DNA from: an uncultured Carboxylicivirga sp.
Lineage (GTDB): Bacteria; Bacteroidota; Bacteroidia; Bacteroidales; Marinilabiliaceae
DNA: 64,000 nt
Direction of reading: 5' to 3'
Assembly (NCBI GenBank): GCA_947503525.1
Contig: CANNEA010000002.1
Span: 496,001-560,000, forward strand
The first letter of the stretch is position 1. Every line of letters starts with the position of its first letter. The position numbers were made by a program, and so were the translations under genes. Positions 1-64,000 of the stretch are shown in pieces. Under the pieces are notes generated by a model. The model was not told where the DNA came from, made no database searches, and was given only the letters and a program-made list of their open reading frames with translations.

Positions 1-919
1 GTAGGTCTGGATTAAATTTATCAAATGGTTTAAAATAGTTGCCTGCCACGCCTTCAGCCTCCAAGGCAGCCCAATTTCTTAGTTGAAATTCAGTGCGAAA
101 CGGTTTGACCTGACGAATGAATACCATCTTAATTCTAGCTCTATATTTCTTTACTATATCCAGGTATACATGCATATCGTGCTGGGTGTCATCACCAATT
201 AAAATATAGTCCTTGTCTTTCGACTGTTCAATTAATTGACTAATGACATTGAATTTATGCTGCTCCGGTTTATTGGGTTTAAGTAATTGATACCAGCTTA
301 ACAGTGGCGTTAAAAAAAATGCACCTTTAGGCAAGTTATGGTAAGCAATTGTATCGCACAATAGGCTAAATAGGTTACTTTCACTTCTGGAGACATAGTA
401 ATAATTGGGGGCATACTGTTTTGTATATTCAAGTAGATCCTGCGTAAATCCCACGGTTTTACGTTTATGGTTTTGTTTAAGCAAAGTGGTGGATATGCGC
501 TTAAAGTGATTTAAAGTATGGGAAACAAGAATGGTATCATCAATGTCTGAGATTACATCAAATTTGCTATCAGATGCATAAAAGAAAATGGGGTAGGACT
601 GTATGATATCCAACACTTGGTTGTTAGCTGAAATCGTAATTTCAGAACTTTTATCACATACCTCATTAATCAAGATTGTGAACTTGCCTTGCTTGTTCGT
701 TCGACAATTATAAATTGTATTATTAAGACTTATTTGTATACTTCGCTCTGAATAAGGTGTTTTAAAGTAAGATTTACTTGTATTTAGAAAATGCCAGAAC
801 ATCCCTTCTCGTTGTTTAGCAGAATGGTTTTTACCAGAACATATGGTGCCCTCCAGATAAGAAAGTTTACGATTGAAAGTTATAATTGATAAATGCCAAA
901 CAACGAACATATAATACAT
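1..919 (-). CDS. App1-like phosphatidate phosphatase (DUF2183), 3' end beyond window
   Basis: About 306 residues are visible and the C-terminus lies outside the window. The start is the ATG at 919, because an in-frame TAA sits one codon upstream of the preceding AAG. The first ~125 residues look like a small beta domain. They are followed by VISDIDDT, the HAD-type DxDxT catalytic motif of App1/DUF2183 phosphatases, and further on by ILIGDDTQHD, the acidic motif that closes the HAD active site. Fungal App1 dephosphorylates phosphatidate to diacylglycerol; bacterial members are mostly untested. It is the last visible gene of a four-gene minus-strand unit, 38 bases after the lipoprotein gene. 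The family is secure; the substrate is inferred from the family. Confidence 0.82.
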   Translation of the reverse strand, partial: MYYMFVVWHLSIITFNRKLSYLEGTICSGKNHSAKQREGMFWHFLNTSKSYFKTPYSERSIQISLNNTIYNCRTNKQGKFTILINEVCDKSSEITISANNQVLDIIQSYPIFFYASDSKFDVISDIDDTILVSHTLNHFKRISTTLLKQNHKRKTVGFTQDLLEYTKQYAPNYYYVSRSESNLFSLLCDTIAYHNLPKGAFFLTPLLSWYQLLKPNKPEQHKFNVISQLIEQSKDKDYILIGDDTQHDMHVYLDIVKKYRARIKMVFIRQVKPFRTEFQLRNWAALEAEGVAGNYFKPFDKFNPDL

Positions 920-957
920 CTTTTAAGCCATGGTATTTTGGGTAGTTTAAGGTAATT

Positions 958-2001
958 CTACAATACAATAGTATCTATCGCTTTACCTACCGTTGGCTTA
1001 ACAAGTTCAATAAACGAATCAATTCCTATTAAAGGTGGGACTTCAATTCCTTTACCCAAATTCTTATGCGATTGAGACCAAACAATAATAGCATTTCTGG
1101 CGATACTAATTTTTTCATCCACCTGGCTGTGCCAACGACTGATCTCCTCCTTCATATCCATGTATTCTTTTTTATCGTCATCTAATTGGCGTAGCATCGT
1201 ATCTATATTAGTCAAACGCGCAAAAAGAAGTTGTTCAGCTTTGTCATAATCAGCCTGAATAATCTCTCTTTCGTTGTTAAAAAAATGGACTATCGATTTG
1301 TCAGTTTTGATTAATGAATCAATATAAGTTGGATTAATTGATTGTGCATAATACAGTTGTGTGATCTTTTTGTGTGTCGAGTTTTGTAAGTCTTTAAGAG
1401 CTAAATAATTATCAATGGTTACTTTTGTGTCATTGTAAATGTGTGCTTCAAAAGAATTAATGACATTACCGATTAATAACTCAATTTCATCGAGTCGATC
1501 TGAAAGAGAAATAACAATTGTATTTATAATCGGATCTGATGCTTCAATACCTTCGCGGTATGTTTCTGCCTGTCTTATTTTATTTAGCGAAAACTCTACT
1601 TGCGAATAGGATAGGCCAATACTATCTAATCTTTCTTTATGTTTAGCACGTTCATATGCATCATAAAGGTAAATGGCCAGTTGATCGTTTTTACCTTTCT
1701 CCGACATATTGGAGTTTGAGATTGCTACGAGCTGATTAGAATAATAAACGATCCCTTTTAAAGCGTGAATTAAGGGTAATGACTTTTGTTTTATCGAAGT
1801 ATATGAAGGCATATCCCTATAAGTAGATAAATTCTTAAACTGAAAAGGACGACTAATTTTCATTGCCTCATTAAAGAGTACGGTCGTATTATCAGAAAAT
1901 GGTTGCATATCTAATTCTTGTCTACCTTTAAAAATTGCGCAGGATTCGAATAGCATCAGGGATGCTATAATTATTACTCCTTTAAATTTCATACTCATCA
2001 T
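958..2001 (-). CDS. Lipoprotein of unknown function, helical
   Basis: 347 residues. It starts with a short hydrophobic segment ending in FESC, a plausible but non-standard lipobox, so it is probably anchored on the outer or inner membrane facing the periplasm. The rest is rich in charged and polar residues with long predicted helices and no motif that I recognise. Two in-frame Met codons (residues 1, 2 and 4) make the exact start uncertain by a few residues. It sits between the ABC1 kinase gene and the App1-like phosphatase gene with short gaps, so it is probably cotranscribed with them. I cannot assign a function. Confidence 0.75.
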   Translation of the reverse strand: MMSMKFKGVIIIASLMLFESCAIFKGRQELDMQPFSDNTTVLFNEAMKISRPFQFKNLSTYRDMPSYTSIKQKSLPLIHALKGIVYYSNQLVAISNSNMSEKGKNDQLAIYLYDAYERAKHKERLDSIGLSYSQVEFSLNKIRQAETYREGIEASDPIINTIVISLSDRLDEIELLIGNVINSFEAHIYNDTKVTIDNYLALKDLQNSTHKKITQLYYAQSINPTYIDSLIKTDKSIVHFFNNEREIIQADYDKAEQLLFARLTNIDTMLRQLDDDKKEYMDMKEEISRWHSQVDEKISIARNAIIVWSQSHKNLGKGIEVPPLIGIDSFIELVKPTVGKAIDTIVL

Positions 2002-2054
2002 ATAATACTTTTAGCATGACATCATTAAGAAAATAGCACATAAAAAACATGTAT

Positions 2055-3701
2055 CTATTTATTCGATCGTTTTATACTTCTAATTAAAGAAACTCCAAGG
2101 TAAAGAGCTGACACAATTCCAGCAATCCCAGGTAAGGAATAGCCATTAATGATTGGCGGAACTTTTAGGGCCCAAAGCAATGAAGAACCAAGAAATAATG
2201 AAGCTGATAGTAATCCAAGAACAATCCGATTTACGGACTCTTCAAGGTTTCTGTGTTCGAGGTTTACTTCAAAATTATCACTTCCTGCTTTCCGAAAGAA
2301 TTTTTCCAATGCTTTGGGAACCAAATCAATTATTCGCTCCCAGTGATTGACATTCTTCATCGCTCTCTTTACAAGAGCATGCGGGGCATACCGACGCTTT
2401 AAGATTTTATGGTGGTAGTTTTTAAATAAAACAACAATGTTAAAATCAGGGTTTAGTAATCTTGAAGATCCTTCAAGTAACATCACCACCCGAAAAAGGT
2501 TTGACATACTTGCAGGAAGTATCATTTGATATTGATGAATAATTGAAGTGCACTCTTCAATTGAAGCACTCATGTCAAATTCATTTAATGGAAGATCGAT
2601 GTATTTATTGATAAATTCTTCAATTTGACTACTTAATTCGTCATAGTCGATGTCTTTAGGAATAGCACACATATCCAGTATGGTATTCTTAATATGCTCG
2701 GTATCCTTTTGGGCAACACCAATAATTAATTCTTCAAGAATGTCGTTAGTTTTAGTATCCACCTTGGCCACCATACCACAATCAATAATGCCAAGAGATC
2801 CATCTTCGCGAACAAACAAATTTCCGGGGTGAGGATCGGCATGATAAAAACGATCTCTGAACATCATTTCCATAAAGACATCGGCACTCTCTTCTGTAAA
2901 GTTTGTTTTTTCTTCTGAAGTCCATTCTAAATCACCAACTTTAGGCAAGGGTACACCATCAAGAAAAGACATGCATAGTACTGTTTTACCCGAGCAATTG
3001 GTAAAAGCCTCAGGAAAAACCACCCTATCATCATGTTCAAAATTTGATGTAAAGAGATTTAAATTTCTCAATTCCTTAGTGAAATCCAACTCGTCGAGCA
3101 TACTCTGTTTAAACTGTCGAATAAATGCAACTGGTTGAAAAGCCTTAAGTGGCCCCCCATGCTTTTGCGCCAATGAGGCAAGCATTGTCATTATTTCCAA
3201 ATCAGCAAGAATAGTTCTTTCAATATCATGATGCATGACTTTGACTACCACGCTTTCACCAGTTTTTAGTTTTGCCGTGTGCACTTGAGCAATGGAAGCG
3301 GAGGCAATGGCTTTGGAACTAAAGTCATCAAATAGCTCATCGATCGATTTTATTCCAAATTCATCCTTAATGCGTTTTCTCACCTTTGCAATACTATCAG
3401 CTGGTGTAGAAGCTTGAAGCTTCGCAAGTTCCTTAGCAATGGATTCACCTACTAAATCGGCTCGGGTACTTAAAATTTGGCCCAGCTTTATAAATGTTGT
3501 TCCTAATTCAAGAAAGGCTAATCGGGTTCGTTCTTCTGTAGATAAGTTTTGAAAGTTTTTGTGCTTATCGGATTTAACAAGGTTTTTAATCCAATCCGAT
3601 TTACTTTGGCTAAGCCAATCTGCAATGCCATATTTCACCAATATTGAAATTATTTCTTTTAATCGATCTTTACTTTCAATTGGAGTGTCTATGGTCTTCA
3701 T
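2055..3701 (-). CDS. ABC1/AarF/UbiB-family atypical kinase
   Basis: 548 residues, a usual length for the family. Visible hallmarks are the KLGQ motif (residues 72-75) of the family-specific N-terminal extension, the Ala-rich loop ASASIAQVH, VVVKVMHH with the ATP-binding Lys, the catalytic-loop motif DPHPGNLF, and IIDCGM in place of the usual DFG. Two hydrophobic segments at the C-terminus (from about residue 490) anchor it in the membrane, as in UbiB. UbiB/COQ8 members are ATPases that support isoprenoid-quinone synthesis. Bacteroidota use menaquinone, so the role here may be a more general one in lipid handling. It lies 32 bases after the M48 protease gene and upstream of an unknown lipoprotein and an App1-like phosphatase, which favours a lipid or membrane-homeostasis role (inference). 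Confidence 0.92.
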   Translation of the reverse strand: MKTIDTPIESKDRLKEIISILVKYGIADWLSQSKSDWIKNLVKSDKHKNFQNLSTEERTRLAFLELGTTFIKLGQILSTRADLVGESIAKELAKLQASTPADSIAKVRKRIKDEFGIKSIDELFDDFSSKAIASASIAQVHTAKLKTGESVVVKVMHHDIERTILADLEIMTMLASLAQKHGGPLKAFQPVAFIRQFKQSMLDELDFTKELRNLNLFTSNFEHDDRVVFPEAFTNCSGKTVLCMSFLDGVPLPKVGDLEWTSEEKTNFTEESADVFMEMMFRDRFYHADPHPGNLFVREDGSLGIIDCGMVAKVDTKTNDILEELIIGVAQKDTEHIKNTILDMCAIPKDIDYDELSSQIEEFINKYIDLPLNEFDMSASIEECTSIIHQYQMILPASMSNLFRVVMLLEGSSRLLNPDFNIVVLFKNYHHKILKRRYAPHALVKRAMKNVNHWERIIDLVPKALEKFFRKAGSDNFEVNLEHRNLEESVNRIVLGLLSASLFLGSSLLWALKVPPIINGYSLPGIAGIVSALYLGVSLIRSIKRSNK

Positions 3702-3733
3702 AACAGATGGTCTTAGGAATTTAGGCGAAAGAA

Positions 3734-5164
3734 TTAATTAAAATAGTTTTCCTCAACAATGACTTTAATAAGCGTCCCTTCCTTTAAGCTGGATGTTGAG
3801 TTCATACCATTAATAAATGCGGTAAGATCAGCTGAAAGAATACAGTTATAGTGTTTACATATTTGATCAAATGTTTCTCCTGGTTTAGTTTCTACCACTC
3901 GAATAAGCTGTTTCTTTATTTTACTTTTTTCTTTTTCTGTAAGTGGGTGAAAGCTAAGAACAGCCTTTTTGAGTTCATCTTCAGCTGATTTTGGTGCAAT
4001 GCCAATAATTTTGAATATTTTACCATCCATCTTTAGCCAAAGTGTATGAATATACATCTGTTTATTTTCTGAATTATCCAGATAAGAAACTAAATAGCCA
4101 TCGTTATTATTTATCTTATAATGATCTGAAAAAGTAGGTTTAACCCCATGTTCTTTTTTAATGCCAGCGATGAATTCATGAGCAAGTTTTTTTGGCGATT
4201 TAGATACATCATCCAAACCTAAGAATAAAGCAGCACTTTGATCCTTGTTCATCCCATTCACTGAAGTAGGCATATTTTCTGTATGCCAATCATTTGGGAA
4301 TTGAAAAGAAAAATTCATTGTTGGGTGGATGAAAGTATTATCTTGAAAAAATCCTTTATCAGGGTTTGCACCGAACAATAAAGTATTCAATGGCTGAGGA
4401 AAGTCTTTCGAAAGATTAGCCTTAGTTTCCCAATCTAATTTCGTCGAAGTCTTAGTAATACTTTCCAATCTATCCGGGGTATACGGATGATCATTAAAAT
4501 AACCTTTTGTTTCTTTTTGCTTGGTTAATATTTCCATCGACTTTGAAAGTCTCACTAAAATAGCTTTCATAGCATCAGGGTCATATCCGGCTTTTGAAGC
4601 AAGAGTAACACCTTCTTCATCTGCTTCTGTTTCGTGTGATCGGCTATACGAAGCCAATAGAAGACTATTGCTTGTAGCGATAGGAGCTGTTAATATTCGG
4701 CCTATATCCTCATCAATAACTTGTTCAACAATTCGTCCAGGTAATTCCAATAACTTTGGTAAAATACTATTACCCAATTGTTTTACTGAATGCCGGTTTT
4801 GAGCATGTATAATTTCATGCGCCATAACACAAGCCAACTCATCTTCACTTACAATTATTGATAAAATACCTCTGGTAACATAAACATATCCACCCGGCGT
4901 GGCAAAAGCATTTGGAATGGGATCATCTACAACATGAAATTGATATTCGAACAAGGGATTATCAAGGTGAGATACTAAACGATGCCCGATTGATGCCACA
5001 TAATTTGTAAGATTATCATCATTATAAATGCCCATTTCTGACTCAACAGACTTTGCACTTTCTGCACCCAATCTTTTATCAATTTCTAAACCCTGGGCAT
5101 TTATAGTAAGGACTGAAAAATAAAATAACGAAAGAATGGTAATTGCTTTATTCATAAGGATCAC
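3734..5164 (-). CDS. M48-family zinc metalloprotease with C-terminal LysM-like domain
   Basis: 476 residues with an N-terminal signal peptide ending near INAQG. The zinc site is HEIIH (H116, E117, H120), followed by the third-ligand motif ETEADEEG. This arrangement is that of periplasmic BepA/YfgC and Loiz-type M48 proteases. The middle part resembles the lipoprotein-like extension seen in Bacteroidota homologues. The last ~60 residues (ETKPGETFDQICKHYN onward) have the look of a LysM peptidoglycan-binding module. A role in outer-membrane protein quality control is known for BepA; the exact job here is inferred. It is the first gene of the minus-strand unit running to the window start. Confidence 0.9.
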   Translation of the reverse strand: MILMNKAITILSLFYFSVLTINAQGLEIDKRLGAESAKSVESEMGIYNDDNLTNYVASIGHRLVSHLDNPLFEYQFHVVDDPIPNAFATPGGYVYVTRGILSIIVSEDELACVMAHEIIHAQNRHSVKQLGNSILPKLLELPGRIVEQVIDEDIGRILTAPIATSNSLLLASYSRSHETEADEEGVTLASKAGYDPDAMKAILVRLSKSMEILTKQKETKGYFNDHPYTPDRLESITKTSTKLDWETKANLSKDFPQPLNTLLFGANPDKGFFQDNTFIHPTMNFSFQFPNDWHTENMPTSVNGMNKDQSAALFLGLDDVSKSPKKLAHEFIAGIKKEHGVKPTFSDHYKINNNDGYLVSYLDNSENKQMYIHTLWLKMDGKIFKIIGIAPKSAEDELKKAVLSFHPLTEKEKSKIKKQLIRVVETKPGETFDQICKHYNCILSADLTAFINGMNSTSSLKEGTLIKVIVEENYFN

Positions 5165-5553
5165 ATTACATTTGTTTGAGAAGCTATGTTTTAAAACAGC
5201 TTTTTATGAAGAATGTTCAGTATGTTCACTTTGACTCATCGAAATGCGATTAATGATTTTCACCTAGTTAAGAATGCGTTGTGCTTAACTTAATAAATCA
5301 CATCATATTCGATTTTGGAGTTTCTTTGCGAATAGAATATTTTAAAATGCCCATATAGGCCTTGTGGTAATGTGCTTGATAAGAATTGTTAATTCAAAAG
5401 ATAACAAAACCTAATTTGAGAATGAACAAAACATTGGATAATTATAGTGATAAGGTGATTTTGGTGCTATTTTTTAAACACTGTCTTAAATTAAAAATAG
5501 GGATTCAAGCATGTTGAATCCCTATTTAATAACATCAATAAGAACTTATATTC
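5165..5553. other. Intergenic, 389 bases
   Basis: It separates the M48 operon from the end of the PUL operon. It should hold the M48 promoter, but I see no clear TAnnTTTG element. The only distinct structure is the terminator hairpin at its right end. No coding remnant was recognised. Confidence 0.5.
5493..5527 (-). terminator. Intrinsic terminator of the PUL operon
   Basis: A perfect 14-bp inverted repeat (5495-5508 with 5514-5527) with a 5-base loop, followed on the minus strand by a T-rich run. It lies 26 bases past the stop codon of the GH30 gene, so it ends the susC-to-GH30 transcript. Confidence 0.88.
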
Positions 5554-7152
5554 TTATTCAACATTTGTTATTGTGACCACACTACGCGCAGGAATCACAA
5601 CATTTTCTCCCGGCATTATTTCTTTTTGGAAAGCTAGATTATTATCATTCTTTCCATCTGTGAGGTAGGTTTTAAGTTTACCATTAAGTGATAAACCATT
5701 AAGATCAATATTTAACGGTACATCATTAGCTAAATAATTGGTGACTACCAGAGAAACTTCTTTTTTATCACTTGATACGAAGGCACAAGCCATAATACTG
5801 TTGAGCGACTGTTCATCTGTTTTAGCATCGCTTCGAGTTATTAAAACCCTTTGCATATCAGGCTTAATAAATCGGGAATAGTTTCCTAGTGCCCATAAGG
5901 TTTTGGAATCATAAATAGCCCCATCATTTTTGTTGTAATCGATATATACCAAGCCATCTTTATAATCGTATGGACTAATTGCAATCCACCATTGCCAAGA
6001 AGAGGCATTCGCAATTGCCAGGTCACTAAATATAACCCGAGAAGTGTACAAAGCCGTTTTCATACCCAAATCACGCCCGTTGCCTTCTATTTCAGAATTA
6101 TTCTCGAGTACACAGTATTCACTCATCCAGAACTCCACTTCATGTGGATTATTCTCAATACTTTCCTTAACCTTCCGTCTTGTACTGGCCATTTCATCAA
6201 CTGGCCAGGTAGTGTAATAACTGTGGGCAGCTACTTTTGGCGCTACATGTGACAACTCTCCCAAATATTCAGGGGATGATGGATCAAAGAAACTATAAAC
6301 CTGAGATCCTCTGCCTGACTTATTACCATCCTCGTACATAAAATTGAGCTGGGCAGATTCAGGTATTTCAAGTAAGGCATCGACATTCTTTAGTTTAAAA
6401 GTCTGATTAATGATTTTTGTGGCTTCATAGATCTGAGAGTTTTGCGCAGGAGTACCTTCTTGACCCTTATTTGTCCAATCCCATTGAGGTTCGTTAAAGG
6501 GGCTGATGTACTTAAATTTAATACCATCCAACTCTTCAAGTTTTAATGCAATATCAGCTAAATAATTGGCAAAGTAGCTGTAGTTGCCTTCTGCCAGGTT
6601 ATAGTTGTTTTTATCGGAAGAGTAGGCCTTACCATTTTTAGTAATACTTACAGGAGGGCTATTGACAAAGCCCACAAAATCAGCAACACCTCGTTCTTTG
6701 GCAGCTTTTAAAAACCAACGTTGCCCCTGCTGCTTATTCCAATCGTATATTTCTTTACTGGTCATAAATGATTCGGCTCTTCGCCATTCATCATTAATAT
6801 TGCTATTAGTTCCCTGCTCGGCACTTCCTCCTCCAATATTAAAACGCCAGGTGTTTAAGCCAATGCCCAATGGATTACCATCGTCATCCTTTTCAGTGCT
6901 AAACAGCCAGTCAGCCATTTGTTCTTTTTTATTAAGTGGCCAATTTTTACCAACGAACTGGCAACTCCATGCATCAGATGCGCCGAAGCCATGTACCGTT
7001 TGACGTGTGTTATTAGCCTGGATGCTTAGTTTTAAAGCTGATGAACCATCCGGCTGTCCTCCATCATTCTTTTGGCATGATGTAACAGCTATAATAAGTG
7101 CTAGATATATTTTAATTATCATTTTATTCTTTGTCATATTAATCATTTTCAA
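5554..7152 (-). CDS. GH30-family glycoside hydrolase, lipoprotein (possible endo-beta-1,6-galactanase)
   Basis: 532 residues. The signal peptide ends in the lipobox-like VTSC, so it is a lipoprotein. The HGFGASDAWS start of the (beta/alpha)8 barrel is typical of GH30. The catalytic acid/base is E221 in SPFNEPQW and the probable nucleophile is E345 in FWMSEYC, a spacing that fits clan GH-A. The C-terminal ~90 residues form the small beta domain of GH30 enzymes. GH30 covers beta-1,6-galactanase, beta-1,6-glucanase, xylanase and others. Pairing with a GH2 beta-galactosidase four bases upstream (probable translational coupling) makes beta-1,6-galactan my first guess. The family is confident, the substrate is not. 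Confidence 0.85.
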   Translation of the reverse strand: MKMINMTKNKMIIKIYLALIIAVTSCQKNDGGQPDGSSALKLSIQANNTRQTVHGFGASDAWSCQFVGKNWPLNKKEQMADWLFSTEKDDDGNPLGIGLNTWRFNIGGGSAEQGTNSNINDEWRRAESFMTSKEIYDWNKQQGQRWFLKAAKERGVADFVGFVNSPPVSITKNGKAYSSDKNNYNLAEGNYSYFANYLADIALKLEELDGIKFKYISPFNEPQWDWTNKGQEGTPAQNSQIYEATKIINQTFKLKNVDALLEIPESAQLNFMYEDGNKSGRGSQVYSFFDPSSPEYLGELSHVAPKVAAHSYYTTWPVDEMASTRRKVKESIENNPHEVEFWMSEYCVLENNSEIEGNGRDLGMKTALYTSRVIFSDLAIANASSWQWWIAISPYDYKDGLVYIDYNKNDGAIYDSKTLWALGNYSRFIKPDMQRVLITRSDAKTDEQSLNSIMACAFVSSDKKEVSLVVTNYLANDVPLNIDLNGLSLNGKLKTYLTDGKNDNNLAFQKEIMPGENVVIPARSVVTITNVE

Positions 7153-7156
7153 TCAA

Positions 7157-10249
<3,093 letters not shown>

Positions 10250-10282
10250 CTAATTAAAGTGATTTTTAAATCAACTTCTATT

Positions 10283-11149
10283 CTATTGCCTTTTAATCCA
10301 GTTAATGGCCAGATTAATCCATTCTATGGTGCCATTCTTTTCATCTCCCAGGCCAAACCCATGGCCGCCCGTAGGAAAAGTGTGTAATTCGAAAGGTACC
10401 TGATGAGCAAGTAGTTTTTCAGCATAAACTTTAGTCTCCTCATAGTCACAAACCTCATCATCAAGTGCATGAACTAAAAATGAAGTTGGGGTATTAGTAT
10501 TTATTTTCTCCAAAATGTTCAGATCAGCTAATTCAGATTCAGTCATGGAGCGATGAAAAAGAGATTTCTCCAGCCATTCAACATTCTCTTCAGTTAATCT
10601 GGGGCAACCATAAATAATCAAGGAGAAATTCGGTTTTTGTTTATCTTTACTGCAAGCGTAAGCAGCTAAATGTCCACCTGCTGAGAATCCTAAAATGCCC
10701 ACTTTATTAGCTTCAAAACCTAACTCTTGGGAATAACTACGCATCAATTCCAAAGCTCGTTGTGTATCCGTTATTGGCAAAAGTTCCGGCGTATTGGAAA
10801 TTTCTTTTAACGGTAAGCGATATTTTAATACCGCAGCTGTAATGCCTTTTTCAGCAAGCCTTTTGGCCACATCATGTCCTTCATGGACAATGGCTTCCAT
10901 TTCGTAACCACCACCAGGTAGAATAAGCACTGCTTTTTTACTATTCTCACCTACAGCTTCGTAAATATAAAGCTCCGGCTGAACCACATTAAAAACACAG
11001 CTTGTTCCCCATGCCTCCTTAGTTTCTTCTTTTAAGTTTGATTCTTTGGCAAATGGCATGTCTCCATCTTCCCATAATTGTATGCGCTTTTGTGCATGTA
11101 CAAGATGGCTTAGAAGGAATAATGTTCTGATAATGATAAAAATCCGCAT
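10283..11149 (-). CDS. Exported alpha/beta-hydrolase, acetylesterase-like
   Basis: 288 residues with a signal peptide (HLVHAQ). It shows the oxyanion-hole motif LPGGGY, nucleophile S156 in GFSAGGH, an acid candidate in ALDDEVC and the catalytic His in the HGFG motif near the C-terminus. This layout is that of BD-FAE/hormone-sensitive-lipase-like esterases often encoded in PULs, where they remove acetyl groups from polysaccharides. It lies between susD and the GH2 gene in the operon. The acetyl substrate is inferred from context. Confidence 0.85.
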   Translation of the reverse strand: MRIFIIIRTLFLLSHLVHAQKRIQLWEDGDMPFAKESNLKEETKEAWGTSCVFNVVQPELYIYEAVGENSKKAVLILPGGGYEMEAIVHEGHDVAKRLAEKGITAAVLKYRLPLKEISNTPELLPITDTQRALELMRSYSQELGFEANKVGILGFSAGGHLAAYACSKDKQKPNFSLIIYGCPRLTEENVEWLEKSLFHRSMTESELADLNILEKINTNTPTSFLVHALDDEVCDYEETKVYAEKLLAHQVPFELHTFPTGGHGFGLGDEKNGTIEWINLAINWIKRQ

Positions 11150-11171
11150 AGTAGGTCGTATGTCGTTAATC

Positions 11172-11213
11172 CTCTTCCTGACTTATCTTCATTTGAGATA
11201 TAATCAGGAAGAG
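11172..11213 (-). promoter_or_regulatory. Hairpin between susD and the esterase gene
   Basis: A perfect 10-bp inverted repeat (11172-11181 with 11204-11213) sits in the 81-base gap after susD, with a further short inner stem. There is no T-run on the minus strand, so it is more likely an RNA processing or stability element, or an attenuator, than a full terminator. It could explain higher susCD than enzyme expression. Confidence 0.55.
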
Positions 11214-11230
11214 TTTAACAGACTTAATAT

Positions 11231-12781
11231 TTAATATCCTTTGTTTTGTGTAAGTGTTCCTTCTGAAAGGTCTATCTCTGCCTGAGGAATTGGAAACAGC
11301 ACATGTGTGTTTTCGTCAAATAATGAACCCTTTGCATTGCCTGCGTCATAATCCGAATTAGCGCCCATATTATAAGAGACAAACTCTTCCATTACCTCTT
11401 TTAATCGAGGTGAGGTCGGATATTTAATGCCTTTCTGCCTCTTCAAATCGTAATAACGATGCCCTTCCATTGCAAGCTCCATACGCCGCTCCGTATAAAT
11501 ATCAAGTAACAGATCATCTCCGCTTGAACCAATGGGTCCTAAACCTACACGATTGCGTACTTTATTGACAGAAGAAATAGCATCAGCTTCGTTGCTATTG
11601 TGCCATGCTGCTTCCGCATGTAATAAAAGTAAATCAGCATATCTGAAAAGAATATGATTCAAAGGTGTACGCGTGTGTTCCGATTGCGCTGGACGATCAT
11701 TCCATGCTACCCAATATTTACGATTAATACGGCCTGTTTCATTTTCTGATAAACTTGTATCATAACTTGGATAATCGGCATCAACATAATCCCCCTCTTT
11801 AATAATCGTGGCGTTCCTACGTGGATCGGCAGCCATAAAATTATCCAAATAACTTGATGGCGTGCAGAATCCCCAACCACCATCAGCTCTACTTCGAGTA
11901 AACACAGGTAGTGCAGTACCGGCATCCAATACATCATGGTAAACAGTTTGGATCTCAAAAATAGAACCATTGCCATTGGCATTGTGCACACTCCAAACAT
12001 TAGTAAACGGATCATTCAGATTATATTCACCAGAACCTATTACTTGCTCTGCTAAAGTTTCAGCATCGCTCCATTTTTCCTGATATACATAGGCTTTTAC
12101 TAAATAAGCCAATGCAGCACCCTTTGTTGCTCTACCTACATCTACGGCACTTTGCTCTGAACGTTCAGGTAATACACTTGAAGCATCATTTAAATCCTGT
12201 TCAATCTGTTTCCATATTAACGTGGAAGCCACCCTTACTTGCTTTGGATCATTAACTGTTAAAGGTTCCAAAAGCAAAGGTACATCTCCAAAATTTCGAA
12301 CTAACTCAAAATAGGCAAATGCCCTTAAAAATTTTGCTTCTGCTACCACTTTCATCTTTAGTGCATCACTGACAGGTGCTTCAGGAACATTTTTTATTAC
12401 CAAGTTGCATCGGTAAACCTGCTCATACGCATATTGCCATTTATACTGCACCCATTCATTTTGCGGTGTAATATTAAAGCGTGCTAATTCTCCAAAATCG
12501 CGCTGATCACCCTCCAGGGAGTTGCCTTTAAAAGCGTCATCCGAGCAAATATCTCCAACCAGATAAAAAATGTCGTTTTCCCACCAATCTTCAGGACTTA
12601 AAGATGCATAACATCCTGATAAAGCCTTCAGACACTCATCTTCATTGGCAAAGTAGTTTTCAAGAACCTGCTTGCCTTGAATGGGTTGATCTAAAAAATC
12701 ATTACACGACACGAGCAATGTGGCCAATATCGCAAATGCTGTAAATAGTTTATTATGTTTTTTCATCGTTTCGTTTTTCAA
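11231..12781 (-). CDS. SusD/RagB-family glycan-binding lipoprotein
   Basis: 516 residues. The signal peptide ends in LLVSC, giving a lipoprotein. The N-terminal NDFLDQPIQGK, the TPR-like helices (FLRAFAYFELVRNFGDVPL) and the C-terminal RRMELAMEGHRYYDLKR are hallmarks of SusD/RagB. It caps the partner SusC transporter on the cell surface and binds the glycan. It starts three bases after the susC stop codon, so the pair is translated together. Confidence 0.97.
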   Translation of the reverse strand: MKNETMKKHNKLFTAFAILATLLVSCNDFLDQPIQGKQVLENYFANEDECLKALSGCYASLSPEDWWENDIFYLVGDICSDDAFKGNSLEGDQRDFGELARFNITPQNEWVQYKWQYAYEQVYRCNLVIKNVPEAPVSDALKMKVVAEAKFLRAFAYFELVRNFGDVPLLLEPLTVNDPKQVRVASTLIWKQIEQDLNDASSVLPERSEQSAVDVGRATKGAALAYLVKAYVYQEKWSDAETLAEQVIGSGEYNLNDPFTNVWSVHNANGNGSIFEIQTVYHDVLDAGTALPVFTRSRADGGWGFCTPSSYLDNFMAADPRRNATIIKEGDYVDADYPSYDTSLSENETGRINRKYWVAWNDRPAQSEHTRTPLNHILFRYADLLLLHAEAAWHNSNEADAISSVNKVRNRVGLGPIGSSGDDLLLDIYTERRMELAMEGHRYYDLKRQKGIKYPTSPRLKEVMEEFVSYNMGANSDYDAGNAKGSLFDENTHVLFPIPQAEIDLSEGTLTQNKGY

Positions 12782-12784
12782 GGA

Positions 12785-15700
12785 TTAAAATGAAATGTTA
12801 GCACCTACCATAAAAATACGAGGTAAGGGATATTGTCCCCAATCTATACCTCTTTCCAAGGCACTGCCTCCCAGATCAACATCAAGGCCATCAAACTTAG
12901 TAAGCGTAAATAAATTTTCGCCACCAATAAATATTCTGGCATTACCCAAATGCACTTTTTCAATCCAGGTTTGTGGGAAATTATAGCCTAGCTGCATTGA
13001 TTTTAGTCTTAAGTGCGAACCATCCTCAATGTAAAAATCAGAATAGATAAAATTGTTATTGTCATCAATGGCTGCTAATCGTGGCTGCGTATTTGAAGAT
13101 CCTTCACCATCCCATGCCTTATCTAAAAGGCCCGCAAAAGAATTGTAGCGTTCACTACCTGTTCCGGCATATGGTTTTACCGCATTTAGCACATCGTTGC
13201 CATAAGACCCGGTAAACAACATACTTATATCAAAGTTTTTATACTCAAAGTTGAGATTCATACCAAAGGTAAAGTCGGCTTCCGGGTTACCAATAACTGC
13301 TCGGTCATCAGCATTAATCAAACCATCACCATTCACATCTTTAAAGCGCATATCGCCTGGCTGAGCATGTGGTTGAAGTACATTACCAAATTCATCAGTG
13401 TAATTAATTACCTCACTTTCATTCTGAAAAATACCATCCGTGACCATACCAAAAAATTCACCTGCAACTCCGCCTTCAACAGTTCGTGTCAGATTCTCCA
13501 GACGCTGATGGTTTCCGCTCCAAATGGCTTCTCCTGCAACTAATTTTGTTATTTTACTGCTAGCCTTTGAAAGGTTTAGTGAATGAGTCATTCTGAAACC
13601 GGAAGCATACTCTTTTCGATAGGTTAAAACAAGTTCAAACCCTTTAGTTGTGAGTGTTCCAATATTTGCATAAGGCGTACTCCATGCTGAACCCAAATAA
13701 TAAGGTATTGAAGTGGCTAATAACATATCTTTAGAGCGTCTTTCATAATAATCAACAGAAGCTGATAACTTTTGATTCCAGAAACCAAGGTCAGCACCTA
13801 TATTCATATCTTCAACGGTTTCCCATTGTAAATCAGCATTACCCACTGATGCCGGTGCTTGTCCCAAGTTGATGTTTCGTTCTGCACCAAACACATATAC
13901 CGTTCTTCCCAAGGTGGTCAATAGTGCATCGTTATCAATGTTGTCATTTCCAACTTGCCCCCAACCGGCTCTTAGTTTGGCCTGACTTAACCACGATACA
14001 CTTTCCATGAATCCCTCTTCAGCCAGATTCCATGCACCGGAAACAGAAGGAAAGAAACCCCATCTGTTTTCCTTATTAAAACGTGATGAAGCATCAGCTC
14101 TAAATGAAGCTGTTAATAAATAACGATCATTAAACGAGTAATTAGCACGCGCTAAGAATGATTGTCGCGTATTTTTATTATTCGACCCGGATGCATATCT
14201 TTTCGTATCTTCTGTTGAATCGATATACCTCAGGTCAGGATGATTGTTTGGAGTATTATACCCTTCACCGTATAAATAACGATTTTCATCGCTCTCCAAG
14301 GTCATACCCGCTGTCATATTCAGCTTATGATTGTTTAACTGTTTCTTATAATGAATCAGGTTATTCCAGGTGTATTGAGTACGATTATTGTGGCTTCTTG
14401 TCACCCAGTTCTCATTATTGTAATCGGTTGATTCAATAAAATAAGTTGGACCAAAATCATTATTTTCCCATTGACTTATATAGAATGCAAATTTTGATTC
14501 AGCTGTAATGCCCAATCCAAAATCAAAGTTGGCAAATACATTACCTATGGTTCTTAAATAGTCAGTCTTATTAAATGAGCGTGCTAACTGCCCCATTGGA
14601 TTTGGAACATCCGTATATAAAGTAGGATGATATATGCTAAATTCGTTTTTCCCTTCTTGCTCATAAGCTGGCAAATAAACAGGTATATTAGGCTCAACTC
14701 GTTGTACATCCCACACCAAATTAGGGCCATTGTCGGTTCTATCTTTACTCAGGCTTAGGTTTTGCCCGATTGTTAACCAAGACGCTAATTTGTATTCCGT
14801 ATTTAACTTCATGGTAATCCGATCATACCCGCCGCCTTTGACTAATCCATCCTGTTTAAAATAGGAGAAGCCAGAAGCAATTTTCATCTCTTCAGTACCT
14901 TTATTTATACTGACTGAATAGTTTTGAATTGGAGCTACCTGAGTGACTTCATTCCACCAGTTGGTGCCAGTTCCAAAAGTTTCCGGATCGCTAAACGGAG
15001 CATCAAGCCCTGAATTTGTAGCTGCTTTATTAACTATTTTAGCATATTCAGTAGCATCTGCCATCTTTGGTTTCTTGGCTGCATCCTGAATGCTGTAAGT
15101 TGCATCAATAGAAATATTTGTGCGCCCGGCTTTAGCTTTTTTAGTTTCAATTACAATAACTCCATTCGATGCTCTCGAACCAAAAATAGAACTCGCCGAT
15201 GCGTCCTTTAAAACCTGAACATTTTCAATATCCTTTGGATTTAACCAACTGATGTCGTCCATTGGCACATCATCTACCACATAAAGCGGGTTATTATTAT
15301 TTATAGTAGAAATACCTCGAATTAAAATCGAAGCTTCACTTCCGGGAGACCCACCATTGGATGAAACCTGAACTCCGGCTAATTGACCTTGTAATGCTTG
15401 TGATACGTTTGCCACATTACGTTTCGCCAACTCATCACCTTTTACCGTTGATATTGCACTGGTGAGATCTTTTTTCTGTACAGTTCCATATCCAATCGCA
15501 ATTACCTCACTCAGTTCAGTGAGCTCTTCAATCATATTAACATTAATAAGTGTTCTTCCATTTACAGATTCTTCAACTGTATTAAAACCAATAAAACTAA
15601 ATACCAATATATCATTTGCTGAAGCTTGAATGGTATACTCACCATCAAAATTTGTTATGGTTCCAATAGTAGTCCCTTTTATACTAATTGAAACGCCCGG

Positions 15701-15832
15701 AAGCAATTCTTCTCCAGATTTCACACTACCAGATATGGTTAATGCATCCTGTGCTATGGAAGAAGGTATACATAAAACATTAAGCAGTAGAACTATTAAT
15801 AACACTGGAAAGTGCCTGAATATTTTTTTCAT
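12785..15832 (-). CDS. SusC/RagA-family TonB-dependent outer-membrane transporter
   Basis: 1015 residues with a signal peptide (SSIAQ). A carboxypeptidase-D-like regulatory domain (about residues 30-110) is followed by the SusC signature around IAIGYGTVQKKDLT and a plug domain (VLKDASASSIFGSRASNG). The rest is a 22-strand barrel ending in the aromatic ANISF, the expected C-terminal insertion signal. It imports oligosaccharides into the periplasm using TonB energy. It is the first gene of the operon susC-susD-esterase-GH2-GH30 and is divergent from the hybrid sensor that probably controls it. Confidence 0.97.
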   Translation of the reverse strand: MKKIFRHFPVLLIVLLLNVLCIPSSIAQDALTISGSVKSGEELLPGVSISIKGTTIGTITNFDGEYTIQASANDILVFSFIGFNTVEESVNGRTLINVNMIEELTELSEVIAIGYGTVQKKDLTSAISTVKGDELAKRNVANVSQALQGQLAGVQVSSNGGSPGSEASILIRGISTINNNNPLYVVDDVPMDDISWLNPKDIENVQVLKDASASSIFGSRASNGVIVIETKKAKAGRTNISIDATYSIQDAAKKPKMADATEYAKIVNKAATNSGLDAPFSDPETFGTGTNWWNEVTQVAPIQNYSVSINKGTEEMKIASGFSYFKQDGLVKGGGYDRITMKLNTEYKLASWLTIGQNLSLSKDRTDNGPNLVWDVQRVEPNIPVYLPAYEQEGKNEFSIYHPTLYTDVPNPMGQLARSFNKTDYLRTIGNVFANFDFGLGITAESKFAFYISQWENNDFGPTYFIESTDYNNENWVTRSHNNRTQYTWNNLIHYKKQLNNHKLNMTAGMTLESDENRYLYGEGYNTPNNHPDLRYIDSTEDTKRYASGSNNKNTRQSFLARANYSFNDRYLLTASFRADASSRFNKENRWGFFPSVSGAWNLAEEGFMESVSWLSQAKLRAGWGQVGNDNIDNDALLTTLGRTVYVFGAERNINLGQAPASVGNADLQWETVEDMNIGADLGFWNQKLSASVDYYERRSKDMLLATSIPYYLGSAWSTPYANIGTLTTKGFELVLTYRKEYASGFRMTHSLNLSKASSKITKLVAGEAIWSGNHQRLENLTRTVEGGVAGEFFGMVTDGIFQNESEVINYTDEFGNVLQPHAQPGDMRFKDVNGDGLINADDRAVIGNPEADFTFGMNLNFEYKNFDISMLFTGSYGNDVLNAVKPYAGTGSERYNSFAGLLDKAWDGEGSSNTQPRLAAIDDNNNFIYSDFYIEDGSHLRLKSMQLGYNFPQTWIEKVHLGNARIFIGGENLFTLTKFDGLDVDLGGSALERGIDWGQYPLPRIFMVGANISF

Positions 15833-15903
15833 AGTTCGCTTGAATTTTAGATTTAAAAATAGATTGTTGATATGTACATTAACTTATTCACTTCAAAACA
15901 ATA

Positions 15904-15933
15904 CAAACTTATCTATTCGTTACTCTATACAAA
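15904..15933 (-). promoter_or_regulatory. Candidate susC promoter
   Basis: On the minus strand, TAAGTTTG (15904-15911) fits the Bacteroidota -7 consensus TAnnTTTG. A TTTG (15930-15933) lies 18 bases further upstream, near the expected -33 position. The start point would leave a leader of about 60 bases before susC. Confidence 0.5.
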
Positions 15934-15941
15934 ATAGGCAA

Positions 15942-15970
15942 ATTGTCCAATAACAAAGTCCTATTGTCCA
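15942..15970. promoter_or_regulatory. Direct repeat, possible hybrid-regulator binding site
   Basis: ATTGTCCA occurs at 15942-15949 and again at 15963-15970, exactly 21 bases apart (two helical turns), just upstream of the candidate susC -33 element. AraC-type output domains of hybrid two-component systems bind such spaced direct repeats. Related TGTCC words recur upstream of the SusE-like gene. Confidence 0.5.
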
Positions 15971-16017
15971 TGCAATATTAAACTTTGATAGTTTGAACAA
16001 AAACACCTTTATCATGG

Positions 16018-16032
16018 ATAATTACCCCCTTA
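16018..16032. promoter_or_regulatory. AATTAC-CCC-TTA motif, copy near hybrid regulator
   Basis: AATTACCCCCTTA at 16020-16032 resembles AATTATCCCTTA at 20326-20337 and AATTACCCCTTA on the minus strand at 20208-20219. All three copies flank PUL promoters. The role as an operator is inferred. Confidence 0.4.
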
Positions 16033-16096
16033 TCCCCCCTTCTAAAGGCAATATCATAAACGACCGATTTTATTTACATTTGAAATAAAAATATCT

Positions 16097-19000
16097 GTGA
16101 AATCTCATTTGCTGTTTTTTCTTCTATTATTATCTCATTCAGTTTTGGCCAAGCTGACAACAGATAGCCTGTATTTTAGAAATCTTAGAATGAAGGATGG
16201 ACTACCGGGAAGCTCCATTAATACCATTATTCAAGATTCTTTAGATTTCATATGGATTGGAACTAATGATGGTTTGTGCAGGTATGATGGTGAGAATTTC
16301 AAGATATTCAAATCAGTACCAAGCGATATTCACTCTCTTTCCGATAATAATATTCAAAATCTTCATCTGGATAGTAAAGGTAATCTATATATTCTTACAG
16401 CCTATGGGTTGGATTATTTTAATTTAAAACATCAGATAATAAGTCGCTTAGGGTCTCAGTTTGAAGGTGAATTGGCTGATGCTTCACCAACTGATATTGT
16501 TGAAACAAGTACAGGTGATTTATACATTAGTTCCTACTATTCAGGGATTAGCTACAAAAAGAAAGCCGATAATTCATTTCGATATCTCCATAGTAATCTC
16601 GAGAAGAAATCAGCCTTATCTTCAGATCGAATAAGTCAATTGGCTTTATATGAAGACTCTCTATTAGTAATAGGATATTGGGATAGTGGTATAGATATCT
16701 ACAATTTAAAATCAAATCATAACCAACCACTTGGGATTTATTCTGATGGGAAAACTATACCTATAAATGTAAATACCCTGGTTTTAGACAAAAATAGTGG
16801 CATATGGATTGGGTCGAAAGATGGCTTGTCATACCTTAACCTTGAAACCAAAAGGGTAGATAATTACATCCATAATAAAACCAAACAAAACTTTCTACCT
16901 GATAATGATGTGATCTCACTCTATATCGATAATGACGAAAACCTTTGGATAGGTACACGTGATGGAGGTCTATCAATCGTTAATAGTAATGAACTGCTAA
17001 AAAAAGGGGTTAATGCAAAGTACTCTAACTACACATCGAATTATAATCAAGGTAGCCTTTCGTATAGAACTGTATTAAGTATTTTTAAAGATCGGAGTAA
17101 TGATATGTGGATCGGCACACATGGAGGAGGGCTTAATTATGTTGAAAACCAGAAGAACAGATTCTCTTTATTACAACATCAACCAGGAATTCAAAACTCA
17201 TTGTCGTACAATAAGGTTTGGGGCATAACAGAAGACCAAAGAGGAAATATTTGGTTAGGAACGGATGGTGATGGTGTGAATGTATGGTCTAAAACCAAGG
17301 GCATTATTAAGCATTTTGTGAAGGATGAGAATAAAGCATCATCGATTAGTGATGATGCCATCATCAGCGCATTTACTGATCACCTTGGAACCGTTTGGTT
17401 GGGCACATACGAAGGTGGCATTAATCGGTTTATACCCGAATCACAATCATTCAAAAGTTACTCAGTTCAAAATGCCTTATTGCCTGCAAACGATGTTAGG
17501 TGTATTTATGAAGATGATGAAAACACGCTTTGGATTGGCTTAAACCAAGGTGGTGTTTGTTATTATAAGCGAGATGAAGATCGTTTTATACCACACCCGC
17601 TGTTTAATAATGAGGATGTTAGAAGTGTCTGTAAGATTAATAACCAATTATGGGTTGGAACTTATGGAGATGGACTTATTAGTCTAAATCTGATAAATAA
17701 AAAAATAAAAAGGTACAATTCAAATGATTCAGATTCCAGTACAATATGTCCACCAATTATTTTTTCTCTCTTTTCTGATTCAAACAATACTTTATGGTTA
17801 GGATCTGCAAATGCAGGTCTTTATAAACTAAACATTAAGGAAGAAACCTTTGAAATGTACCAAACAGCAGATGGACTTAGCAATAACAAAGTGCATAAAA
17901 TATTAGGTAATAAGTCTAATGAGCTTTGGTTAAGTACTAATAGTGGAATTTCAAAGTTTGATATTATAAAACAAACATTCGTTAATTATGATTGGCATCA
18001 AGGAGTTCAATCTGAAGAGTTTCATAACGGTTCAGGCATAATAACCACCGATGGGCTTTTCGTTTTCGGTGGGATTAAAGGTGTAAATATTTTTAATCCA
18101 TTGGATTTCAAATCAAAAACAGCTAAGTCAAAAGTTCGTTTTACAGGCTTAAAAGTTCTGAACCAGCCTGTAAGCGCTAATAAAGAAGGTGTTATTGAAA
18201 CAAGTATAGAATTTAACCCGGAAATTCATTTAAACTATCGCCACTCCATTTTTACAATTGATTTTCAATCGATTCAGTATCCTAGTTCGGCTGATATTAC
18301 GTACCAATACCTATTAGATGGATACGATAAAGAATGGAGTAATGCAGGACCTGAAAAATCCGTCACTTATAGAAATCTTCCACCCGGAGAATACATTTTC
18401 AGAGTACGAATCGCAGGAAAGGCAGAGGATATGGGTAACGAGGCTAAATTAAATATTTACATGACACCTCCTTACTGGAAAACTAAAATTGCATTTTTGA
18501 TCTACTTTCTCCTTTTGTCAGCCATTATTATTGGGATTTTTAGATATAGAGTAGCACAGTATAAAATTCGAAACCGATTAAAATACGAGCAGAAACTCCG
18601 ATTAAAAGAGGGAAAACTTCATGATGAAAGACTGGAATTCTTTACTAATATATCACATGAACTCAGAACGCCACTTACTATTATTAATGTAGCCATAGAT
18701 GAAATGGCTCTTCTTAAAAAAAGCTATCCAAAGATTAAAAAGCCGATTGATGCTGCCTTAGCAAATTCCAATAGACTTCTGGAATTAGTTAATAAACTAC
18801 TTGAATTCAGACAGGTTGAAAAAGGAGTATCAAGTTTATCAGTAAGTGAAATAAATCTAAATGCTTTTCTAGGTGAGTTTCTAAAAGGTTTTCGCGAAAT
18901 GGCGAAACATAACTCTATTAATTTAAAACTATTAGTTCCAATAAATGAGTTAACGCTATGGGTTGATGTTGACAAATTTTCTATGATTCTGAATAATCTC

Positions 19001-20137
19001 CTTTCAAATGCTTTTAAACATACACCTGCTAAAGGAGAAGTAATATTAAGTGTCGATGAGGATAACACAAACATTATACTTAAAGTAGAGGATTCGGGAA
19101 AAGGTATCCCTAAAAATATTCAAGGGAAAATATTTAAGAGGTATTACAAACTTGAAAATGAATCAACTAATACTGGGATTGGTTTGGCCTTGACAAAGTC
19201 ATTGGTTAACCTGCACAATGCAGATATTAATGTTGACAGCACCATAGGTAAAGGTTCTGTATTTACTGTACTCTTTTTAAAGGGCAATAAACACTATTCC
19301 CCCAAGCAGTTTAGTTTGGCTTCTGATAAAGAGGAAGTAAATAATACTGATGCTTCAGAACTTGAACAAATTGAAATTAAAAATAATGAGCAAGTAATAT
19401 TAATTGTTGATGACAATCTGGAGATACTTGATTTACTGAACGAGAAACTGGGACAGGAGTATAAAATAATAAAAGCAACAGACGGTCAACAAGGTGTAGA
19501 ACTAGCAAAGAAGTACAGTCCGAATCTGGTGTTGTCTGATATAATGATGCCCATTATGTCCGGCACCGAATTATGTAATGAGCTTAAAAATAATGTGCAA
19601 ACCAGTCACATCCCGATTATTCTATTAACTGCTAAGGGAACTACTGATGATGAAATCCAAGGCTTAAACGTGGGTGCTGACGACTATATTTCAAAACCAT
19701 TTAAAATATCATTACTACAGGCACGAATTCGATCAATTCTCGAAAATCGCATTAAAATTTACAACTATTTTGCAAGCAACTCCGAAACAAACGAAATAGT
19801 AGAACAGATTGAAGAAGGTAACTCCAGAGAGGTAGAATTCTTAGCTAATATTGAAAAATATATTCTTCAGAATTACCTAAGTAGCGATGTTTCAGTTTTT
19901 GAGTTAGCCTCTGAATTAGGCTTTAGCAGGACAACTTTATATCGTAAAATCAAAAGCTTAACTGGCCTATCAATCAATGCATTTGTGAGAAGTGTAAAAA
20001 TAAAAAAGAGTGCTGAACTTATTAAGCAAGGAATGAATGTATCTGAAGCAGCTTTTTATATAGGTTTTAATGATTTAAAATATTACCGAGAGAACTTTAA
20101 AAAGCAAATGGGTAAGAATCCTTCTGAATTTAAGTAA
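16097..20137 (+). CDS. Hybrid two-component system regulator (HTCS)
   Basis: 1346 residues starting at GTG with a signal peptide (LSHSVLA). The periplasmic half has about a dozen two-component-regulator propeller repeats (WIGTxDGL, WLGTDGDG and similar), then a Y_Y_Y domain (YRNLPPGEYIFRVR). One membrane span (AFLIYFLLLSAIIIGIF) leads to a histidine kinase with H854 in NISHELRTP. Next come an ATPase domain (NLLSNAFKHT, DSGKGIP, GIGLAL), a receiver with phospho-acceptor D1148 (SDIMMP), and a C-terminal AraC HTH (FSRTTLYRKIKSL). Such proteins sense an oligosaccharide in the periplasm and switch on the adjacent PUL. It is divergent from susC with a 264-base shared promoter region. Confidence 0.97.
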   Translation: MKSHLLFFLLLLSHSVLAKLTTDSLYFRNLRMKDGLPGSSINTIIQDSLDFIWIGTNDGLCRYDGENFKIFKSVPSDIHSLSDNNIQNLHLDSKGNLYILTAYGLDYFNLKHQIISRLGSQFEGELADASPTDIVETSTGDLYISSYYSGISYKKKADNSFRYLHSNLEKKSALSSDRISQLALYEDSLLVIGYWDSGIDIYNLKSNHNQPLGIYSDGKTIPINVNTLVLDKNSGIWIGSKDGLSYLNLETKRVDNYIHNKTKQNFLPDNDVISLYIDNDENLWIGTRDGGLSIVNSNELLKKGVNAKYSNYTSNYNQGSLSYRTVLSIFKDRSNDMWIGTHGGGLNYVENQKNRFSLLQHQPGIQNSLSYNKVWGITEDQRGNIWLGTDGDGVNVWSKTKGIIKHFVKDENKASSISDDAIISAFTDHLGTVWLGTYEGGINRFIPESQSFKSYSVQNALLPANDVRCIYEDDENTLWIGLNQGGVCYYKRDEDRFIPHPLFNNEDVRSVCKINNQLWVGTYGDGLISLNLINKKIKRYNSNDSDSSTICPPIIFSLFSDSNNTLWLGSANAGLYKLNIKEETFEMYQTADGLSNNKVHKILGNKSNELWLSTNSGISKFDIIKQTFVNYDWHQGVQSEEFHNGSGIITTDGLFVFGGIKGVNIFNPLDFKSKTAKSKVRFTGLKVLNQPVSANKEGVIETSIEFNPEIHLNYRHSIFTIDFQSIQYPSSADITYQYLLDGYDKEWSNAGPEKSVTYRNLPPGEYIFRVRIAGKAEDMGNEAKLNIYMTPPYWKTKIAFLIYFLLLSAIIIGIFRYRVAQYKIRNRLKYEQKLRLKEGKLHDERLEFFTNISHELRTPLTIINVAIDEMALLKKSYPKIKKPIDAALANSNRLLELVNKLLEFRQVEKGVSSLSVSEINLNAFLGEFLKGFREMAKHNSINLKLLVPINELTLWVDVDKFSMILNNLLSNAFKHTPAKGEVILSVDEDNTNIILKVEDSGKGIPKNIQGKIFKRYYKLENESTNTGIGLALTKSLVNLHNADINVDSTIGKGSVFTVLFLKGNKHYSPKQFSLASDKEEVNNTDASELEQIEIKNNEQVILIVDDNLEILDLLNEKLGQEYKIIKATDGQQGVELAKKYSPNLVLSDIMMPIMSGTELCNELKNNVQTSHIPIILLTAKGTTDDEIQGLNVGADDYISKPFKISLLQARIRSILENRIKIYNYFASNSETNEIVEQIEEGNSREVEFLANIEKYILQNYLSSDVSVFELASELGFSRTTLYRKIKSLTGLSINAFVRSVKIKKSAELIKQGMNVSEAAFYIGFNDLKYYRENFKKQMGKNPSEFK

Positions 20138-20741
20138 TAATGATCAATTGTATTGATTCATAATTACTACGTCCATTCTACAGGTATAAAATAGAACGCT
20201 TTAAAATAAGGGGTAATTTGTCCTAAGTACCCATCGAAACGAACAATCTCATTTCAATAGTTCAGATAAGGCATCCATAAAGGATTAATATGTAGCAACA
20301 TGTAAGGTAGAATCACTTGCGAACAAATTATCCCTTAAGATTGGACATTAAGTAACCCAATCCAACTAGAGCTATAAGTTAAATTTGTTTTATGGCTTAA
20401 CGGTTCACATTCAAAACAAAATAAAGAACAAAGAAGTTGCCATACTATAGAATTGAAACGTACACAAAGGTGCATGTCCTAAGTATGTATTAAACTTCAT
20501 TTAGTGAGAAAACTATTCGCATTATAATTGAATAATATGATTTGTTCAGAATTGACATTAAAGTGTTTGAGAATTGTAATGTGAGAATAAACGTAAATCT
20601 TTTTATATGAAATACGCCTTCGTAAAAAAAGTATTCCATACAAGCCTTAATGGCTAATGAGGGATTGTTTTACAGGCGAGTTTTATTCCGATGCCTCCGA
20701 TAACCAGGGAGGATTGGAAGACAATCGAAAAAAATAATCTT
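20138..20741 (+). promoter_or_regulatory. 604-base intergenic with repeated regulatory words
   Basis: No gene is seen. It holds an inverted repeat with long spacing (AAGGGGTAATTTGT at 20208-20221 and ACAAATTATCCCTT at 20323-20336, one mismatch). A direct repeat TGTCCTAAGTA occurs at 20219-20229 and 20475-20485, and TTGGACAT lies at 20341-20348. These words resemble those in the susC/HTCS intergenic region, so it is probably the HTCS-controlled promoter region of the SusE-like gene. No clear TAnnTTTG element was located. Confidence 0.5.
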
Positions 20742-22121
20742 ATGAAATCTTTATTTAAAATACCATTTACTTTTCTGTTGGCTGCAACAATTTTATTTGC
20801 ATGTGAAGATGACAAAGCCCCTGGGACTCCTCCCACAGCTGATAATGTTACGAATGAAATAAAGGCTGAACCAGGAGATGATATTGTTTTTGAAGGAACA
20901 TTCTCTGTTGAAGATGGTTTTTCAAAAATATCTTTATCAAACGCCGAAATAATACTTGATAAACAAATAGTTTTTGCCAATCATGTTACAAAATATTATT
21001 TGGATTATAAATTCACAGTGCCAGAAGATGCGTCATTACAAATTTATGATGTTACCATTACTGCAGAAAGTCTGTCAGGTTCTAATAAAACGTTTACAAC
21101 AAAAGTTGACATTGCAACGCCTCCTAATGCAAACGTATCAGGCGATTTTGTAGCTCTACCTGGTAATGACATAGTCTTTGAAGGCTCTATAAGCGACGAT
21201 CATGGTTTAACAGAAATTAAACTTGTTAATGCCGGGATAGGGTTAGATCATGTCATTGAATTAACTGGCAATCCTAAATCGTATGATCTGAATTATACCT
21301 ATAGCATACCTGCAACATCAGAAATGAAAATGCACAATGGTATTATTGAGATTTCAAACCTGGCTAATCGTATGACTACGATTCCAATGAAGGTGAATCT
21401 TTCGGGTGCTGATATTGTCTATGAGAATATTTATATCGCTGGAGGATTTCAGTGGTGGACATGGAGTGCAGAATTAGGCTTTCCAATGGATCAGGATCCT
21501 GAAGATGACAAATGGTTTGAAATACCTGTTCATTGCTGGGATGGAGAATACGAAGAATTAAAATTCTTAGGTCAGTTGGCTTGGGCACCAGACAACTGGG
21601 GATTAGTTGACCAAGCAGATCCTTCAAAAGGAATGCTTAATGATGAAAACAGTGCCACTATTCTGTTGGGAGCAAATGGAGCTAATCCGGCCTACAAAAA
21701 AGTGAGGTTTAATCCTTACATCATGCAGTATACAGTAGAAGATATTACTGACGTAGTTACTCCACAAGATCAAATGTTCATTGTTGGTAAAGGTTTTCCA
21801 CAATATCCAAATCTGGACTGGAATCCAAGTGAGGCTATCCCGATGGTAAAGAACCCATATGGATATGGCGAACATATTTTCCTAATTGAAGGCTTAGAAT
21901 TTTCGGATGCTGTTGATATGAAATTTATTGGACAGAACGACGGATGGGGGCCATACGATGCTGGTTTTGATGTTGTTGAACAGCAAGCTGTAGCTCCTGT
22001 TTCATGGGTTAAGATTAAGGAAGGCGACGGAAGCAAAGACTTGAAGTTTACTGATCAGGCAGGAACTTATACAGTTCTATACGACTATTATTTAAAGCGT
22101 GCTTTAATTTGGAAAGAATAA
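20742..22121 (+). CDS. SusE/SusF-like surface glycan-binding lipoprotein
   Basis: 459 residues from the ATG at 20742; an upstream Met at 20691 would add 17 residues that spoil the signal peptide. The signal peptide ends in LFAC, giving a lipoprotein. Two tandem Ig-like repeats follow: PGDDIVFEGTFSVEDGFSKI (about residues 45-65) and PGNDIVFEGSISDDHGLTEI (about 145-165). The C-terminal part (IYIAGGFQWWTWSAE, then a second MFIVGKGFP start) has the two starch-binding-type modules of SusE/SusF. It would hold the glycan at the cell surface. It starts a plus-strand half of the PUL. Confidence 0.82.
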   Translation: MKSLFKIPFTFLLAATILFACEDDKAPGTPPTADNVTNEIKAEPGDDIVFEGTFSVEDGFSKISLSNAEIILDKQIVFANHVTKYYLDYKFTVPEDASLQIYDVTITAESLSGSNKTFTTKVDIATPPNANVSGDFVALPGNDIVFEGSISDDHGLTEIKLVNAGIGLDHVIELTGNPKSYDLNYTYSIPATSEMKMHNGIIEISNLANRMTTIPMKVNLSGADIVYENIYIAGGFQWWTWSAELGFPMDQDPEDDKWFEIPVHCWDGEYEELKFLGQLAWAPDNWGLVDQADPSKGMLNDENSATILLGANGANPAYKKVRFNPYIMQYTVEDITDVVTPQDQMFIVGKGFPQYPNLDWNPSEAIPMVKNPYGYGEHIFLIEGLEFSDAVDMKFIGQNDGWGPYDAGFDVVEQQAVAPVSWVKIKEGDGSKDLKFTDQAGTYTVLYDYYLKRALIWKE

Positions 22122-22190
22122 TCTGTCACGTCAACATAATTAAGTCCACCATTCAATAGTATTGGTGGACTTACTTTATATTATTCCGTT

Positions 22191-23417
22191 ATGAAAATTA
22201 AGTTTTACCTAATTTACATTGGGATTGTTGTGCCTTTACTTTTGGGCTGCAATAACAAGGTAGTGACTGATAAACACAATTTTAGCGCAATAGATTCTCT
22301 ATTTAACGCTGCGGTTGAGAATAATGAGATTCCTGGTGTTGTAGCATTGATTTCTCATCAGGACAAGATTATTTACAATAAGGCATTTGGATTTAGAAAT
22401 ATCGAAGAGGATGATCTGTTAAAAGTCAACGATATTTTCAGATTAGCTTCCATGACTAAAGCATTAACTGCCGTTGCTATATTACAACTTCAGGAAAAAG
22501 GTTTATTGGAGGTAAATGATTTCGTATATAAATATTTACCGGAGTTTAAAAATCCTAAGGTTTTAATTGAAGTATTACCTGATTCATCCTTTACGTCAAA
22601 ACCATCAATGTCGGAAATAACAATACATCAACTGTTAACACATACTTCCGGCCTGAGTTATGCCAATGATGATGATTATGGCGCTCTGGTAATAAAAAAC
22701 GATGTATGTGAAGGTTTTGGCTACGATAAACGCACTGCAAGGGAAAACATAACTAAAATTGCGGACTTGCCCCTATTACATGAGCCGGGAGAAGCTTATA
22801 CATATGGTTTGAGCTACGACGTACTTGGGGTTATAATCGAACAAGTTTCCGGTCAGCGCTTCGACCAATACATAAAGAAACATATACTAGAGCCTTGTGG
22901 CATGAAGGATAGTTACTTTATTGTGCCAAATAGTGAGAGGTATCGATTACCGAGTGTCTATGAGCCAGCTAGACATGTTGGAATCCGGCCTGCTTCCTAT
23001 CCCGATACAACATACCCATGTCTTAATTATCGACGCTTTTTTTCGGGTGGGGCTGATTTATGCTCTACGGCGAAAGATTATCATGCATTCCTAAGGATGC
23101 TAAAAAACAAAGGAGAAATTAATGGGCAACGCTTGCTTCAAGCGAAATCGGTTGAAAAGATGCTGCGTAGACAAACCAACCTGGGAGAAGGCGATTCCTA
23201 CCAAGGATATGCAGCATGGGTTACAAATACACATGGGGCAGAAACAAGTGTTTTTAATGAAGGTAGCTATGGTTTTGGAGGCTTTTTTGACACTTATAGT
23301 TGGACCGATCCTAAGGCAAATATTTCAGCAGTACTTCTATTACAAATGTACCCTGGCAACAAGCATCAAATACATGAGAAATTTCAAACACATACATATG
23401 AGTTATTAAAACCTTAA
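22191..23417 (+). CDS. Serine hydrolase, class C beta-lactamase/EstB-like lipoprotein
   Basis: 408 residues. The signal peptide ends in LLLGC, so it is a lipoprotein. It has the active-site SxxK in ASMTKALT, HQLLTHTSGL, a Tyr motif in YTYGLSYDVLG, and a C-terminal GFGGFFDTYSWTDP in the position of the third beta-lactamase box. The family includes esterases and peptidases, and resistance activity is not implied. Its place between two PUL surface proteins suggests an esterase acting on glycan substituents (inference). The gap to the next gene is 27 bases, consistent with an operon. Confidence 0.87.
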   Translation: MKIKFYLIYIGIVVPLLLGCNNKVVTDKHNFSAIDSLFNAAVENNEIPGVVALISHQDKIIYNKAFGFRNIEEDDLLKVNDIFRLASMTKALTAVAILQLQEKGLLEVNDFVYKYLPEFKNPKVLIEVLPDSSFTSKPSMSEITIHQLLTHTSGLSYANDDDYGALVIKNDVCEGFGYDKRTARENITKIADLPLLHEPGEAYTYGLSYDVLGVIIEQVSGQRFDQYIKKHILEPCGMKDSYFIVPNSERYRLPSVYEPARHVGIRPASYPDTTYPCLNYRRFFSGGADLCSTAKDYHAFLRMLKNKGEINGQRLLQAKSVEKMLRRQTNLGEGDSYQGYAAWVTNTHGAETSVFNEGSYGFGGFFDTYSWTDPKANISAVLLLQMYPGNKHQIHEKFQTHTYELLKP

Positions 23418-23444
23418 ATAATTATTCACTTAAATCCCTTTATC

Positions 23445-24740
23445 ATGAAACAATTTTTACTAATAATTATCTCTACATTTTTATTTAATGTTGGACTTAG
23501 TGCACAGGTTGATGTTACTTTTCAGGTTAATATCAGCGATAAAACAGACTTCTATACTGGCGGCTCTGTTTGGGTGTATATGGATGCCGATTGGAACGAG
23601 TACTATACAATGACTGACGATGATCAGGATGGCATTTATACCTACACAGTTTCCAAAGCAGAAGGTACTGATATAACTTATAGCTATTCTTATCAAAATG
23701 GAGCGGATGAATGGAATGATTATGTAGTTGAATCGGTTCCTGAAGCCTGTGCAGATGGCAACGGCTTTCGAACATTGACAGTGCCCGCGAATAACATTAC
23801 ACTTCCAGCTGTGTACTATGGATCATGCTCAGATGATATAAGCGCCAACTTTAGAGTAAATATGTCTGATATAGGTGATTTAACAGGTGATGTTTACTTC
23901 GTATGGTGGGATGATAATGCCCAAACCGATGTTTGGGAAACCATGAGTTTGACAGATAATGACATATATATATTTACAAAATCAGGCTTAACTCTTAGCC
24001 AAATAATTTATTATTATTTCGCATACAACGAGAGTGGTAGTTATGAAACTGTTCCAGCCGCATGTGATGCAGGAGACGGATATAGAGGGTTCACTCCAAC
24101 AATGGGTTACGAACAACTACCTGCATATATGTTCTCCAGCTGCGACGAACAACCACCAGCTCCAAATGTAATGGTAACTTTCAGTGTTGATATGAGTCAG
24201 ACAACCGTTATTAATAATGATGTACAGGTTGTTATTAAGAACCCATGGATATGGACATCTTTAGTGGACCAGGGTAATGGAATTTGGTCAGCTACCGTTG
24301 AACTTGCTCCAAATCAAACTTATCCTTACACTTTTGTAAATGGAGGACAGGATTATTGGGACGGAGAAGAGTCAATTACAGGGGATTGTAATAAGGGTAC
24401 AGCTAGCGCACCAGAAAGACATGTTGAGGTAATTGAAGATAACATCACATTACCAACAGTTATTTTTGGCACTTGTGATGAGGCCACTGTTCTGTCTGAG
24501 ATTATTGGCTCAAATATTAAAGTTTATCCTTTACCAGCAGATGAGATGTTACATATTACGAGTGATGAAATAATTGAATATGCAGAGATACTATCCATCT
24601 CCGGAGCACTCTTACAGAAATCAAAAATCAATAAGAAGCAAGCAGGTATCGAAACAGCTTCACTAGATAATGGTTTATACTTACTAAAAGTAAAAATGCC
24701 AAACAGGCAACAAACCAGAAAGATAATCATCCAACATTGA
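23445..24740 (+). CDS. Type IX-secreted protein with three glycan-binding-like modules
   Basis: 431 residues with a signal peptide (GLSAQ). Three degenerate repeats of about 105 residues start at VDVTFQVNIS, ISANFRVNMS and VMVTFSVDMS. Each has a Cys in a xPxxCxxGxG-like motif (PEACADGNGF, PAACDAGDGY, DCNKGTASAP) and ends with TLPAVYYGSC, QLPAYMFSSC or TLPTVIFGTC. The paired Cys suggest one disulfide per module. The last ~75 residues (IKVYPLPADEMLHI onward, SLDNGLYLLKVK) are a type-A T9SS sorting domain, so it is exported through type IX secretion and cell-surface attached or released. No catalytic motif was recognised, and binding of the PUL glycan is inferred. Confidence 0.82.
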   Translation: MKQFLLIIISTFLFNVGLSAQVDVTFQVNISDKTDFYTGGSVWVYMDADWNEYYTMTDDDQDGIYTYTVSKAEGTDITYSYSYQNGADEWNDYVVESVPEACADGNGFRTLTVPANNITLPAVYYGSCSDDISANFRVNMSDIGDLTGDVYFVWWDDNAQTDVWETMSLTDNDIYIFTKSGLTLSQIIYYYFAYNESGSYETVPAACDAGDGYRGFTPTMGYEQLPAYMFSSCDEQPPAPNVMVTFSVDMSQTTVINNDVQVVIKNPWIWTSLVDQGNGIWSATVELAPNQTYPYTFVNGGQDYWDGEESITGDCNKGTASAPERHVEVIEDNITLPTVIFGTCDEATVLSEIIGSNIKVYPLPADEMLHITSDEIIEYAEILSISGALLQKSKINKKQAGIETASLDNGLYLLKVKMPNRQQTRKIIIQH

Positions 24741-24748
24741 TTTAGCTA

Positions 24749-24780
24749 TTGGCCGACATGTTAGTGTCGGCCAATTTTTT
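24749..24780 (+). terminator. Intrinsic terminator
   Basis: TTGGCCGACA (24749-24758) pairs perfectly with TGTCGGCCAA (24765-24774) around a 6-base loop, followed by six T on the plus strand. It ends the plus-strand PUL transcript. Confidence 0.92.
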
Positions 24781-24803
24781 CAATTTCGCAGCATGAAGTA
24801 TAG

Positions 24804-25037
24804 AAAACTTCTAATATTGACACTTTAAACCTTAGCTCAATCAATGATAGCAGCTTTGTTATACGGAAACATTATTTTCACAATTCCCATTCAAATGATG
24901 TTTTGTTCTTTAAAATCATTAATGGTGGGCTCGATTGGCCAGGAACCTGGGGCAATTTGGATGTTAATAACAGCGTGAAGATCTGGAGATATTTTGAATC
25001 TAAAATGTATTTATCTGATAATTCATTAACTAATTAA
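24804..25037 (+). pseudogene. 3' remnant of a CE1/LpqC (PHB depolymerase-like) esterase
   Basis: An open frame of 77 codons without a plausible start follows an in-frame TAG at 24801 and sits after the terminator of the PUL. Its translation contains DVLFFKIINGGLDWPG, GNLDVNNSVKIWRYF, which matches the C-terminal pattern of LpqC/PHB-depolymerase-like esterases (KIxGGGHxWPG ... GNxDINAS xxIWxFF). The usual catalytic His of GGGHxWPG is replaced by Leu-Asp here. This family includes feruloyl and acetyl esterases. The body of the enzyme with its catalytic Ser is absent, so it is a decayed remnant. It overlaps the 3' end of the convergent nucleoside hydrolase gene. Confidence 0.65.
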
Positions 25038-26046
25038 ATGTTGCATAAAAATCCTTAAGAATTTCATTCTTATTGAATTCTTCCCAAATAAATATCTTTT
25101 TCATGGATAGTGAATCGACTTGCCACTGCCCATCAGCATATTCCGAGGTTGATACTTTGGTTTTCGTAGCCCATTCGGGATTCTTAACAATTGCAACGGC
25201 CGCCATATCAAATAATGAACGGGAAGGTGGTTCTCCATAATACTCGGCATTTTCGAACAAGCTATACGAATAATCACCAAAGCTCGAGAAAAGTCCTCCA
25301 TGTCTGCCTTCAACCAATTGCGTCGCCTTTGGGCCCTTTCCTTTCATGTTAATCTCTATATCTTTTCTACTTACTTTAACTGCATCAGTGCCATCCGGTA
25401 GTCCGTATCGACATACAGGCATCTCAAAATGAATATTAGTCTTCAATAAAAAGTTGAGCGCATCAATATCATTCTCTAGATTGTACTCTCCGGGTGAAGG
25501 ATAATTAGATCCCAACCAAACCAATCGTATTTTTGTAATAATTTCAGGATTTTTTCGAACTGCCAAAGCTACATTTGTTAGTTTACCTACCGCAATAAGC
25601 ACCATAGTATCGGGTTCAGACATGGCTTTGTCAATAATAAAGTCTACTGCATCCTTTCCATCAAAATGCATTTGTTCAATGCTATCAACAATTTCACTGA
25701 AATTGGCATTGGCTCCATTAATTAAAGGGATGTGAGTTGCATTACAAAGTCTTAATACCCTTAAGGCTTCGGCGTAATGTTTTTCAATATTCCCGCCATT
25801 TGTGGTTGCATTCACGGTAATTCCTTTAATATCAAACTTATCGTTTAAAACGGCATAAGCAATGGCATGTTGATCATCTAATTCATTATTGGCATCAGTA
25901 TCCAGAATGATACTAATTCTATTATTATTCGAATTAATTTGTTCTTGATCAGAGCTGTGAGTCTTTTTGAACTCACAACTATGCAATAATGTGCTGGCAA
26001 TCAACATTACATAAATAACACCAGTTAGCTTCTTCATAATTGTCAC
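25030..26046 (-). CDS. Nucleoside hydrolase (IUNH family), lipoprotein
   Basis: 338 residues. The signal peptide ends in LLHSC, giving a lipoprotein. The calcium/ribose-binding motif ILDTDANNELDD near residue 48 is the IUNH signature, here as DTDANNELDDQHA. It hydrolyses the N-glycosidic bond of nucleosides to base and ribose. It overlaps rbsK by four bases (ATGA), and the ribose product would be taken on by ribokinase. The lipid anchor places hydrolysis outside the inner membrane, so the carrier in this operon may import ribose rather than intact nucleoside. Confidence 0.92.
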   Translation of the reverse strand: MTIMKKLTGVIYVMLIASTLLHSCEFKKTHSSDQEQINSNNNRISIILDTDANNELDDQHAIAYAVLNDKFDIKGITVNATTNGGNIEKHYAEALRVLRLCNATHIPLINGANANFSEIVDSIEQMHFDGKDAVDFIIDKAMSEPDTMVLIAVGKLTNVALAVRKNPEIITKIRLVWLGSNYPSPGEYNLENDIDALNFLLKTNIHFEMPVCRYGLPDGTDAVKVSRKDIEINMKGKGPKATQLVEGRHGGLFSSFGDYSYSLFENAEYYGEPPSRSLFDMAAVAIVKNPEWATKTKVSTSEYADGQWQVDSLSMKKIFIWEEFNKNEILKDFYATFN

Positions 26047-26966
26047 TTCTTATTATTATTTAGTGTTAGATCCTCTAATAACGGTATTGATGATTGAGCG
26101 CCATTTCTTGTAACAGAAATAGATGCCGCGTGATTGGCAAATATGATTGCTTCTCGCAAACCTTTATTTTGAGCCAACGCTGCCACTAGATAACCATTAA
26201 AAACATCCCCGGCTGCCGTTGTATCGACTACTTCAACTTTATAAGCACTTGTAAAAAACGCTTCACCTGACTTTGTTACACAATAGGTGCCTTTTGAACC
26301 CAGCGTGATCACAACTGCTTCATTTACTTTGTTTAAAAGAATTGATGCTGCTCTTTTAATCTCCTTTTCATTGGACAAGGATAGTCCCGTTAAAATCTCA
26401 GTCTCTGATTCATTTGGTGTAATTATATCAACCAACTTCAACAATGCATCTGATAAATACTGTGCAGGTGCTGGATTTAATATACATTTTAAGCCATTTT
26501 TCTTGCCAATATGCAGAGCTCGTCCAACAACATCAATAGGAGTTTCTAACTGAACTAATAGTACAGAGGCTTTGGCAAATACCTTCTCTGATGAGTTTAT
26601 ATCCTGAATGGATAAGGCATTATTTGAACCAGGGGCTACAACTATGGCATTCTGTCCATTTGATTCGTTCACAACAATCAGGGCCACCCCTGAAGCATTG
26701 GTTTCGTCTTTAAATATATAATCGGTACTTATGCCCTCTTCTTTTAAACCTTCCATAGCCCTATGTCCAAAGTCATCCATCCCCAATTTACCAATAAAAG
26801 TAACTTCTCCACCTCCTCGGGCTGCGGCAACAGCTTGGTTTGCACCTTTTCCTCCAGCATAAATCTGAAAAGTGCCACCAAGTACTGTTTCGCCTGGTTG
26901 AGGTATTTTTGAAGACCGGACAACCATGTCTGTATTACTACTTCCAACTACAATTATTCTGGACAT
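26043..26966 (-). CDS. rbsK: Ribokinase
   Basis: 307 residues, a standard PfkB-family ribokinase. GGKGANQAVAAARGG (about residues 38-52) is the N-terminal signature. VITLGSKG and VVDTTAAGDVFNGY carry the anion hole and catalytic Asp. It phosphorylates ribose to ribose-5-phosphate in the cytoplasm. It lies between the sugar carrier gene (11-base gap) and the nucleoside hydrolase gene (4-base overlap), forming a nucleoside/ribose salvage operon. Confidence 0.95.
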   Translation of the reverse strand: MSRIIVVGSSNTDMVVRSSKIPQPGETVLGGTFQIYAGGKGANQAVAAARGGGEVTFIGKLGMDDFGHRAMEGLKEEGISTDYIFKDETNASGVALIVVNESNGQNAIVVAPGSNNALSIQDINSSEKVFAKASVLLVQLETPIDVVGRALHIGKKNGLKCILNPAPAQYLSDALLKLVDIITPNESETEILTGLSLSNEKEIKRAASILLNKVNEAVVITLGSKGTYCVTKSGEAFFTSAYKVEVVDTTAAGDVFNGYLVAALAQNKGLREAIIFANHAASISVTRNGAQSSIPLLEDLTLNNNKK

Positions 26967-26977
26967 CTTAAATATTT

Positions 26978-27976
26978 TTAATTAAATCGTGCAAGTATGA
27001 TTAATGCCAATCCGATCACAAAGAATCCAAACATAAGGGCAAGCAATGCATTCGTTCCTTTGGGTGCATTTTTAAATTCTTTCCAGACAAAAACGCCCCA
27101 AATTGCAGCTATCAAGGTCGCTCCCTGACCAAGTCCGTATGATATAGCGAAACCTGCTTTACCTGATGCTATCATATTAAACAACATACCCAGGCACCAT
27201 ATTCCACCTCCCAATAAACCAATAGCATGAAGCTTAGTGTTTCCTTTTTTGAAGTAATCAGCATAGGAAACTTTATCTCCATTAATTGGTTTAAACATGA
27301 ACCAGGTATTAAATAAAAAGTTAGATACAAATATTCCAATTGAAAAGATAAAAACAGCCGTGTATGGCGTTAACATCCCTGTTTGTACTTGAGCAAAATT
27401 CGGACTCATTGAGGCCGCTACAAATCGATAGAAAAAACCCATCAACACACCCGCAAATAACGACAATGTAATGCCTTTTAATGAAGTTGCACCGTTACTA
27501 ATTTTCTTATATGCCATGGCGTCAAGAATGATGGCCAGAACAATAAAGGTAACACCGGTAAATAATAATTTAGGATCACCTATCGGTGTAGCAATATAAT
27601 TAACAATAACCCCAAGAACTAATGCTATTCCAATTCCGATTGGAAAAGCTATGGCCATACCGGCAACTTCAATGGCTGCGACAAGTAAGAGGTTGGCAAT
27701 ATTAAATATGACTCCGCCTATAAAAGCTAATAGCAAAACGGAAAAAGTAGCATGCGTTAAATTCTTAATAAAGCCTTCACCTTCGCCTCCAATATTGCCC
27801 AATGTTAATCCCAGCACTAAAGATAATAAAATAACACCCAGGGTATAATCCCAATAAAAAAGTGGAAAACTCCAATTTTTCGAAGACAGTTTTTGGGTAT
27901 TGGCCCATGATCCCCAGCATAACATAGTGATAATAGTTAATACCACTGCAAGCGAATATGATTCAACTATAAACAT
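26978..27976 (-). CDS. GRP/RhaT-like sugar (ribose/nucleoside) transporter
   Basis: 332 residues with about ten hydrophobic spans and no signal peptide. The N-terminal MLCWGSWANTQKL and WDYTLGVILL are typical of the glucose/ribose porter (RbsU/GlcU) and RhaT branch of the DMT superfamily. The C-terminal GLGQGATLIAAIWGVFVWKEFKNAP matches the same branch. Being first in the operon with ribokinase and an exported nucleoside hydrolase, it most likely imports ribose across the inner membrane (inference). Confidence 0.87.
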   Translation of the reverse strand: MFIVESYSLAVVLTIITMLCWGSWANTQKLSSKNWSFPLFYWDYTLGVILLSLVLGLTLGNIGGEGEGFIKNLTHATFSVLLLAFIGGVIFNIANLLLVAAIEVAGMAIAFPIGIGIALVLGVIVNYIATPIGDPKLLFTGVTFIVLAIILDAMAYKKISNGATSLKGITLSLFAGVLMGFFYRFVAASMSPNFAQVQTGMLTPYTAVFIFSIGIFVSNFLFNTWFMFKPINGDKVSYADYFKKGNTKLHAIGLLGGGIWCLGMLFNMIASGKAGFAISYGLGQGATLIAAIWGVFVWKEFKNAPKGTNALLALMFGFFVIGLALIILARFN

Positions 27977-28103
27977 ACGAGTAGATTAGTTAACACAAAC
28001 GTTATTACTAATGTAGAAAATATTATTCTATTCAAACGCTTTACAACCAATCTATTCAGTCCACAAATTTTAAAACAGAACCAACGGGAAATTATGAGGT
28101 AAT

Positions 28104-28142
28104 AAAAAAGCAGTTACATCGACAAGCGAAGTAACTGCTTTT
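28104..28142 (-). terminator. Terminator after the tRNA gene
   Basis: AAAAGCAGTTAC (28106-28117) and GTAACTGCTTTT (28131-28142) form a perfect 12-bp stem. On the minus strand the hairpin runs directly into Ts, ending the tRNA transcript about 10 bases after its 3' end. Confidence 0.85.
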
Positions 28143-28152
28143 CTTCAAGGAG

Positions 28153-28226
28153 TGGGCCCACCTGGGCTTGAACCAGGGACCCCCTGATTATGAGTCAGGT
28201 GCTCTAACCAACTGAGCTATAGGCCC
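28153..28226 (-). tRNA. tRNA with CAT anticodon (tRNA-Ile2 more likely than Met)
   Basis: 74 bases fold as a cloverleaf. The acceptor stem GGGCCTA/TGGGCCC carries discriminator A, the D-arm reads AGCTCAGTTGGTTAGAGC, the anticodon stem CCTGA/TCAGG has loop CTCATAA, and the T-arm contains GGTTCAAGCC. The 3' CCA is not encoded. The anticodon CAT fits elongator Met or lysidine-modified Ile2. The GGGCCTA acceptor is what I recall of tRNA-Ile(GAT) in this phylum, which favours Ile2 (inference). Confidence 0.93.
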
Positions 28227-28374
28227 GGCTTTTAAAGGCGATATCACCTTTTCAGCGGATGCAAAAATATAAAGGAATTTGTTATTATCAAAAGTCTAAG
28301 GCAATAAAATGTTGATAGCTATAGTATTATTTTAAACAGACTTGCATAGTTCGCAGATAAACAAGATGATATAG

Positions 28375-28629
28375 CTATCCATCCTGATAAAGTTTTTCAA
28401 TGGCTTTGGCTAATTCATAATCTTTTTCTGAGATTGAATGAATGTCTAATGTATAAACTTCAATTCTTAAATTTTTATAGGAGAATAAACTGAAATTTGG
28501 ATGATGATTATGTGTCTCAGCTATTTGAGCCATAGCATTGATAAATTCTATCGCTAAAAGAAAGTTGGCGAATTGATATTCACGTTGAAGCTTACCATCT
28601 ATAATATGCCAATGTTCAGGTAAATACAT
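28375..28629 (-). CDS. phhB: Pterin-4a-carbinolamine dehydratase
   Basis: 84 residues, slightly short for the family. HNHHPNFSLFSYKNLRIEVYT followed by ISEKDYELAKAIEKL is the PCD signature, with the active-site His residues in HHP. The enzyme regenerates tetrahydrobiopterin-type cofactors after aromatic amino acid hydroxylation. No phenylalanine hydroxylase gene is in the window, so it may act in molybdopterin or general pterin repair. Confidence 0.88.
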   Translation of the reverse strand: MYLPEHWHIIDGKLQREYQFANFLLAIEFINAMAQIAETHNHHPNFSLFSYKNLRIEVYTLDIHSISEKDYELAKAIEKLYQDG

Positions 28630-28673
28630 TGTTTTTCTTTAAATTGAAACGATATGGTTAAAGAATTGTTCGA

Positions 28674-29093
28674 TTAGCGTTTTATCATTCGATCTAGAAT
28701 TCTTATGGCAATCGCTAAAACTAATAGTATAAGAATACCTATGGTATAATATTTAAAAATATCGAATCGTAAAGTGTGATGCGGGATAGAATTATTAAAA
28801 TTATATGCCCAATTGCCGGCCAGAGCTCTTGCCGCGAATCCCCATAAAAGGGCTAGTGAGCTTGAAGTATATATTGTTATTTTATAAATCGATTCTAAAC
28901 TATTCCAATACTTCTTTTTAATTGATTGAATCAATAAAGCCAGACTTATAAATAACGACCAGGCTGCTAATGTACCAATTGGGCAATCAGTACCAATAAA
29001 AGGTTTAACTAATAGAGCTGATTTTGAGATAAAAAGATAAATATCAAATGCAAAAATAAGTAGTAAGGCAGCTGGGTATATTAATCTTTTCAT
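28674..29093 (-). CDS. Small membrane protein, unknown
   Basis: 139 residues with about four hydrophobic segments (LIYPAALLLIFAFDIYLFI, LAAWSLFISLALLI, IYTSSSLALLWGFAARALA, YYTIGILILLVLAIAI) and a Lys/Arg-rich end. No family was recognised. It follows the small CxxC membrane protein gene on the same strand and precedes phhB by 44 bases, so these may form a loose operon. Confidence 0.65.
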   Translation of the reverse strand: MKRLIYPAALLLIFAFDIYLFISKSALLVKPFIGTDCPIGTLAAWSLFISLALLIQSIKKKYWNSLESIYKITIYTSSSLALLWGFAARALAGNWAYNFNNSIPHHTLRFDIFKYYTIGILILLVLAIAIRILDRMIKR

Positions 29094-29150
29094 ATTTCAA
29101 TGTACGAAAGATTCCATATTCACAGCAAATATGGAATCAATTGTATTTAC

Positions 29151-29540
29151 TTATTTTCCGGCCAGATTGCCTTCAATTATTCCTTTGATTAAGGCAATTA
29201 CACCAATAACGAATAAAATTGGGGGATAATAAAAGATATATCCCGCAGCCAGTCCACCAAAGAACCATACTGCTGCTATTATCATCATAACAATTCCACC
29301 AAGTACGCCTTTTTTCATACCCTTTTTCTCAGCACCGAAAAACCCTTCTGATGGTTCTTCATCTGCAGCTTCCTCCTGCAATTTTTTAAGTCGGATAGCT
29401 TCAGTATCGTCCAATTCTCCCTGTTCACAGGTTCCGGAAAAACTTGGTTTTTCCATTGTTATACCGCAGATAAGTCCAATTGAAGGATTAAATTTTCGTT
29501 GGGTACAGATTTTACACTGTTGTAGTTGCATTGTTGCCAT
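29151..29540 (-). CDS. Small protein with N-terminal Cys cluster and two membrane spans
   Basis: 129 residues. The N-terminus has four Cys (CKICTQRKFNPSIGLICG, then GTCEQ), a layout that could bind a metal; similar FNPxxGxxCG starts are common in uncharacterised Bacteroidota proteins. An acidic linker follows, then two hydrophobic spans (VLGGIVMMIIAAVWFFGGLAAG, YYPPILFVIGVIALIKGI). Function is unknown. Confidence 0.7.
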   Translation of the reverse strand: MATMQLQQCKICTQRKFNPSIGLICGITMEKPSFSGTCEQGELDDTEAIRLKKLQEEAADEEPSEGFFGAEKKGMKKGVLGGIVMMIIAAVWFFGGLAAGYIFYYPPILFVIGVIALIKGIIEGNLAGK

Positions 29541-29683
29541 AAATATAAAGTTTGGTTATTAGAATGTTGATACGGAATATTAAGTATTATGATTCGTTTA
29601 TATTCTAATGCAGAATCATTCTAATCAAGAATTGATATCTCTATATTAATGTCTATCTTTAATTATCACTAAAAAAATGGTTT

Positions 29684-30079
29684 ATGAATATCCCAGTACT
29701 TATTGCAGGTGTGTTGGCTGCTATGGCCACAATTGGTCATTTCACTGTTGGCCGAAAGCTTTATTTAAAGCCTTTGATGGATTCTGATATGGATTTGATT
29801 CCGAAGAAAGTTATGCAAACGGTATTTCATTATGTTTCCGTTTATCAGGTATTATCTTCATGGATGTTGATTATGTTAGGGATTCGTGGCGATAACTGCA
29901 TGTTTGATCCTACTTTGGCTCTCTCATTTATAGCTTATAATTATGCTATTTTTGGCATTACACAAATTATTATAGCTCTTCGGTCGAAAGTACCCGGAGC
30001 ATTATTTAAGATGTTCCAGTGGATATTCTGGATAATTATAGCTGCTTTAGTTTTATATGGAGTCTACTCCAAAATGTAA
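29684..30079 (+). CDS. Small four-span membrane protein, unknown
   Basis: 131 residues with four hydrophobic segments: IPVLIAGVLAAMATIGHFTVG, a segment with VYQVLSSWMLIMLGI, LALSFIAYNYAIFGITQIII, and FQWIFWIIIAALVLYGVY. The HFTVGRKLYLKPL loop is basic, suggesting a cytoplasmic face. No family was recognised; it stands alone between convergent genes. Confidence 0.65.
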   Translation: MNIPVLIAGVLAAMATIGHFTVGRKLYLKPLMDSDMDLIPKKVMQTVFHYVSVYQVLSSWMLIMLGIRGDNCMFDPTLALSFIAYNYAIFGITQIIIALRSKVPGALFKMFQWIFWIIIAALVLYGVYSKM

Positions 30080-30087
30080 TTAAATAA

Positions 30088-30123
30088 TAAGAGGCCGTAC
30101 ACACATTTGTGCACCGCCTCTTA
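30088..30123. terminator. Bidirectional terminator
   Basis: TAAGAGGC (30088-30095) pairs with GCCTCTTA (30116-30123), extended inward by a GTGCAC/GTGTAC-like stem. It lies between the convergent ends of the small membrane protein gene and the double-rhodanese gene and can serve both. Confidence 0.75.
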
Positions 30124-30148
30124 CATCTCCATGAACTGATTAGGATTG

Positions 30149-30991
30149 TTATGATTCAAGCTTATTGGATGTAACCCATTCGTTGTAGGCTCCATCATAA
30201 ACTTTTACGTTGCTATAACCTAATTTCGTTGTTAAAATAGCATAAAGTAATCCTGCTCGTGTACTTGTTTGGCAATAAAGAATTACCTCTTTGTCTTTTG
30301 TAACTCCCTTTGATGTAAATAGTTTAATTAATTCATCAGTTGACTTAATTAAGCCTTTATCATCACGCATTAGATCAGAATTGATACTAATTGCACCAGG
30401 AATATGGCCTTTACTTTTTGGATCAGTACCATTAAAATAAGCATCAGCTCTGGCGTCAACTAACACAGCGCCGCTATTGTTAAGCTTGGATTTAACATCT
30501 GCTTGTGAATAATAAGTAGCACGATTTAGTGTGGCATCCACTTTACATTTTTTGGTCATCTTTGGATTTCTGGTTACCGGCTTTCGTGAAGCTTTCCAGG
30601 CATCAAGATTCCCATCCAATAATTTCACGTTTTCAGCGCCCATCATTTTCATAACCCAATACATGCGTCCGGCGTTACTGCCCTTATTGCAATACAGGAT
30701 AATCTCTTTACTTAAGTCGACGCCATGATTACCAAACACTTTGGCTACTTCAGCATCACTTTTTAGTATTCCTTCAATAGGTGTTTTTGACGATAATTCT
30801 TCAACAGGAAGGTTTATTGCATTTCGAATATGTACCTTCTGGTATTCAGTTTTCTTACGTGCATCAATAATGATACAATTCTTATCGTTAATCTTTCCTG
30901 AAAGTTCTTTAACTGAAATAAAATCTCCCTGTGCAAAACTTGCTGATACAAAATAAACCAGCAAAGCAGCTATAATGCTTAATCGTTTCAT
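30149..30991 (-). CDS. Periplasmic double-rhodanese sulfurtransferase
   Basis: 280 residues with a signal peptide (VSASFAQG). There are two rhodanese domains, roughly residues 22-135 and 145-275. Each has an active-site Cys loop: LYCNKGSNAGR in the first and LYCQTSTRAG in the second. Typical rhodaneses have one active Cys, in the second domain; here both domains keep Cys. They move sulfane sulfur between donors such as thiosulfate and thiol acceptors. It follows the porin gene by 18 bases and belongs to the octaheme cytochrome cluster. Confidence 0.9.
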   Translation of the reverse strand: MKRLSIIAALLVYFVSASFAQGDFISVKELSGKINDKNCIIIDARKKTEYQKVHIRNAINLPVEELSSKTPIEGILKSDAEVAKVFGNHGVDLSKEIILYCNKGSNAGRMYWVMKMMGAENVKLLDGNLDAWKASRKPVTRNPKMTKKCKVDATLNRATYYSQADVKSKLNNSGAVLVDARADAYFNGTDPKSKGHIPGAISINSDLMRDDKGLIKSTDELIKLFTSKGVTKDKEVILYCQTSTRAGLLYAILTTKLGYSNVKVYDGAYNEWVTSNKLES

Positions 30992-31009
30992 ATTTTCAGT
31001 TTTAATTTT

Positions 31010-32017
31010 TTAGAATTTAACTTGTAATTGAACATACAAACCGTCGTTTTTCGTTTCGGTAGGCTTTTCTGCTCGGTATAAATAATTGACTTGCAGTCTG
31101 GTCCAGTCATTAAAGAAATAATTGGCGCCAAATGTCATCACGTCTTCTTTATAATCATTGATACCGGCATCGAAAAATTCATACTTAAAAACTGGTTGAA
31201 CCATCCACTTTGTCATATACATGGCTTGAACATATGCTCCACTTCGTTTTTCTCCAAGAGCAAGAAGTTCTCCTCCACAACCACCACCAAGTGAGCGGTC
31301 ATAGTCGCCTTCATCAACGATGTATTCAGCCATCATTCTGAAGTTCCCTTTTGTGATTTCTAATTCAGCCGCATAAGATGTACGGTCTTTATCTTCTGTA
31401 GTAGGGTGTCCATAACGGAATGATCCACCGAAATATAAGAAATCAAGAGGATGGACTACTAAACGGCCAACCCAATCTTTTGCAGTGTTATTATCTTTTC
31501 TAAGACCTGCACCATTCATATAAGCCAAACGGTATTGAACTAAAGTACTTCTATCGCCGCCCAAAACCATTAATCCAATATCGCGTTGGGGAACGATAAG
31601 CTGATCAGCAGCTCTTGAACGAAAGATCGTATGGATACCGCTACAAGGCGTTCCACCCAAATCCATACTGAAAGGAGACTTAAAAGAACCTACTGAAATA
31701 TTAGCCCATTCCCAGCGATTGTAAGAAAGAAAGGCATCCAATAAATAAGCATTTCCATCACCAAGCATTGGACTCATCTCCATCACCACGTAGTAGGAGA
31801 AATCGTAAGGTATATTTCCGGTTGCACCCAGGCGGGCACGACGGAATTCAAAGGAGTTTTCACCTTTGTCAGTAAATTGATAATTATACTCGGACTGTAA
31901 GAATCCAAATATTTTTAATGCTTCATCGTCACTTGCTGCTGATTCGCAACCTTGAGCCAAGCCTTTTAATGGAAGCAATAACATGGCTAAAAGAAATAAT
32001 ATTGAAAAATGCTTCAT
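31010..32017 (-). CDS. O/P-type outer-membrane porin
   Basis: 335 residues with a signal peptide (LKGLAQ). The alternating pattern and the start GFLQSEYNYQF, the central FRRARLGATGNI, SPFSMDLGG and a terminal aromatic (QLQVKF) match the phosphate-selective porin O/P superfamily, which is now known for various anions. Placed between rhodanese genes, it may be the entry route for a sulfur anion (inference). Confidence 0.8.
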   Translation of the reverse strand: MKHFSILFLLAMLLLPLKGLAQGCESAASDDEALKIFGFLQSEYNYQFTDKGENSFEFRRARLGATGNIPYDFSYYVVMEMSPMLGDGNAYLLDAFLSYNRWEWANISVGSFKSPFSMDLGGTPCSGIHTIFRSRAADQLIVPQRDIGLMVLGGDRSTLVQYRLAYMNGAGLRKDNNTAKDWVGRLVVHPLDFLYFGGSFRYGHPTTEDKDRTSYAAELEITKGNFRMMAEYIVDEGDYDRSLGGGCGGELLALGEKRSGAYVQAMYMTKWMVQPVFKYEFFDAGINDYKEDVMTFGANYFFNDWTRLQVNYLYRAEKPTETKNDGLYVQLQVKF

Positions 32018-32044
32018 GATTTGAATTTGCTTAGGTAAATAAAA

Positions 32045-32076
32045 GAAGGTGCTGCTGATTTTGTAGCAACACCTTC
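32045..32076 (-). terminator. Terminator after the rhodanese lipoprotein gene
   Basis: GAAGGTGCTGCT (32045-32056) pairs with AGCAACACCTTC (32065-32076) with one wobble, and on the minus strand it is followed by TTTTATTT. It separates the first rhodanese transcript from the porin-rhodanese pair, so the two may also be expressed separately. Confidence 0.75.
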
Positions 32077-32102
32077 AAGATTGCTATAACTAAGTGTGCA
32101 AC

Positions 32103-33095
32103 TTATTGTACTAATGGAAGATCAAGAGAATTAGAATCGCCACCCCACTGGTTTGTAGTCCATGCTGTGTTAGAATTATATAACTTATTCATACCGAATG
32201 TTAAGCTATAGGCATCGTATCCAATAACACGCAAGTAAGCTGTAATAACAGCTGATGTTTGTCCAGTGTAGCAGTAAGTCACTACTTTTTTAGAAGGATC
32301 AAGATTAGTCATTGTAGCATCACCACTTTCCAATGGCTCAATTAACAATGGTAATAAACGCTGTGAGTTAGCGATATGACCAAATGCGCTGTAATCATCT
32401 CCACTGAAATAATTATTTACAAAGTAGTTCGAAGGGTTGTCTACAACATCCTGTGCACTAGCTGTCTTAAAACCTTGCGATACTACATACTCTACACGCT
32501 CTTTTAAGATATCGGCACCAAGAGTAGCTGTAGAAGGGAAAGCAGGAATATCATAAACCATTCTATCAGGAGCTCCGTCATAAGCCCAATTAGAATGATC
32601 TTTTGCCAGGTCAGCAATATTATCATTCCAGCTAGAAGCTGTTGTTGCACTCCAACCACTCATTCCCCACTTCATGGCCTGTGCATCATGGTAACCATAT
32701 AGTCTTAATAATGAAGTGTAATAACAAGCCGTTTGTCCTGAATAACAAACCACTAAAACTGGTTTGTCTGCTTTGGCCGCTTCTGTTAGTATCTCTGAAC
32801 CGGCAACATTATGTGCATCTTGAATATGACCGGCAGCAAATGCAGATGCCTCACGGATATCAATGACATAATATCCACTAACATCTCCTGAACTGTAACC
32901 ACCATGAACGAATTTCTGTCCTGCGCTATTCTTAATTACATGGTTCAAATCCATATCAATGTCTACCAGGTGATCCATCAATGTTTCAGCAGGATTAACT
33001 TCCGGTGTACCTGATTCACCATCTTCTTTACAACTTGTAAAAACGAATGTGCTAGCTAAAAGCACTACCATTAAATAATTAAATAGATTTTTCAT
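32103..33095 (-). CDS. Double-rhodanese lipoprotein
   Basis: 330 residues. The signal peptide ends in FTSC, giving a lipoprotein. Two rhodanese domains carry Cys loops CYSGQTACY and CYTGQTSAV, each followed by the rhodanese end LxxxGYxxAxxxxxGMxxW/L. The Cys loops are six residues long, the rhodanese size. It lies outside the inner membrane between the porin gene and the single-rhodanese gene, and its start is 123 bases from the stop of that gene. A sulfur-relay role with its neighbours is inferred. Confidence 0.88.
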   Translation of the reverse strand: MKNLFNYLMVVLLASTFVFTSCKEDGESGTPEVNPAETLMDHLVDIDMDLNHVIKNSAGQKFVHGGYSSGDVSGYYVIDIREASAFAAGHIQDAHNVAGSEILTEAAKADKPVLVVCYSGQTACYYTSLLRLYGYHDAQAMKWGMSGWSATTASSWNDNIADLAKDHSNWAYDGAPDRMVYDIPAFPSTATLGADILKERVEYVVSQGFKTASAQDVVDNPSNYFVNNYFSGDDYSAFGHIANSQRLLPLLIEPLESGDATMTNLDPSKKVVTYCYTGQTSAVITAYLRVIGYDAYSLTFGMNKLYNSNTAWTTNQWGGDSNSLDLPLVQ

Positions 33096-33218
33096 GTTAT
33101 TGATTTTAAAAGATTTAAGGTCTCATAAAACGTTTCACTAATCAGCATGGAAATTTGATTAACTAGCTCGTTTCATGAATCTTGATTTAAACTATTTTAA
33201 GTGTTAATTTCATTTTTA

Positions 33219-33728
33219 TTAGCAGCCTCCGCCATCGTCATGCTTAGCAGGCCCACCCGCCAACATTTCTAAATTCTTGTCGCAATAATCCGGATAGCTC
33301 AGTTCCCATTTTTTCCATCCCTCTTCAAGCACTAATACTTTTTTGTATCCCATTTGCTCAAGCGTTTGTCCGGCCAAAATGGAGCGCTTGCCTTTTTTGC
33401 AATACAAAATGATAAGCTCGTCCTGAGTTGGCATGTATAGACCTTCGTTGTCCCAAAATGTTGCATTGTTAATACTAAACTCGATACTTCCTCTTGGTAT
33501 GTTTACAGAACCAGGGATATATCCGTGATAGTGTTCATCTTTTTGACGTACATCAATCACGGTGAATATCTCTTCTGTTTCCATGATATTCATAAGCTCA
33601 TCGGCTTTTGTTGTTTGTACTTCTTCAAAAGCTTTGTTCACCATCTGATCAATCGTTAGATCTGTTGGTTGTGTATTGCAGGCCATAAGTGCAAGCAATA
33701 AAACGGATAGTATGATGTAGTTTCTCAT
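33219..33728 (-). CDS. Single-domain rhodanese lipoprotein with Cys tail
   Basis: 169 residues. The signal peptide ends in LMAC. One rhodanese domain has the active loop LYCKKGKRS in residues ~105-115 and ends LEEGWKKW. The C-terminus is HDDGGGC, an unusual terminal Cys with a Gly linker that could bind metal or form a disulfide. It starts five bases after the cytochrome b gene, so they are cotranscribed. Confidence 0.9.
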   Translation of the reverse strand: MRNYIILSVLLLALMACNTQPTDLTIDQMVNKAFEEVQTTKADELMNIMETEEIFTVIDVRQKDEHYHGYIPGSVNIPRGSIEFSINNATFWDNEGLYMPTQDELIILYCKKGKRSILAGQTLEQMGYKKVLVLEEGWKKWELSYPDYCDKNLEMLAGGPAKHDDGGGC

Positions 33729-33733
33729 GATAA

Positions 33734-34345
33734 TTATTTTGTATGATTTTCGCTTTGTTCAAGATCTTCGTAACCAGTAATCATGGCTTTAAGATTGGCA
33801 CTAATAGTGTGACCGGTTGTAATCAGATAAAGGTGAACGATGACAAATACGACCAATAAGAAAGCACCAAGTGTATGTAATACTGCAACTGTTTCTAATC
33901 CTTGTAATGTGAATGGTTTATCCGGATAGTGGAAAAACAAATAAAGAAATCCTGAGATTAGCTGAACCGGGAAGACTAAAATGATTAATCCGAAGTACAC
34001 AATTCGCTGAAGAGGATTCAATTTTGACTCCGCTGTTTTTGGAACAGGATGAGGTTCATTTTTGAAGATCCCTGACATGTAATACATTATCTGAGATTTC
34101 ACGTTGTTTCGAACTGGTATAAACTGTCTGCTCTGCCCTGTTACCACCATCCAGAATATTGCAAATATGGTCAGTACCAGAAAGCCCCATCCAGCTGCAG
34201 AATGCAGACGAACCGATGATTCAAAGCCAAATAATTCAAATGAACCATGGATTTCGAATCCCGTTAATCCTAATAAAAGAATTAACATCATTTGTGTCCA
34301 GTGCCAGAAACGTTCAAAACGGCTATATATCTTTACTTTATTCAT
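33734..34345 (-). CDS. Membrane cytochrome b (thiosulfate reductase/formate dehydrogenase gamma-like)
   Basis: 203 residues with four main hydrophobic spans. Candidate heme-b His residues lie in RFWHW (span 1), RLHSAAGWG (span 2), LHTLGAF and VHLYLITTGH (late spans). This is the cytochrome b561/Ni-Fe hydrogenase b-type family. It would take electrons from menaquinol and pass them to the octaheme cytochrome encoded two bases upstream in the operon. Confidence 0.88.
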   Translation of the reverse strand: MNKVKIYSRFERFWHWTQMMLILLLGLTGFEIHGSFELFGFESSVRLHSAAGWGFLVLTIFAIFWMVVTGQSRQFIPVRNNVKSQIMYYMSGIFKNEPHPVPKTAESKLNPLQRIVYFGLIILVFPVQLISGFLYLFFHYPDKPFTLQGLETVAVLHTLGAFLLVVFVIVHLYLITTGHTISANLKAMITGYEDLEQSENHTK

Positions 34346-34347
34346 AT

Positions 34348-35940
34348 TTATTTGTTTTTAAAGAAGGCAACAATACGGCCAATCATATGAGCAAATATTC
34401 CGACTATAGTGAGGACGATTAAACTCATACCAGCATAATCAACAGTTTTAGAATAATCGCGACCCGGTAAATAGAAATCTTTTAAGTTATCAAGGCGTCC
34501 TTCTCGTGAATGACACTCTGTACATGTCAGAGTTTCTTCTTTTGGCGAAACCATATGGTTGATTGGCCAGTAGGCTTCAGACTCAACAAAATCGTAGTTA
34601 CCACTATATGGGCGGTCGTTATATTTCATACCTAATCGAGAAGCTGTGTCCCAGTCAAAATCTTTCCAGAATGCACCTTCACCTTTTTCAGCTGCCCAAA
34701 GTTTAAGGTTAATTAATGTGTTGTGATCAACATCATAAATCTGTTTTCCTCTATGCACTTTAACAGGCCATATTTTAGCTGTCGAATCCTGATATGAACC
34801 GAATAACTCATTGATCTTAACCGGAATTTCAGAAATAGTATCACTGGTTAAGAAATGATCAGCAGTACCATTAAACCAGTAGTATTCAGGTTTAACATCA
34901 TTATCCCAAACGAAATTCCCTTTTATTGAAAGGTAATTGTGATTACCATCCGCATCATCTTCCGAATAGCCATTCCCTTCATCATCCAACATTCCGGCTG
35001 AAGACCAATCCCAATACAACTTAGTGGCATTAGCTTTGGCATAAATTGGAATATGACAGGTTTGACAGGCCAGTTTCTCAAAGTGCTGATCCAATACAGC
35101 ATCATTATGAGGAGTAGCAGTATGACACTGGTCACAATCAATCCGGTTTTCATTCATAGAAGAAACCGAGTATAATTTACCTTTTATATTATGACGTTCG
35201 GTGGTATGACAATCGATACAAGCCATATCAGCTCCTTCGTTGGTCATGTGAACATCAACATGTTTTGAGCAGGATAGCAAAGCTTCCTCCAGGTCACCAT
35301 GTTTTACATTGTTACCACCTCCACCATAAAAATGACAGATACCACAGTTATTCTTTTTAGGTAAACCAACATTCTGCGCTACATATGGATAGTCAGGTAC
35401 TTGATAGGCGGCGTTTGCGGTTTCAGCTGTTGCCGGCATTCCTCCTTGTCCCTTTTGTTTAAAGTAGCTATCGGTTTGATCATGGCAAACTAAACAATCG
35501 ATATTGCGATTATCGGCAAAATCAAAGCTTTTATCTTTCCAACCTAAACCAATATGGCAACGCATACATGAGCCATTATTACCATTGGCACCCGTACAGA
35601 AGTTGTTAAGTAAGTTTTTCTTCCCAATGCTTACTTTACCCTTGCCCGGTATTTCCACATCACGTTCCCACTTCCAGTGTGCCGTAGCCATAACTTCTTC
35701 ATCGCGTCCGGTATGACATGATAAACACGCGGCAGTTACATCGTGTGGTGTAGCAAAATCTTGCTGTAGAATTTCGAATTGAGAATGATCAACAGAAGAG
35801 ACGTGTTCTGATTTTAGTTTGACTTTTATCTGATCAGGCTCTCCTTTATAACTTGCAACCTTAACCGTAAGGTACAGTGCTCCAATTGGAAGGAGGAGGC
35901 TGACCAACATGGTTGTTGCTGAATTAGAGAATTTTTTCAT
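34348..35940 (-). CDS. Octaheme cytochrome c, tetrathionate-reductase (OTR) family
   Basis: 530 residues from the ATG at 35940, which gives a clean signal/anchor start (MKKFSNSATTMLVSLLL); a longer frame to 36057 overlaps the divergent regulator and lacks a signal. It has exactly eight CxxCH heme motifs: CLSCH, CMRCH, CLVCH, CGICH, CIDCH, CDQCH, CQTCH and CTECH. A C-terminal hydrophobic helix (SLIVLTIVGIFAHMIG) anchors it. Shewanella OTR reduces tetrathionate, nitrite and hydroxylamine in vitro, and its true substrate is unsettled. Here it is encoded with a quinol-type cytochrome b and exported rhodaneses, which favours a sulfur substrate. Confidence 0.9.
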   Translation of the reverse strand: MKKFSNSATTMLVSLLLPIGALYLTVKVASYKGEPDQIKVKLKSEHVSSVDHSQFEILQQDFATPHDVTAACLSCHTGRDEEVMATAHWKWERDVEIPGKGKVSIGKKNLLNNFCTGANGNNGSCMRCHIGLGWKDKSFDFADNRNIDCLVCHDQTDSYFKQKGQGGMPATAETANAAYQVPDYPYVAQNVGLPKKNNCGICHFYGGGGNNVKHGDLEEALLSCSKHVDVHMTNEGADMACIDCHTTERHNIKGKLYSVSSMNENRIDCDQCHTATPHNDAVLDQHFEKLACQTCHIPIYAKANATKLYWDWSSAGMLDDEGNGYSEDDADGNHNYLSIKGNFVWDNDVKPEYYWFNGTADHFLTSDTISEIPVKINELFGSYQDSTAKIWPVKVHRGKQIYDVDHNTLINLKLWAAEKGEGAFWKDFDWDTASRLGMKYNDRPYSGNYDFVESEAYWPINHMVSPKEETLTCTECHSREGRLDNLKDFYLPGRDYSKTVDYAGMSLIVLTIVGIFAHMIGRIVAFFKNK

Positions 35941-35959
35941 GATACTTTTGGATTTGGTA

Positions 35960-35967
35960 CAAATGTA
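35960..35967 (-). promoter_or_regulatory. Candidate -7 element of the octaheme operon
   Basis: TACATTTG on the minus strand fits TAnnTTTG, about 20 bases before the chosen start at 35940. No good -33 TTG is seen at the right spacing, which suits a promoter that depends on an activator. Confidence 0.4.
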
Positions 35968-36078
35968 TATTTGAAGATTTTTTTCTCTAAATAATTGAGC
36001 GGGCAACAAAACGGAAAAAAATCTGTAATAGAACGTTTCTAAATTGACGGCCATCACAACTTTTCTTGATTTATTTCG

Positions 36079-36086
36079 TATTTTTG
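36079..36086 (+). promoter_or_regulatory. Candidate -7 element of the Crp/FNR-like regulator
   Basis: TATTTTTG fits TAnnTTTG and lies 26 bases before the ATG at 36113. This supports that start over the ATG-less upstream extension at 36044. No -33 element was found. Confidence 0.4.
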
Positions 36087-36112
36087 ATGTAACAAGCTTA
36101 AAATGTTATAGT

Positions 36113-36808
36113 ATGCCAAAGCCAGTAGTGTTTAACGGTTGCTCCGTTGGGGAAAATCCATTGTGTTGTTTTGATGAGTTGACAGAGGAAGAGATTGCGT
36201 TTATTGATGAAAACAGTGTTGAGGTAGAGTATAAACGTGGAGAAACAATTTGTAAGCAAGGATCATTTGCTTCGCATATAATGGTATTAAAAGAAGGACT
36301 TGCAAAAATCTATTTGGAGAACACAAATGATTCTTTGGTTCTGAAAATACTTCCTGCGGTTAATATTATAGGTTTACCTGCTTTATTCGATGGCAATGCA
36401 GTATTTCCGTATAGTGCACAAACTTATATGGATTCAGCCGTAAAGTTGATTGACATTAATGCATTTAAGAGCTTGATTGAGACCAATGCAAAATTTGCAT
36501 GCAAGATCATTAGTATGTTGGCTGAAAATTCAGTTATTATTAATGGTCGTTTTTTCTGTTTAACTAAGAAGCAGACTTACGGCCGTTTGGCAGATGTTTT
36601 ACTTTGTCTGGCACAACGGATTTACAAAACGGATAAGTTTCCGCTACAATTATCCAGAAAAGATTTAGCTGAGATAGCGAGTATGTCAGTAGAAAGTACA
36701 ACACGCATATTGACCAAATTTAAAGAAGATGGTTTGATTGCTGTTAAAACCGATTCCATTGAAATCTTGGATTTGGATAGATTAACAGATATTAGTCAGA
36801 TAGGATAA
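36113..36808 (+). CDS. Crp/FNR-family transcription regulator
   Basis: 231 residues from the ATG at 36113. It has an N-terminal cyclic-nucleotide-binding-type beta-roll (EVEYKRGETICKQGSFASHIMVLKEGLAKIY begins the family pattern) and a C-terminal winged HTH (LSRKDLAEIASMSVESTTRIL). The N-terminus holds Cys10, Cys18 and Cys19, with another Cys in ETICKQG; these could ligate an iron-sulfur cluster as in FNR, although the spacing differs. It is divergent from the octaheme cytochrome operon across ~170 bases, so it probably controls that operon in response to redox state or a sulfur compound (inference). Confidence 0.9.
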   Translation: MPKPVVFNGCSVGENPLCCFDELTEEEIAFIDENSVEVEYKRGETICKQGSFASHIMVLKEGLAKIYLENTNDSLVLKILPAVNIIGLPALFDGNAVFPYSAQTYMDSAVKLIDINAFKSLIETNAKFACKIISMLAENSVIINGRFFCLTKKQTYGRLADVLLCLAQRIYKTDKFPLQLSRKDLAEIASMSVESTTRILTKFKEDGLIAVKTDSIEILDLDRLTDISQIG

Positions 36809-36850
36809 TATTAGTATAAGTCAGAAATAAGGGGGTGTCCGAAAATAAAG

Positions 36851-36960
36851 TTTCACGCAAAGATCGCTAAGGATTTCGCAAAGGACGCAAAGTATAAAAT
36901 GCTATTTTTCATAGCTTTGCGTCCTTTGTGATTTTCTTGCTTTACGCACTTTGTGAGAAA
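36851..36960. repeat. Long imperfect palindrome with CGCAAAG repeats
   Basis: The left half has repeated CGCAAAG/CGCTAAG words (36851-36891). The right half is their reverse complement (CTTTGCGTCCTTTGTG around 36915-36930, ending near 36960), around a ~20-base centre. Such CGCAAAG palindromes recur between genes in many Bacteroidota genomes. It lies between the convergent ends of the Crp-like gene and the TPR gene and can act as a bidirectional terminator. Confidence 0.8.
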
Positions 36961-37045
36961 TAATAGAGTTTTTGTACACCCGCTTTTTCATTTTATAAAT
37001 GATATTGTTTTCACCTCAATCAATTGTGCTTTCTTTTATTCGAAA

Positions 37046-38287
37046 TTATCTGCGAGCCATTAAATAATTCACATACAATTGCAGTCCTATAATACCTCCA
37101 ATAAATAATAAATTAAATAAGCCCCATTGCCCACTTACAGCTTCCTGAAAAAGACCCAGCAAACCTATACAAGCAAGAGATATGCTAAGGTACAGCATTT
37201 TTTTACGATCCTTTTTCCATTGTAGCATGCCTGTGGCCGACGCAGCCATGGCCATAAACAAGAAGAAGATTGATGGAAAAGTAGGAAAGCTTTCGGCAAG
37301 AATAAGTCTGGCTGCCCCTGAAGCCAAAGACAACAGCAATAAGGAACCAACCCAGGCTGAGGTGTTCTTCTCTAATTTAGTTAAGGCGTACTTCCCATAG
37401 CTATGCATTCGTAATACAAAGTTGGCTAGTGGAGTTAAAAACCAGGATGAGAATACGAAAATTAAATAGACGTATAGAAAGGGTTGAATAAAGGGTTCAA
37501 TATCTGGATTTTTATCGGCCAAACGATTTAGAAATTGATAAGCAAAGTACAATCCGATAACTAAGAACATTTGCACTTTGCCAGGCAATTTATTCAGGGC
37601 AAAGGAAATATTCAATAACCAACGATACAGAAAAAACCTGGACTTCACAGCCAGTTTTATGCCTTCAATGGCCAAGTGGTTTGTTGGTTCAAGAGCCAAT
37701 GACTGTTTAAAATGTACCAGTGCATCTTTATGCTTACCTCTTTCCAATAAGCTATAACCGGAATGGGCAAAGGTATCAGCGTTTTCAGGATTTTCAGATA
37801 GGGAATCTTTAAACAACTGTTCAGCTTCACTCAGACGACCGAGCTTAGTTAAGGCATCTCCTTTGGCATTAAGGCACTGCTCATTTTGAGGATCATAGTC
37901 CAGTCCAAGATCAGCTGTTTTGAGCGCCTCTTCAAATTGCTTGTAATAGATTTGAATATGGCATAGCAAACCATAAAATGCCGGTTTGGTAGGATCGATG
38001 CTTAAGGCTATTTCAATGGCTTTTTTAGCTTTTGCGACGTCTTCTTTTTCAAACTCTATAATAGCCTGGGCATAAAATAATAAGTCGTCATCAGGATTCT
38101 CAGAAATAGCTATCTGAATTTCCTTCTCGGCATTTGCCAATTCACCCATCTGAATCCAGTTCATTATCAAAAGAAACTTGGCTTCAGGGATATTTGGATC
38201 TTGCCCTAAAATGGATTGTAGTAAAGAAACCGATTCGCTAAATCGATTTTGTTGATATAATTGTTCGGCACGTGTTAATTCGTACAT
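37046..38287 (-). CDS. TPR protein with C-terminal membrane spans
   Basis: 413 residues. About six TPR motifs fill residues 1-215 (for example LYQQNRFSESVSLLQSIL, ALKTADLGLDYDPQN, ALVHFKQSLALEPTNH). The rest has five hydrophobic segments from about residue 235. No enzyme motif is seen. It starts two bases after the stop of the TPR-AAA ATPase gene, so the two are made together and likely work in one complex. Function is unknown. Confidence 0.85.
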   Translation of the reverse strand: MYELTRAEQLYQQNRFSESVSLLQSILGQDPNIPEAKFLLIMNWIQMGELANAEKEIQIAISENPDDDLLFYAQAIIEFEKEDVAKAKKAIEIALSIDPTKPAFYGLLCHIQIYYKQFEEALKTADLGLDYDPQNEQCLNAKGDALTKLGRLSEAEQLFKDSLSENPENADTFAHSGYSLLERGKHKDALVHFKQSLALEPTNHLAIEGIKLAVKSRFFLYRWLLNISFALNKLPGKVQMFLVIGLYFAYQFLNRLADKNPDIEPFIQPFLYVYLIFVFSSWFLTPLANFVLRMHSYGKYALTKLEKNTSAWVGSLLLLSLASGAARLILAESFPTFPSIFFLFMAMAASATGMLQWKKDRKKMLYLSISLACIGLLGLFQEAVSGQWGLFNLLFIGGIIGLQLYVNYLMARR

Positions 38288-38289
38288 AC

Positions 38290-39585
38290 TTATTTTTTAT
38301 TTATGTATTCGAGTATTTCGTTGTAAAGGCCACTCTCGTTGGAATAAACGGCATAGTTTCTGGCCGTTTTTAACCATTCGTTTACAGCCACCGGTTTATG
38401 TTTTTTCATGGCAGAGGCTAAATCAGAAGTCTCAATGTCGATCGTCCCATTTTTTTCAAAGGCCTCTTCAAGTTTCATCTCTATACAGCCATCTATACAT
38501 GCACTTATATCGGCCCCTGAATAATTCTTTGAGTGCTTGGCCAGCTTTGGGTAGTTAATCTTCCCTACAGGTTTATCTTTAAGATGAATTTTAAAGATCG
38601 ACTCCCGACTTTCAGAATCGGGTGGAGGAATAAATATCAAACGATCAAAACGGCCAGGGCGTAAGATGGCTGCATCAAGGTGCCAGGGCACATTAGTTGC
38701 TCCAATGACCAGTACGCCTTCATTATTTTTCTCAAAACCATCAAGTTCTGATAAGAGTTGGTTCACCAGTGTTTTACCCGCACTATTTCTTAAGTCACTG
38801 CGCTTGGCAGCAATGGCATCAATCTCATCAATAAATAAAACACAAGGTGTATTTCTTCGTGCCGAATTAAATAACTCATTTAATATACGTTCACTCTCAC
38901 CCTGCCATTGACTTAATATTTCGTTAAGACTCACATTAATAAAGCGAGCATTCATTTCACCTGCTGTGGCTTTGGCAATATAGGTTTTACCACATCCCGG
39001 AGGACCATACATTAAAATACCACCACCACTTTTTTTGCCGTATGCTTTATATAAATCCGGGTGTTGAAGGGGCTTTAAAATTTTCAGGTCAATTTGTTTT
39101 TTAACACCATCCATGCCCCCAACATCCTTGAAGCTTAAATCGCAATGCTCAACAAAGGGTGTATCATCCACAAAATCCTGATCTAAGTCCTCACTGTTTT
39201 TAGCCCTAAACGCATCGTCTAAAGCATCATCTGAAAAATCAGGATAGCTATGTATTAACTGTTTATAATGCTTTTCAGCCAAATCCATATCCCCTTCCTT
39301 AAATAAGGACAAGCAATAATATTGAAGTGCTTTCGGATATTTACCATCAATATAATTTTCAAGTAATATTATAGAAGCTGAATAGTTTTCTGTCAGGTAG
39401 TAACATTGCCCCAGTAGAATAGAGGCCTCGCTATTTGACGGTGATTGTTTAAGAGCTTCTTTTAAATGAAGAATAGCCTCTTCGTAATTTTCGCTTTGAA
39501 TGTATAACCCAGCTACGTGAATCCGTAAAGGAATATTTTCCGGAGAAAATTTTAAAGCTTCTAAAAGCGCATTAATATCTTGCAT
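38290..39585 (-). CDS. AAA+ ATPase with N-terminal TPR repeats
   Basis: 431 residues. Two or three TPR motifs (residues ~1-115) precede a single classical AAA domain. Walker A is GPPGCGKT with K200, Walker B is CVLFIDEIDAI, and the second region of homology is AAILRPGRFDR with two arginine fingers. The AAA domain is of the Cdc48/FtsH/katanin class. The TPRs likely bind a partner, probably the membrane protein encoded two bases downstream. It has no protease domain and looks like an unfoldase or remodelling factor (inference). Confidence 0.9.
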   Translation of the reverse strand: MQDINALLEALKFSPENIPLRIHVAGLYIQSENYEEAILHLKEALKQSPSNSEASILLGQCYYLTENYSASIILLENYIDGKYPKALQYYCLSLFKEGDMDLAEKHYKQLIHSYPDFSDDALDDAFRAKNSEDLDQDFVDDTPFVEHCDLSFKDVGGMDGVKKQIDLKILKPLQHPDLYKAYGKKSGGGILMYGPPGCGKTYIAKATAGEMNARFINVSLNEILSQWQGESERILNELFNSARRNTPCVLFIDEIDAIAAKRSDLRNSAGKTLVNQLLSELDGFEKNNEGVLVIGATNVPWHLDAAILRPGRFDRLIFIPPPDSESRESIFKIHLKDKPVGKINYPKLAKHSKNYSGADISACIDGCIEMKLEEAFEKNGTIDIETSDLASAMKKHKPVAVNEWLKTARNYAVYSNESGLYNEILEYINKK

Positions 39586-39671
39586 AAATGTATTTCCGTT
39601 TATTGCAAACGAACATACTAAACATAGCTAGCTTGAACAAGAAAAGGCTTTTAAATATTTTAATATGAACG

Positions 39672-39712
39672 ATAAAAAAAGCCTTTGGCCAAGCATAGGC
39701 TAGTTGTGAAAG
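39672..39712. repeat. Degenerate copy of the 42006-42049 terminator
   Basis: ATAAAAAAAGCCTTTGG and AGTTGTGAAAG are shared with 42006-42049 and flank a diverged loop. The right arm of the stem is damaged here. The copy implies a duplicated or deleted minus-strand gene end nearby. Confidence 0.6.
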
Positions 39713-40138
39713 CTCTGCCGATTATAAATCAAATTCGTTGACAATAGATGCTTGATGAAGCATCATTCTGTGATTTTATATTGGCATTCTAACTTACCTT
39801 TAATTGGTATCGAGTATTATGGTTCATAGCTAATAATATTCGATCAGTAGCCTGAATTTTTATCACTAAAAAACTTAATTTAATCTACATTATTTAGCTG
39901 TTTATCAATAAAGATGACAAATGGTCCTCAAAAAGGTGTTACGATTTGGCAATTTTGGTATTAACCTATAGTAAAACACCCAAACTTACTTTAATATGCT
40001 AACCAGTTCTGAAACATTAGAGCCACCATACACTAAGGCCTGACCATTAAGCCGTCTATCCATACTAACTGATGTGTTAAAAAGGGCTTATTCCTTTGCA
40101 ATTATGCCTTAACTGAAACTAAAAGTAGACGCGATACA

Positions 40139-40440
40139 GTGAAATTTTCGCCATATGAAATCAGGGGAGGTATATAAAACCATGAATGTACCCTAACTGA
40201 TTCCGGGAAGTGCCTATGACGACAGCTATCTGAGCAAGCTGAACCCGGGAATGCCTCGTAGCTCGGTTACATGGGCAAACTAACAGTGAGGGGGGCAGAT
40301 TTCAAAGTCATTTGCGAATTCTTTTTTCAGGGAGTACATATTTACCCGTCATCTGTACATTTTTACATCAAGGCGTTCACATTAGTCGGGTAATATGCCT
40401 CTGCTAAAGTCACTGAGGCCAAATGAATCAGTTTAAGTAG
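40139..40440. other. GC-richer structured segment, unidentified
   Basis: Composition shifts relative to the flanks. It holds TGCCTATG/CATGGGCA arms (around 40210-40277) enclosing further GC-rich hairpins, and TTACCCG (40342-40348) facing CGGGTAA (40387-40393). It could be an RNA gene, a decayed mobile element end, or an intron remnant; I cannot tell which. Confidence 0.35.
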
Positions 40441-40514
40441 AAAATAAAAAATGGCTTAATGGGTAATAGCCTCTACATTTCAAATTATTGTTAAAATCTA
40501 AAAAAGTTAGAAAA

Positions 40515-41237
40515 ATGCCAAAGATTAAAAAAGCACTATCTGCGATCGACCGCCTGGTATTTTTAAAAAATGCAGTTAATGCGGCTAAAAGTACCGAGGG
40601 TATCGATCAAGCCTATTTAAGGGGTGAAACTATTGCGCGAGCAGAAGCCTTGTCTGTAGATCTGGAAGATAAACTAGGTCATTTGGGTAAGTTTAGTTCT
40701 GAATCTCATAAGGAGGTACGTGAAAAGAACGAAGCCATCAACTTGCTCAAGACTTATGTCCGTGATTTATGGGAGGTGGTTAAGCGACGAGTGTATCGCG
40801 AGAACCTACCTTTGGATGTGTTTGCTTATTATCAACTACCCAAAAGTGGTAATAAGCCGGAACTTAATTCAGACGGACAAAGCATTGAATTGGCAACATT
40901 AATTATTAAAGGAGATGCTGATGCTGTGTCTGCAGGATATAATCCCATGGCCAACCCCAGTGCAGCTGAACTACAGGAGGTATTGAGCAAAGCCGCAGCT
41001 GAGTTAAAGGATGTATCGGAGGCTGACCGTGCCTTGGATTTGGCTCAGGAAAGTGTTTCAGGTTTGATGCCTGAGGTCAAAAGTTTAATTGACCGTATCA
41101 TTGCTGAACTGGAATTTGGACTTTTTGACAGGGACGATGCCAATAAACGACGCATTATGCGAAACTATGGTGTACGTTATGCCTACACTAAAAATGAGCC
41201 CATCGAAGATGAGGTAGATGAAAGCCACATGGATTGA
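40515..41237 (+). CDS. Hypothetical protein, helical
   Basis: 240 residues from the ATG at 40515; an upstream TTG at 40488 would add only nine Lys/Arg-rich residues. It is predicted to be mostly helical (INLLKTYVRDLWEVVKRRVYREN, SEADRALDLAQESVSG, SLIDRIIAELEF), with a short Pro/Asn-rich middle and an acidic tail. No signal peptide, membrane span or known motif is seen. It stands alone in a decayed neighbourhood. Its low repetition and sensible codon use argue that it is a real gene, but the function is unknown. Confidence 0.7.
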   Translation: MPKIKKALSAIDRLVFLKNAVNAAKSTEGIDQAYLRGETIARAEALSVDLEDKLGHLGKFSSESHKEVREKNEAINLLKTYVRDLWEVVKRRVYRENLPLDVFAYYQLPKSGNKPELNSDGQSIELATLIIKGDADAVSAGYNPMANPSAAELQEVLSKAAAELKDVSEADRALDLAQESVSGLMPEVKSLIDRIIAELEFGLFDRDDANKRRIMRNYGVRYAYTKNEPIEDEVDESHMD

Positions 41238-41246
41238 TGTATCAGA

Positions 41247-41291
41247 GAAACGGTTCTACATGTTACAAGCTGTATCTATAGGAACCGTTTC
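41247..41291 (+). terminator. Hairpin after the hypothetical gene
   Basis: GAAACGGTTC (41247-41256) pairs perfectly with GAACCGTTTC (41282-41291). It begins 10 bases after the stop codon of the hypothetical gene. The downstream T-run is weak, so it may stabilise the 3' end more than terminate. Confidence 0.5.
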
Positions 41292-41341
41292 ATAGATTAA
41301 CTATTCCTCATTGTATATAGCTCTTGAAGAAAATTATTCAC

Positions 41342-41937
41342 TTATTCCTCTGCCTCTTTCGTGGAATTGATTTCCGGATCAAAGGTGATTAATCTTTGAT
41401 ATTCCTTTTCCATCAGTTCTTTCTTAACTAAATCCCGGGCTATCATTGCTTTTAGCCAAATGGTAGTCAGGCGATGGTTGGCATCTTTTGATGATTCTCT
41501 GATATTGGCAAAGGCTAAAGCACGTTCATGATCGTTATCCAACAATGTTAAAAAGGCATCTACATTTTCACTTCCATATTCCTTGCGATAGAGCTCTTCA
41601 TCTGAAGGTTCTTTTACCTGCTTATCGTGCACATCAGCCAGCATATGGTTTTATGCATCCCCCGTAAATTCCAATTAATGTGTTTGGAGAGAGTCTTACT
41701 AGTTTTAATGGATAAGCGCCTATAGGCTTCGAAATCTTCGGTTTGAATCTCAGATATATCTTCGTATTCAAGAGATTAATATTCTTCCGTTTCTATACCA
41801 ATATTTCAAATGGCATATAAATCACCGGATAGCTCTTCTTGGTTTCCATCTTGTAACTTTCCACTAAGATGATGTGCTTTATTGGTAAGGCTTATGCTTG
41901 ATAGCAAGATGATTAATAATAGAAATTTGAAATGCCT
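41342..41937 (-). pseudogene. Decayed small exported protein gene
   Basis: The last 100 codons (41342-41644, starting MLADVHDKQ) are an open, mostly helical, hydrophilic frame. Upstream, a different frame reads a signal-peptide-like FKFLLLIILLSSISLT from about 41937. It runs through in-frame stops (TGA, TAA) and then reads EDISEIQTEDFEAYRRLSIK, LSKHINWNLRG up to the start of the open part, where the frame shifts. Together these look like one ~195-codon gene broken by stops and one frameshift. The 100-residue piece could still be translated. No family was recognised. Confidence 0.55.
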
Positions 41938-42005
41938 TATAGCTTATATTTTTATTATTTTTCCTAACAGGGCGGAGAATAATATAAGACCCTAAGCAAA
42001 TAGCC

Positions 42006-42049
42006 ATAAAAAAAGCCTTTGGTCAATAACCAAAGGCCAGTTGTGAAAG
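42006..42049 (-). terminator. Terminator of the CDGSH/ferredoxin gene
   Basis: GCCTTTGG and CCAAAGGC arms around a short loop (about 42014-42037), followed on the minus strand by seven T. It lies 12 bases past the stop codon at 42062. A degenerate copy lies at 39672-39712. Confidence 0.88.
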
Positions 42050-42061
42050 TAATATTTATAA

Positions 42062-42481
42062 CTATCCCTCAAATCCATTTTTATTATGAGCCCCGTCACA
42101 GAATGGTTTATTGGCTGATCCGCCACACCGACAAAGCGCAGGGTTATCACATACTTCTTCACGACCATCACTATGCTTAACACTCACCTGACCTGAAATA
42201 AGAATTGGCCCGTTGGGTAAAAATTCAATGCTCTTTTTCTCTTTGTTATCATCCATTGTAGTGTCCTCCTTATTATTTGAATACCATGTTAGTGCCTTAC
42301 TGGGACAGAGATCTACCTGCTTGCAAATTTGATCAGTCTCAGCTCCTTTGATATTTATCCAGGGACGTTTTTGAATATCAAAAACCTGAGCCAGGCCCTG
42401 TACGCATTTGGCAGAGTGAATGCATTTTCCTTCTTCCCAAATAACGGTAATCTCACCATTGGAATATTCCTTTTTGCGCAT
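42062..42481 (-). CDS. Fused monocluster ferredoxin (Fer4_19)/CDGSH iron-sulfur protein
   Basis: 139 residues from the ATG at 42481, the start that fits the family; a longer frame to 42520 adds 13 residues. The N-terminal half has the YjdI/Fer4_19 pattern (CIHSAKCVQG ... DLCPSKAL). The C-terminal half has the CDGSH-type motif CRCGGSANKPFCDGAH, which binds a 2Fe-2S cluster through three Cys and one His. Such proteins are thought to serve in redox or iron-sulfur handling. It is on the same strand as the SpmAB gene, 67 bases downstream. Confidence 0.92.
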   Translation of the reverse strand: MRKKEYSNGEITVIWEEGKCIHSAKCVQGLAQVFDIQKRPWINIKGAETDQICKQVDLCPSKALTWYSNNKEDTTMDDNKEKKSIEFLPNGPILISGQVSVKHSDGREEVCDNPALCRCGGSANKPFCDGAHNKNGFEG

Positions 42482-42548
42482 AAGATTGATTTTGGCTTTG
42501 CCGGGAAGCTTAATATACAATCAAATCCCAAAAGACTCAAGTTAAATT

Positions 42549-43781
42549 TTATCCGAAAAATAAATAGGCTAAAAGGATAGAGGCTACGATGCCGGCAAAA
42601 TCAGCAATTAATCCACAACTTACTGCATGGCGGGTACGCTTAATTCCTACCGAGCCAAAATAAACAGCCAATACATAAAAGGTTGTGTCGGTAGAACCTT
42701 GAATTGTGCTGGCCATGCGGCCCACAAATGAATCAACTCCGAAGGTAGAAATAGCATCTACCATCATTCCACGTGCAGCACCACCACTCAAGGGCTTCAT
42801 AAATGCGGTAGGTAAAGCATCCACAAAACGTGTATCAAAACCCCAAAAGGCAAAGAAATGGCCTATGCCATTCACAATAAAATCCATCGTCCCCGATTCC
42901 CGGAATACGGCTATTGCGACTAATATGGCCACTAAAAATGGAATAATTTTAACAGCAATCGAGAAGCCTTCCTTAGCGCCTTCAATAAAGGTATCATAGA
43001 CATTAAGTTTCTTTCTTAGCGCCATAGCTATAAAGGCAATAATAATAGAAAACAGGATAACATTGGCTCCAACCTTAGATACTACATCCACCTGATCTTT
43101 GGGTAAAGTACTTAACCAATATATAAAACCACCGATTAATGCTGTAAAAGATCCCAGATAAGCTATTATGACTTTATCCCAGAGGTTAATTTTTTGAACA
43201 ATTGAAACCGCAACTATTCCAACAAGAGTGCTGAAAAAGGTGGCTAATAAAATTGGCAGAAATATATCCGATGGATTCTCGGCCAACTCTGTTGCCCTAA
43301 TGGCCATTACACTAATGGGAATAATGGTAAGTCCGCTGGTGTTTAATACCAGAAACATAATCTGTGCATTGGAAGCACTCTCCTTATTGGGGTTTGACTC
43401 CTGTAACTCTTTCATGGCCTGAAGTCCAACGGGAGTAGCCGCATTGTCCAAACCCAGCATATTGGCGGCAATGTTCATCATCATGCTACCATAAGCCGGA
43501 TGATTTTTGGGTAATTCGGGAAAGAGGCGACTGAAAAAAGGACCGATTGCGCGAGACATGATTTTAACCATTCCTCCCTTTTCACCTACTTTCATTAAAC
43601 CCATCCAAAGTGTTAAGGCGCCAGTTAATCCTAAGGAGATATTAAATCCGGTTTTTGCACTATCAAAGGTAGCATTCATCATATCCGGGAATACATCCAC
43701 ATCGCCGAAAAAGATGAGCCTGACCAGACCAACCACAAAGGCGATAAGAAAAAATGCAATCCACAGATAGTTCAATGCCAT
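42549..43781 (-). CDS. Fused SpmA-SpmB (nucleoside-recognition Gate domain) membrane protein
   Basis: 410 residues, about the sum of SpmA and SpmB. The N-terminal half has SpmA features (AKTGFNISLGLTGALTLWMGLMK, NIAANMLGLDNAATPVGLQAMKEL). The C-terminal half has SpmB features (AVKIIPFLVAILVAIAVFRESG, IQGSTDTTFYVLAVYFG). About eight to ten membrane spans are present. In Bacillus the pair helps dehydrate the spore core; non-sporeformers carry the fusion with an unknown role. It ends two bases before the DUF1080-like gene begins on the same strand, and so is cotranscribed with it. Confidence 0.92.
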   Translation of the reverse strand: MALNYLWIAFFLIAFVVGLVRLIFFGDVDVFPDMMNATFDSAKTGFNISLGLTGALTLWMGLMKVGEKGGMVKIMSRAIGPFFSRLFPELPKNHPAYGSMMMNIAANMLGLDNAATPVGLQAMKELQESNPNKESASNAQIMFLVLNTSGLTIIPISVMAIRATELAENPSDIFLPILLATFFSTLVGIVAVSIVQKINLWDKVIIAYLGSFTALIGGFIYWLSTLPKDQVDVVSKVGANVILFSIIIAFIAMALRKKLNVYDTFIEGAKEGFSIAVKIIPFLVAILVAIAVFRESGTMDFIVNGIGHFFAFWGFDTRFVDALPTAFMKPLSGGAARGMMVDAISTFGVDSFVGRMASTIQGSTDTTFYVLAVYFGSVGIKRTRHAVSCGLIADFAGIVASILLAYLFFG

Positions 43782-43783
43782 GT

Positions 43784-44476
43784 TTAGAATATGTTTTTAT
43801 CTGACTCGATAAATGATGGAGCAGAAATTTTAATGTTGTCGACTTTAAGCGCACTGCTCGAAGAACCAAAACCAACCAAGCCCGTCATAAAAGGATCGTC
43901 AGCTGTTTCAAGCACCAGTTCCTCATTAAAGTATACCTTAACGATTTTATCTTGTTTTGATCGTTCTATTTTTATGTGATTCCATTTATTGACGCCCCAA
44001 ATCACACCTTCATTGTGTTTTTCGCCAATGCGTTTTGGTTTAGCACCATCAATCATAAAAATGTTATGAGTCTTTTTATCAGCCTTACCTGCTATTTGAG
44101 CGTAGCAATAATGTTCTACATCCTGAATCCCAAAGAATACACAAAAATCAAGCAAGCCATAGTCTGTACCTTTCTGAACCACCTCCATTTCCAGAATGAA
44201 GTCGTCCAGTTCAATACCTTTAAGTACAGCTACCACAGAAGGACCACCGTGAGCATTTTTATATTCACCTTCACCCAGGCATTTAAGCGACTTTCCTGAT
44301 TTTCCATTTTTACTGATTAGCCACTTGCTGGCATCAGAGAATTCAAAATCATCGGTACTCTTCGATTTACTAAAATTTTGAGAATAGATGGTTTTATATT
44401 TTACCTCTTCCTTATTTTGAGAAACAAGGTTGGTAATGTATAACAATGCAATCAGCAGTGAAAACGCTGTCTTCAT
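43784..44476 (-). CDS. Exported DUF1080/concanavalin-like domain protein
   Basis: 230 residues with a signal peptide (MKTAFSLLIALLYITNLVSQ). The rest looks like one jelly-roll domain of the DUF1080 (3-keto-disaccharide hydrolase-like) or LamG type: FILEMEVVQKGTDYGLLDFC, NKWNHIKIERS, FMTGLVGFGSS, ALKVDNIKIS. It is upstream of and coupled to the SpmAB gene. Periplasmic carbohydrate-related function is possible but unproven. Confidence 0.78.
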   Translation of the reverse strand: MKTAFSLLIALLYITNLVSQNKEEVKYKTIYSQNFSKSKSTDDFEFSDASKWLISKNGKSGKSLKCLGEGEYKNAHGGPSVVAVLKGIELDDFILEMEVVQKGTDYGLLDFCVFFGIQDVEHYCYAQIAGKADKKTHNIFMIDGAKPKRIGEKHNEGVIWGVNKWNHIKIERSKQDKIVKVYFNEELVLETADDPFMTGLVGFGSSSSALKVDNIKISAPSFIESDKNIF

Positions 44477-44541
44477 AAATTTATTTTCTGAGGATTAGAT
44501 TACGTTCAAAGATATATGCTGTGGACTATTAATGCAAATAC

Positions 44542-45063
44542 CTATGCTTTGTTATTGTTTTTGAGTTCTTCGATAGATCGTTTGAGTTTATATTCGTCAT
44601 GAGGAGCGCCAAATTCTTTACAGCTAATTGAGTCTACCGCAACCTTCCAGATTTTAACATTACGAACCGCGGGATCACTGTAATTGAATTTCTTGTCGAT
44701 ATAGGTTTCCATTAAGATATCAAGGGCCTCACGCTTTTCATCCATATCTTCGATGAATTCAACTTGTCCCATGGCAACCACACTTTTCGATTTCATACGG
44801 TAACTACACGCTACTTCAGGATGTTGAAAAACCAATTCGTTATCCGTAGAAAATGTAACACAGATGTTATTATTGTTTTCAATAATATCAATAATGCGTC
44901 CTTCAGGAGCTGAGTGCAGATAGATGACATTATCCCGGAATCCGAAGTTCATGGGTAATACATAAGGTTTGTTTTCAGGATCAACAACTCCAATAAAGCA
45001 TAGGTTGCATTTTCGAATAATAGCTTCTATAACTTCATTATCGGTATGGTTAAGTGTTTGCAT
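44542..45063 (-). CDS. Flavin-binding pyridoxamine-5'-phosphate-oxidase-like protein (NimA-like)
   Basis: 173 residues with the split-barrel pattern: LCFIGVVDPENKPYVLPMNF, NVIYLHSAPEGRIIDIIENN and VCVTFSTD-like core strands. This matches the FMN-binding NimA/PNPOx-like family. Members reduce various substrates, and nitroimidazole reduction is only one. It is 18 bases after dnaG on the minus strand, so it may share that transcript. Confidence 0.87.
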   Translation of the reverse strand: MQTLNHTDNEVIEAIIRKCNLCFIGVVDPENKPYVLPMNFGFRDNVIYLHSAPEGRIIDIIENNNNICVTFSTDNELVFQHPEVACSYRMKSKSVVAMGQVEFIEDMDEKREALDILMETYIDKKFNYSDPAVRNVKIWKVAVDSISCKEFGAPHDEYKLKRSIEELKNNNKA

Positions 45064-45081
45064 GATATATTGTTTAGTTTT

Positions 45082-47031
45082 TTATACGATTGTTCGGCCT
45101 CCAAGCTCTTTGGAGATATGAGCAAGTACTTGTTGCCAGGTATTAATTTCCTGAAGTAATTCCATCATTTTATCATGGTCGCCCGACACGTCCAACTGTT
45201 GCATTTGTGAGCGTTTTTCCTTTAAAAGAACTTTCACTTTTTTCCACTTCAGTTCAGCTACAATTTTTACTACCAGATCGTGATAAATCTCCTCCTCGTG
45301 TGTAACAATGCCAAACTTTGAATGGATACGGCTTAATATATGTTCCTTACCAATTAGATCAGACGCCAGTTTACTTAATTCTGTATTGGAGTTATTAACA
45401 AAGAATTTTTGTGCAATTACCGATTGATCGGCACATACCGGCTCATAGGATTCCATCATTTGATTATACAATGGATTGGTGCTAAGCAGGTCGTCTTGTT
45501 TTAGTTCGTGGATGATGTATTGGCCAACAGTAATATCTTCGCCATTGTCTGTTAAGCCTGAGAGTGGTTTCTCGCCATGTTTAACCAGAAACCGTAATAC
45601 TTCTACTTCTTCCAGTTCAAAATGATTGGTGACAGTTTGATTTGGACTTGGAGTTTCCGGCTGTTGTTGGTAATTAACCGGGCGTTCATTGCTGGTGGTG
45701 TTTCGTCTGAAATTTTCTTCCAGTTTTTTACGCTGTAATTTGCCGGTTTCCTGAACTAATACCCGTTCATCAACTTTTAAAAGAGAACTGCATTCTTTTA
45801 CATACACCGATCGAATGATAGAGTCGGGAATGGTTGAAATACTTCGTACAATATCTTGTATGAGCTGAGCTCTTTTTATCGGATCGTTCTTAGCATCTTC
45901 GAGTAACAAGGACGTCTTAAACTTGATGAAATCCTGTTGGTGCTCCTTAATGTATTCCGTTAGTTCTTCTTCACTGCGTTCCTTTGCAAAAGTATCAGGG
46001 TCTTCACCATCAGGGAGTAAAAGAACTTTTACATTCATTCCTTCGGCTAAAACCAGATCAATTCCACGCAAGGAAGCCTTAATGCCGGCAGGGTCACCAT
46101 CATAAATAATGGTAATATTTTTGGTGAATCGTGCTACCAATCGTATTTGATCAGGAGTTAAAGCTGTTCCTGAAGAGGCCACGACATTACTAATGCCTGC
46201 CTGATGAAAAGAAAGCACATCCGTGTAGCCTTCCACCAAATAACACATATCATGGCGGGTGATTTCTTGCTTGGCCTGGTAAATACCATATAGAACACGA
46301 CTCTTGTGGTAGATTTCAGATTCTGGAGAATTGAGGTATTTGGCCGTTTTTTTATCCGTTTTCAGAATACGTCCACCAAAGGCAATGACTTTACCTGCTA
46401 AACTATGGATAGGGAACATCACACGGCCTCGGAATCGATCAGCTTTATAATCATCACGTACGATAGTAAGACCAGTTTTTTCCAGATATTCCAGTTTATA
46501 ACCTTGCTTAACAGCTTCGTTGGTTAAGGCATCACGTTTCTCAGGCGAATAGCCAAGGTCAAACTTACTAATGATGTCGTCGCGGAATCCTCTGCCTCTA
46601 AAATAACTTAATCCAACCGACTTGCCTTCATCCGTTTCATTAAGAGCTTTACTGAAATATTTTCCTGCATATTCACTAATCACCATCATACTTTCCCGCT
46701 CATTCTTCTGTTTGAGCTGTTCAGGAGAGTATTCTTCTTCCTCGATATGAATATTGAATTTACCACCCAGGGCTTTAATCGCTTCCACAAATGAAAGCTG
46801 ATCATGCTTCATAATGAAGTTAAGTGCATTTCCACCTTCACCACAACCGAAGCACTTAAAAATGCCCTTGTGAGGAGATACTGTAAATGAAGGTGTTTTT
46901 TCATTGTGGAAAGGACAGTTACCCAGATAATTGATTCCCCGTCGACGTAAAGTGACATAATCAGACACCACCTCAACAATTTGACTGTTGGCGGTTTCCA
47001 GAACTTTATCAACGGTTATCTGATCAATCAT
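45082..47031 (-). CDS. dnaG: DNA primase
   Basis: 649 residues, usual for DnaG. The zinc-binding domain has C39, H42, C60 and C63 (CPFHNEKTPSF, FKCFGCGEGG). The catalytic core with YFRGRGF and RFRGRVMFPI is followed by the TOPRIM motifs VEGYTDV and IYDGDPAG. The C-terminal helicase-binding region from about residue 440 is diverged, as expected. It synthesises RNA primers for replication. It heads the minus-strand unit. Confidence 0.97.
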   Translation of the reverse strand: MIDQITVDKVLETANSQIVEVVSDYVTLRRRGINYLGNCPFHNEKTPSFTVSPHKGIFKCFGCGEGGNALNFIMKHDQLSFVEAIKALGGKFNIHIEEEEYSPEQLKQKNERESMMVISEYAGKYFSKALNETDEGKSVGLSYFRGRGFRDDIISKFDLGYSPEKRDALTNEAVKQGYKLEYLEKTGLTIVRDDYKADRFRGRVMFPIHSLAGKVIAFGGRILKTDKKTAKYLNSPESEIYHKSRVLYGIYQAKQEITRHDMCYLVEGYTDVLSFHQAGISNVVASSGTALTPDQIRLVARFTKNITIIYDGDPAGIKASLRGIDLVLAEGMNVKVLLLPDGEDPDTFAKERSEEELTEYIKEHQQDFIKFKTSLLLEDAKNDPIKRAQLIQDIVRSISTIPDSIIRSVYVKECSSLLKVDERVLVQETGKLQRKKLEENFRRNTTSNERPVNYQQQPETPSPNQTVTNHFELEEVEVLRFLVKHGEKPLSGLTDNGEDITVGQYIIHELKQDDLLSTNPLYNQMMESYEPVCADQSVIAQKFFVNNSNTELSKLASDLIGKEHILSRIHSKFGIVTHEEEIYHDLVVKIVAELKWKKVKVLLKEKRSQMQQLDVSGDHDKMMELLQEINTWQQVLAHISKELGGRTIV

Positions 47032-47064
47032 CTCCTGCTTCTTTCCATTTTTTTACGCGGTATG

Positions 47065-47072
47065 CAAAGATA
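47065..47072 (-). promoter_or_regulatory. Candidate -7 element of dnaG
   Basis: TATCTTTG on the minus strand matches TAnnTTTG, 33 bases before the dnaG start. No convincing -33 element was seen. Confidence 0.4.
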
Positions 47073-47276
47073 GAAAAATATGAGCCATGGAGATTTCGAA
47101 GAGCTTGTTTTTTATGCGAGACATGAATACTTTAAATCTCATTGAGCATCTATTGTTCAATTGACTAGAAATCTACATCTTTATTAAATATCGAATCCAA
47201 TAAATAATGACTGGTGGAGCAGGTTTTGTCCGTGATGCTTGGATTGTACTTTCTCAATAAATAATTACTTTATCAA

Positions 47277-48467
47277 ATGATGAAATTTTCTAAACTAATA
47301 TGCTTGATATCAATTGTAGGATCAATGATTTCCTGTTCTTCCAACAGTACAGAAGATTGGATTGAGGACATTGATTATTTAGCATCAGAACTACCCCAAA
47401 AGCATATCGACTTTTATAAATTAATTGATTCAAATGAATTTCATCTTCGACTGGATACCTTAAAAAGTAAGCTGAGCAATTTGGATAAGGCTGGTAAGGT
47501 TTTGGAACTACAACGCATATTGGCCAGCTTAAAGGTGGCACATACGAATATTCCTCTTCAGTATTCAAAGGCTTTATACGCTTTACCCTTGCGTCTGGAG
47601 ATTTTTGATGATGGATTATTTATTTATGGTATTGATGAGTTGAAGGAGAAATACCTTGAAAGGGAAATCATTTCTATTAATAATATGCCTCTCGACAAGG
47701 TTTATAAAAGACTTGAACCATTTATCTCCTATGAAAATGAGTATTGGTTGAAAAACCAATTACCACAGTTTATAATAATACCACAAATATTAGAATATGC
47801 TGGCATAATTAATACTCGTAATGAGGTAAAATTTCAGTTAAAGAGTGGGGAGGAGGTCATTTTTAGAGCTCAGCAACCAAGAGCTAAACTTGTTTATAGC
47901 AATGGTGTACGCCAAATTATTTGGCTGAAGAAGCAAAAAAGGAATTATTGGTTTGAGCTGATAAACGATGATCTATTATATATTCAATATAATAAGTGTA
48001 TAAATGATAACAAGTATCCATTTATAAATTTTGTATCTGATATTAGTTTGCTATTGGATTCTGTAGAAATAAAGAAAGTAATAATAGATCTTAGAACTAA
48101 TTCAGGAGGTAACTCAGAAATTATAAAACCTCTTATTGGAGAATTGCAGCAACATCAGGAAATAAAGTATTTTGGAGCTATTTCGCGCCGAACTTATTCT
48201 TCCGGTCGTTTTGCTGCAAGAGATATTCTACGAGATTTAGATGCCGTATTGATTGGTGAACCTACCGGGGGCAGTCCAAACTCATACGGCTACAACAAAA
48301 CATTGTTATTACCCAAGTCTAAAATTCCGCTTAATTATTCAAATTCATATTTTACTCTACTGGAAACAGACAAGCCTTATATTGAACCACAAATTCCAAT
48401 TGATTTTATTTCTGCAGATGTATTTAAAGGAATAGATCGGGTGCTTGAGTATGTCCTAAATGAATAA
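47277..48467 (+). CDS. S41-family peptidase-like lipoprotein
   Basis: 396 residues. The signal peptide ends in MISC. The C-terminal half has VIIDLRTNSGGNSEIIKPL, a Ser in RRTYSSGRFAARD at the position of the S41 nucleophile, and IGEPTGGSPNSYG, all as in C-terminal processing/tricorn-like peptidases. The N-terminal half has no clear PDZ domain. Whether it is active is open, since the Lys partner is not obvious. It overlaps the start of the broken GNAT gene by eight bases. Confidence 0.82.
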   Translation: MMKFSKLICLISIVGSMISCSSNSTEDWIEDIDYLASELPQKHIDFYKLIDSNEFHLRLDTLKSKLSNLDKAGKVLELQRILASLKVAHTNIPLQYSKALYALPLRLEIFDDGLFIYGIDELKEKYLEREIISINNMPLDKVYKRLEPFISYENEYWLKNQLPQFIIIPQILEYAGIINTRNEVKFQLKSGEEVIFRAQQPRAKLVYSNGVRQIIWLKKQKRNYWFELINDDLLYIQYNKCINDNKYPFINFVSDISLLLDSVEIKKVIIDLRTNSGGNSEIIKPLIGELQQHQEIKYFGAISRRTYSSGRFAARDILRDLDAVLIGEPTGGSPNSYGYNKTLLLPKSKIPLNYSNSYFTLLETDKPYIEPQIPIDFISADVFKGIDRVLEYVLNE

Positions 48468-48885
48468 TGAAAAGAGTATGATAGAAATAAAATCACTAAG
48501 CAGATTAAGCATACAGGAATTGTATCAAGCCTTTGAAGATGCTTTTGCCGACTACGAAATCCAGTTAAGTCAGGACGAGTTGGAAACAATGCTGGTTCGA
48601 AGGGGCTTTGTTTCAGAATTAACTTTTGGGGCATTTTACAATACTGGTATTGTGGGGTATTGTATATTTTAGCCGATTTCGGGAGACATCACACAGATTG
48701 CTGTCGATAAGAAGTACCGACGAAAAGGAATTGTTTCAAGCTTATTGTATGAAGCAGTCAAGTTAAATGACTCAATTAAACTTATTAATTCCGATGTAAG
48801 CTGTGATTCGATTACTCAGTTTCTATCCTGTAATTCCTTTCCATTGAGTGGGAAACAATACGAAATGATGAAAGAATTATTATAA
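48460..48885 (+). pseudogene. Broken GNAT acetyltransferase
   Basis: The frame starts MNNEKSMIEIKSLSRL and reads a GNAT N-terminal half to GIVGYCIF, where an in-frame TAG (48670-48672) interrupts it. The same frame continues with ISGDITQIAVDKKYRRKGIVSSLL, the acetyl-CoA-binding motif A (RRKGI) of GNATs, to a TAA at 48883. Only ~140 codons are present, short for a family where many members run to 150-200, so an internal deletion joined to a stop is likely. The gene overlaps the upstream peptidase gene, which suggests an old operon. Confidence 0.85.
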
Positions 48886-48974
48886 TATTGCCTAGATATT
48901 CACCAACTTATTCATTATATTACTAACATTGCAGAAATATTATAAATACACTTAAAATTTGAGGTTAATAAAGA

Positions 48975-49424
48975 ATGGCAAAATCACAAGAGACCTATAA
49001 CAAGAAAGAAAAAGAAAAAAAGCGTTTAAAGAAACGATTGGAAAAGCAGCAAAAGAAAGAAGCACGTAAAGAAAATGCGGAAGCTTCTACCTTTGATAGT
49101 ATGATTGCGTATGTAGACGAAAATGGAAATATCGTTGATACGCCACCAGATGTGACAAAAAAGAAGGTGATTAATGCTGAGAGTATTCAGATAGGTGTGC
49201 CTAAGCGACCGGATGAAGAAGAGATTACCGAACGTTTTGGTCGTGTTGAGTTTTTTAATGAATCAAAAGGATTTGGTTTCATTAAAGAAAATGAGACGAA
49301 TGAAAAATATTTTGTTCATGTTAACGGTCTTTTGGAAGAAATAGTTGAGAATGACAAGGTAACATTTGAATTAGAGATGGGTATGAAAGGCCTTAATGCT
49401 GTTAAAGTAAAAAAGGTTAAATAA
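48975..49424 (+). CDS. Cold-shock-domain protein with charged N-terminal extension
   Basis: 149 residues. The first ~35 residues are almost all Lys and Glu, a probable RNA-binding or coiled-coil arm. After a linker (MIAYVDENGNIVDTPP) the C-terminal ~65 residues form a cold-shock domain: FGRVEFFNESKGFGFIKE holds RNP1 (KGFGFI), and EKYFVHV is RNP2. It binds single-stranded RNA or DNA and may act in RNA metabolism in the cold. It stands alone and ends before a bidirectional terminator. Confidence 0.93.
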   Translation: MAKSQETYNKKEKEKKRLKKRLEKQQKKEARKENAEASTFDSMIAYVDENGNIVDTPPDVTKKKVINAESIQIGVPKRPDEEEITERFGRVEFFNESKGFGFIKENETNEKYFVHVNGLLEEIVENDKVTFELEMGMKGLNAVKVKKVK

Positions 49425-49537
49425 TACATTATCACTAATTTATTCTGGAATTGAAAAGAATTCCATACACTATTATTATTACGGTTGTCATAGATCTGCA
49501 TCAGTTAGAATAAGATTTTGCCAAAATAATATTATAT

Positions 49538-49567
49538 ACCCATTTCGAGTATTCGGAATGGGTTTCT
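49538..49567. terminator. Bidirectional terminator
   Basis: ACCCATTTCGA (49538-49548) pairs with TCGGAATGGGT (49553-49563) with one wobble around a 4-base loop, followed by TTTCTTT on the plus strand. It lies between the convergent cold-shock and LytTR genes. Confidence 0.78.
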
Positions 49568-49580
49568 TTATATCAGCCAT

Positions 49581-50354
49581 CTACAAAATCTTTTCTTTTA
49601 CTAATGCCTTATAACTTCTACCGATTGGTAATAAATGATCGGCTAAACTGATTTCACTCATATTAGCGCTACTTATCTTATCTGTATTGACAATATAAGA
49701 TCGATGAATGCGAAGAAATGTGGAAGGGAGCCGTTCAATGATATGACTAATTCTTTCCTTGCTAGAAATGCGATCATTACTTGTCTGTACCATAATGTAA
49801 TCCGACATACTCTCAATATATAAGATCTCATCCAAAGGAATTTTTATAAGCTTCCGATTGCTTTTAAGTTCAAGAACAGCTCTTTTTATTTTCTCCTTTT
49901 CAACACTTAAATCTTCAATTAATAACTGTTTTTCCTTTATCTGCTTAAGCATTAATAATACAGAACCTAATATGACTAAAAGGTAAAGAATGACACCTAA
50001 TAAAATAGTATCGGTTGCATTGGGGGCGATGGATTGAAAGCGGTATTGGGCTAAATATACATAAGCATATATTAAAACGATGTACTCGAGATAAAACGAA
50101 ACGATAATGGTGTAAATCGTATAAAGCCCAAACTTGAATAGCCTTTTTTTAAGTAGGAATCGTGGTACCAGGTAATAGTTAAAAAAATAAGAAGTACCCA
50201 ATACAATTGGCATCATCAGACTAATAAAATAGAAAGCAGTGATTGCATTTTCCCATTTCTGACCAAAAACTAAGGTTAAAGTAATTAATATAAAAACCCA
50301 ATAGGCAAGATGATAAAATGGGTTTGATGATTTAAGCTTCATTTCTGATGTCAT
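49581..50354 (-). CDS. Membrane-bound LytTR transcription regulator
   Basis: 257 residues with four membrane spans in the first ~140 residues and a short helix-rich linker. The C-terminal ~95 residues are a LytTR DNA-binding domain (IPLDEILYIESMSDYIMVQT, LRIHRSYIVNTDKI, DHLLPIGRSYKALV). There is no receiver domain. It is divergent from the MotA/ExbB-like gene, which it may regulate together with itself. Confidence 0.88.
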   Translation of the reverse strand: MTSEMKLKSSNPFYHLAYWVFILITLTLVFGQKWENAITAFYFISLMMPIVLGTSYFFNYYLVPRFLLKKRLFKFGLYTIYTIIVSFYLEYIVLIYAYVYLAQYRFQSIAPNATDTILLGVILYLLVILGSVLLMLKQIKEKQLLIEDLSVEKEKIKRAVLELKSNRKLIKIPLDEILYIESMSDYIMVQTSNDRISSKERISHIIERLPSTFLRIHRSYIVNTDKISSANMSEISLADHLLPIGRSYKALVKEKIL

Positions 50355-50542
50355 TTCGATTAAGCTTCAAATTTGAGTAAAAAATTGAAAATAAAATACT
50401 ATTATCGACAAACAACATATTTGAAGACGGATACGACCTTGCACCAATTGGCTGTTAACCTTTACTTTGTATCATAGTAATTTTTAAAGTCGACTTATTG
50501 AATTACAATGCTCAGCTAGTATTAATTCTAAAAAAAGAAACA

Positions 50543-50926
50543 ATGAAAGATTTATTCTTCCAGGGAGGTGCCTTATTTATGGGAATACTTACCTTACTTT
50601 TATTAATTTCATTTGCATGGATGATATATCACTTTATAGTATTTTTCAATTCGGATGATGCTAGAGGTAAACAGGTTCTTCGTTATATGTCGTATGGGCG
50701 TTCGATAGGTTTATTGGCGCTTATAACAGGTATACTTGGTCAGCTGGTTGGTTTGCACAACGCCTTTGAAGTATTAGAAACAACACCGGTAACGCCTCAG
50801 ATGTTGGCAGGTGGCTTAAAGGTGTCATCTATACCAACCATGTATGGAATGATTATTTACATCTTATCTCTTATCCTTTGGTTTGGATTTAGCCAGATGA
50901 TTGAAAACCGTATAGGAGATAATTAA
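50543..50926 (+). CDS. MotA/TolQ/ExbB-like membrane protein
   Basis: 127 residues from the ATG at 50543; an upstream in-frame Met at 50498 adds 15 unlikely residues. Three spans are visible: GALFMGILTLLLLISFAWMIYHFIVFF, GRSIGLLALITGILGQLVGLHNAF and MYGMIIYILSLILWFGF. This order and the IGLLALITGILGQLVGL pattern match proton-channel proteins of the MotA/ExbB family, but it is short and no ExbD/MotB partner is adjacent. The function is unproven. Confidence 0.72.
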   Translation: MKDLFFQGGALFMGILTLLLLISFAWMIYHFIVFFNSDDARGKQVLRYMSYGRSIGLLALITGILGQLVGLHNAFEVLETTPVTPQMLAGGLKVSSIPTMYGMIIYILSLILWFGFSQMIENRIGDN

Positions 50927-50932
50927 GCATTC

Positions 50933-50967
50933 AAAAAAACCATCCTGATTTCTCGGGATGGTTTTTT
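50933..50967. terminator. Bidirectional terminator
   Basis: CCATCC (50940-50945) and GGATGG (50956-50961) are flanked by A-run and T-run on both sides. It is seven bases past the MotA/ExbB-like stop codon and also serves the convergent mutB transcript. Confidence 0.88.
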
Positions 50968-51005
50968 AGTATCTGAAGCTAGCCAATTTGACTAACAATT
51001 ATGCA

Positions 51006-53159
51006 TTACTCTGCAGCTTGCAATAACAAGTTTAAGATGTCAGAACCTGCTTTAGCTACTGATGTACCTGGGCCAAAGATAGCCACAGCACCTGCGTCAT
51101 AAAGGAACTGATAATCCTGAGCTGGAATAACACCACCACAAATCACCATGATATCCTCACGGCCAAGGGCCTTAAGTTCAGCGATAATTTGAGGAACCAA
51201 TGTTTTGTGACCTGCAGCTAGTGAAGAAACACCAACAACGTGAACATCATTTTCAACAGCTTGCTTAGCCGCTTCCGCTGGGGTTTGGAACAAAGGTCCC
51301 ATATCCACATCAAAACCGATATCAGCATATCCTGTTGCTACAACTTTTGCTCCGCGATCGTGTCCATCCTGACCCATTTTAGCGATCATGATACGAGGCT
51401 GACGTCCTTCTTTCTCAGCAAATTGTTTTGCTAAGCTTGTGGCTGTTGCAAACTCTTTATCGTCTGCTGCTTCTGCGCTATACACTCCTTTTATTGATCT
51501 AATTACTGCGTTATATCTACCAACAATCTTCTCGCATGCATCAGAAATTTCTCCCAATGATGCACGTTTTTGAGCAGCGTCAACAGCTAATTCAAGTAGG
51601 TTACCCTCACCTGTTTCAACTGCTTTGGTAATGGCAGCTAATGCAGCTTGTACATCAGCTTCGTTACGGTTAGCACGTAGTTTTTCCAGACGCTCGATCT
51701 GAGAACGACGTACTTCCATGTTATCAACATCTAAGATGTCAATTGGATCTTCTTTCTCAAGACGATATTTGTTAGTACCAACAATTGTTTGATTCTGACT
51801 ATCGATTTTAGCTTGCGTACGTGCTGCTGCTTCTTCAATACGCATCTTAGGAATACCTGACTCAATTGCTTTTGCCATACCACCTAAGGACTCAATCTCT
51901 TCGATATGAGCCCATGCTTTGTCAACCAATTCTTTGGTTAATGACTCTACATAGTATGAACCAGCCCATGGATCAACACCTTTACAAATTTGCGTTTCGT
52001 CCTGAATATAAATCTGTGTATTACGAGCAATACGAGCAGAGAAATCAGTAGGTAATGCAATCGCCTCATCCAATGCGTTAGTGTGTAACGATTGAGTTCC
52101 ACCAATGGTAGCAGCCATTGCTTCAACACAAGTACGTCCAACATTGTTGAAAGGATCTTGCTCAGTTAATGACCAACCCGAAGTTTGTGAGTGCGTACGT
52201 AGCGCTAATGACTTAGGATTTTTAGGGTTGAATTGCTTCACAATTTTAGCCCATAACATACGTCCGGCACGCATCTTAGCAATCTCCATAAAGTGGTTCA
52301 TGCCAATGGCCCAGAAGAATGACAAGCGAGGCGCAAAGGCATCAATGTCTAGTCCGGCTTGTGTACCTGCACGTAGGTATTCTAATCCATCAGCCAAAGT
52401 ATAGGCCAACTCAATATCAGCGGTAGCACCTGCTTCTTGCATGTGGTATCCCGAGATAGAGATAGAGTTGAACTTAGGCATTTTTTGAGATGTATATTCG
52501 AAAATATCAGCAATCACTTTCATCGAGAATTTAGGTGGGTAGATGTAAGTGTTACGCACCATGAATTCTTTCAGGATATCGTTTTGGATAGTTCCTGATA
52601 ACTGCTCTAAAGTAGCACCTTGCTCTAATCCGGCAACAATATAGAAAGCCAATACTGGTAATACCGCCCCGTTCATAGTCATCGATACCGACATTTTATC
52701 CAATGGAATACCATCGAACAATACGTTCATATCAAGAATAGAATCGATGGCTACACCAGCTTTACCTACATCTCCTTCAACACGTTTATGATCTGAATCA
52801 TATCCACGGTGAGTAGCTAAGTCAAATGCAACAGATAAACCTTTCTGACCCGAAGCCAGATTACGCTTATAAAAGGCATTTGATTCTTCAGCAGTAGAGA
52901 AACCCGCATACTGACGAATGGTCCAAGGACGCATGGCATACATACCTGAGTATGGTCCGCGTAAGTATGGAGGTAAACCCGAAGCATAATTCAAATGCTC
53001 CATTCCCTCAAGGTCTTCTTTGCTATAAACTGGTTTCACAGGGATCTGTTCTGGTGTTACCCAGTCCTTCTTTACCCCATGTTTTTGTTCCCAAGATTTG
53101 GCGTCTTTAACACCACATGGCTTGGTTTTGTAATCTATGTTATTAAATTTTGGTCTCAT
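51006..53159 (-). CDS. mutB: Methylmalonyl-CoA mutase large (catalytic) subunit
   Basis: 717 residues. The (beta/alpha)8 catalytic domain shows [23 protein letters not shown] near the start and [12 protein letters not shown] with the substrate-binding residues. The C-terminal ~135 residues form the B12 domain with DGHDRGAKV, the DxHxxG motif that supplies the axial His, then GPGTS. It interconverts methylmalonyl-CoA and succinyl-CoA in propionate formation or use. It is the last gene of the mutA - four-helix bundle - mutB operon. Confidence 0.97.
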
Positions 53160-53196
53160 GTTTTATTAGAATTTTAGATTAATAGATAAGAGATTG

Positions 53197-53559
53197 TTAG
53201 ACATTCCCTTTATCAAGATTCTTCTCTAAACTGAATATCATTTTCTGTATTTCATGAATTCTTTCAATGAAATGATCCAACTCTTTTTCAGTGATATACT
53301 CTAAATCGAATGATAAATAAAACTGTGTTTCAAGTTCTAGGGATGAACTATTAGCTATTTCAAGATAACGACAAAACTCTTTAGATGATTTGTGACCTGA
53401 CCCCTCTGCAATATTAGATGGGATCGAAACAGATGCTCGCCTCATTTGATTCGTGAGTCCATAAATTTCAGAGTTCGGAAAGTTTGATGTCACAGAATAG
53501 ACCTCCTTTACAAGAGCTCTATTCTTTTTCCAAACGATCAATTCTCTAAAATTATGCAT
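53197..53559 (-). CDS. Four-helix-bundle protein (23S rRNA intervening-sequence family)
   Basis: 120 residues with the family pattern: LIVWKKNRALVKEVY, FPNSEIYGLTNQMRRASVSIPSNIAEG and SKEFCRYLEIANSSSLELETQ. These proteins were first noticed in 23S rRNA insertions, are often near random genes and have no settled function. It sits between mutA and mutB with gaps of 37 and 43 bases, so it was inserted into that operon without apparent loss of either gene. Confidence 0.93.
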   Translation of the reverse strand: MHNFRELIVWKKNRALVKEVYSVTSNFPNSEIYGLTNQMRRASVSIPSNIAEGSGHKSSKEFCRYLEIANSSSLELETQFYLSFDLEYITEKELDHFIERIHEIQKMIFSLEKNLDKGNV

Positions 53560-53602
53560 TGTGATATCTTTCTGGTCTAATAGTCTCTTATCTCTATTTC
53601 TA

Positions 53603-55471
53603 TTATCTTAAAATCATTTCGTTAAACCCTTTCAAAGTCTCAAGAACATTTGAACGAACATTCACAAAATTTGTGATGCCTTTGGCTTTTAACTCATCAG
53701 CGCAAGCAGGAGCACCTGCAACAACTAATGGCGTTTCGCCTAATAATTCAAATGCCTTTGGAGCTGCTACAGCGTACTCATCATCTGCACTACAAAGTAC
53801 TACGATGTCAGCTTTTGCTGCTTTAGCTGCTTCCACCCCTTCTTCGATAGTTTTGAATCCAAGGTTATCGATAATTTCGTAACCGGCACATCCAAAGAAG
53901 TTACCTGAGAACTGAGAGCGAGCTAAACGCATTGCAAGGTTTCCATATGTTAACATGAATACTTTAGGACGTTTCGTTGCCTTTTCAGTAGCTAAACGTA
54001 ATGATTCAAACTGATCAGCCGCACGGAATAACTCAATAGGTTCAACTACTTTATCTCCTTCACACGACACACATACTTTCTCCAATTTAGAGAAGTCGAT
54101 ATCACCCGAAATAATCTCACTAGTATTAGGGAATTGGTTTGTTCCAAGAAGATTTTCGCGACGTGTTGCAACAGCTTTACGACGTTTGTCAGCAGTTTCT
54201 TTTACCAGGCCTTGAATAAATCCTTCTTTTAAAGCAGCGATGTAACCACCTTTTTCTTCAACCTGAACGAATAAACTCCAGGCTTGCTCAACTATACTGT
54301 TAGTTAGATTCTCGATATAATATGAACCAGCCGAAGCATCCACAATTTTATCAAAATGACATTCTTCCTTAAGCAATAATTGCTGATTACGAGCAATACG
54401 CTCTGAGAATTCATCACTTTCACTATATAAAGAGTCATATGGCTGAACCGTCAATGATTGAGTTCCACCTAAACTTGCTGACATAGCTTCAGTTTGAGTA
54501 CGCAACATGTTCACATTAGGGTCAAAAATGGTTTTGTTCCATTCCGATGTCTCACTGTGAATTTGCATTTTACATACTTCAACGCCGGTTGGTTTGTATG
54601 CCTCTACAATTTTAGCCCAAAGAAGGCGAGCTGCTCTCAACTTCGCAATCTCCATGAAATAATTTCCACTGATACCAAAGTTGAACTTTAAGTTTGAAGC
54701 TGCATCATTTACAGATACACCTCTTTCTACTAACTGAGCAATGTACTCGTTACCCATTGATAGACCAAAAGCTAATTCCTGAACAATGGAAGATCCAGCA
54801 TTATTAAAATGCTTCGCATTTACACCAATTGTTCTGAACTGAGGTAGCAATTTAGCTGCCTCAACCATTTCTTTAGTGCGGTCAAATGCTTCTTCAATTG
54901 AAACGCAAGCTTTTCCTTTTGTGGTAATGCTACCTACAGGATCGAAGTTAATTGAACCTTTAACCTCAGAAAGGTTGCGATTCATTTTCTTCAAAGTTGC
55001 AACTACAGCCTGTGCTAACATTTTGCTGCCATGGGCTGCATAAAAATTGATTTCAACATCAGCTGAAAGGATGTTTTCCAATAAAGCCTCAATGTTCGCA
55101 TCTGTGATTAGCGCTTTGTCCTCGAAAACAAAACCAAGACTATCGACACCTTTAGTAAGGATTGTCAAGGCTTTTTTGTTAGCTGCTTTCACATCTGTAA
55201 CAACGATGTCCTGACGCACAAACCAAGCATTGGTTTTAGCATTGTTTCCTCGTACATAAGGAAACTCACCAGGCTGGCTTTCGAGATAATTTAATGATTC
55301 AAGGTCTTCAGAACGATAAAAAGGCTGTACGTTAAAACCTTCATTGGTTCGCCATACTAACTTTTTCTCGAAATCTGCTCCTTTCAGGTCTGCTGTGATT
55401 TTATCCATCCACGCTTGAGTAGATACGGGAGGAAAATCACTAAATAACAGTTGATTTGTTTTATCTGCCAT
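53603..55471 (-). CDS. mutA: Methylmalonyl-CoA mutase small subunit
   Basis: 622 residues, shorter than the large subunit. It has the mutase barrel with the start LFSDFPPVSTQAWMDKI and motif LESQPGEFPYVRG, plus TQSLTVQPYDS. The C-terminal domain resembles the B12 domain but lacks DxHxxG, as expected of the non-catalytic subunit. It pairs with the large subunit encoded downstream. It is the first gene of the operon. Confidence 0.96.
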   Translation of the reverse strand: MADKTNQLLFSDFPPVSTQAWMDKITADLKGADFEKKLVWRTNEGFNVQPFYRSEDLESLNYLESQPGEFPYVRGNNAKTNAWFVRQDIVVTDVKAANKKALTILTKGVDSLGFVFEDKALITDANIEALLENILSADVEINFYAAHGSKMLAQAVVATLKKMNRNLSEVKGSINFDPVGSITTKGKACVSIEEAFDRTKEMVEAAKLLPQFRTIGVNAKHFNNAGSSIVQELAFGLSMGNEYIAQLVERGVSVNDAASNLKFNFGISGNYFMEIAKLRAARLLWAKIVEAYKPTGVEVCKMQIHSETSEWNKTIFDPNVNMLRTQTEAMSASLGGTQSLTVQPYDSLYSESDEFSERIARNQQLLLKEECHFDKIVDASAGSYYIENLTNSIVEQAWSLFVQVEEKGGYIAALKEGFIQGLVKETADKRRKAVATRRENLLGTNQFPNTSEIISGDIDFSKLEKVCVSCEGDKVVEPIELFRAADQFESLRLATEKATKRPKVFMLTYGNLAMRLARSQFSGNFFGCAGYEIIDNLGFKTIEEGVEAAKAAKADIVVLCSADDEYAVAAPKAFELLGETPLVVAGAPACADELKAKGITNFVNVRSNVLETLKGFNEMILR

Positions 55472-55500
55472 AATATAACTGTTTGTTTTTTTCCAAGGCG

Positions 55501-55508
55501 CAAAAATA
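55501..55508 (-). promoter_or_regulatory. Candidate -7 element of the mut operon
   Basis: TATTTTTG on the minus strand fits TAnnTTTG, 30 bases before the mutA start. No -33 TTG was found at good spacing, and no cobalamin riboswitch-like element is visible upstream. Confidence 0.45.
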
Positions 55509-55655
55509 CACCTTTTGTTGAGACTAAGAGTAAAATTTAACGCTTTTTAAGGCTGTTATTGAGCATGATAATCAATATCATATGTAACTTTTAACATGTG
55601 TTTTGGCCAACTGTAATAAAATCAATGCGTTATTAAGGGTATTTTTCTTTAATTA

Positions 55656-56105
55656 CTAAAAACGTTGAATCAGAAAAATACCTAATACTAAGCATACAAT
55701 GCCTGCAAAACGACCAAAAGAAAAGGGATGAACACTAACATTAAACCACCCATAATGATCAATAATGCTGGCAACTATCATTTGTCCTCCAATAGTTGCA
55801 CCTAGCATTGTGGATACGCCAATTTTTGGTATAAGAATAACTACGGAACTGACGAAGATGGCTCCCAATATTCCTCCAAAAAAAAGGTACAAGGGAACTT
55901 GTGCCAATAAACTAAGTTTAGGAACTTCTGTTTGAAGAAGTACATTAACTAATAATAGGCAGATGGTGCCAACAAGAAAATTGGTTAAGGACGCCTGTAG
56001 CGGATGTTTAAGGTATGACCCAAGTTGCGAGTTCATACTTCCCTGAACAGCCAGAAGGCCACCAATTAGCAGTGCAATACCTGTTAATGCATATTTCCAA
56101 TACAT
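55656..56105 (-). CDS. YdcZ/DUF606-family DMT transporter-like protein
   Basis: 149 residues with five hydrophobic spans. ALLIGGLLAVQGSMNSQLG, LVGTICLLLVN, GGILGAIFVSSVVILIPKIGVS and IGGQMIVASIIDHYGWF match the short YdcZ/DUF606 branch of the drug/metabolite transporter superfamily, which works as a dimer. Its substrate is unknown. It is a single gene. Confidence 0.88.
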   Translation of the reverse strand: MYWKYALTGIALLIGGLLAVQGSMNSQLGSYLKHPLQASLTNFLVGTICLLLVNVLLQTEVPKLSLLAQVPLYLFFGGILGAIFVSSVVILIPKIGVSTMLGATIGGQMIVASIIDHYGWFNVSVHPFSFGRFAGIVCLVLGIFLIQRF

Positions 56106-56226
56106 GCGCTTATTTATTTCTGAGCGCTAAGTTAATGCAAAAGAAGGAAAGATGATATAGTATTAAAGGTTATAGAACGTAGACAATACATAAGAATCTA
56201 CTATCTACATTCCAATATGTTTTAAT

Positions 56227-57390
56227 TTATTCCTTTAATGGCCAAGTGTTTATTATCTGAACCATAAGCCACCTATCATCCATTTTTTTCCATATTGAGG
56301 TATAATTGCCTTTCGAATTGACTGATTCTCCCTCTTTACTTGTACTTGAATAGTCATATATCATATTTACAACGGCCACATTTTTTTCCGCTACATCAAT
56401 GGTTTTTTCAACTATATTTACATGCCATTTTTCTAGTTTGTCCGTCGAATCCATGTACGATTTTACAAACATGCTATATGAATTATTAACCTTGCCATTG
56501 TTTATAGTGCAGAATCCTGGCTTACCTGAATAAAAGCTGAGGCTCTTTTTCACATCCATTTCGTTGTAGGCTTTTATCCAATCCTCGAGAGTTACATTTA
56601 ACTCATCGGCTATTATCTGACGTTTGTACATCCATTTGGCTTCTTTCAATTTAACTTTTGAAAAGTCAAACGATTCATTAGTGTCAAAAGCTTTTTTATA
56701 GCTCATTGCGGCATTTTTGTACTCCTTAACTGCCATGTAATAATCACCTTTTGAATCATGAGGATTCGCTTTTTCAGGAGCAAGTTCGATGTATTTATCG
56801 AAAGCCATTTTGGCCTTTTCATAATCCTTCTTCTGAAGATAGAAATAGCCTTTGCTGTTTTCAAGAAATGCCAGATTAGCATTTAGATTTTGGCATTCAG
56901 TAATCGTCATTAGCGCTTTATCAATGGTTGCATCATCTGCAGCATACGCATTAATAAGCATAGTTTTCGGAAATATATTCTTGGGATATTTTTCAGCTAA
57001 TTTTTGCCAGTCCTCAAGCGCATTATATTTAGGATCAGCTTTTGATTTCACTGCGATTTCCTTAATGATCTTTTCACCCTTATTTAACTTACCGGTGTAA
57101 TTGACCATTTTCTCCAATGCCTTTTCACGTGTCTCCTTATCTGGCTTGAAGGTGTTAAGGAAATAGCCCATAAAAAAGTCCGGGTCAGCTTTTAAGGCTT
57201 GGTCAGTTATTTCATAGCCTTTGCTAAATTCAACATCGTAAAAAGCATCAATAGCTTTTACGTATAGTTCCTTGGCTTCCTTTGATTTTGTTGTAGCCGG
57301 CAAATACAAGTCTTGAGCAAGCAATGAGCTACTCAATAAAAGTACCAAAGTTGTAATTCCCAATTTCATAATAAAATTATCCCTTTTCAT
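56227..57390 (-). CDS. Exported TPR protein with C-terminal NTF2/SnoaL-like domain
   Basis: 387 residues; the true start may be Met8 (57369), since MKLGITTLVLLLSSSLLAQ is a better signal peptide. TPR-like helices fill the middle (KDYEKAKMAFDKYIELAPE, KEYKNAAMSYKKAFDTN). The C-terminal ~125 residues (EDWIKAYNEMDVKKSLSFY onward, ending DRWLMVQIINTWPL) look like an NTF2/SnoaL-type DUF4440 fold. It is a periplasmic protein of unknown role. Confidence 0.82.
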   Translation of the reverse strand: MKRDNFIMKLGITTLVLLLSSSLLAQDLYLPATTKSKEAKELYVKAIDAFYDVEFSKGYEITDQALKADPDFFMGYFLNTFKPDKETREKALEKMVNYTGKLNKGEKIIKEIAVKSKADPKYNALEDWQKLAEKYPKNIFPKTMLINAYAADDATIDKALMTITECQNLNANLAFLENSKGYFYLQKKDYEKAKMAFDKYIELAPEKANPHDSKGDYYMAVKEYKNAAMSYKKAFDTNESFDFSKVKLKEAKWMYKRQIIADELNVTLEDWIKAYNEMDVKKSLSFYSGKPGFCTINNGKVNNSYSMFVKSYMDSTDKLEKWHVNIVEKTIDVAEKNVAVVNMIYDYSSTSKEGESVNSKGNYTSIWKKMDDRWLMVQIINTWPLKE

Positions 57391-57440
57391 AATAATAATT
57401 TATTAGATTAAGTATGTAATATACTAGCTAAAATATCATT

Positions 57441-57454
57441 TGTCAATATTGACA
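57441..57454. promoter_or_regulatory. Perfect palindrome TGTCAATATTGACA
   Basis: A 14-base perfect palindrome about 50 bases upstream of the TPR/NTF2-like gene start. Its place fits a dimeric regulator's operator, but the regulator is unknown. Confidence 0.35.
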
Positions 57455-57549
57455 TAGTCACTTAAAAGTCAGCATGATATTATGACAAATGGGATACTAT
57501 TAAAGTGCAGTATATTTAAACAATATGTTTGAAAAGAGCAGAATACAAC

Positions 57550-57587
57550 AAGAGGGAGTTGCATTATGATTAATGCGACTCCCTCTT
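57550..57587 (-). terminator. Terminator after the GH92 gene
   Basis: AAGAGGGAGT (57550-57559) and ACTCCCTCTT (57578-57587) form a perfect stem with an inner GCATTA/TAATGC stem. On the minus strand it starts about 20 bases after the GH92 stop codon; the following T-run is weak. Confidence 0.7.
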
Positions 57588-57607
57588 GGCAGTTTTATTT
57601 ATTTAGA

Positions 57608-59875
57608 TTATTTACTCATTGAAGGCGGTAGATTATTGCCACCCCATGAAGTATTTGCTTGCGCGCCCATTACTAATTTTAATGTACCACCTTCTAACAT
57701 ATCTGCATGACTAAACCATGACTGGTTTAATTCCACACCATTTAAAGTGGCACTTTGTACATATATATTAGACTTTGAATTGTTTTCGGCAATAATATTG
57801 AATGTTTTACCATTACCCATTTTTATCTCAGCCTTATCAACTAAAGGTGTACCAATGCTATAGTTTCCATCGGCAGGATTAACTGGGTAAAAACCCATTG
57901 AACTAAGTACATACCAGGCCGACATTTGTCCACAGTCCTCATTACCGCATAAGCCATCCACTTCAGTTGTGTACATTGTTCGCATAATTTCATTGGCCTT
58001 TTCCGCAGATTTCCATTGTTTTCCAACATAATTGTACATGTAGGCGACATGATGACTTGGTTCGTTTCCATGGGCATATTGTCCGATTAAGCCACTTATG
58101 TCCGGTGAAGCATGTTCGCCTTTTACACCTTCATCAATAATAAAAAGCGAATCTAATTTTTGTACAAAGGCATCATTTCCGCCATGCAACTCAATCAATC
58201 CTTGTATATCATGTGGAACGAACCATGAGTATTGCCAAGCATTACCTTCTGTATATTCGTCATCACGATGGCTCGAGAAAAGAGGATTAAAATTTTCTTT
58301 CCACTTGCCGTTTGGATGCTTTCCTCTCATAAATCCGGTTGAAGCATCAAAGTGATTTTTATAGAATGCAGCGCGTTCAATAAATGTATTATAGATTTCA
58401 TCTTCACCCAAAGACTTGGCCATTTCTGCAATACACCAATCATCATAAGCATATTCTAAGGCCTTTGATACAGATTCATTTTCCAATTCGGCCGGGATGT
58501 AACAGTATTCACGAAGAGGTTTTAGTCCGCCTTTATCTTGCATGGCACTTTTCACCATTGCGTCCAGTAATTCTTTACCATCTATATCTTTAATAATTCC
58601 TTTCTGCCATGCGTCCAGAATAACAGGAATTGAATGGTAACCAATCATACAGTTGGTTTCACTACCTACCAGTTCCCAAACAGGAAGTAATCCTCCTTCG
58701 CGATAAATGGCCATAAATGAATGGATAAAATCAGAGACTTTATCCTCATGAATCATTGTAAATAATGGATGATTAGCCCTGAAGGTATCCCATAATGAGA
58801 ATACAGTGTAACGATCGAAACCATTTGCAACGTTCACCTTACCATCCAAACCTTTGTATTCTTGTTTGAGATCGGAATGCATAGTTGGCGCAATCATACT
58901 GTGATATAGAGCTGTATAAAATATAGTTTTTACATCTTCCTCATTTGTTTCAACATTTATCTTTCCAAGCTGATCTTCCCATAATTGAGAAGCTGCTTTT
59001 CGTTGCTTATTAAAATCCCAATGCGGAATTTCATTATTTATACTTAGTTCTGAACCTTCTAAACTAGCTGATGATAATCCAACTTTAAGCAATAATGGCT
59101 CGTTTGTTTTTGCGTCAAAAGATAAAAGTCCTTGAACGTAAACGCCTTTGGCAGTGCCTGAGTTTTTAGTTACACCTTGTTCAACTACCTTGAATTGCTT
59201 TACCGGTAGATTACTTTCTAATGTAAAATATACCCATTGCTCTTCAGACCAACCTTTTGATTTACGATAGCCGGTGAATTTGGTGTCTGAAATTTGTGTT
59301 ATATAGGTTTCTACGGGAGCATCCCAATTAATGGCATAACCTAAATCTATAACAACCATTGCTTCCTCATCTTTACTAAAGGTATATTTGTGGAACCCAA
59401 CACGAGGGGAAGCTGTTAGTTCAACCTGGATTCCAGTGTCGTCTAATAAGGTTTTAAAATAACCCGGACTAGCTACTTCGTTTGTTTTGGTGTACGGACT
59501 TTTATAATCGTCAAGCAAGTTTTTGCCTTTGGTATCTGCATTAGGAACGATTGTTTTAGTGGTTGGTAACACCATTATGTCACCTAAATCACCTATACCT
59601 GTTCCGCTTAAGCACATATGAGCAAAGCCGCTTAATTCTGTTGATGAGGTATGATAGCCTGATACCCAATCCCATCCTTCAACGCCATTTACCGGGCTCA
59701 ACTGAACCATACCAAAAGGAGTTGTGGCGCCTGGAAAAACATGACCATGACCACCCGTGCCAATAAATGGATCAACATAATTTGTTAAAGGAGTAGTCGA
59801 TTCTTGTTGCTCTGGAGTTTGGCAAGCCCCAAACAGAATTAGCAAAATAAAACTGGCAAAGTATGTTTGTTTCAT
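57608..59875 (-). CDS. GH92-family alpha-1,2-mannosidase-like lipoprotein
   Basis: 755 residues. The signal peptide ends in LFGAC, giving a lipoprotein. The signature VDPFIGTGGHGHVFPGATTP lies at residues ~33-52, and the second half has YRVFSLWDTFRANHPL-like and CGNEDCGQMSAWYVLSSMGFYPVNPA motifs of GH92. These calcium-dependent enzymes remove alpha-mannose from N-glycans or mannans. The ROK kinase is encoded upstream. A TACTTTTG -7 candidate at 59956-59963 could be its promoter. Confidence 0.96.
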   Translation of the reverse strand: MKQTYFASFILLILFGACQTPEQQESTTPLTNYVDPFIGTGGHGHVFPGATTPFGMVQLSPVNGVEGWDWVSGYHTSSTELSGFAHMCLSGTGIGDLGDIMVLPTTKTIVPNADTKGKNLLDDYKSPYTKTNEVASPGYFKTLLDDTGIQVELTASPRVGFHKYTFSKDEEAMVVIDLGYAINWDAPVETYITQISDTKFTGYRKSKGWSEEQWVYFTLESNLPVKQFKVVEQGVTKNSGTAKGVYVQGLLSFDAKTNEPLLLKVGLSSASLEGSELSINNEIPHWDFNKQRKAASQLWEDQLGKINVETNEEDVKTIFYTALYHSMIAPTMHSDLKQEYKGLDGKVNVANGFDRYTVFSLWDTFRANHPLFTMIHEDKVSDFIHSFMAIYREGGLLPVWELVGSETNCMIGYHSIPVILDAWQKGIIKDIDGKELLDAMVKSAMQDKGGLKPLREYCYIPAELENESVSKALEYAYDDWCIAEMAKSLGEDEIYNTFIERAAFYKNHFDASTGFMRGKHPNGKWKENFNPLFSSHRDDEYTEGNAWQYSWFVPHDIQGLIELHGGNDAFVQKLDSLFIIDEGVKGEHASPDISGLIGQYAHGNEPSHHVAYMYNYVGKQWKSAEKANEIMRTMYTTEVDGLCGNEDCGQMSAWYVLSSMGFYPVNPADGNYSIGTPLVDKAEIKMGNGKTFNIIAENNSKSNIYVQSATLNGVELNQSWFSHADMLEGGTLKLVMGAQANTSWGGNNLPPSMSK

Positions 59876-60057
59876 AATAGCCTTCTTAGAATTTCATAAT
59901 TTATTTATACACAAATTCGAGATTCGAATAGTGAATGTCAATAGGATAATAGTAGCAAAAGTAACAAAATAGCTAGTGAGGTATAAGCCTGATTGTTAGC
60001 GAAACTTAAAAAGTACGTTGCAGCGTAATGTATTCGAGTTATTGAGGATAAAATAAA

Positions 60058-60081
60058 ATGAGCACCAAAACCGGTGCTCAT
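60058..60081 (-). terminator. Terminator of the ROK kinase gene
   Basis: ATGAGCACC (60058-60066) pairs perfectly with GGTGCTCAT (60073-60081). On the minus strand it runs into TTTTATTTTA, about 28 bases past the ROK stop codon. Confidence 0.88.
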
Positions 60082-60108
60082 TCACCTATGTGTTATTGGC
60101 TATATATT

Positions 60109-61074
60109 CTACTTTTCCAATTCCTTCCAAACTACAGCACTTGCTCCCAATACAGCAATTGTTGCTCCATCTAAACCGGAAGGTAAAAGCTTAACCTTAT
60201 TGCTATATAGAAAACACATGTTTGACTCCATATATTTTAGAGTTGGTTTAAATATATAGTCACCTGCCTGAGCAAGACCACCGAAAAGGAAGACAGCCTC
60301 CGGACTTGAGAATGCCACAAAATCTGCAATTGCTTTGCCCAGCATTTTTCCACATCTATCAAAGGCTTCTAATGCTAGCTTATCGTTTTTTTTCGCAGCA
60401 TCATATATCATTTTTGAAGTCAATTGTTCGGAGGGAACAGTTCTCAGTGCACTTTCCATTTTAGTATGAGCAATTAATTCTGACACCGTACGACATATGC
60501 CGCTTGCAGATGCATAGGTTTCTAAGCATCCTTTACGGCCACAGCCACACTCTCTTCCGTCAATTTCAGTAATAACATGTCCAAGTTCACCTGCAAAACC
60601 ATCATGTCCAAGAATCAGATTGCCATTGGCAACAATACCGCTTCCAACACCAGTTCCCAGCGTAAGCATTATAAAGTCTTTCATTCCTCTAGCTGCTCCA
60701 TACATCATTTCGCCAACTGCTGCTGAATTTGCATCATTGGTTAAAACAATAACAGGGTAATCGTAGTAACTTTTGAGTAACTCAACCAGAGGAATTTTAC
60801 CCCCCCAGCCAAGATTCGAGGCCCCTATTATTTCACCAGTATAATAATTACTACTTGGGGCTCCTACTCCTATACCTTTAATGTCAAGCTGTTCATCTAA
60901 TTCTAATACCGTTTCATTGATTTTAGCTGTAAGAGCATCTAAATAATGCTTAATATCGGTATGTGTCAATGTAGGAGTTGAAGATTCGGCTAACAAATTT
61001 CCATCTCTATCAACAATTCCTATTACTGTATTTGTTCCTCCTATGTCAATCCCAATTGCTACTTCTGTATTCAT
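60109..61074 (-). CDS. ROK-family sugar kinase (glucokinase-like)
   Basis: 321 residues. The ATP-binding start GIDIGGTNTVIGIV is followed by the ROK zinc motif with CGCGRKGCLE, and TLGTGVGSGIV and GHVITEIDGREC. ROK proteins without an N-terminal HTH are sugar kinases; glucose, mannose or N-acetyl sugars are all possible. It may phosphorylate mannose released by the GH92 enzyme, but it ends in its own terminator, so the link is only by proximity. Confidence 0.93.
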   Translation of the reverse strand: MNTEVAIGIDIGGTNTVIGIVDRDGNLLAESSTPTLTHTDIKHYLDALTAKINETVLELDEQLDIKGIGVGAPSSNYYTGEIIGASNLGWGGKIPLVELLKSYYDYPVIVLTNDANSAAVGEMMYGAARGMKDFIMLTLGTGVGSGIVANGNLILGHDGFAGELGHVITEIDGRECGCGRKGCLETYASASGICRTVSELIAHTKMESALRTVPSEQLTSKMIYDAAKKNDKLALEAFDRCGKMLGKAIADFVAFSSPEAVFLFGGLAQAGDYIFKPTLKYMESNMCFLYSNKVKLLPSGLDGATIAVLGASAVVWKELEK

Positions 61075-61174
61075 ATTATTTTACTTAAAGTTTAGTGTTG
61101 CAAAAGTGCTTACAATTTAGGTGAGGCAATTAAAGCTATGTACAATTAAATAGCACTAGTGATTAATCGTATGA

Positions 61175-61345
61175 ATTCTAAGGCCTACAAAACCTCATTA
61201 TGTATTTGATGATGCAGGAATAAGCATTGCTAACTTGCTGCCAATAAGCGGCATAAAAGAACTGTTCGAATTATCTCCTTACTTTACAACTAGTTTAAAA
61301 TACAAAGATTTGTTTCGAAAAGATAAGTTCAAGTCAAAGCAATAG
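61175..61345 (+). pseudogene. Possible coding remnant without a start codon
   Basis: A 56-codon open frame follows an in-frame TGA at 61172 and ends in TAG at 61343. It reads as plausible protein (RPTKPHYVFDDAGISIANL, then ISGIKELFELSPYF) with no Met to start from. It fills the ~320-base gap between the ROK and outer-membrane protein genes. No family was recognised and it could be chance. Confidence 0.3.
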
Positions 61346-61396
61346 TATTATTGCTACTTGTAGAGAATCAATTGTTGGTTAAGAGGAAGAGTAAAA

Positions 61397-62374
61397 TCAG
61401 AACATCTTAGTGCCCCAAAGCCCTTTTTGTCGGCTTTGTCGTTTGCCAAAAAACCAGTTGATGTCTATTAACGGATATATAACTGTGGAACCAGGAGTGT
61501 TGTATTTACCATACGATAGTACATATCCTATGGATAATGATAGGTTAGATAAAATAAAGGTTTGTAGTTCAGTGGTTTGTTCAAAAGCATGATTGCCCGT
61601 GAAATTGCCATAGAAGTATTTTAATCCTCCTCCTAACATTAGTTGACTGTTAATTTGCCAGTCAGCACGGACTTTTGCAAAAGCTGTTCCACCCGTTCCG
61701 GTTAAAGCCGGGCTTCGATTGGTCAAAAGGTGTTCTTCAATTTCTTTCAGGCCAGAGTCTCCAAAAGCATAACCAAAATCAAATCCAATCCCGGCAGTCA
61801 AAATAACAAATGGCTGCTCTCTACTGCACCTATTATCTTTTGAAATATAACGGCTAAAAATTAATTCGTTTTTCATTGAAAGAACAAAAGGAATTTGAGC
61901 CGTTGAATCTACGATGCTGTTAAAATCTCGTTTTTTCGCCCAATGAAATCCTGGTGTAGCCGAATAGAGTCCATGTTTACTTGCTACATGCCAGGCTCCG
62001 TTAGCCCACCTTTTTTTTATGGCAATATTTGGCACCCAATAATTTAATGGCAAAACTGAGGATAACTCAACTCCTTGCTTATAACTGTACCTCGATGGAG
62101 AAGTGATACTAATATTTCCTGCACCGGGATAAACAGTATTTGCCGTTTCATGATGCCAAAGTAAATCATCTCGCGCATCGTTCTGGCGCGCACCTCTTGG
62201 TTGAATTGGATTAAAGGCGTTGGTGTTTTTATCTTGTTCGTAGGCTTTTTGTTGCCGTTTTCTTATTTCTCGTTTCGAGGTCCCTTTGTTTTTCTTATAC
62301 TTTTTTTGCCCATGAGCAGACATTGCAAAGGTAAGAATGCAGATCAAAAGAGATATTTTTAGCACTGGGCGCAT
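61397..62374 (-). CDS. Outer-membrane beta-barrel-like protein, unknown
   Basis: 325 residues with a signal peptide (ILTFAMSAHGQ). A strongly basic stretch follows (KKYKKNKGTSKREIRKRQQ). The rest has alternating hydrophobic strands with many aromatic residues (SYKQGVELSSVLPLNYWVPN, SLSIGYVLSYGKY), as in small barrels. The C-terminus GKRQSRQKGLWGTKMF ends in Phe, which would suit a barrel insertion signal. No family was recognised. Confidence 0.75.
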   Translation of the reverse strand: MRPVLKISLLICILTFAMSAHGQKKYKKNKGTSKREIRKRQQKAYEQDKNTNAFNPIQPRGARQNDARDDLLWHHETANTVYPGAGNISITSPSRYSYKQGVELSSVLPLNYWVPNIAIKKRWANGAWHVASKHGLYSATPGFHWAKKRDFNSIVDSTAQIPFVLSMKNELIFSRYISKDNRCSREQPFVILTAGIGFDFGYAFGDSGLKEIEEHLLTNRSPALTGTGGTAFAKVRADWQINSQLMLGGGLKYFYGNFTGNHAFEQTTELQTFILSNLSLSIGYVLSYGKYNTPGSTVIYPLIDINWFFGKRQSRQKGLWGTKMF

Positions 62375-62504
62375 AGGTATTTATCAATTATAACGTTGAA
62401 GGAATAAAATTTAGTCTTACCCGGCCGTAATTAATTCATTAGTGTAGTTTTTTAATTGATGAATTGAACCTTTTGGTGGAAGTTAAGGTTACTTTGGCGT
62501 AAAC

Positions 62505-62538
62505 TTAGGAAACTATTAATACAAAAATAGTTTCCTAA
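62505..62538 (+). promoter_or_regulatory. TetR operator, perfect palindrome
   Basis: TTAGGAAACTATT (62505-62517) and AATAGTTTCCTAA (62526-62538) are perfect 13-bp inverted arms with an 8-base centre. A third half-site AGTTTCCTA lies at 62547-62555. They sit just before the tetR start at 62566, so self-repression and control of the downstream tolC are likely. A TATTTTCG near 62554 resembles the -7 element with one mismatch. Confidence 0.8.
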
Positions 62539-62565
62539 ACCAAATAAGTTTCCTATTTTCGCAAC

Positions 62566-63192
62566 ATGGAAGAAAAACGCCAAAATATTATTTCTAAAGC
62601 TTTTGATCTGTTTCGCCAATACGGGATCAAGAGTGTTAGTATGGACGACTTAGCCCGGGAACTAGGCATGTCGAAGAAGACATTGTATCAACATGTATCA
62701 GATAAAAATGAATTAGTAGAATCGGTAATCGAATTTCTTATGAAGTTTTTAGAAGAGTCATTCTCCATATTTAATGACCGTAGTTTAGGAGCCATAGAAC
62801 AATATTTCGAATTCAGAAATAGAGTACAACCGTCGAACGGACGCTTCCAGCCAACTTTAGAGTATGATATGAAAAAATATTACCCGGCTCTTCTTCAGGA
62901 AATAAATGAGCAAAAGTTTCAGCTGGTTTATTCTGCTAATCTGTCAAATTTAAAGCAAGGCAAAGAAGAGGGGGTCTATAATGATGATATCAATGAGCAC
63001 GTTATAGCACGTATTCTGGTTTCGTTTCATTTATACACATTCGATCCTAATAATGGAATATTTACCGATGCTGAAATATTGGATGACAAACTGTTTGAAG
63101 AGGTCTATAAATATCACTTTAGAGGAATTTGTACATCAAAGGGAATGGACGAATTACAACGTTTGTTCTGTGATAATAATGAAAAAGAATAA
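62566..63192 (+). CDS. TetR/AcrR-family transcription regulator
   Basis: 208 residues. The N-terminal HTH (KRQNIISKAFDLFRQYGIKSVSMDDLARELGMSKKTLYQHVSDK is the full family pattern in order) is followed by a helical ligand-binding domain with no closer match. It lies 21 bases before the TolC-like gene on the same strand, the usual arrangement for RND efflux operons, and it has a palindromic operator just upstream. Confidence 0.96.
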   Translation: MEEKRQNIISKAFDLFRQYGIKSVSMDDLARELGMSKKTLYQHVSDKNELVESVIEFLMKFLEESFSIFNDRSLGAIEQYFEFRNRVQPSNGRFQPTLEYDMKKYYPALLQEINEQKFQLVYSANLSNLKQGKEEGVYNDDINEHVIARILVSFHLYTFDPNNGIFTDAEILDDKLFEEVYKYHFRGICTSKGMDELQRLFCDNNEKE

Positions 63193-63213
63193 ATAACTAT
63201 AAAACACACAACT

Positions 63214-64000
63214 ATGAAACGAGTATCATTGGTGATACTATGTATTGGCTTTCTGAGTATGGGTTTAAGTAAAGCCCAGAACAATGAAGCTATCTCATTC
63301 AGTTTGCAAGAGGCGATTGATTATGCAATGGATAACGCATATCAAAAGATAAGTGCAGATTATGATGTAGAAGCAGCTAAAAAGAAACTGTGGGAATCGA
63401 TTGCAATTGGATTACCGCAAGTTGATGGATCTGCAGCATACAATCACAGTTTAGATTTGCCGGTAAGCTTATTGCCGGTCGAGATTCTTCCTCCTGATAA
63501 TTGGCCACCCGGAACACAACCCGGTGACAAGATACCAGTATCATTTGCAACAGCTTTTGATGCGAATTACAGTCTAGCCGTTAGTCAGCTTTTGTTCGAT
63601 GGATCCTACATTGTAGGCTTACAAGCAAGTAAGGTTTTTCTTAAACTTAATGAAGAACAACGTGAGAAGGCCGAAATTGAAATTAGAAATACTGTATTTC
63701 AGGCGTATTATGTTGCCATGACGGCAAAAGAAAACGTGGCAACCTTTAAGAAAAGTCTTGAGGTTAATAAGAAGACTTTAGCAGAAACCAAGGCGTATTT
63801 CGATAATGGTTTTCGCGAGTTGATTGATGTTTCTCAAATTGAGTTATTGGTGAGTAACGGAGAAATCAGACTTTTAGAAGTGGAGCGAAGTTTTGATGTG
63901 GCGATTGCTTTATTAAAATTTAGTATTGGAATGAACCTTGATCAGGAATTGAATCTGACCGATAACATGGAAACCATGTTGGCTAATGTGGCGATTTATA
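63214..64000 (+). CDS. TolC-family outer-membrane efflux channel, 3' end beyond window
   Basis: 262 residues are visible from the ATG at 63214; the gene runs past the window end. A signal peptide (LSMGLSKAQ) is followed by the TolC/OEP start ISFSLQEAIDYAMDNAYQ. Long amphipathic helices follow (NTVFQAYYVAMTAKENVATF, LAETKAYFDNGFRELIDVSQIE), with a beta segment of aromatic character. It would form the outer-membrane channel of an RND pump whose other genes probably lie beyond 64000. Confidence 0.92.
   Translation, partial: MKRVSLVILCIGFLSMGLSKAQNNEAISFSLQEAIDYAMDNAYQKISADYDVEAAKKKLWESIAIGLPQVDGSAAYNHSLDLPVSLLPVEILPPDNWPPGTQPGDKIPVSFATAFDANYSLAVSQLLFDGSYIVGLQASKVFLKLNEEQREKAEIEIRNTVFQAYYVAMTAKENVATFKKSLEVNKKTLAETKAYFDNGFRELIDVSQIELLVSNGEIRLLEVERSFDVAIALLKFSIGMNLDQELNLTDNMETMLANVAIY

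Follow-up and report, generated by a model that had tools for sequence, protein, structure and literature searches.

The locus described here, part of a 64,000-nt stretch of Bacteroidota DNA (the window, in whose coordinates all positions are given), encodes an OTR octaheme cytochrome, a cytochrome b561, three exported rhodaneses (RhA, RhB and RhC), an O/P-type porin and a divergent Crp-family regulator, and most OTR-linked rhodaneses were found to end in Gly-Gly-Cys. We consider it an evenly balanced possibility that the locus forms a membrane-bound respiratory chain acting on protein-carried sulfur, in which electrons would pass from menaquinol through cytochrome b and OTR to sulfane sulfur or a polythionate fragment bound to a protein arm. 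With a little less assurance, we propose an unreported class of periplasmic sulfur carriers, namely rhodaneses, active or Cys-less, whose SoxY-like Gly-Gly-Cys arm would feed a quinol-linked octaheme or a YeeE channel, so that OTR here would reduce protein-bound sulfur and not free tetrathionate. The OTR family takes its name from an activity in vitro, tetrathionate reduction, and nitrite and hydroxylamine are reduced as well. With a conserved arm encoded next to OTR, the question of the physiological substrate becomes a search for sulfur at a single cysteine, already named. If the proposal is true, the arm would be a reductive counterpart of that of SoxY, and a Gly-Gly-Cys-tailed rhodanese together with OTR and cytochrome b would serve as an annotation marker for sulfur respiration in Bacteroidota and their relatives.

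Gene content and order of the locus

The regulator gene (36113..36808, plus strand, 231 aa) carries the Crp HTH and cNMP domains by Pfam (PF13545, PF00027, PF00325) and diverges from the operon across a 172-base spacer (35941..36112) with a presumed promoter role. The genes facing it all lie on the minus strand. The OTR-family octaheme cytochrome c (34348..35940) is followed by a candidate cytochrome b561-type quinol dehydrogenase (33734..34345; PF01292, 104 bits), the single-domain lipoprotein rhodanese RhA (33219..33728; PF00581, 72.5 bits; loop CKKGKR with Cys110), the lipoprotein RhB with two rhodanese domains (32103..33095; PF00581 twice; loops CYSGQT and CYTGQT), an outer-membrane porin of the O/P superfamily that is distantly ExtI-like (31010..32017; PF07396, 53 bits), and the periplasmic two-domain rhodanese RhC (30149..30991; PF00581 twice; loops CNKGSN and CQTSTR). 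Profile matches confirmed every gene that a sequence-only reading of this DNA had listed, and all five rhodanese loops begin with Cys, as that reading had said of the active loops.

Two mechanical starts were rejected. The GTG at 36057 called for OTR (ORF 34348-36057) overlaps the regulator ORF, and the likely start is the ATG at 35940; for the regulator, 36044 was replaced by the likely ATG at 36113. OTR residue numbers count from the mechanical start at 36057. An FNR-type iron-sulfur regulator was also rejected, as inspection by eye showed no four-Cys set common to the window's clade. One N-terminal Cys of the regulator is common to that clade, again by eye, and OTR's neighbour is a divergent Crp gene in 17 of its 23 loci.

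Topology was called from signal motifs and charge counts alone. RhA has the lipobox LMAC and RhC a Sec-type signal, both read from the sequence. PF00581 was the sole Pfam match of RhA at E 0.01, and among its 50 best listed fold matches most were named rhodanese or sulfurtransferase and none SoxY. RhC scored 120 bits against the 3-mercaptopyruvate sulfurtransferase model, below the cut-off of 250. The mature N-terminus of RhB, C-K-E-D-G, resembles a surface-export signal, and C-K followed by at least one Asp or Glu at +3/+4 was present in all 15 RhB-type proteins listed. In Bacteroidota surface lipoproteins (LES) the lipid Cys begins the optimum C-X-K-(D/E)2-X or is followed by a polar residue and then acidic ones; relative to the optimum reported for Capnocytophaga, the Lys of RhB stands one position early (PMC5080379).

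OTR, cytochrome b and their conserved neighbours

The window OTR scored 575.3 bits against TIGR04315 (curated cut-off 375), covering positions 1-440 of the 440-position profile, and matched the solved octaheme 1sp3 with a phmmer E of 8.1e-123. Eight CxxCH motifs were present in it and in each of 101 surveyed OTR proteins, and hydrophobic stretches were found at both its N-terminus and its C-terminus. Cys154 (codon 35596..35598, minus strand), shortly N-terminal of the second heme motif CMRCH, is matched by a Cys in each of the 158 aligned OTRs and by a Cys of 1sp3, and Lys252 (35302..35304, minus strand), aligned with the Lys of the 1sp3 VKHGD segment, is likewise Lys in all 158. In Shewanella OTR the active heme has the Lys at VKHGD as its distal ligand, and Cys154 and Lys252 are assigned to the heme-2 pocket; the two invariant residues would then lie in the catalytic heme pocket. 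A selenoprotein OTR in the window was rejected because the Cys154 codon is an ordinary TGT. The Shewanella oneidensis OTR (1sp3; TIGR04315) is alike in its eight CxxCH motifs, its catalytic-part alignment and its Lys and Cys near heme 2, whereas the window protein also has a hydrophobic helix at its C-terminus and, in the neighbouring gene, a cytochrome b as partner. The Shewanella OTR is reported as a periplasmic protein that interacts with STC, a small tetraheme cytochrome (PMC4484225). A tree of OTR sequences was obtained by a quick search with no bootstrap and did not include L168, a near-copy of the window OTR.

The survey comprised 101 loci, the window and 100 of the other 128 OTR places over the cut-off (129 distinct by hand count), and the 28 left out were omitted for short contigs or alikeness, among other reasons, and not for their neighbours. 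Gene calls were longest ORFs. The lineage-named neighbourhood listing covered the best 80 loci, and L233, at first without an OTR label, was read separately. Cytochrome b adjoins OTR in 86 of the 101 loci, with a division by length: 86 of 90 loci with OTRs of at least 480 aa have it, and none of the 11 with shorter OTRs. In the alignment, cytochrome b His15, His48 and His99 were kept in 144/144 sequences and His157 and His171 in 143/143. Cytochrome b would oxidise menaquinol and pass the electrons to the periplasmic octaheme OTR, whose C-terminal helix would tether the enzyme to the membrane.

In 72 of the 101 surveyed loci OTR has a rhodanese at most 8 kb away, usually with a YeeE/YedE (TsuA-like) channel, and the window's exact gene run was found again in 10 other fetched loci. 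Chance co-location was rejected, since the background in 24 OTR-bearing relatives was 192 rhodanese domains per 93.4 Mb, or about 0.04 per 20 kb (a hand sum over chosen relatives with rounded genome sizes, OTR-linked domains counted in). The sequence-only reading had offered itself for refutation if rhodanese genes were not conserved next to OTR in relatives; they were kept, and the genomic half of that test did not refute it. A labelled rhodanese within 8 kb was missing from 19 of the 86 OTR-cytochrome b loci, a figure that over-counts absences because the sequence reaches 8 kb to either side of OTR in only 69 of the 101 loci. A distant rhodanese can also escape the family HMMs, which were self-made, with the window and L068 as seeds and the fetched loci as material for iteration. 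No labelled rhodanese was found within 8 kb in the OTR loci of Photobacterium and Paracoccus either, so rhodaneses are not needed by OTR in general.

Ammonification is a highly unlikely explanation of this neighbourhood, with OTR acting as a nitrogen-oxide reductase on nitrite or hydroxylamine and the rhodaneses carried along for protection against sulfide or cyanide. The Shewanella OTR is indeed reported to reduce nitrite and hydroxylamine as well (PMC4484225), but ammonification leaves the conservation of rhodanese and YeeE with OTR, and the tails, unexplained, and the Pfam scan of nine window proteins gave no nitrogen-cycle enzyme.

The direction of electron flow might be the reverse of that proposed, with sulfane sulfur or sulfide on the arm as electron donor and OTR passing the electrons through cytochrome b to quinone, as a heme-based counterpart of SoxCD. 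An oxidative chain seems unlikely to us, even though the arm resembles that of SoxY, a carrier for sulfur oxidation, OTR-cytochrome b occurs also on a Paracoccus replicon, and in a family with genomes of 1.6-2.6 Mb (f19; green sulfur bacteria at a guess) the OTR-cytochrome b pair stands with no rhodanese. Against it, the named lineages with OTR loci are largely anaerobes with menaquinone. Published expression data for OTR-type enzymes, as reported, also indicate reduction: in microcosms of Acidobacteriota the otr transcript was up 36-fold with tetrathionate on day 8 (p = 0.0488; PMC8528874), and in Dethiobacter an octaheme encoded with rhodaneses was up on thiosulfate (PMC10376724). In the reductive chain that we prefer, OTR would free sulfide (or thiosulfate or sulfite).

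Gly-Gly-Cys tails and loss of the loop Cys

RhA ends in GGGC (codons 33222..33233, minus strand), the last residue being the carrier Cys169 proposed from sequence and tail statistics, and it retains the loop Cys110 too; the window's RhB and RhC have no Gly-Gly-Cys tail. Tails were scored as G[GA]C at most 4 residues from the end. The length classes of <245 aa and ≥245 aa served as proxies for one and two rhodanese domains, and in the larger class a loop Cys in any domain was counted as present.

Of the 67 loci in which OTR has cytochrome b and also a rhodanese at most 8 kb away, 66 contain at least one rhodanese with a Gly-Gly/Ala-Cys tail. The background was one tail among 2,084 other genes from the same loci. 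Away from OTR, 12 of 85 rhodanese ORFs had the tail, and 9 of these 12 had YeeE on the fetched stretch; these controls were the listed matches in the window's own genome and 24 relatives and not a random draw, a few were pieces of one protein (L007/L008), and 10 further OTR-linked ORFs were set apart. In the other OTR loci that have YeeE/YedE sulfur-transport genes, YeeE consists of two halves, the second of which is fused to a Cys-less tailed rhodanese, together with OTR and cytochrome b. Among these YeeE-rhodanese fusions (159 loci after near-copies were removed), the tail was present in 88 of 90 and the loop Cys in none of 90, with GGLC also allowed in the tail count; the corresponding tail counts were 94/100 before near-copies were removed and 83/89 with the G[GA]C pattern in the 101-locus survey. 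In the <245 aa class the tail was found in 56/59 before removal, 53/60 in the survey and 54/61 with GGLC, and in 35 of the 38 members without a loop Cys. The ≥245 aa class gave 35/68, 33/60 and 33/63, the tail being missing in 30 of these 63 rhodaneses near OTR. The fusion of L114/L226, which was not labelled rhodanese, ends in GGC.

The RhA-type alignment (21 sequences, the window included, chosen with a Gly-Cys end) and the fusion alignment (32 sequences hand-picked after the tails had been seen, omitting the GGLC group as well as L160 and L224, which have no tail) were both selected for tails, so tail invariance there was not used as evidence. The window's own genome holds a second OTR locus, whose YeeE-fused rhodanese has the loop YGNSDEQT, with no Cys. 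The sequence-only reading had named neither this locus nor the tails, nor the link to YeeE, nor that the rhodaneses linked to YeeE have lost the loop Cys. In a literature search on Gly-Gly-Cys tails of rhodaneses, none of the titles listed was on such tails.

Structure models placed the tail at pLDDT <50 in both proteins modelled (residues 155-169 of RhA, including the GGGC end), which is suggestive of flexibility, and the modelled Cys-less domain retained the rhodanese fold. The tail might be a structural or anchoring end, linked to a partner by a disulfide or covalently attached, and no sulfur carrier. We hold this to be doubtful. The evidence on the tail is of sequence only, and RhA, being a lipoprotein, has an anchor already and keeps its loop Cys intact; on the other side, the tail persists where the loop Cys is lost, the models have low confidence there, and the tail tracks the YeeE/OTR sulfur context, as the fusion and control counts show.

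An exported rhodanese with a flexible Cys tail beside OTR suggests that the enzyme works on arm-held sulfur and not on free anions. In the carrier reading, RhB, probably at the cell surface, and the porin would import sulfane sulfur or polythionate/thiosulfate, RhC would load the sulfur as a persulfide, and the anchored RhA would offer it to the catalytic heme pocket of OTR on its flexible arm, the C-terminal Gly-Gly-Gly-Cys. At other OTR loci the arm would be borne by a rhodanese domain that has no catalytic Cys of its own and is joined to one half of a YeeE/YedE channel. Some tails accompany YeeE where OTR is missing; the arm is therefore not specific to OTR and might act for a channel alone.

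Related gene clusters

One further locus, L324, has the order Sulf_transp (YeeE-family) gene, RhA-like gene, RhB, porin and RhC, facing a Crp gene; its porin is 49% identical to that of the window, and no OTR was found on its 8.5 kb contig. Judged by gene order, a YeeE-family gene would here replace OTR and cytochrome b, which favours a sulfur substrate. This grouping, together with the conservation of rhodanese and YeeE/YedE near OTR, lends partial support to the sulfur interpretation first put forward from the sequence. No Sulf_transp match was found inside the window, the locus there being without YeeE.

The YeeE/YedE-TsuA channel and the YTD cluster are similar in that YeeE occurs with sulfur-transferase genes, and in Desulfurivibrio a porin is described beside periplasmic sulfurtransferases and YeeE (PMC13047784, PMC12142623, PMC8528874). 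Assignment of the window locus to the YTD cluster (yedE, tusA, dsrE-like and conserved hypothetical genes together) was rejected, and neither tusA nor dsrE appeared in the Pfam results of the nine window proteins scanned.

The Geobacter extHIJKLMNOPQS cluster is alike in having a rhodanese lipoprotein (ExtH), an O/P-like porin (ExtI), a multiheme cytochrome (ExtKL) and a cytochrome b (ExtP), and unlike in that ExtKL is described as a Sec-bearing pentaheme and a Rieske protein and further cytochromes are present (PMC5877670, PMC6148476). Membership in the ext cluster was rejected: RhC reached 45.3 of the 200 bits required for ExtH and the porin 47.9 of the 150 for ExtI, both missing the equivalog cut-offs, an NCBIfam scan of eight window proteins gave no ExtKL (NF040886) match, and the window cytochrome is TIGR04315. 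Selenite or tellurite reduction like that of the ext cluster is very improbable for the window locus. It would fit these ExtH and ExtI matches, the L324 channel, which scored 131 bits against the selenium-linked YedE/FdhT model and 95 against TsuA, both under cut-off, the reported defect of an extI mutant in selenite and tellurite reduction (PMC5877670) and an OTR-family selenoprotein listed in PMC13188914. All these matches, however, fall far below the curated cut-offs, the L068 YeeE half scores higher to TsuA (48.8 bits) than to YedE/FdhT (34.2 bits), ExtKL is reported as a pentaheme of a separate family and not an OTR (PMC6148476, PMC13188914), and selenite reduction can be a by-activity of a sulfur system.

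The two core genes of the locus are alike to the Otr-cytochrome b561 pair of the Ignavibacteriae Ch128a, for which no rhodanese, YeeE or tail is named in the description (PMC7509429). Clusters 5-T/4 of Dethiobacter alkaliphilus similarly join a rhodanese to a thiosulfate-linked octaheme homologous to SirA/Otr (20-23% identical to them), and as described they have no cytochrome b, porin or tail (PMC10376724).

SoxY of the Sox system has a C-terminal GGCGG carrier arm. RhA is alike in its C-terminal Gly-Gly-Cys and flexible arm, and differs from SoxY in its rhodanese fold, membrane tether and assumed reductive partner. The RhA-like protein of L324 itself ends in GGCGG.

The octaheme locus and its occurrence

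The octaheme cytochrome c OTR (TIGR04315), a cytochrome b561, the rhodaneses RhA and RhB, an O/P-type porin and the rhodanese RhC are encoded in this order on the minus strand (35940 down to 30149), and a Crp-family regulator gene, divergent from the operon, starts at 36113. The sequence-only reading had described this set, with three exported rhodaneses and five domains carrying the active-loop Cys, and it was confirmed: OTR scored 575 bits against TIGR04315 and aligned with 1sp3 over residues 95-523 (E 8.1e-123), the loop-start Cys was present in 5/5 rhodanese domains, and RhA and RhB have lipoprotein signals and RhC a Sec-type signal, as read from the sequence. The source genome (6.56 Mb, 39 contigs, completeness 100) holds the window on contig C2 (496001-560000). 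A 131-aa ORF at 29684-30079 (+), with no Pfam or NCBIfam match, faced RhC, as did ORFs of 114-147 aa in L168, L170 and L171 (L and G numbers denote fetched loci and genomes).

A TIGR04315 match over the cut-off was found in 55 of the 395 genomes searched in the phylum and in 63 of the 295 searched in the order. The survey set (n = 101) comprised the window and 100 of the other 128 over-cut-off OTR places, each fetched with ~9 kb on either side of OTR where the contig allowed (complete 8 kb flanks in 69/101), and neighbours were labelled with custom-built HMMs. Cytochrome b adjoined OTR in 86/101 loci. Counting rhodaneses near OTR genes of relatives had been proposed in the sequence-only reading; a rhodanese lay within 8 kb in 72/101 loci, a YeeE-family channel in 62/101, an opposite-strand Crp gene in 15/101 and a porin in 4/101. 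In 24 of the OTR-bearing genomes, 192 rhodanese domains were found per 93.4 Mb (hand-summed), and therefore ~0.04 domains would be expected per 20 kb. The best 80 loci of a named-organism scan were added, and the nearest named OTR relatives among those listed were Marinilabiliaceae bacterium N1Y90 (91% identity) and Saccharicrinis sp. UBA6048 (77%).

The gene order of the window recurred in L168, L169, L170, L171, L173, L175, L178, L180, L132 and L129, the last with a 90-aa ORF inserted after RhA; the same parts were rearranged in L176 and L138, and L247 had a Crp gene within the OTR-to-RhC run. Only OTR, cytochrome b and RhA of the run were present in L140, L174, L212 and L241, and in L167 cytochrome b was followed by no rhodanese. 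Contig ends cut off L172, L177 and L179, and the contig of L230 ended directly after OTR. A quick-search tree with 158 OTRs plus two outgroup rows placed the 13 porin-type representatives within one 22-member clade (SH-aLRT 94), and the next larger group contained 87 of the 88 YeeE-type loci. The OTR frame was broken in G015:C42 (several stops) and L218 (two ORFs), through either decay or assembly error.

YeeE channels and groups apart from OTR

On contig C3 of the same genome, a second OTR locus (L068) continues with cytochrome b and with YeeE as two halves, the second of them fused to a rhodanese (Sulf_transp 79.9 and 55.4 bits); this arrangement was the commonest in the survey. It was also present in records named Planctomycetales, Chthonomonadia and LCP-89, and in an Acidobacteria locus read separately. 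At ~1,010,000 on C2 (L006), a YeeE-YeeE-rhodanese group, its rhodanese ending KKKRVAGGC, stood on a fetched stretch from which OTR was absent. In L116, L117, L148 and L158, OTR without cytochrome b was followed by YeeE and YeeE-rhodanese (tails GGLCS/GGLCG), together with a cytochrome of ~590-630 aa with 8 or 9 CxxCH, perhaps a version using another electron partner. In L298 (G224:C15:252500-260000), five rhodanese genes in tandem encode proteins of 346-375 aa whose starts resemble those of lipoproteins.

RhB, porin and RhC were grouped without OTR in two places read (L325, L326). On an 8.5 kb contig of G455 (L324), a Sulf_transp protein (183.6 bits) was followed by an RhA-like rhodanese, RhB, porin and RhC, with a Crp gene facing the group; the single over-cut-off OTR of G455 is on another contig. 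The RhA-like protein (3116-3604) was 31% identical to RhA, kept the loop Cys and ended in EGGCGG, and the porin was 49% identical to that of the window. The rhodanese-porin group is thus paired with OTR and cytochrome b in one layout and with a YeeE-family channel in the other. GGCGG, the C-terminal ending of SoxY, ends two G455 rhodaneses, L257 and L324:3116-3604.

In the portions of the papers available, the Otr-cytochrome b561 pair (PMC7509429), OTR in 73 Zodletone sediment genomes (PMC9040765), a Desulfurivibrio porin adjoining periplasmic sulfurtransferases and YeeE (PMC12142623), the Geobacter ext cluster (PMC5877670, PMC6148476) and the YeeE-like SoxT (PMC11582611) are described. Among the open-licence literature matches listed, a scope outside which many subscription papers lie, no description was found of Gly-Gly-Cys-tailed rhodaneses or of OTR, YeeE and rhodanese as a single operon; as far as that literature extends, both may be undescribed.

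The Gly-Gly-Cys tail

Most rhodaneses near OTR have a C-terminal tail, Gly-Gly-Cys plus at most 4 further residues. Before near-copy removal, it was present in 94/100 YeeE fusions, 56/59 other rhodaneses <245 aa and 35/68 of ≥245 aa. After near-copy removal (180 loci to 159, OTRs <90% alike; pattern including GGLC), the values were 88/90, 54/61 and 33/63, and the loop Cys was kept in 0/90, 23/61 and 63/63, respectively. Shorter rhodaneses without the loop Cys had the tail in 35/38 cases. In the window, RhA has both loop Cys and tail, and RhB and RhC the loop Cys only. Among the 67 surveyed loci where OTR has cytochrome b and, within 8 kb, a rhodanese, 66 contained at least one tailed rhodanese. 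As controls, 1/2,084 other genes of ≥100 aa in the same loci had a tail-like end, as did 12/85 rhodanese ORFs away from OTR, 9 of those 12 with YeeE on the fetched stretch. AlphaFold2 pLDDT was <50 at RhA residues 155-169 and L068 fusion residues 409-420; the RhA model (best E 6.4e-9) and the Cys-less domain of the fusion (best E 1.7e-4) matched rhodanese structures.

Proposed location, electron path and substrate

An additional hydrophobic helix separates YeeE from rhodanese in the fusions. In 32 picked fusions, the preceding loop averaged 5.4 Lys+Arg versus 2.2 Asp+Glu per 22 residues, and the following stretch 3.0 versus 2.8 per 16. Because of this charge bias and the N-terminal anchor of unfused versions, a periplasmic rhodanese part is favoured. 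In 15/15 RhB-type proteins, the sequence opens with C-K and has an acidic residue (Asp or Glu) at +3/+4, which resembles the export signals of Bacteroidota surface lipoproteins, a polar residue followed by acidic ones, although the Lys is one place earlier than in the Capnocytophaga optimum, given as C-X-K-(D/E)2 in the part of PMC5080379 available.

Cytochrome b accompanied OTR in 86/90 surveyed loci with OTR of ≥480 aa versus 0/11 with shorter OTR, and G-x(2,3)-H-x3-R occurred within the last 75 residues of 129/145 long and 1/13 short representatives. In the favoured reading, electrons would pass from quinol through cytochrome b to OTR, and a rhodanese arm would present sulfur to heme 2; Heme II is described as catalytic in Shewanella OTR (PMC4484225, in part), and Cys154 and Lys252 were kept in 158/158 OTRs. 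Against this reading count the 19/86 surveyed OTR-cytochrome b loci without a labelled rhodanese and the tailed rhodaneses found without OTR, and the tail could instead be a non-carrier. A reductive rather than oxidative direction is suggested by published expression, as far as the sources were available: in Acidobacteriota microcosms with tetrathionate, otr transcript levels had increased 36-fold by day 8 (PMC8528874), and in Dethiobacter an octaheme with rhodanese genes in its cluster was upregulated on thiosulfate (PMC10376724).

Rival readings are an oxidative direction and, in place of sulfur, nitrite or selenite as the OTR substrate. Selenium is a possible alternative since the L324 channel scored 131 bits against the selenium-linked YedE/FdhT model and 95 against TsuA, both below cut-off. 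A table of PMC13188914, a source available in part, lists an OTR-family (TIGR04315) selenoprotein, WP_331457571.1, with no Sec position given; Sec at the Cys154 position would be telling.

Cytochrome b exceeded 300 aa in 36/144 representatives; the one scanned, which adjoins OTR in L122 (L122:10704-12044), carries PAS domains at its C-terminus (PAS fold, two stretches), an odd fusion of a quinol dehydrogenase to a sensor domain.
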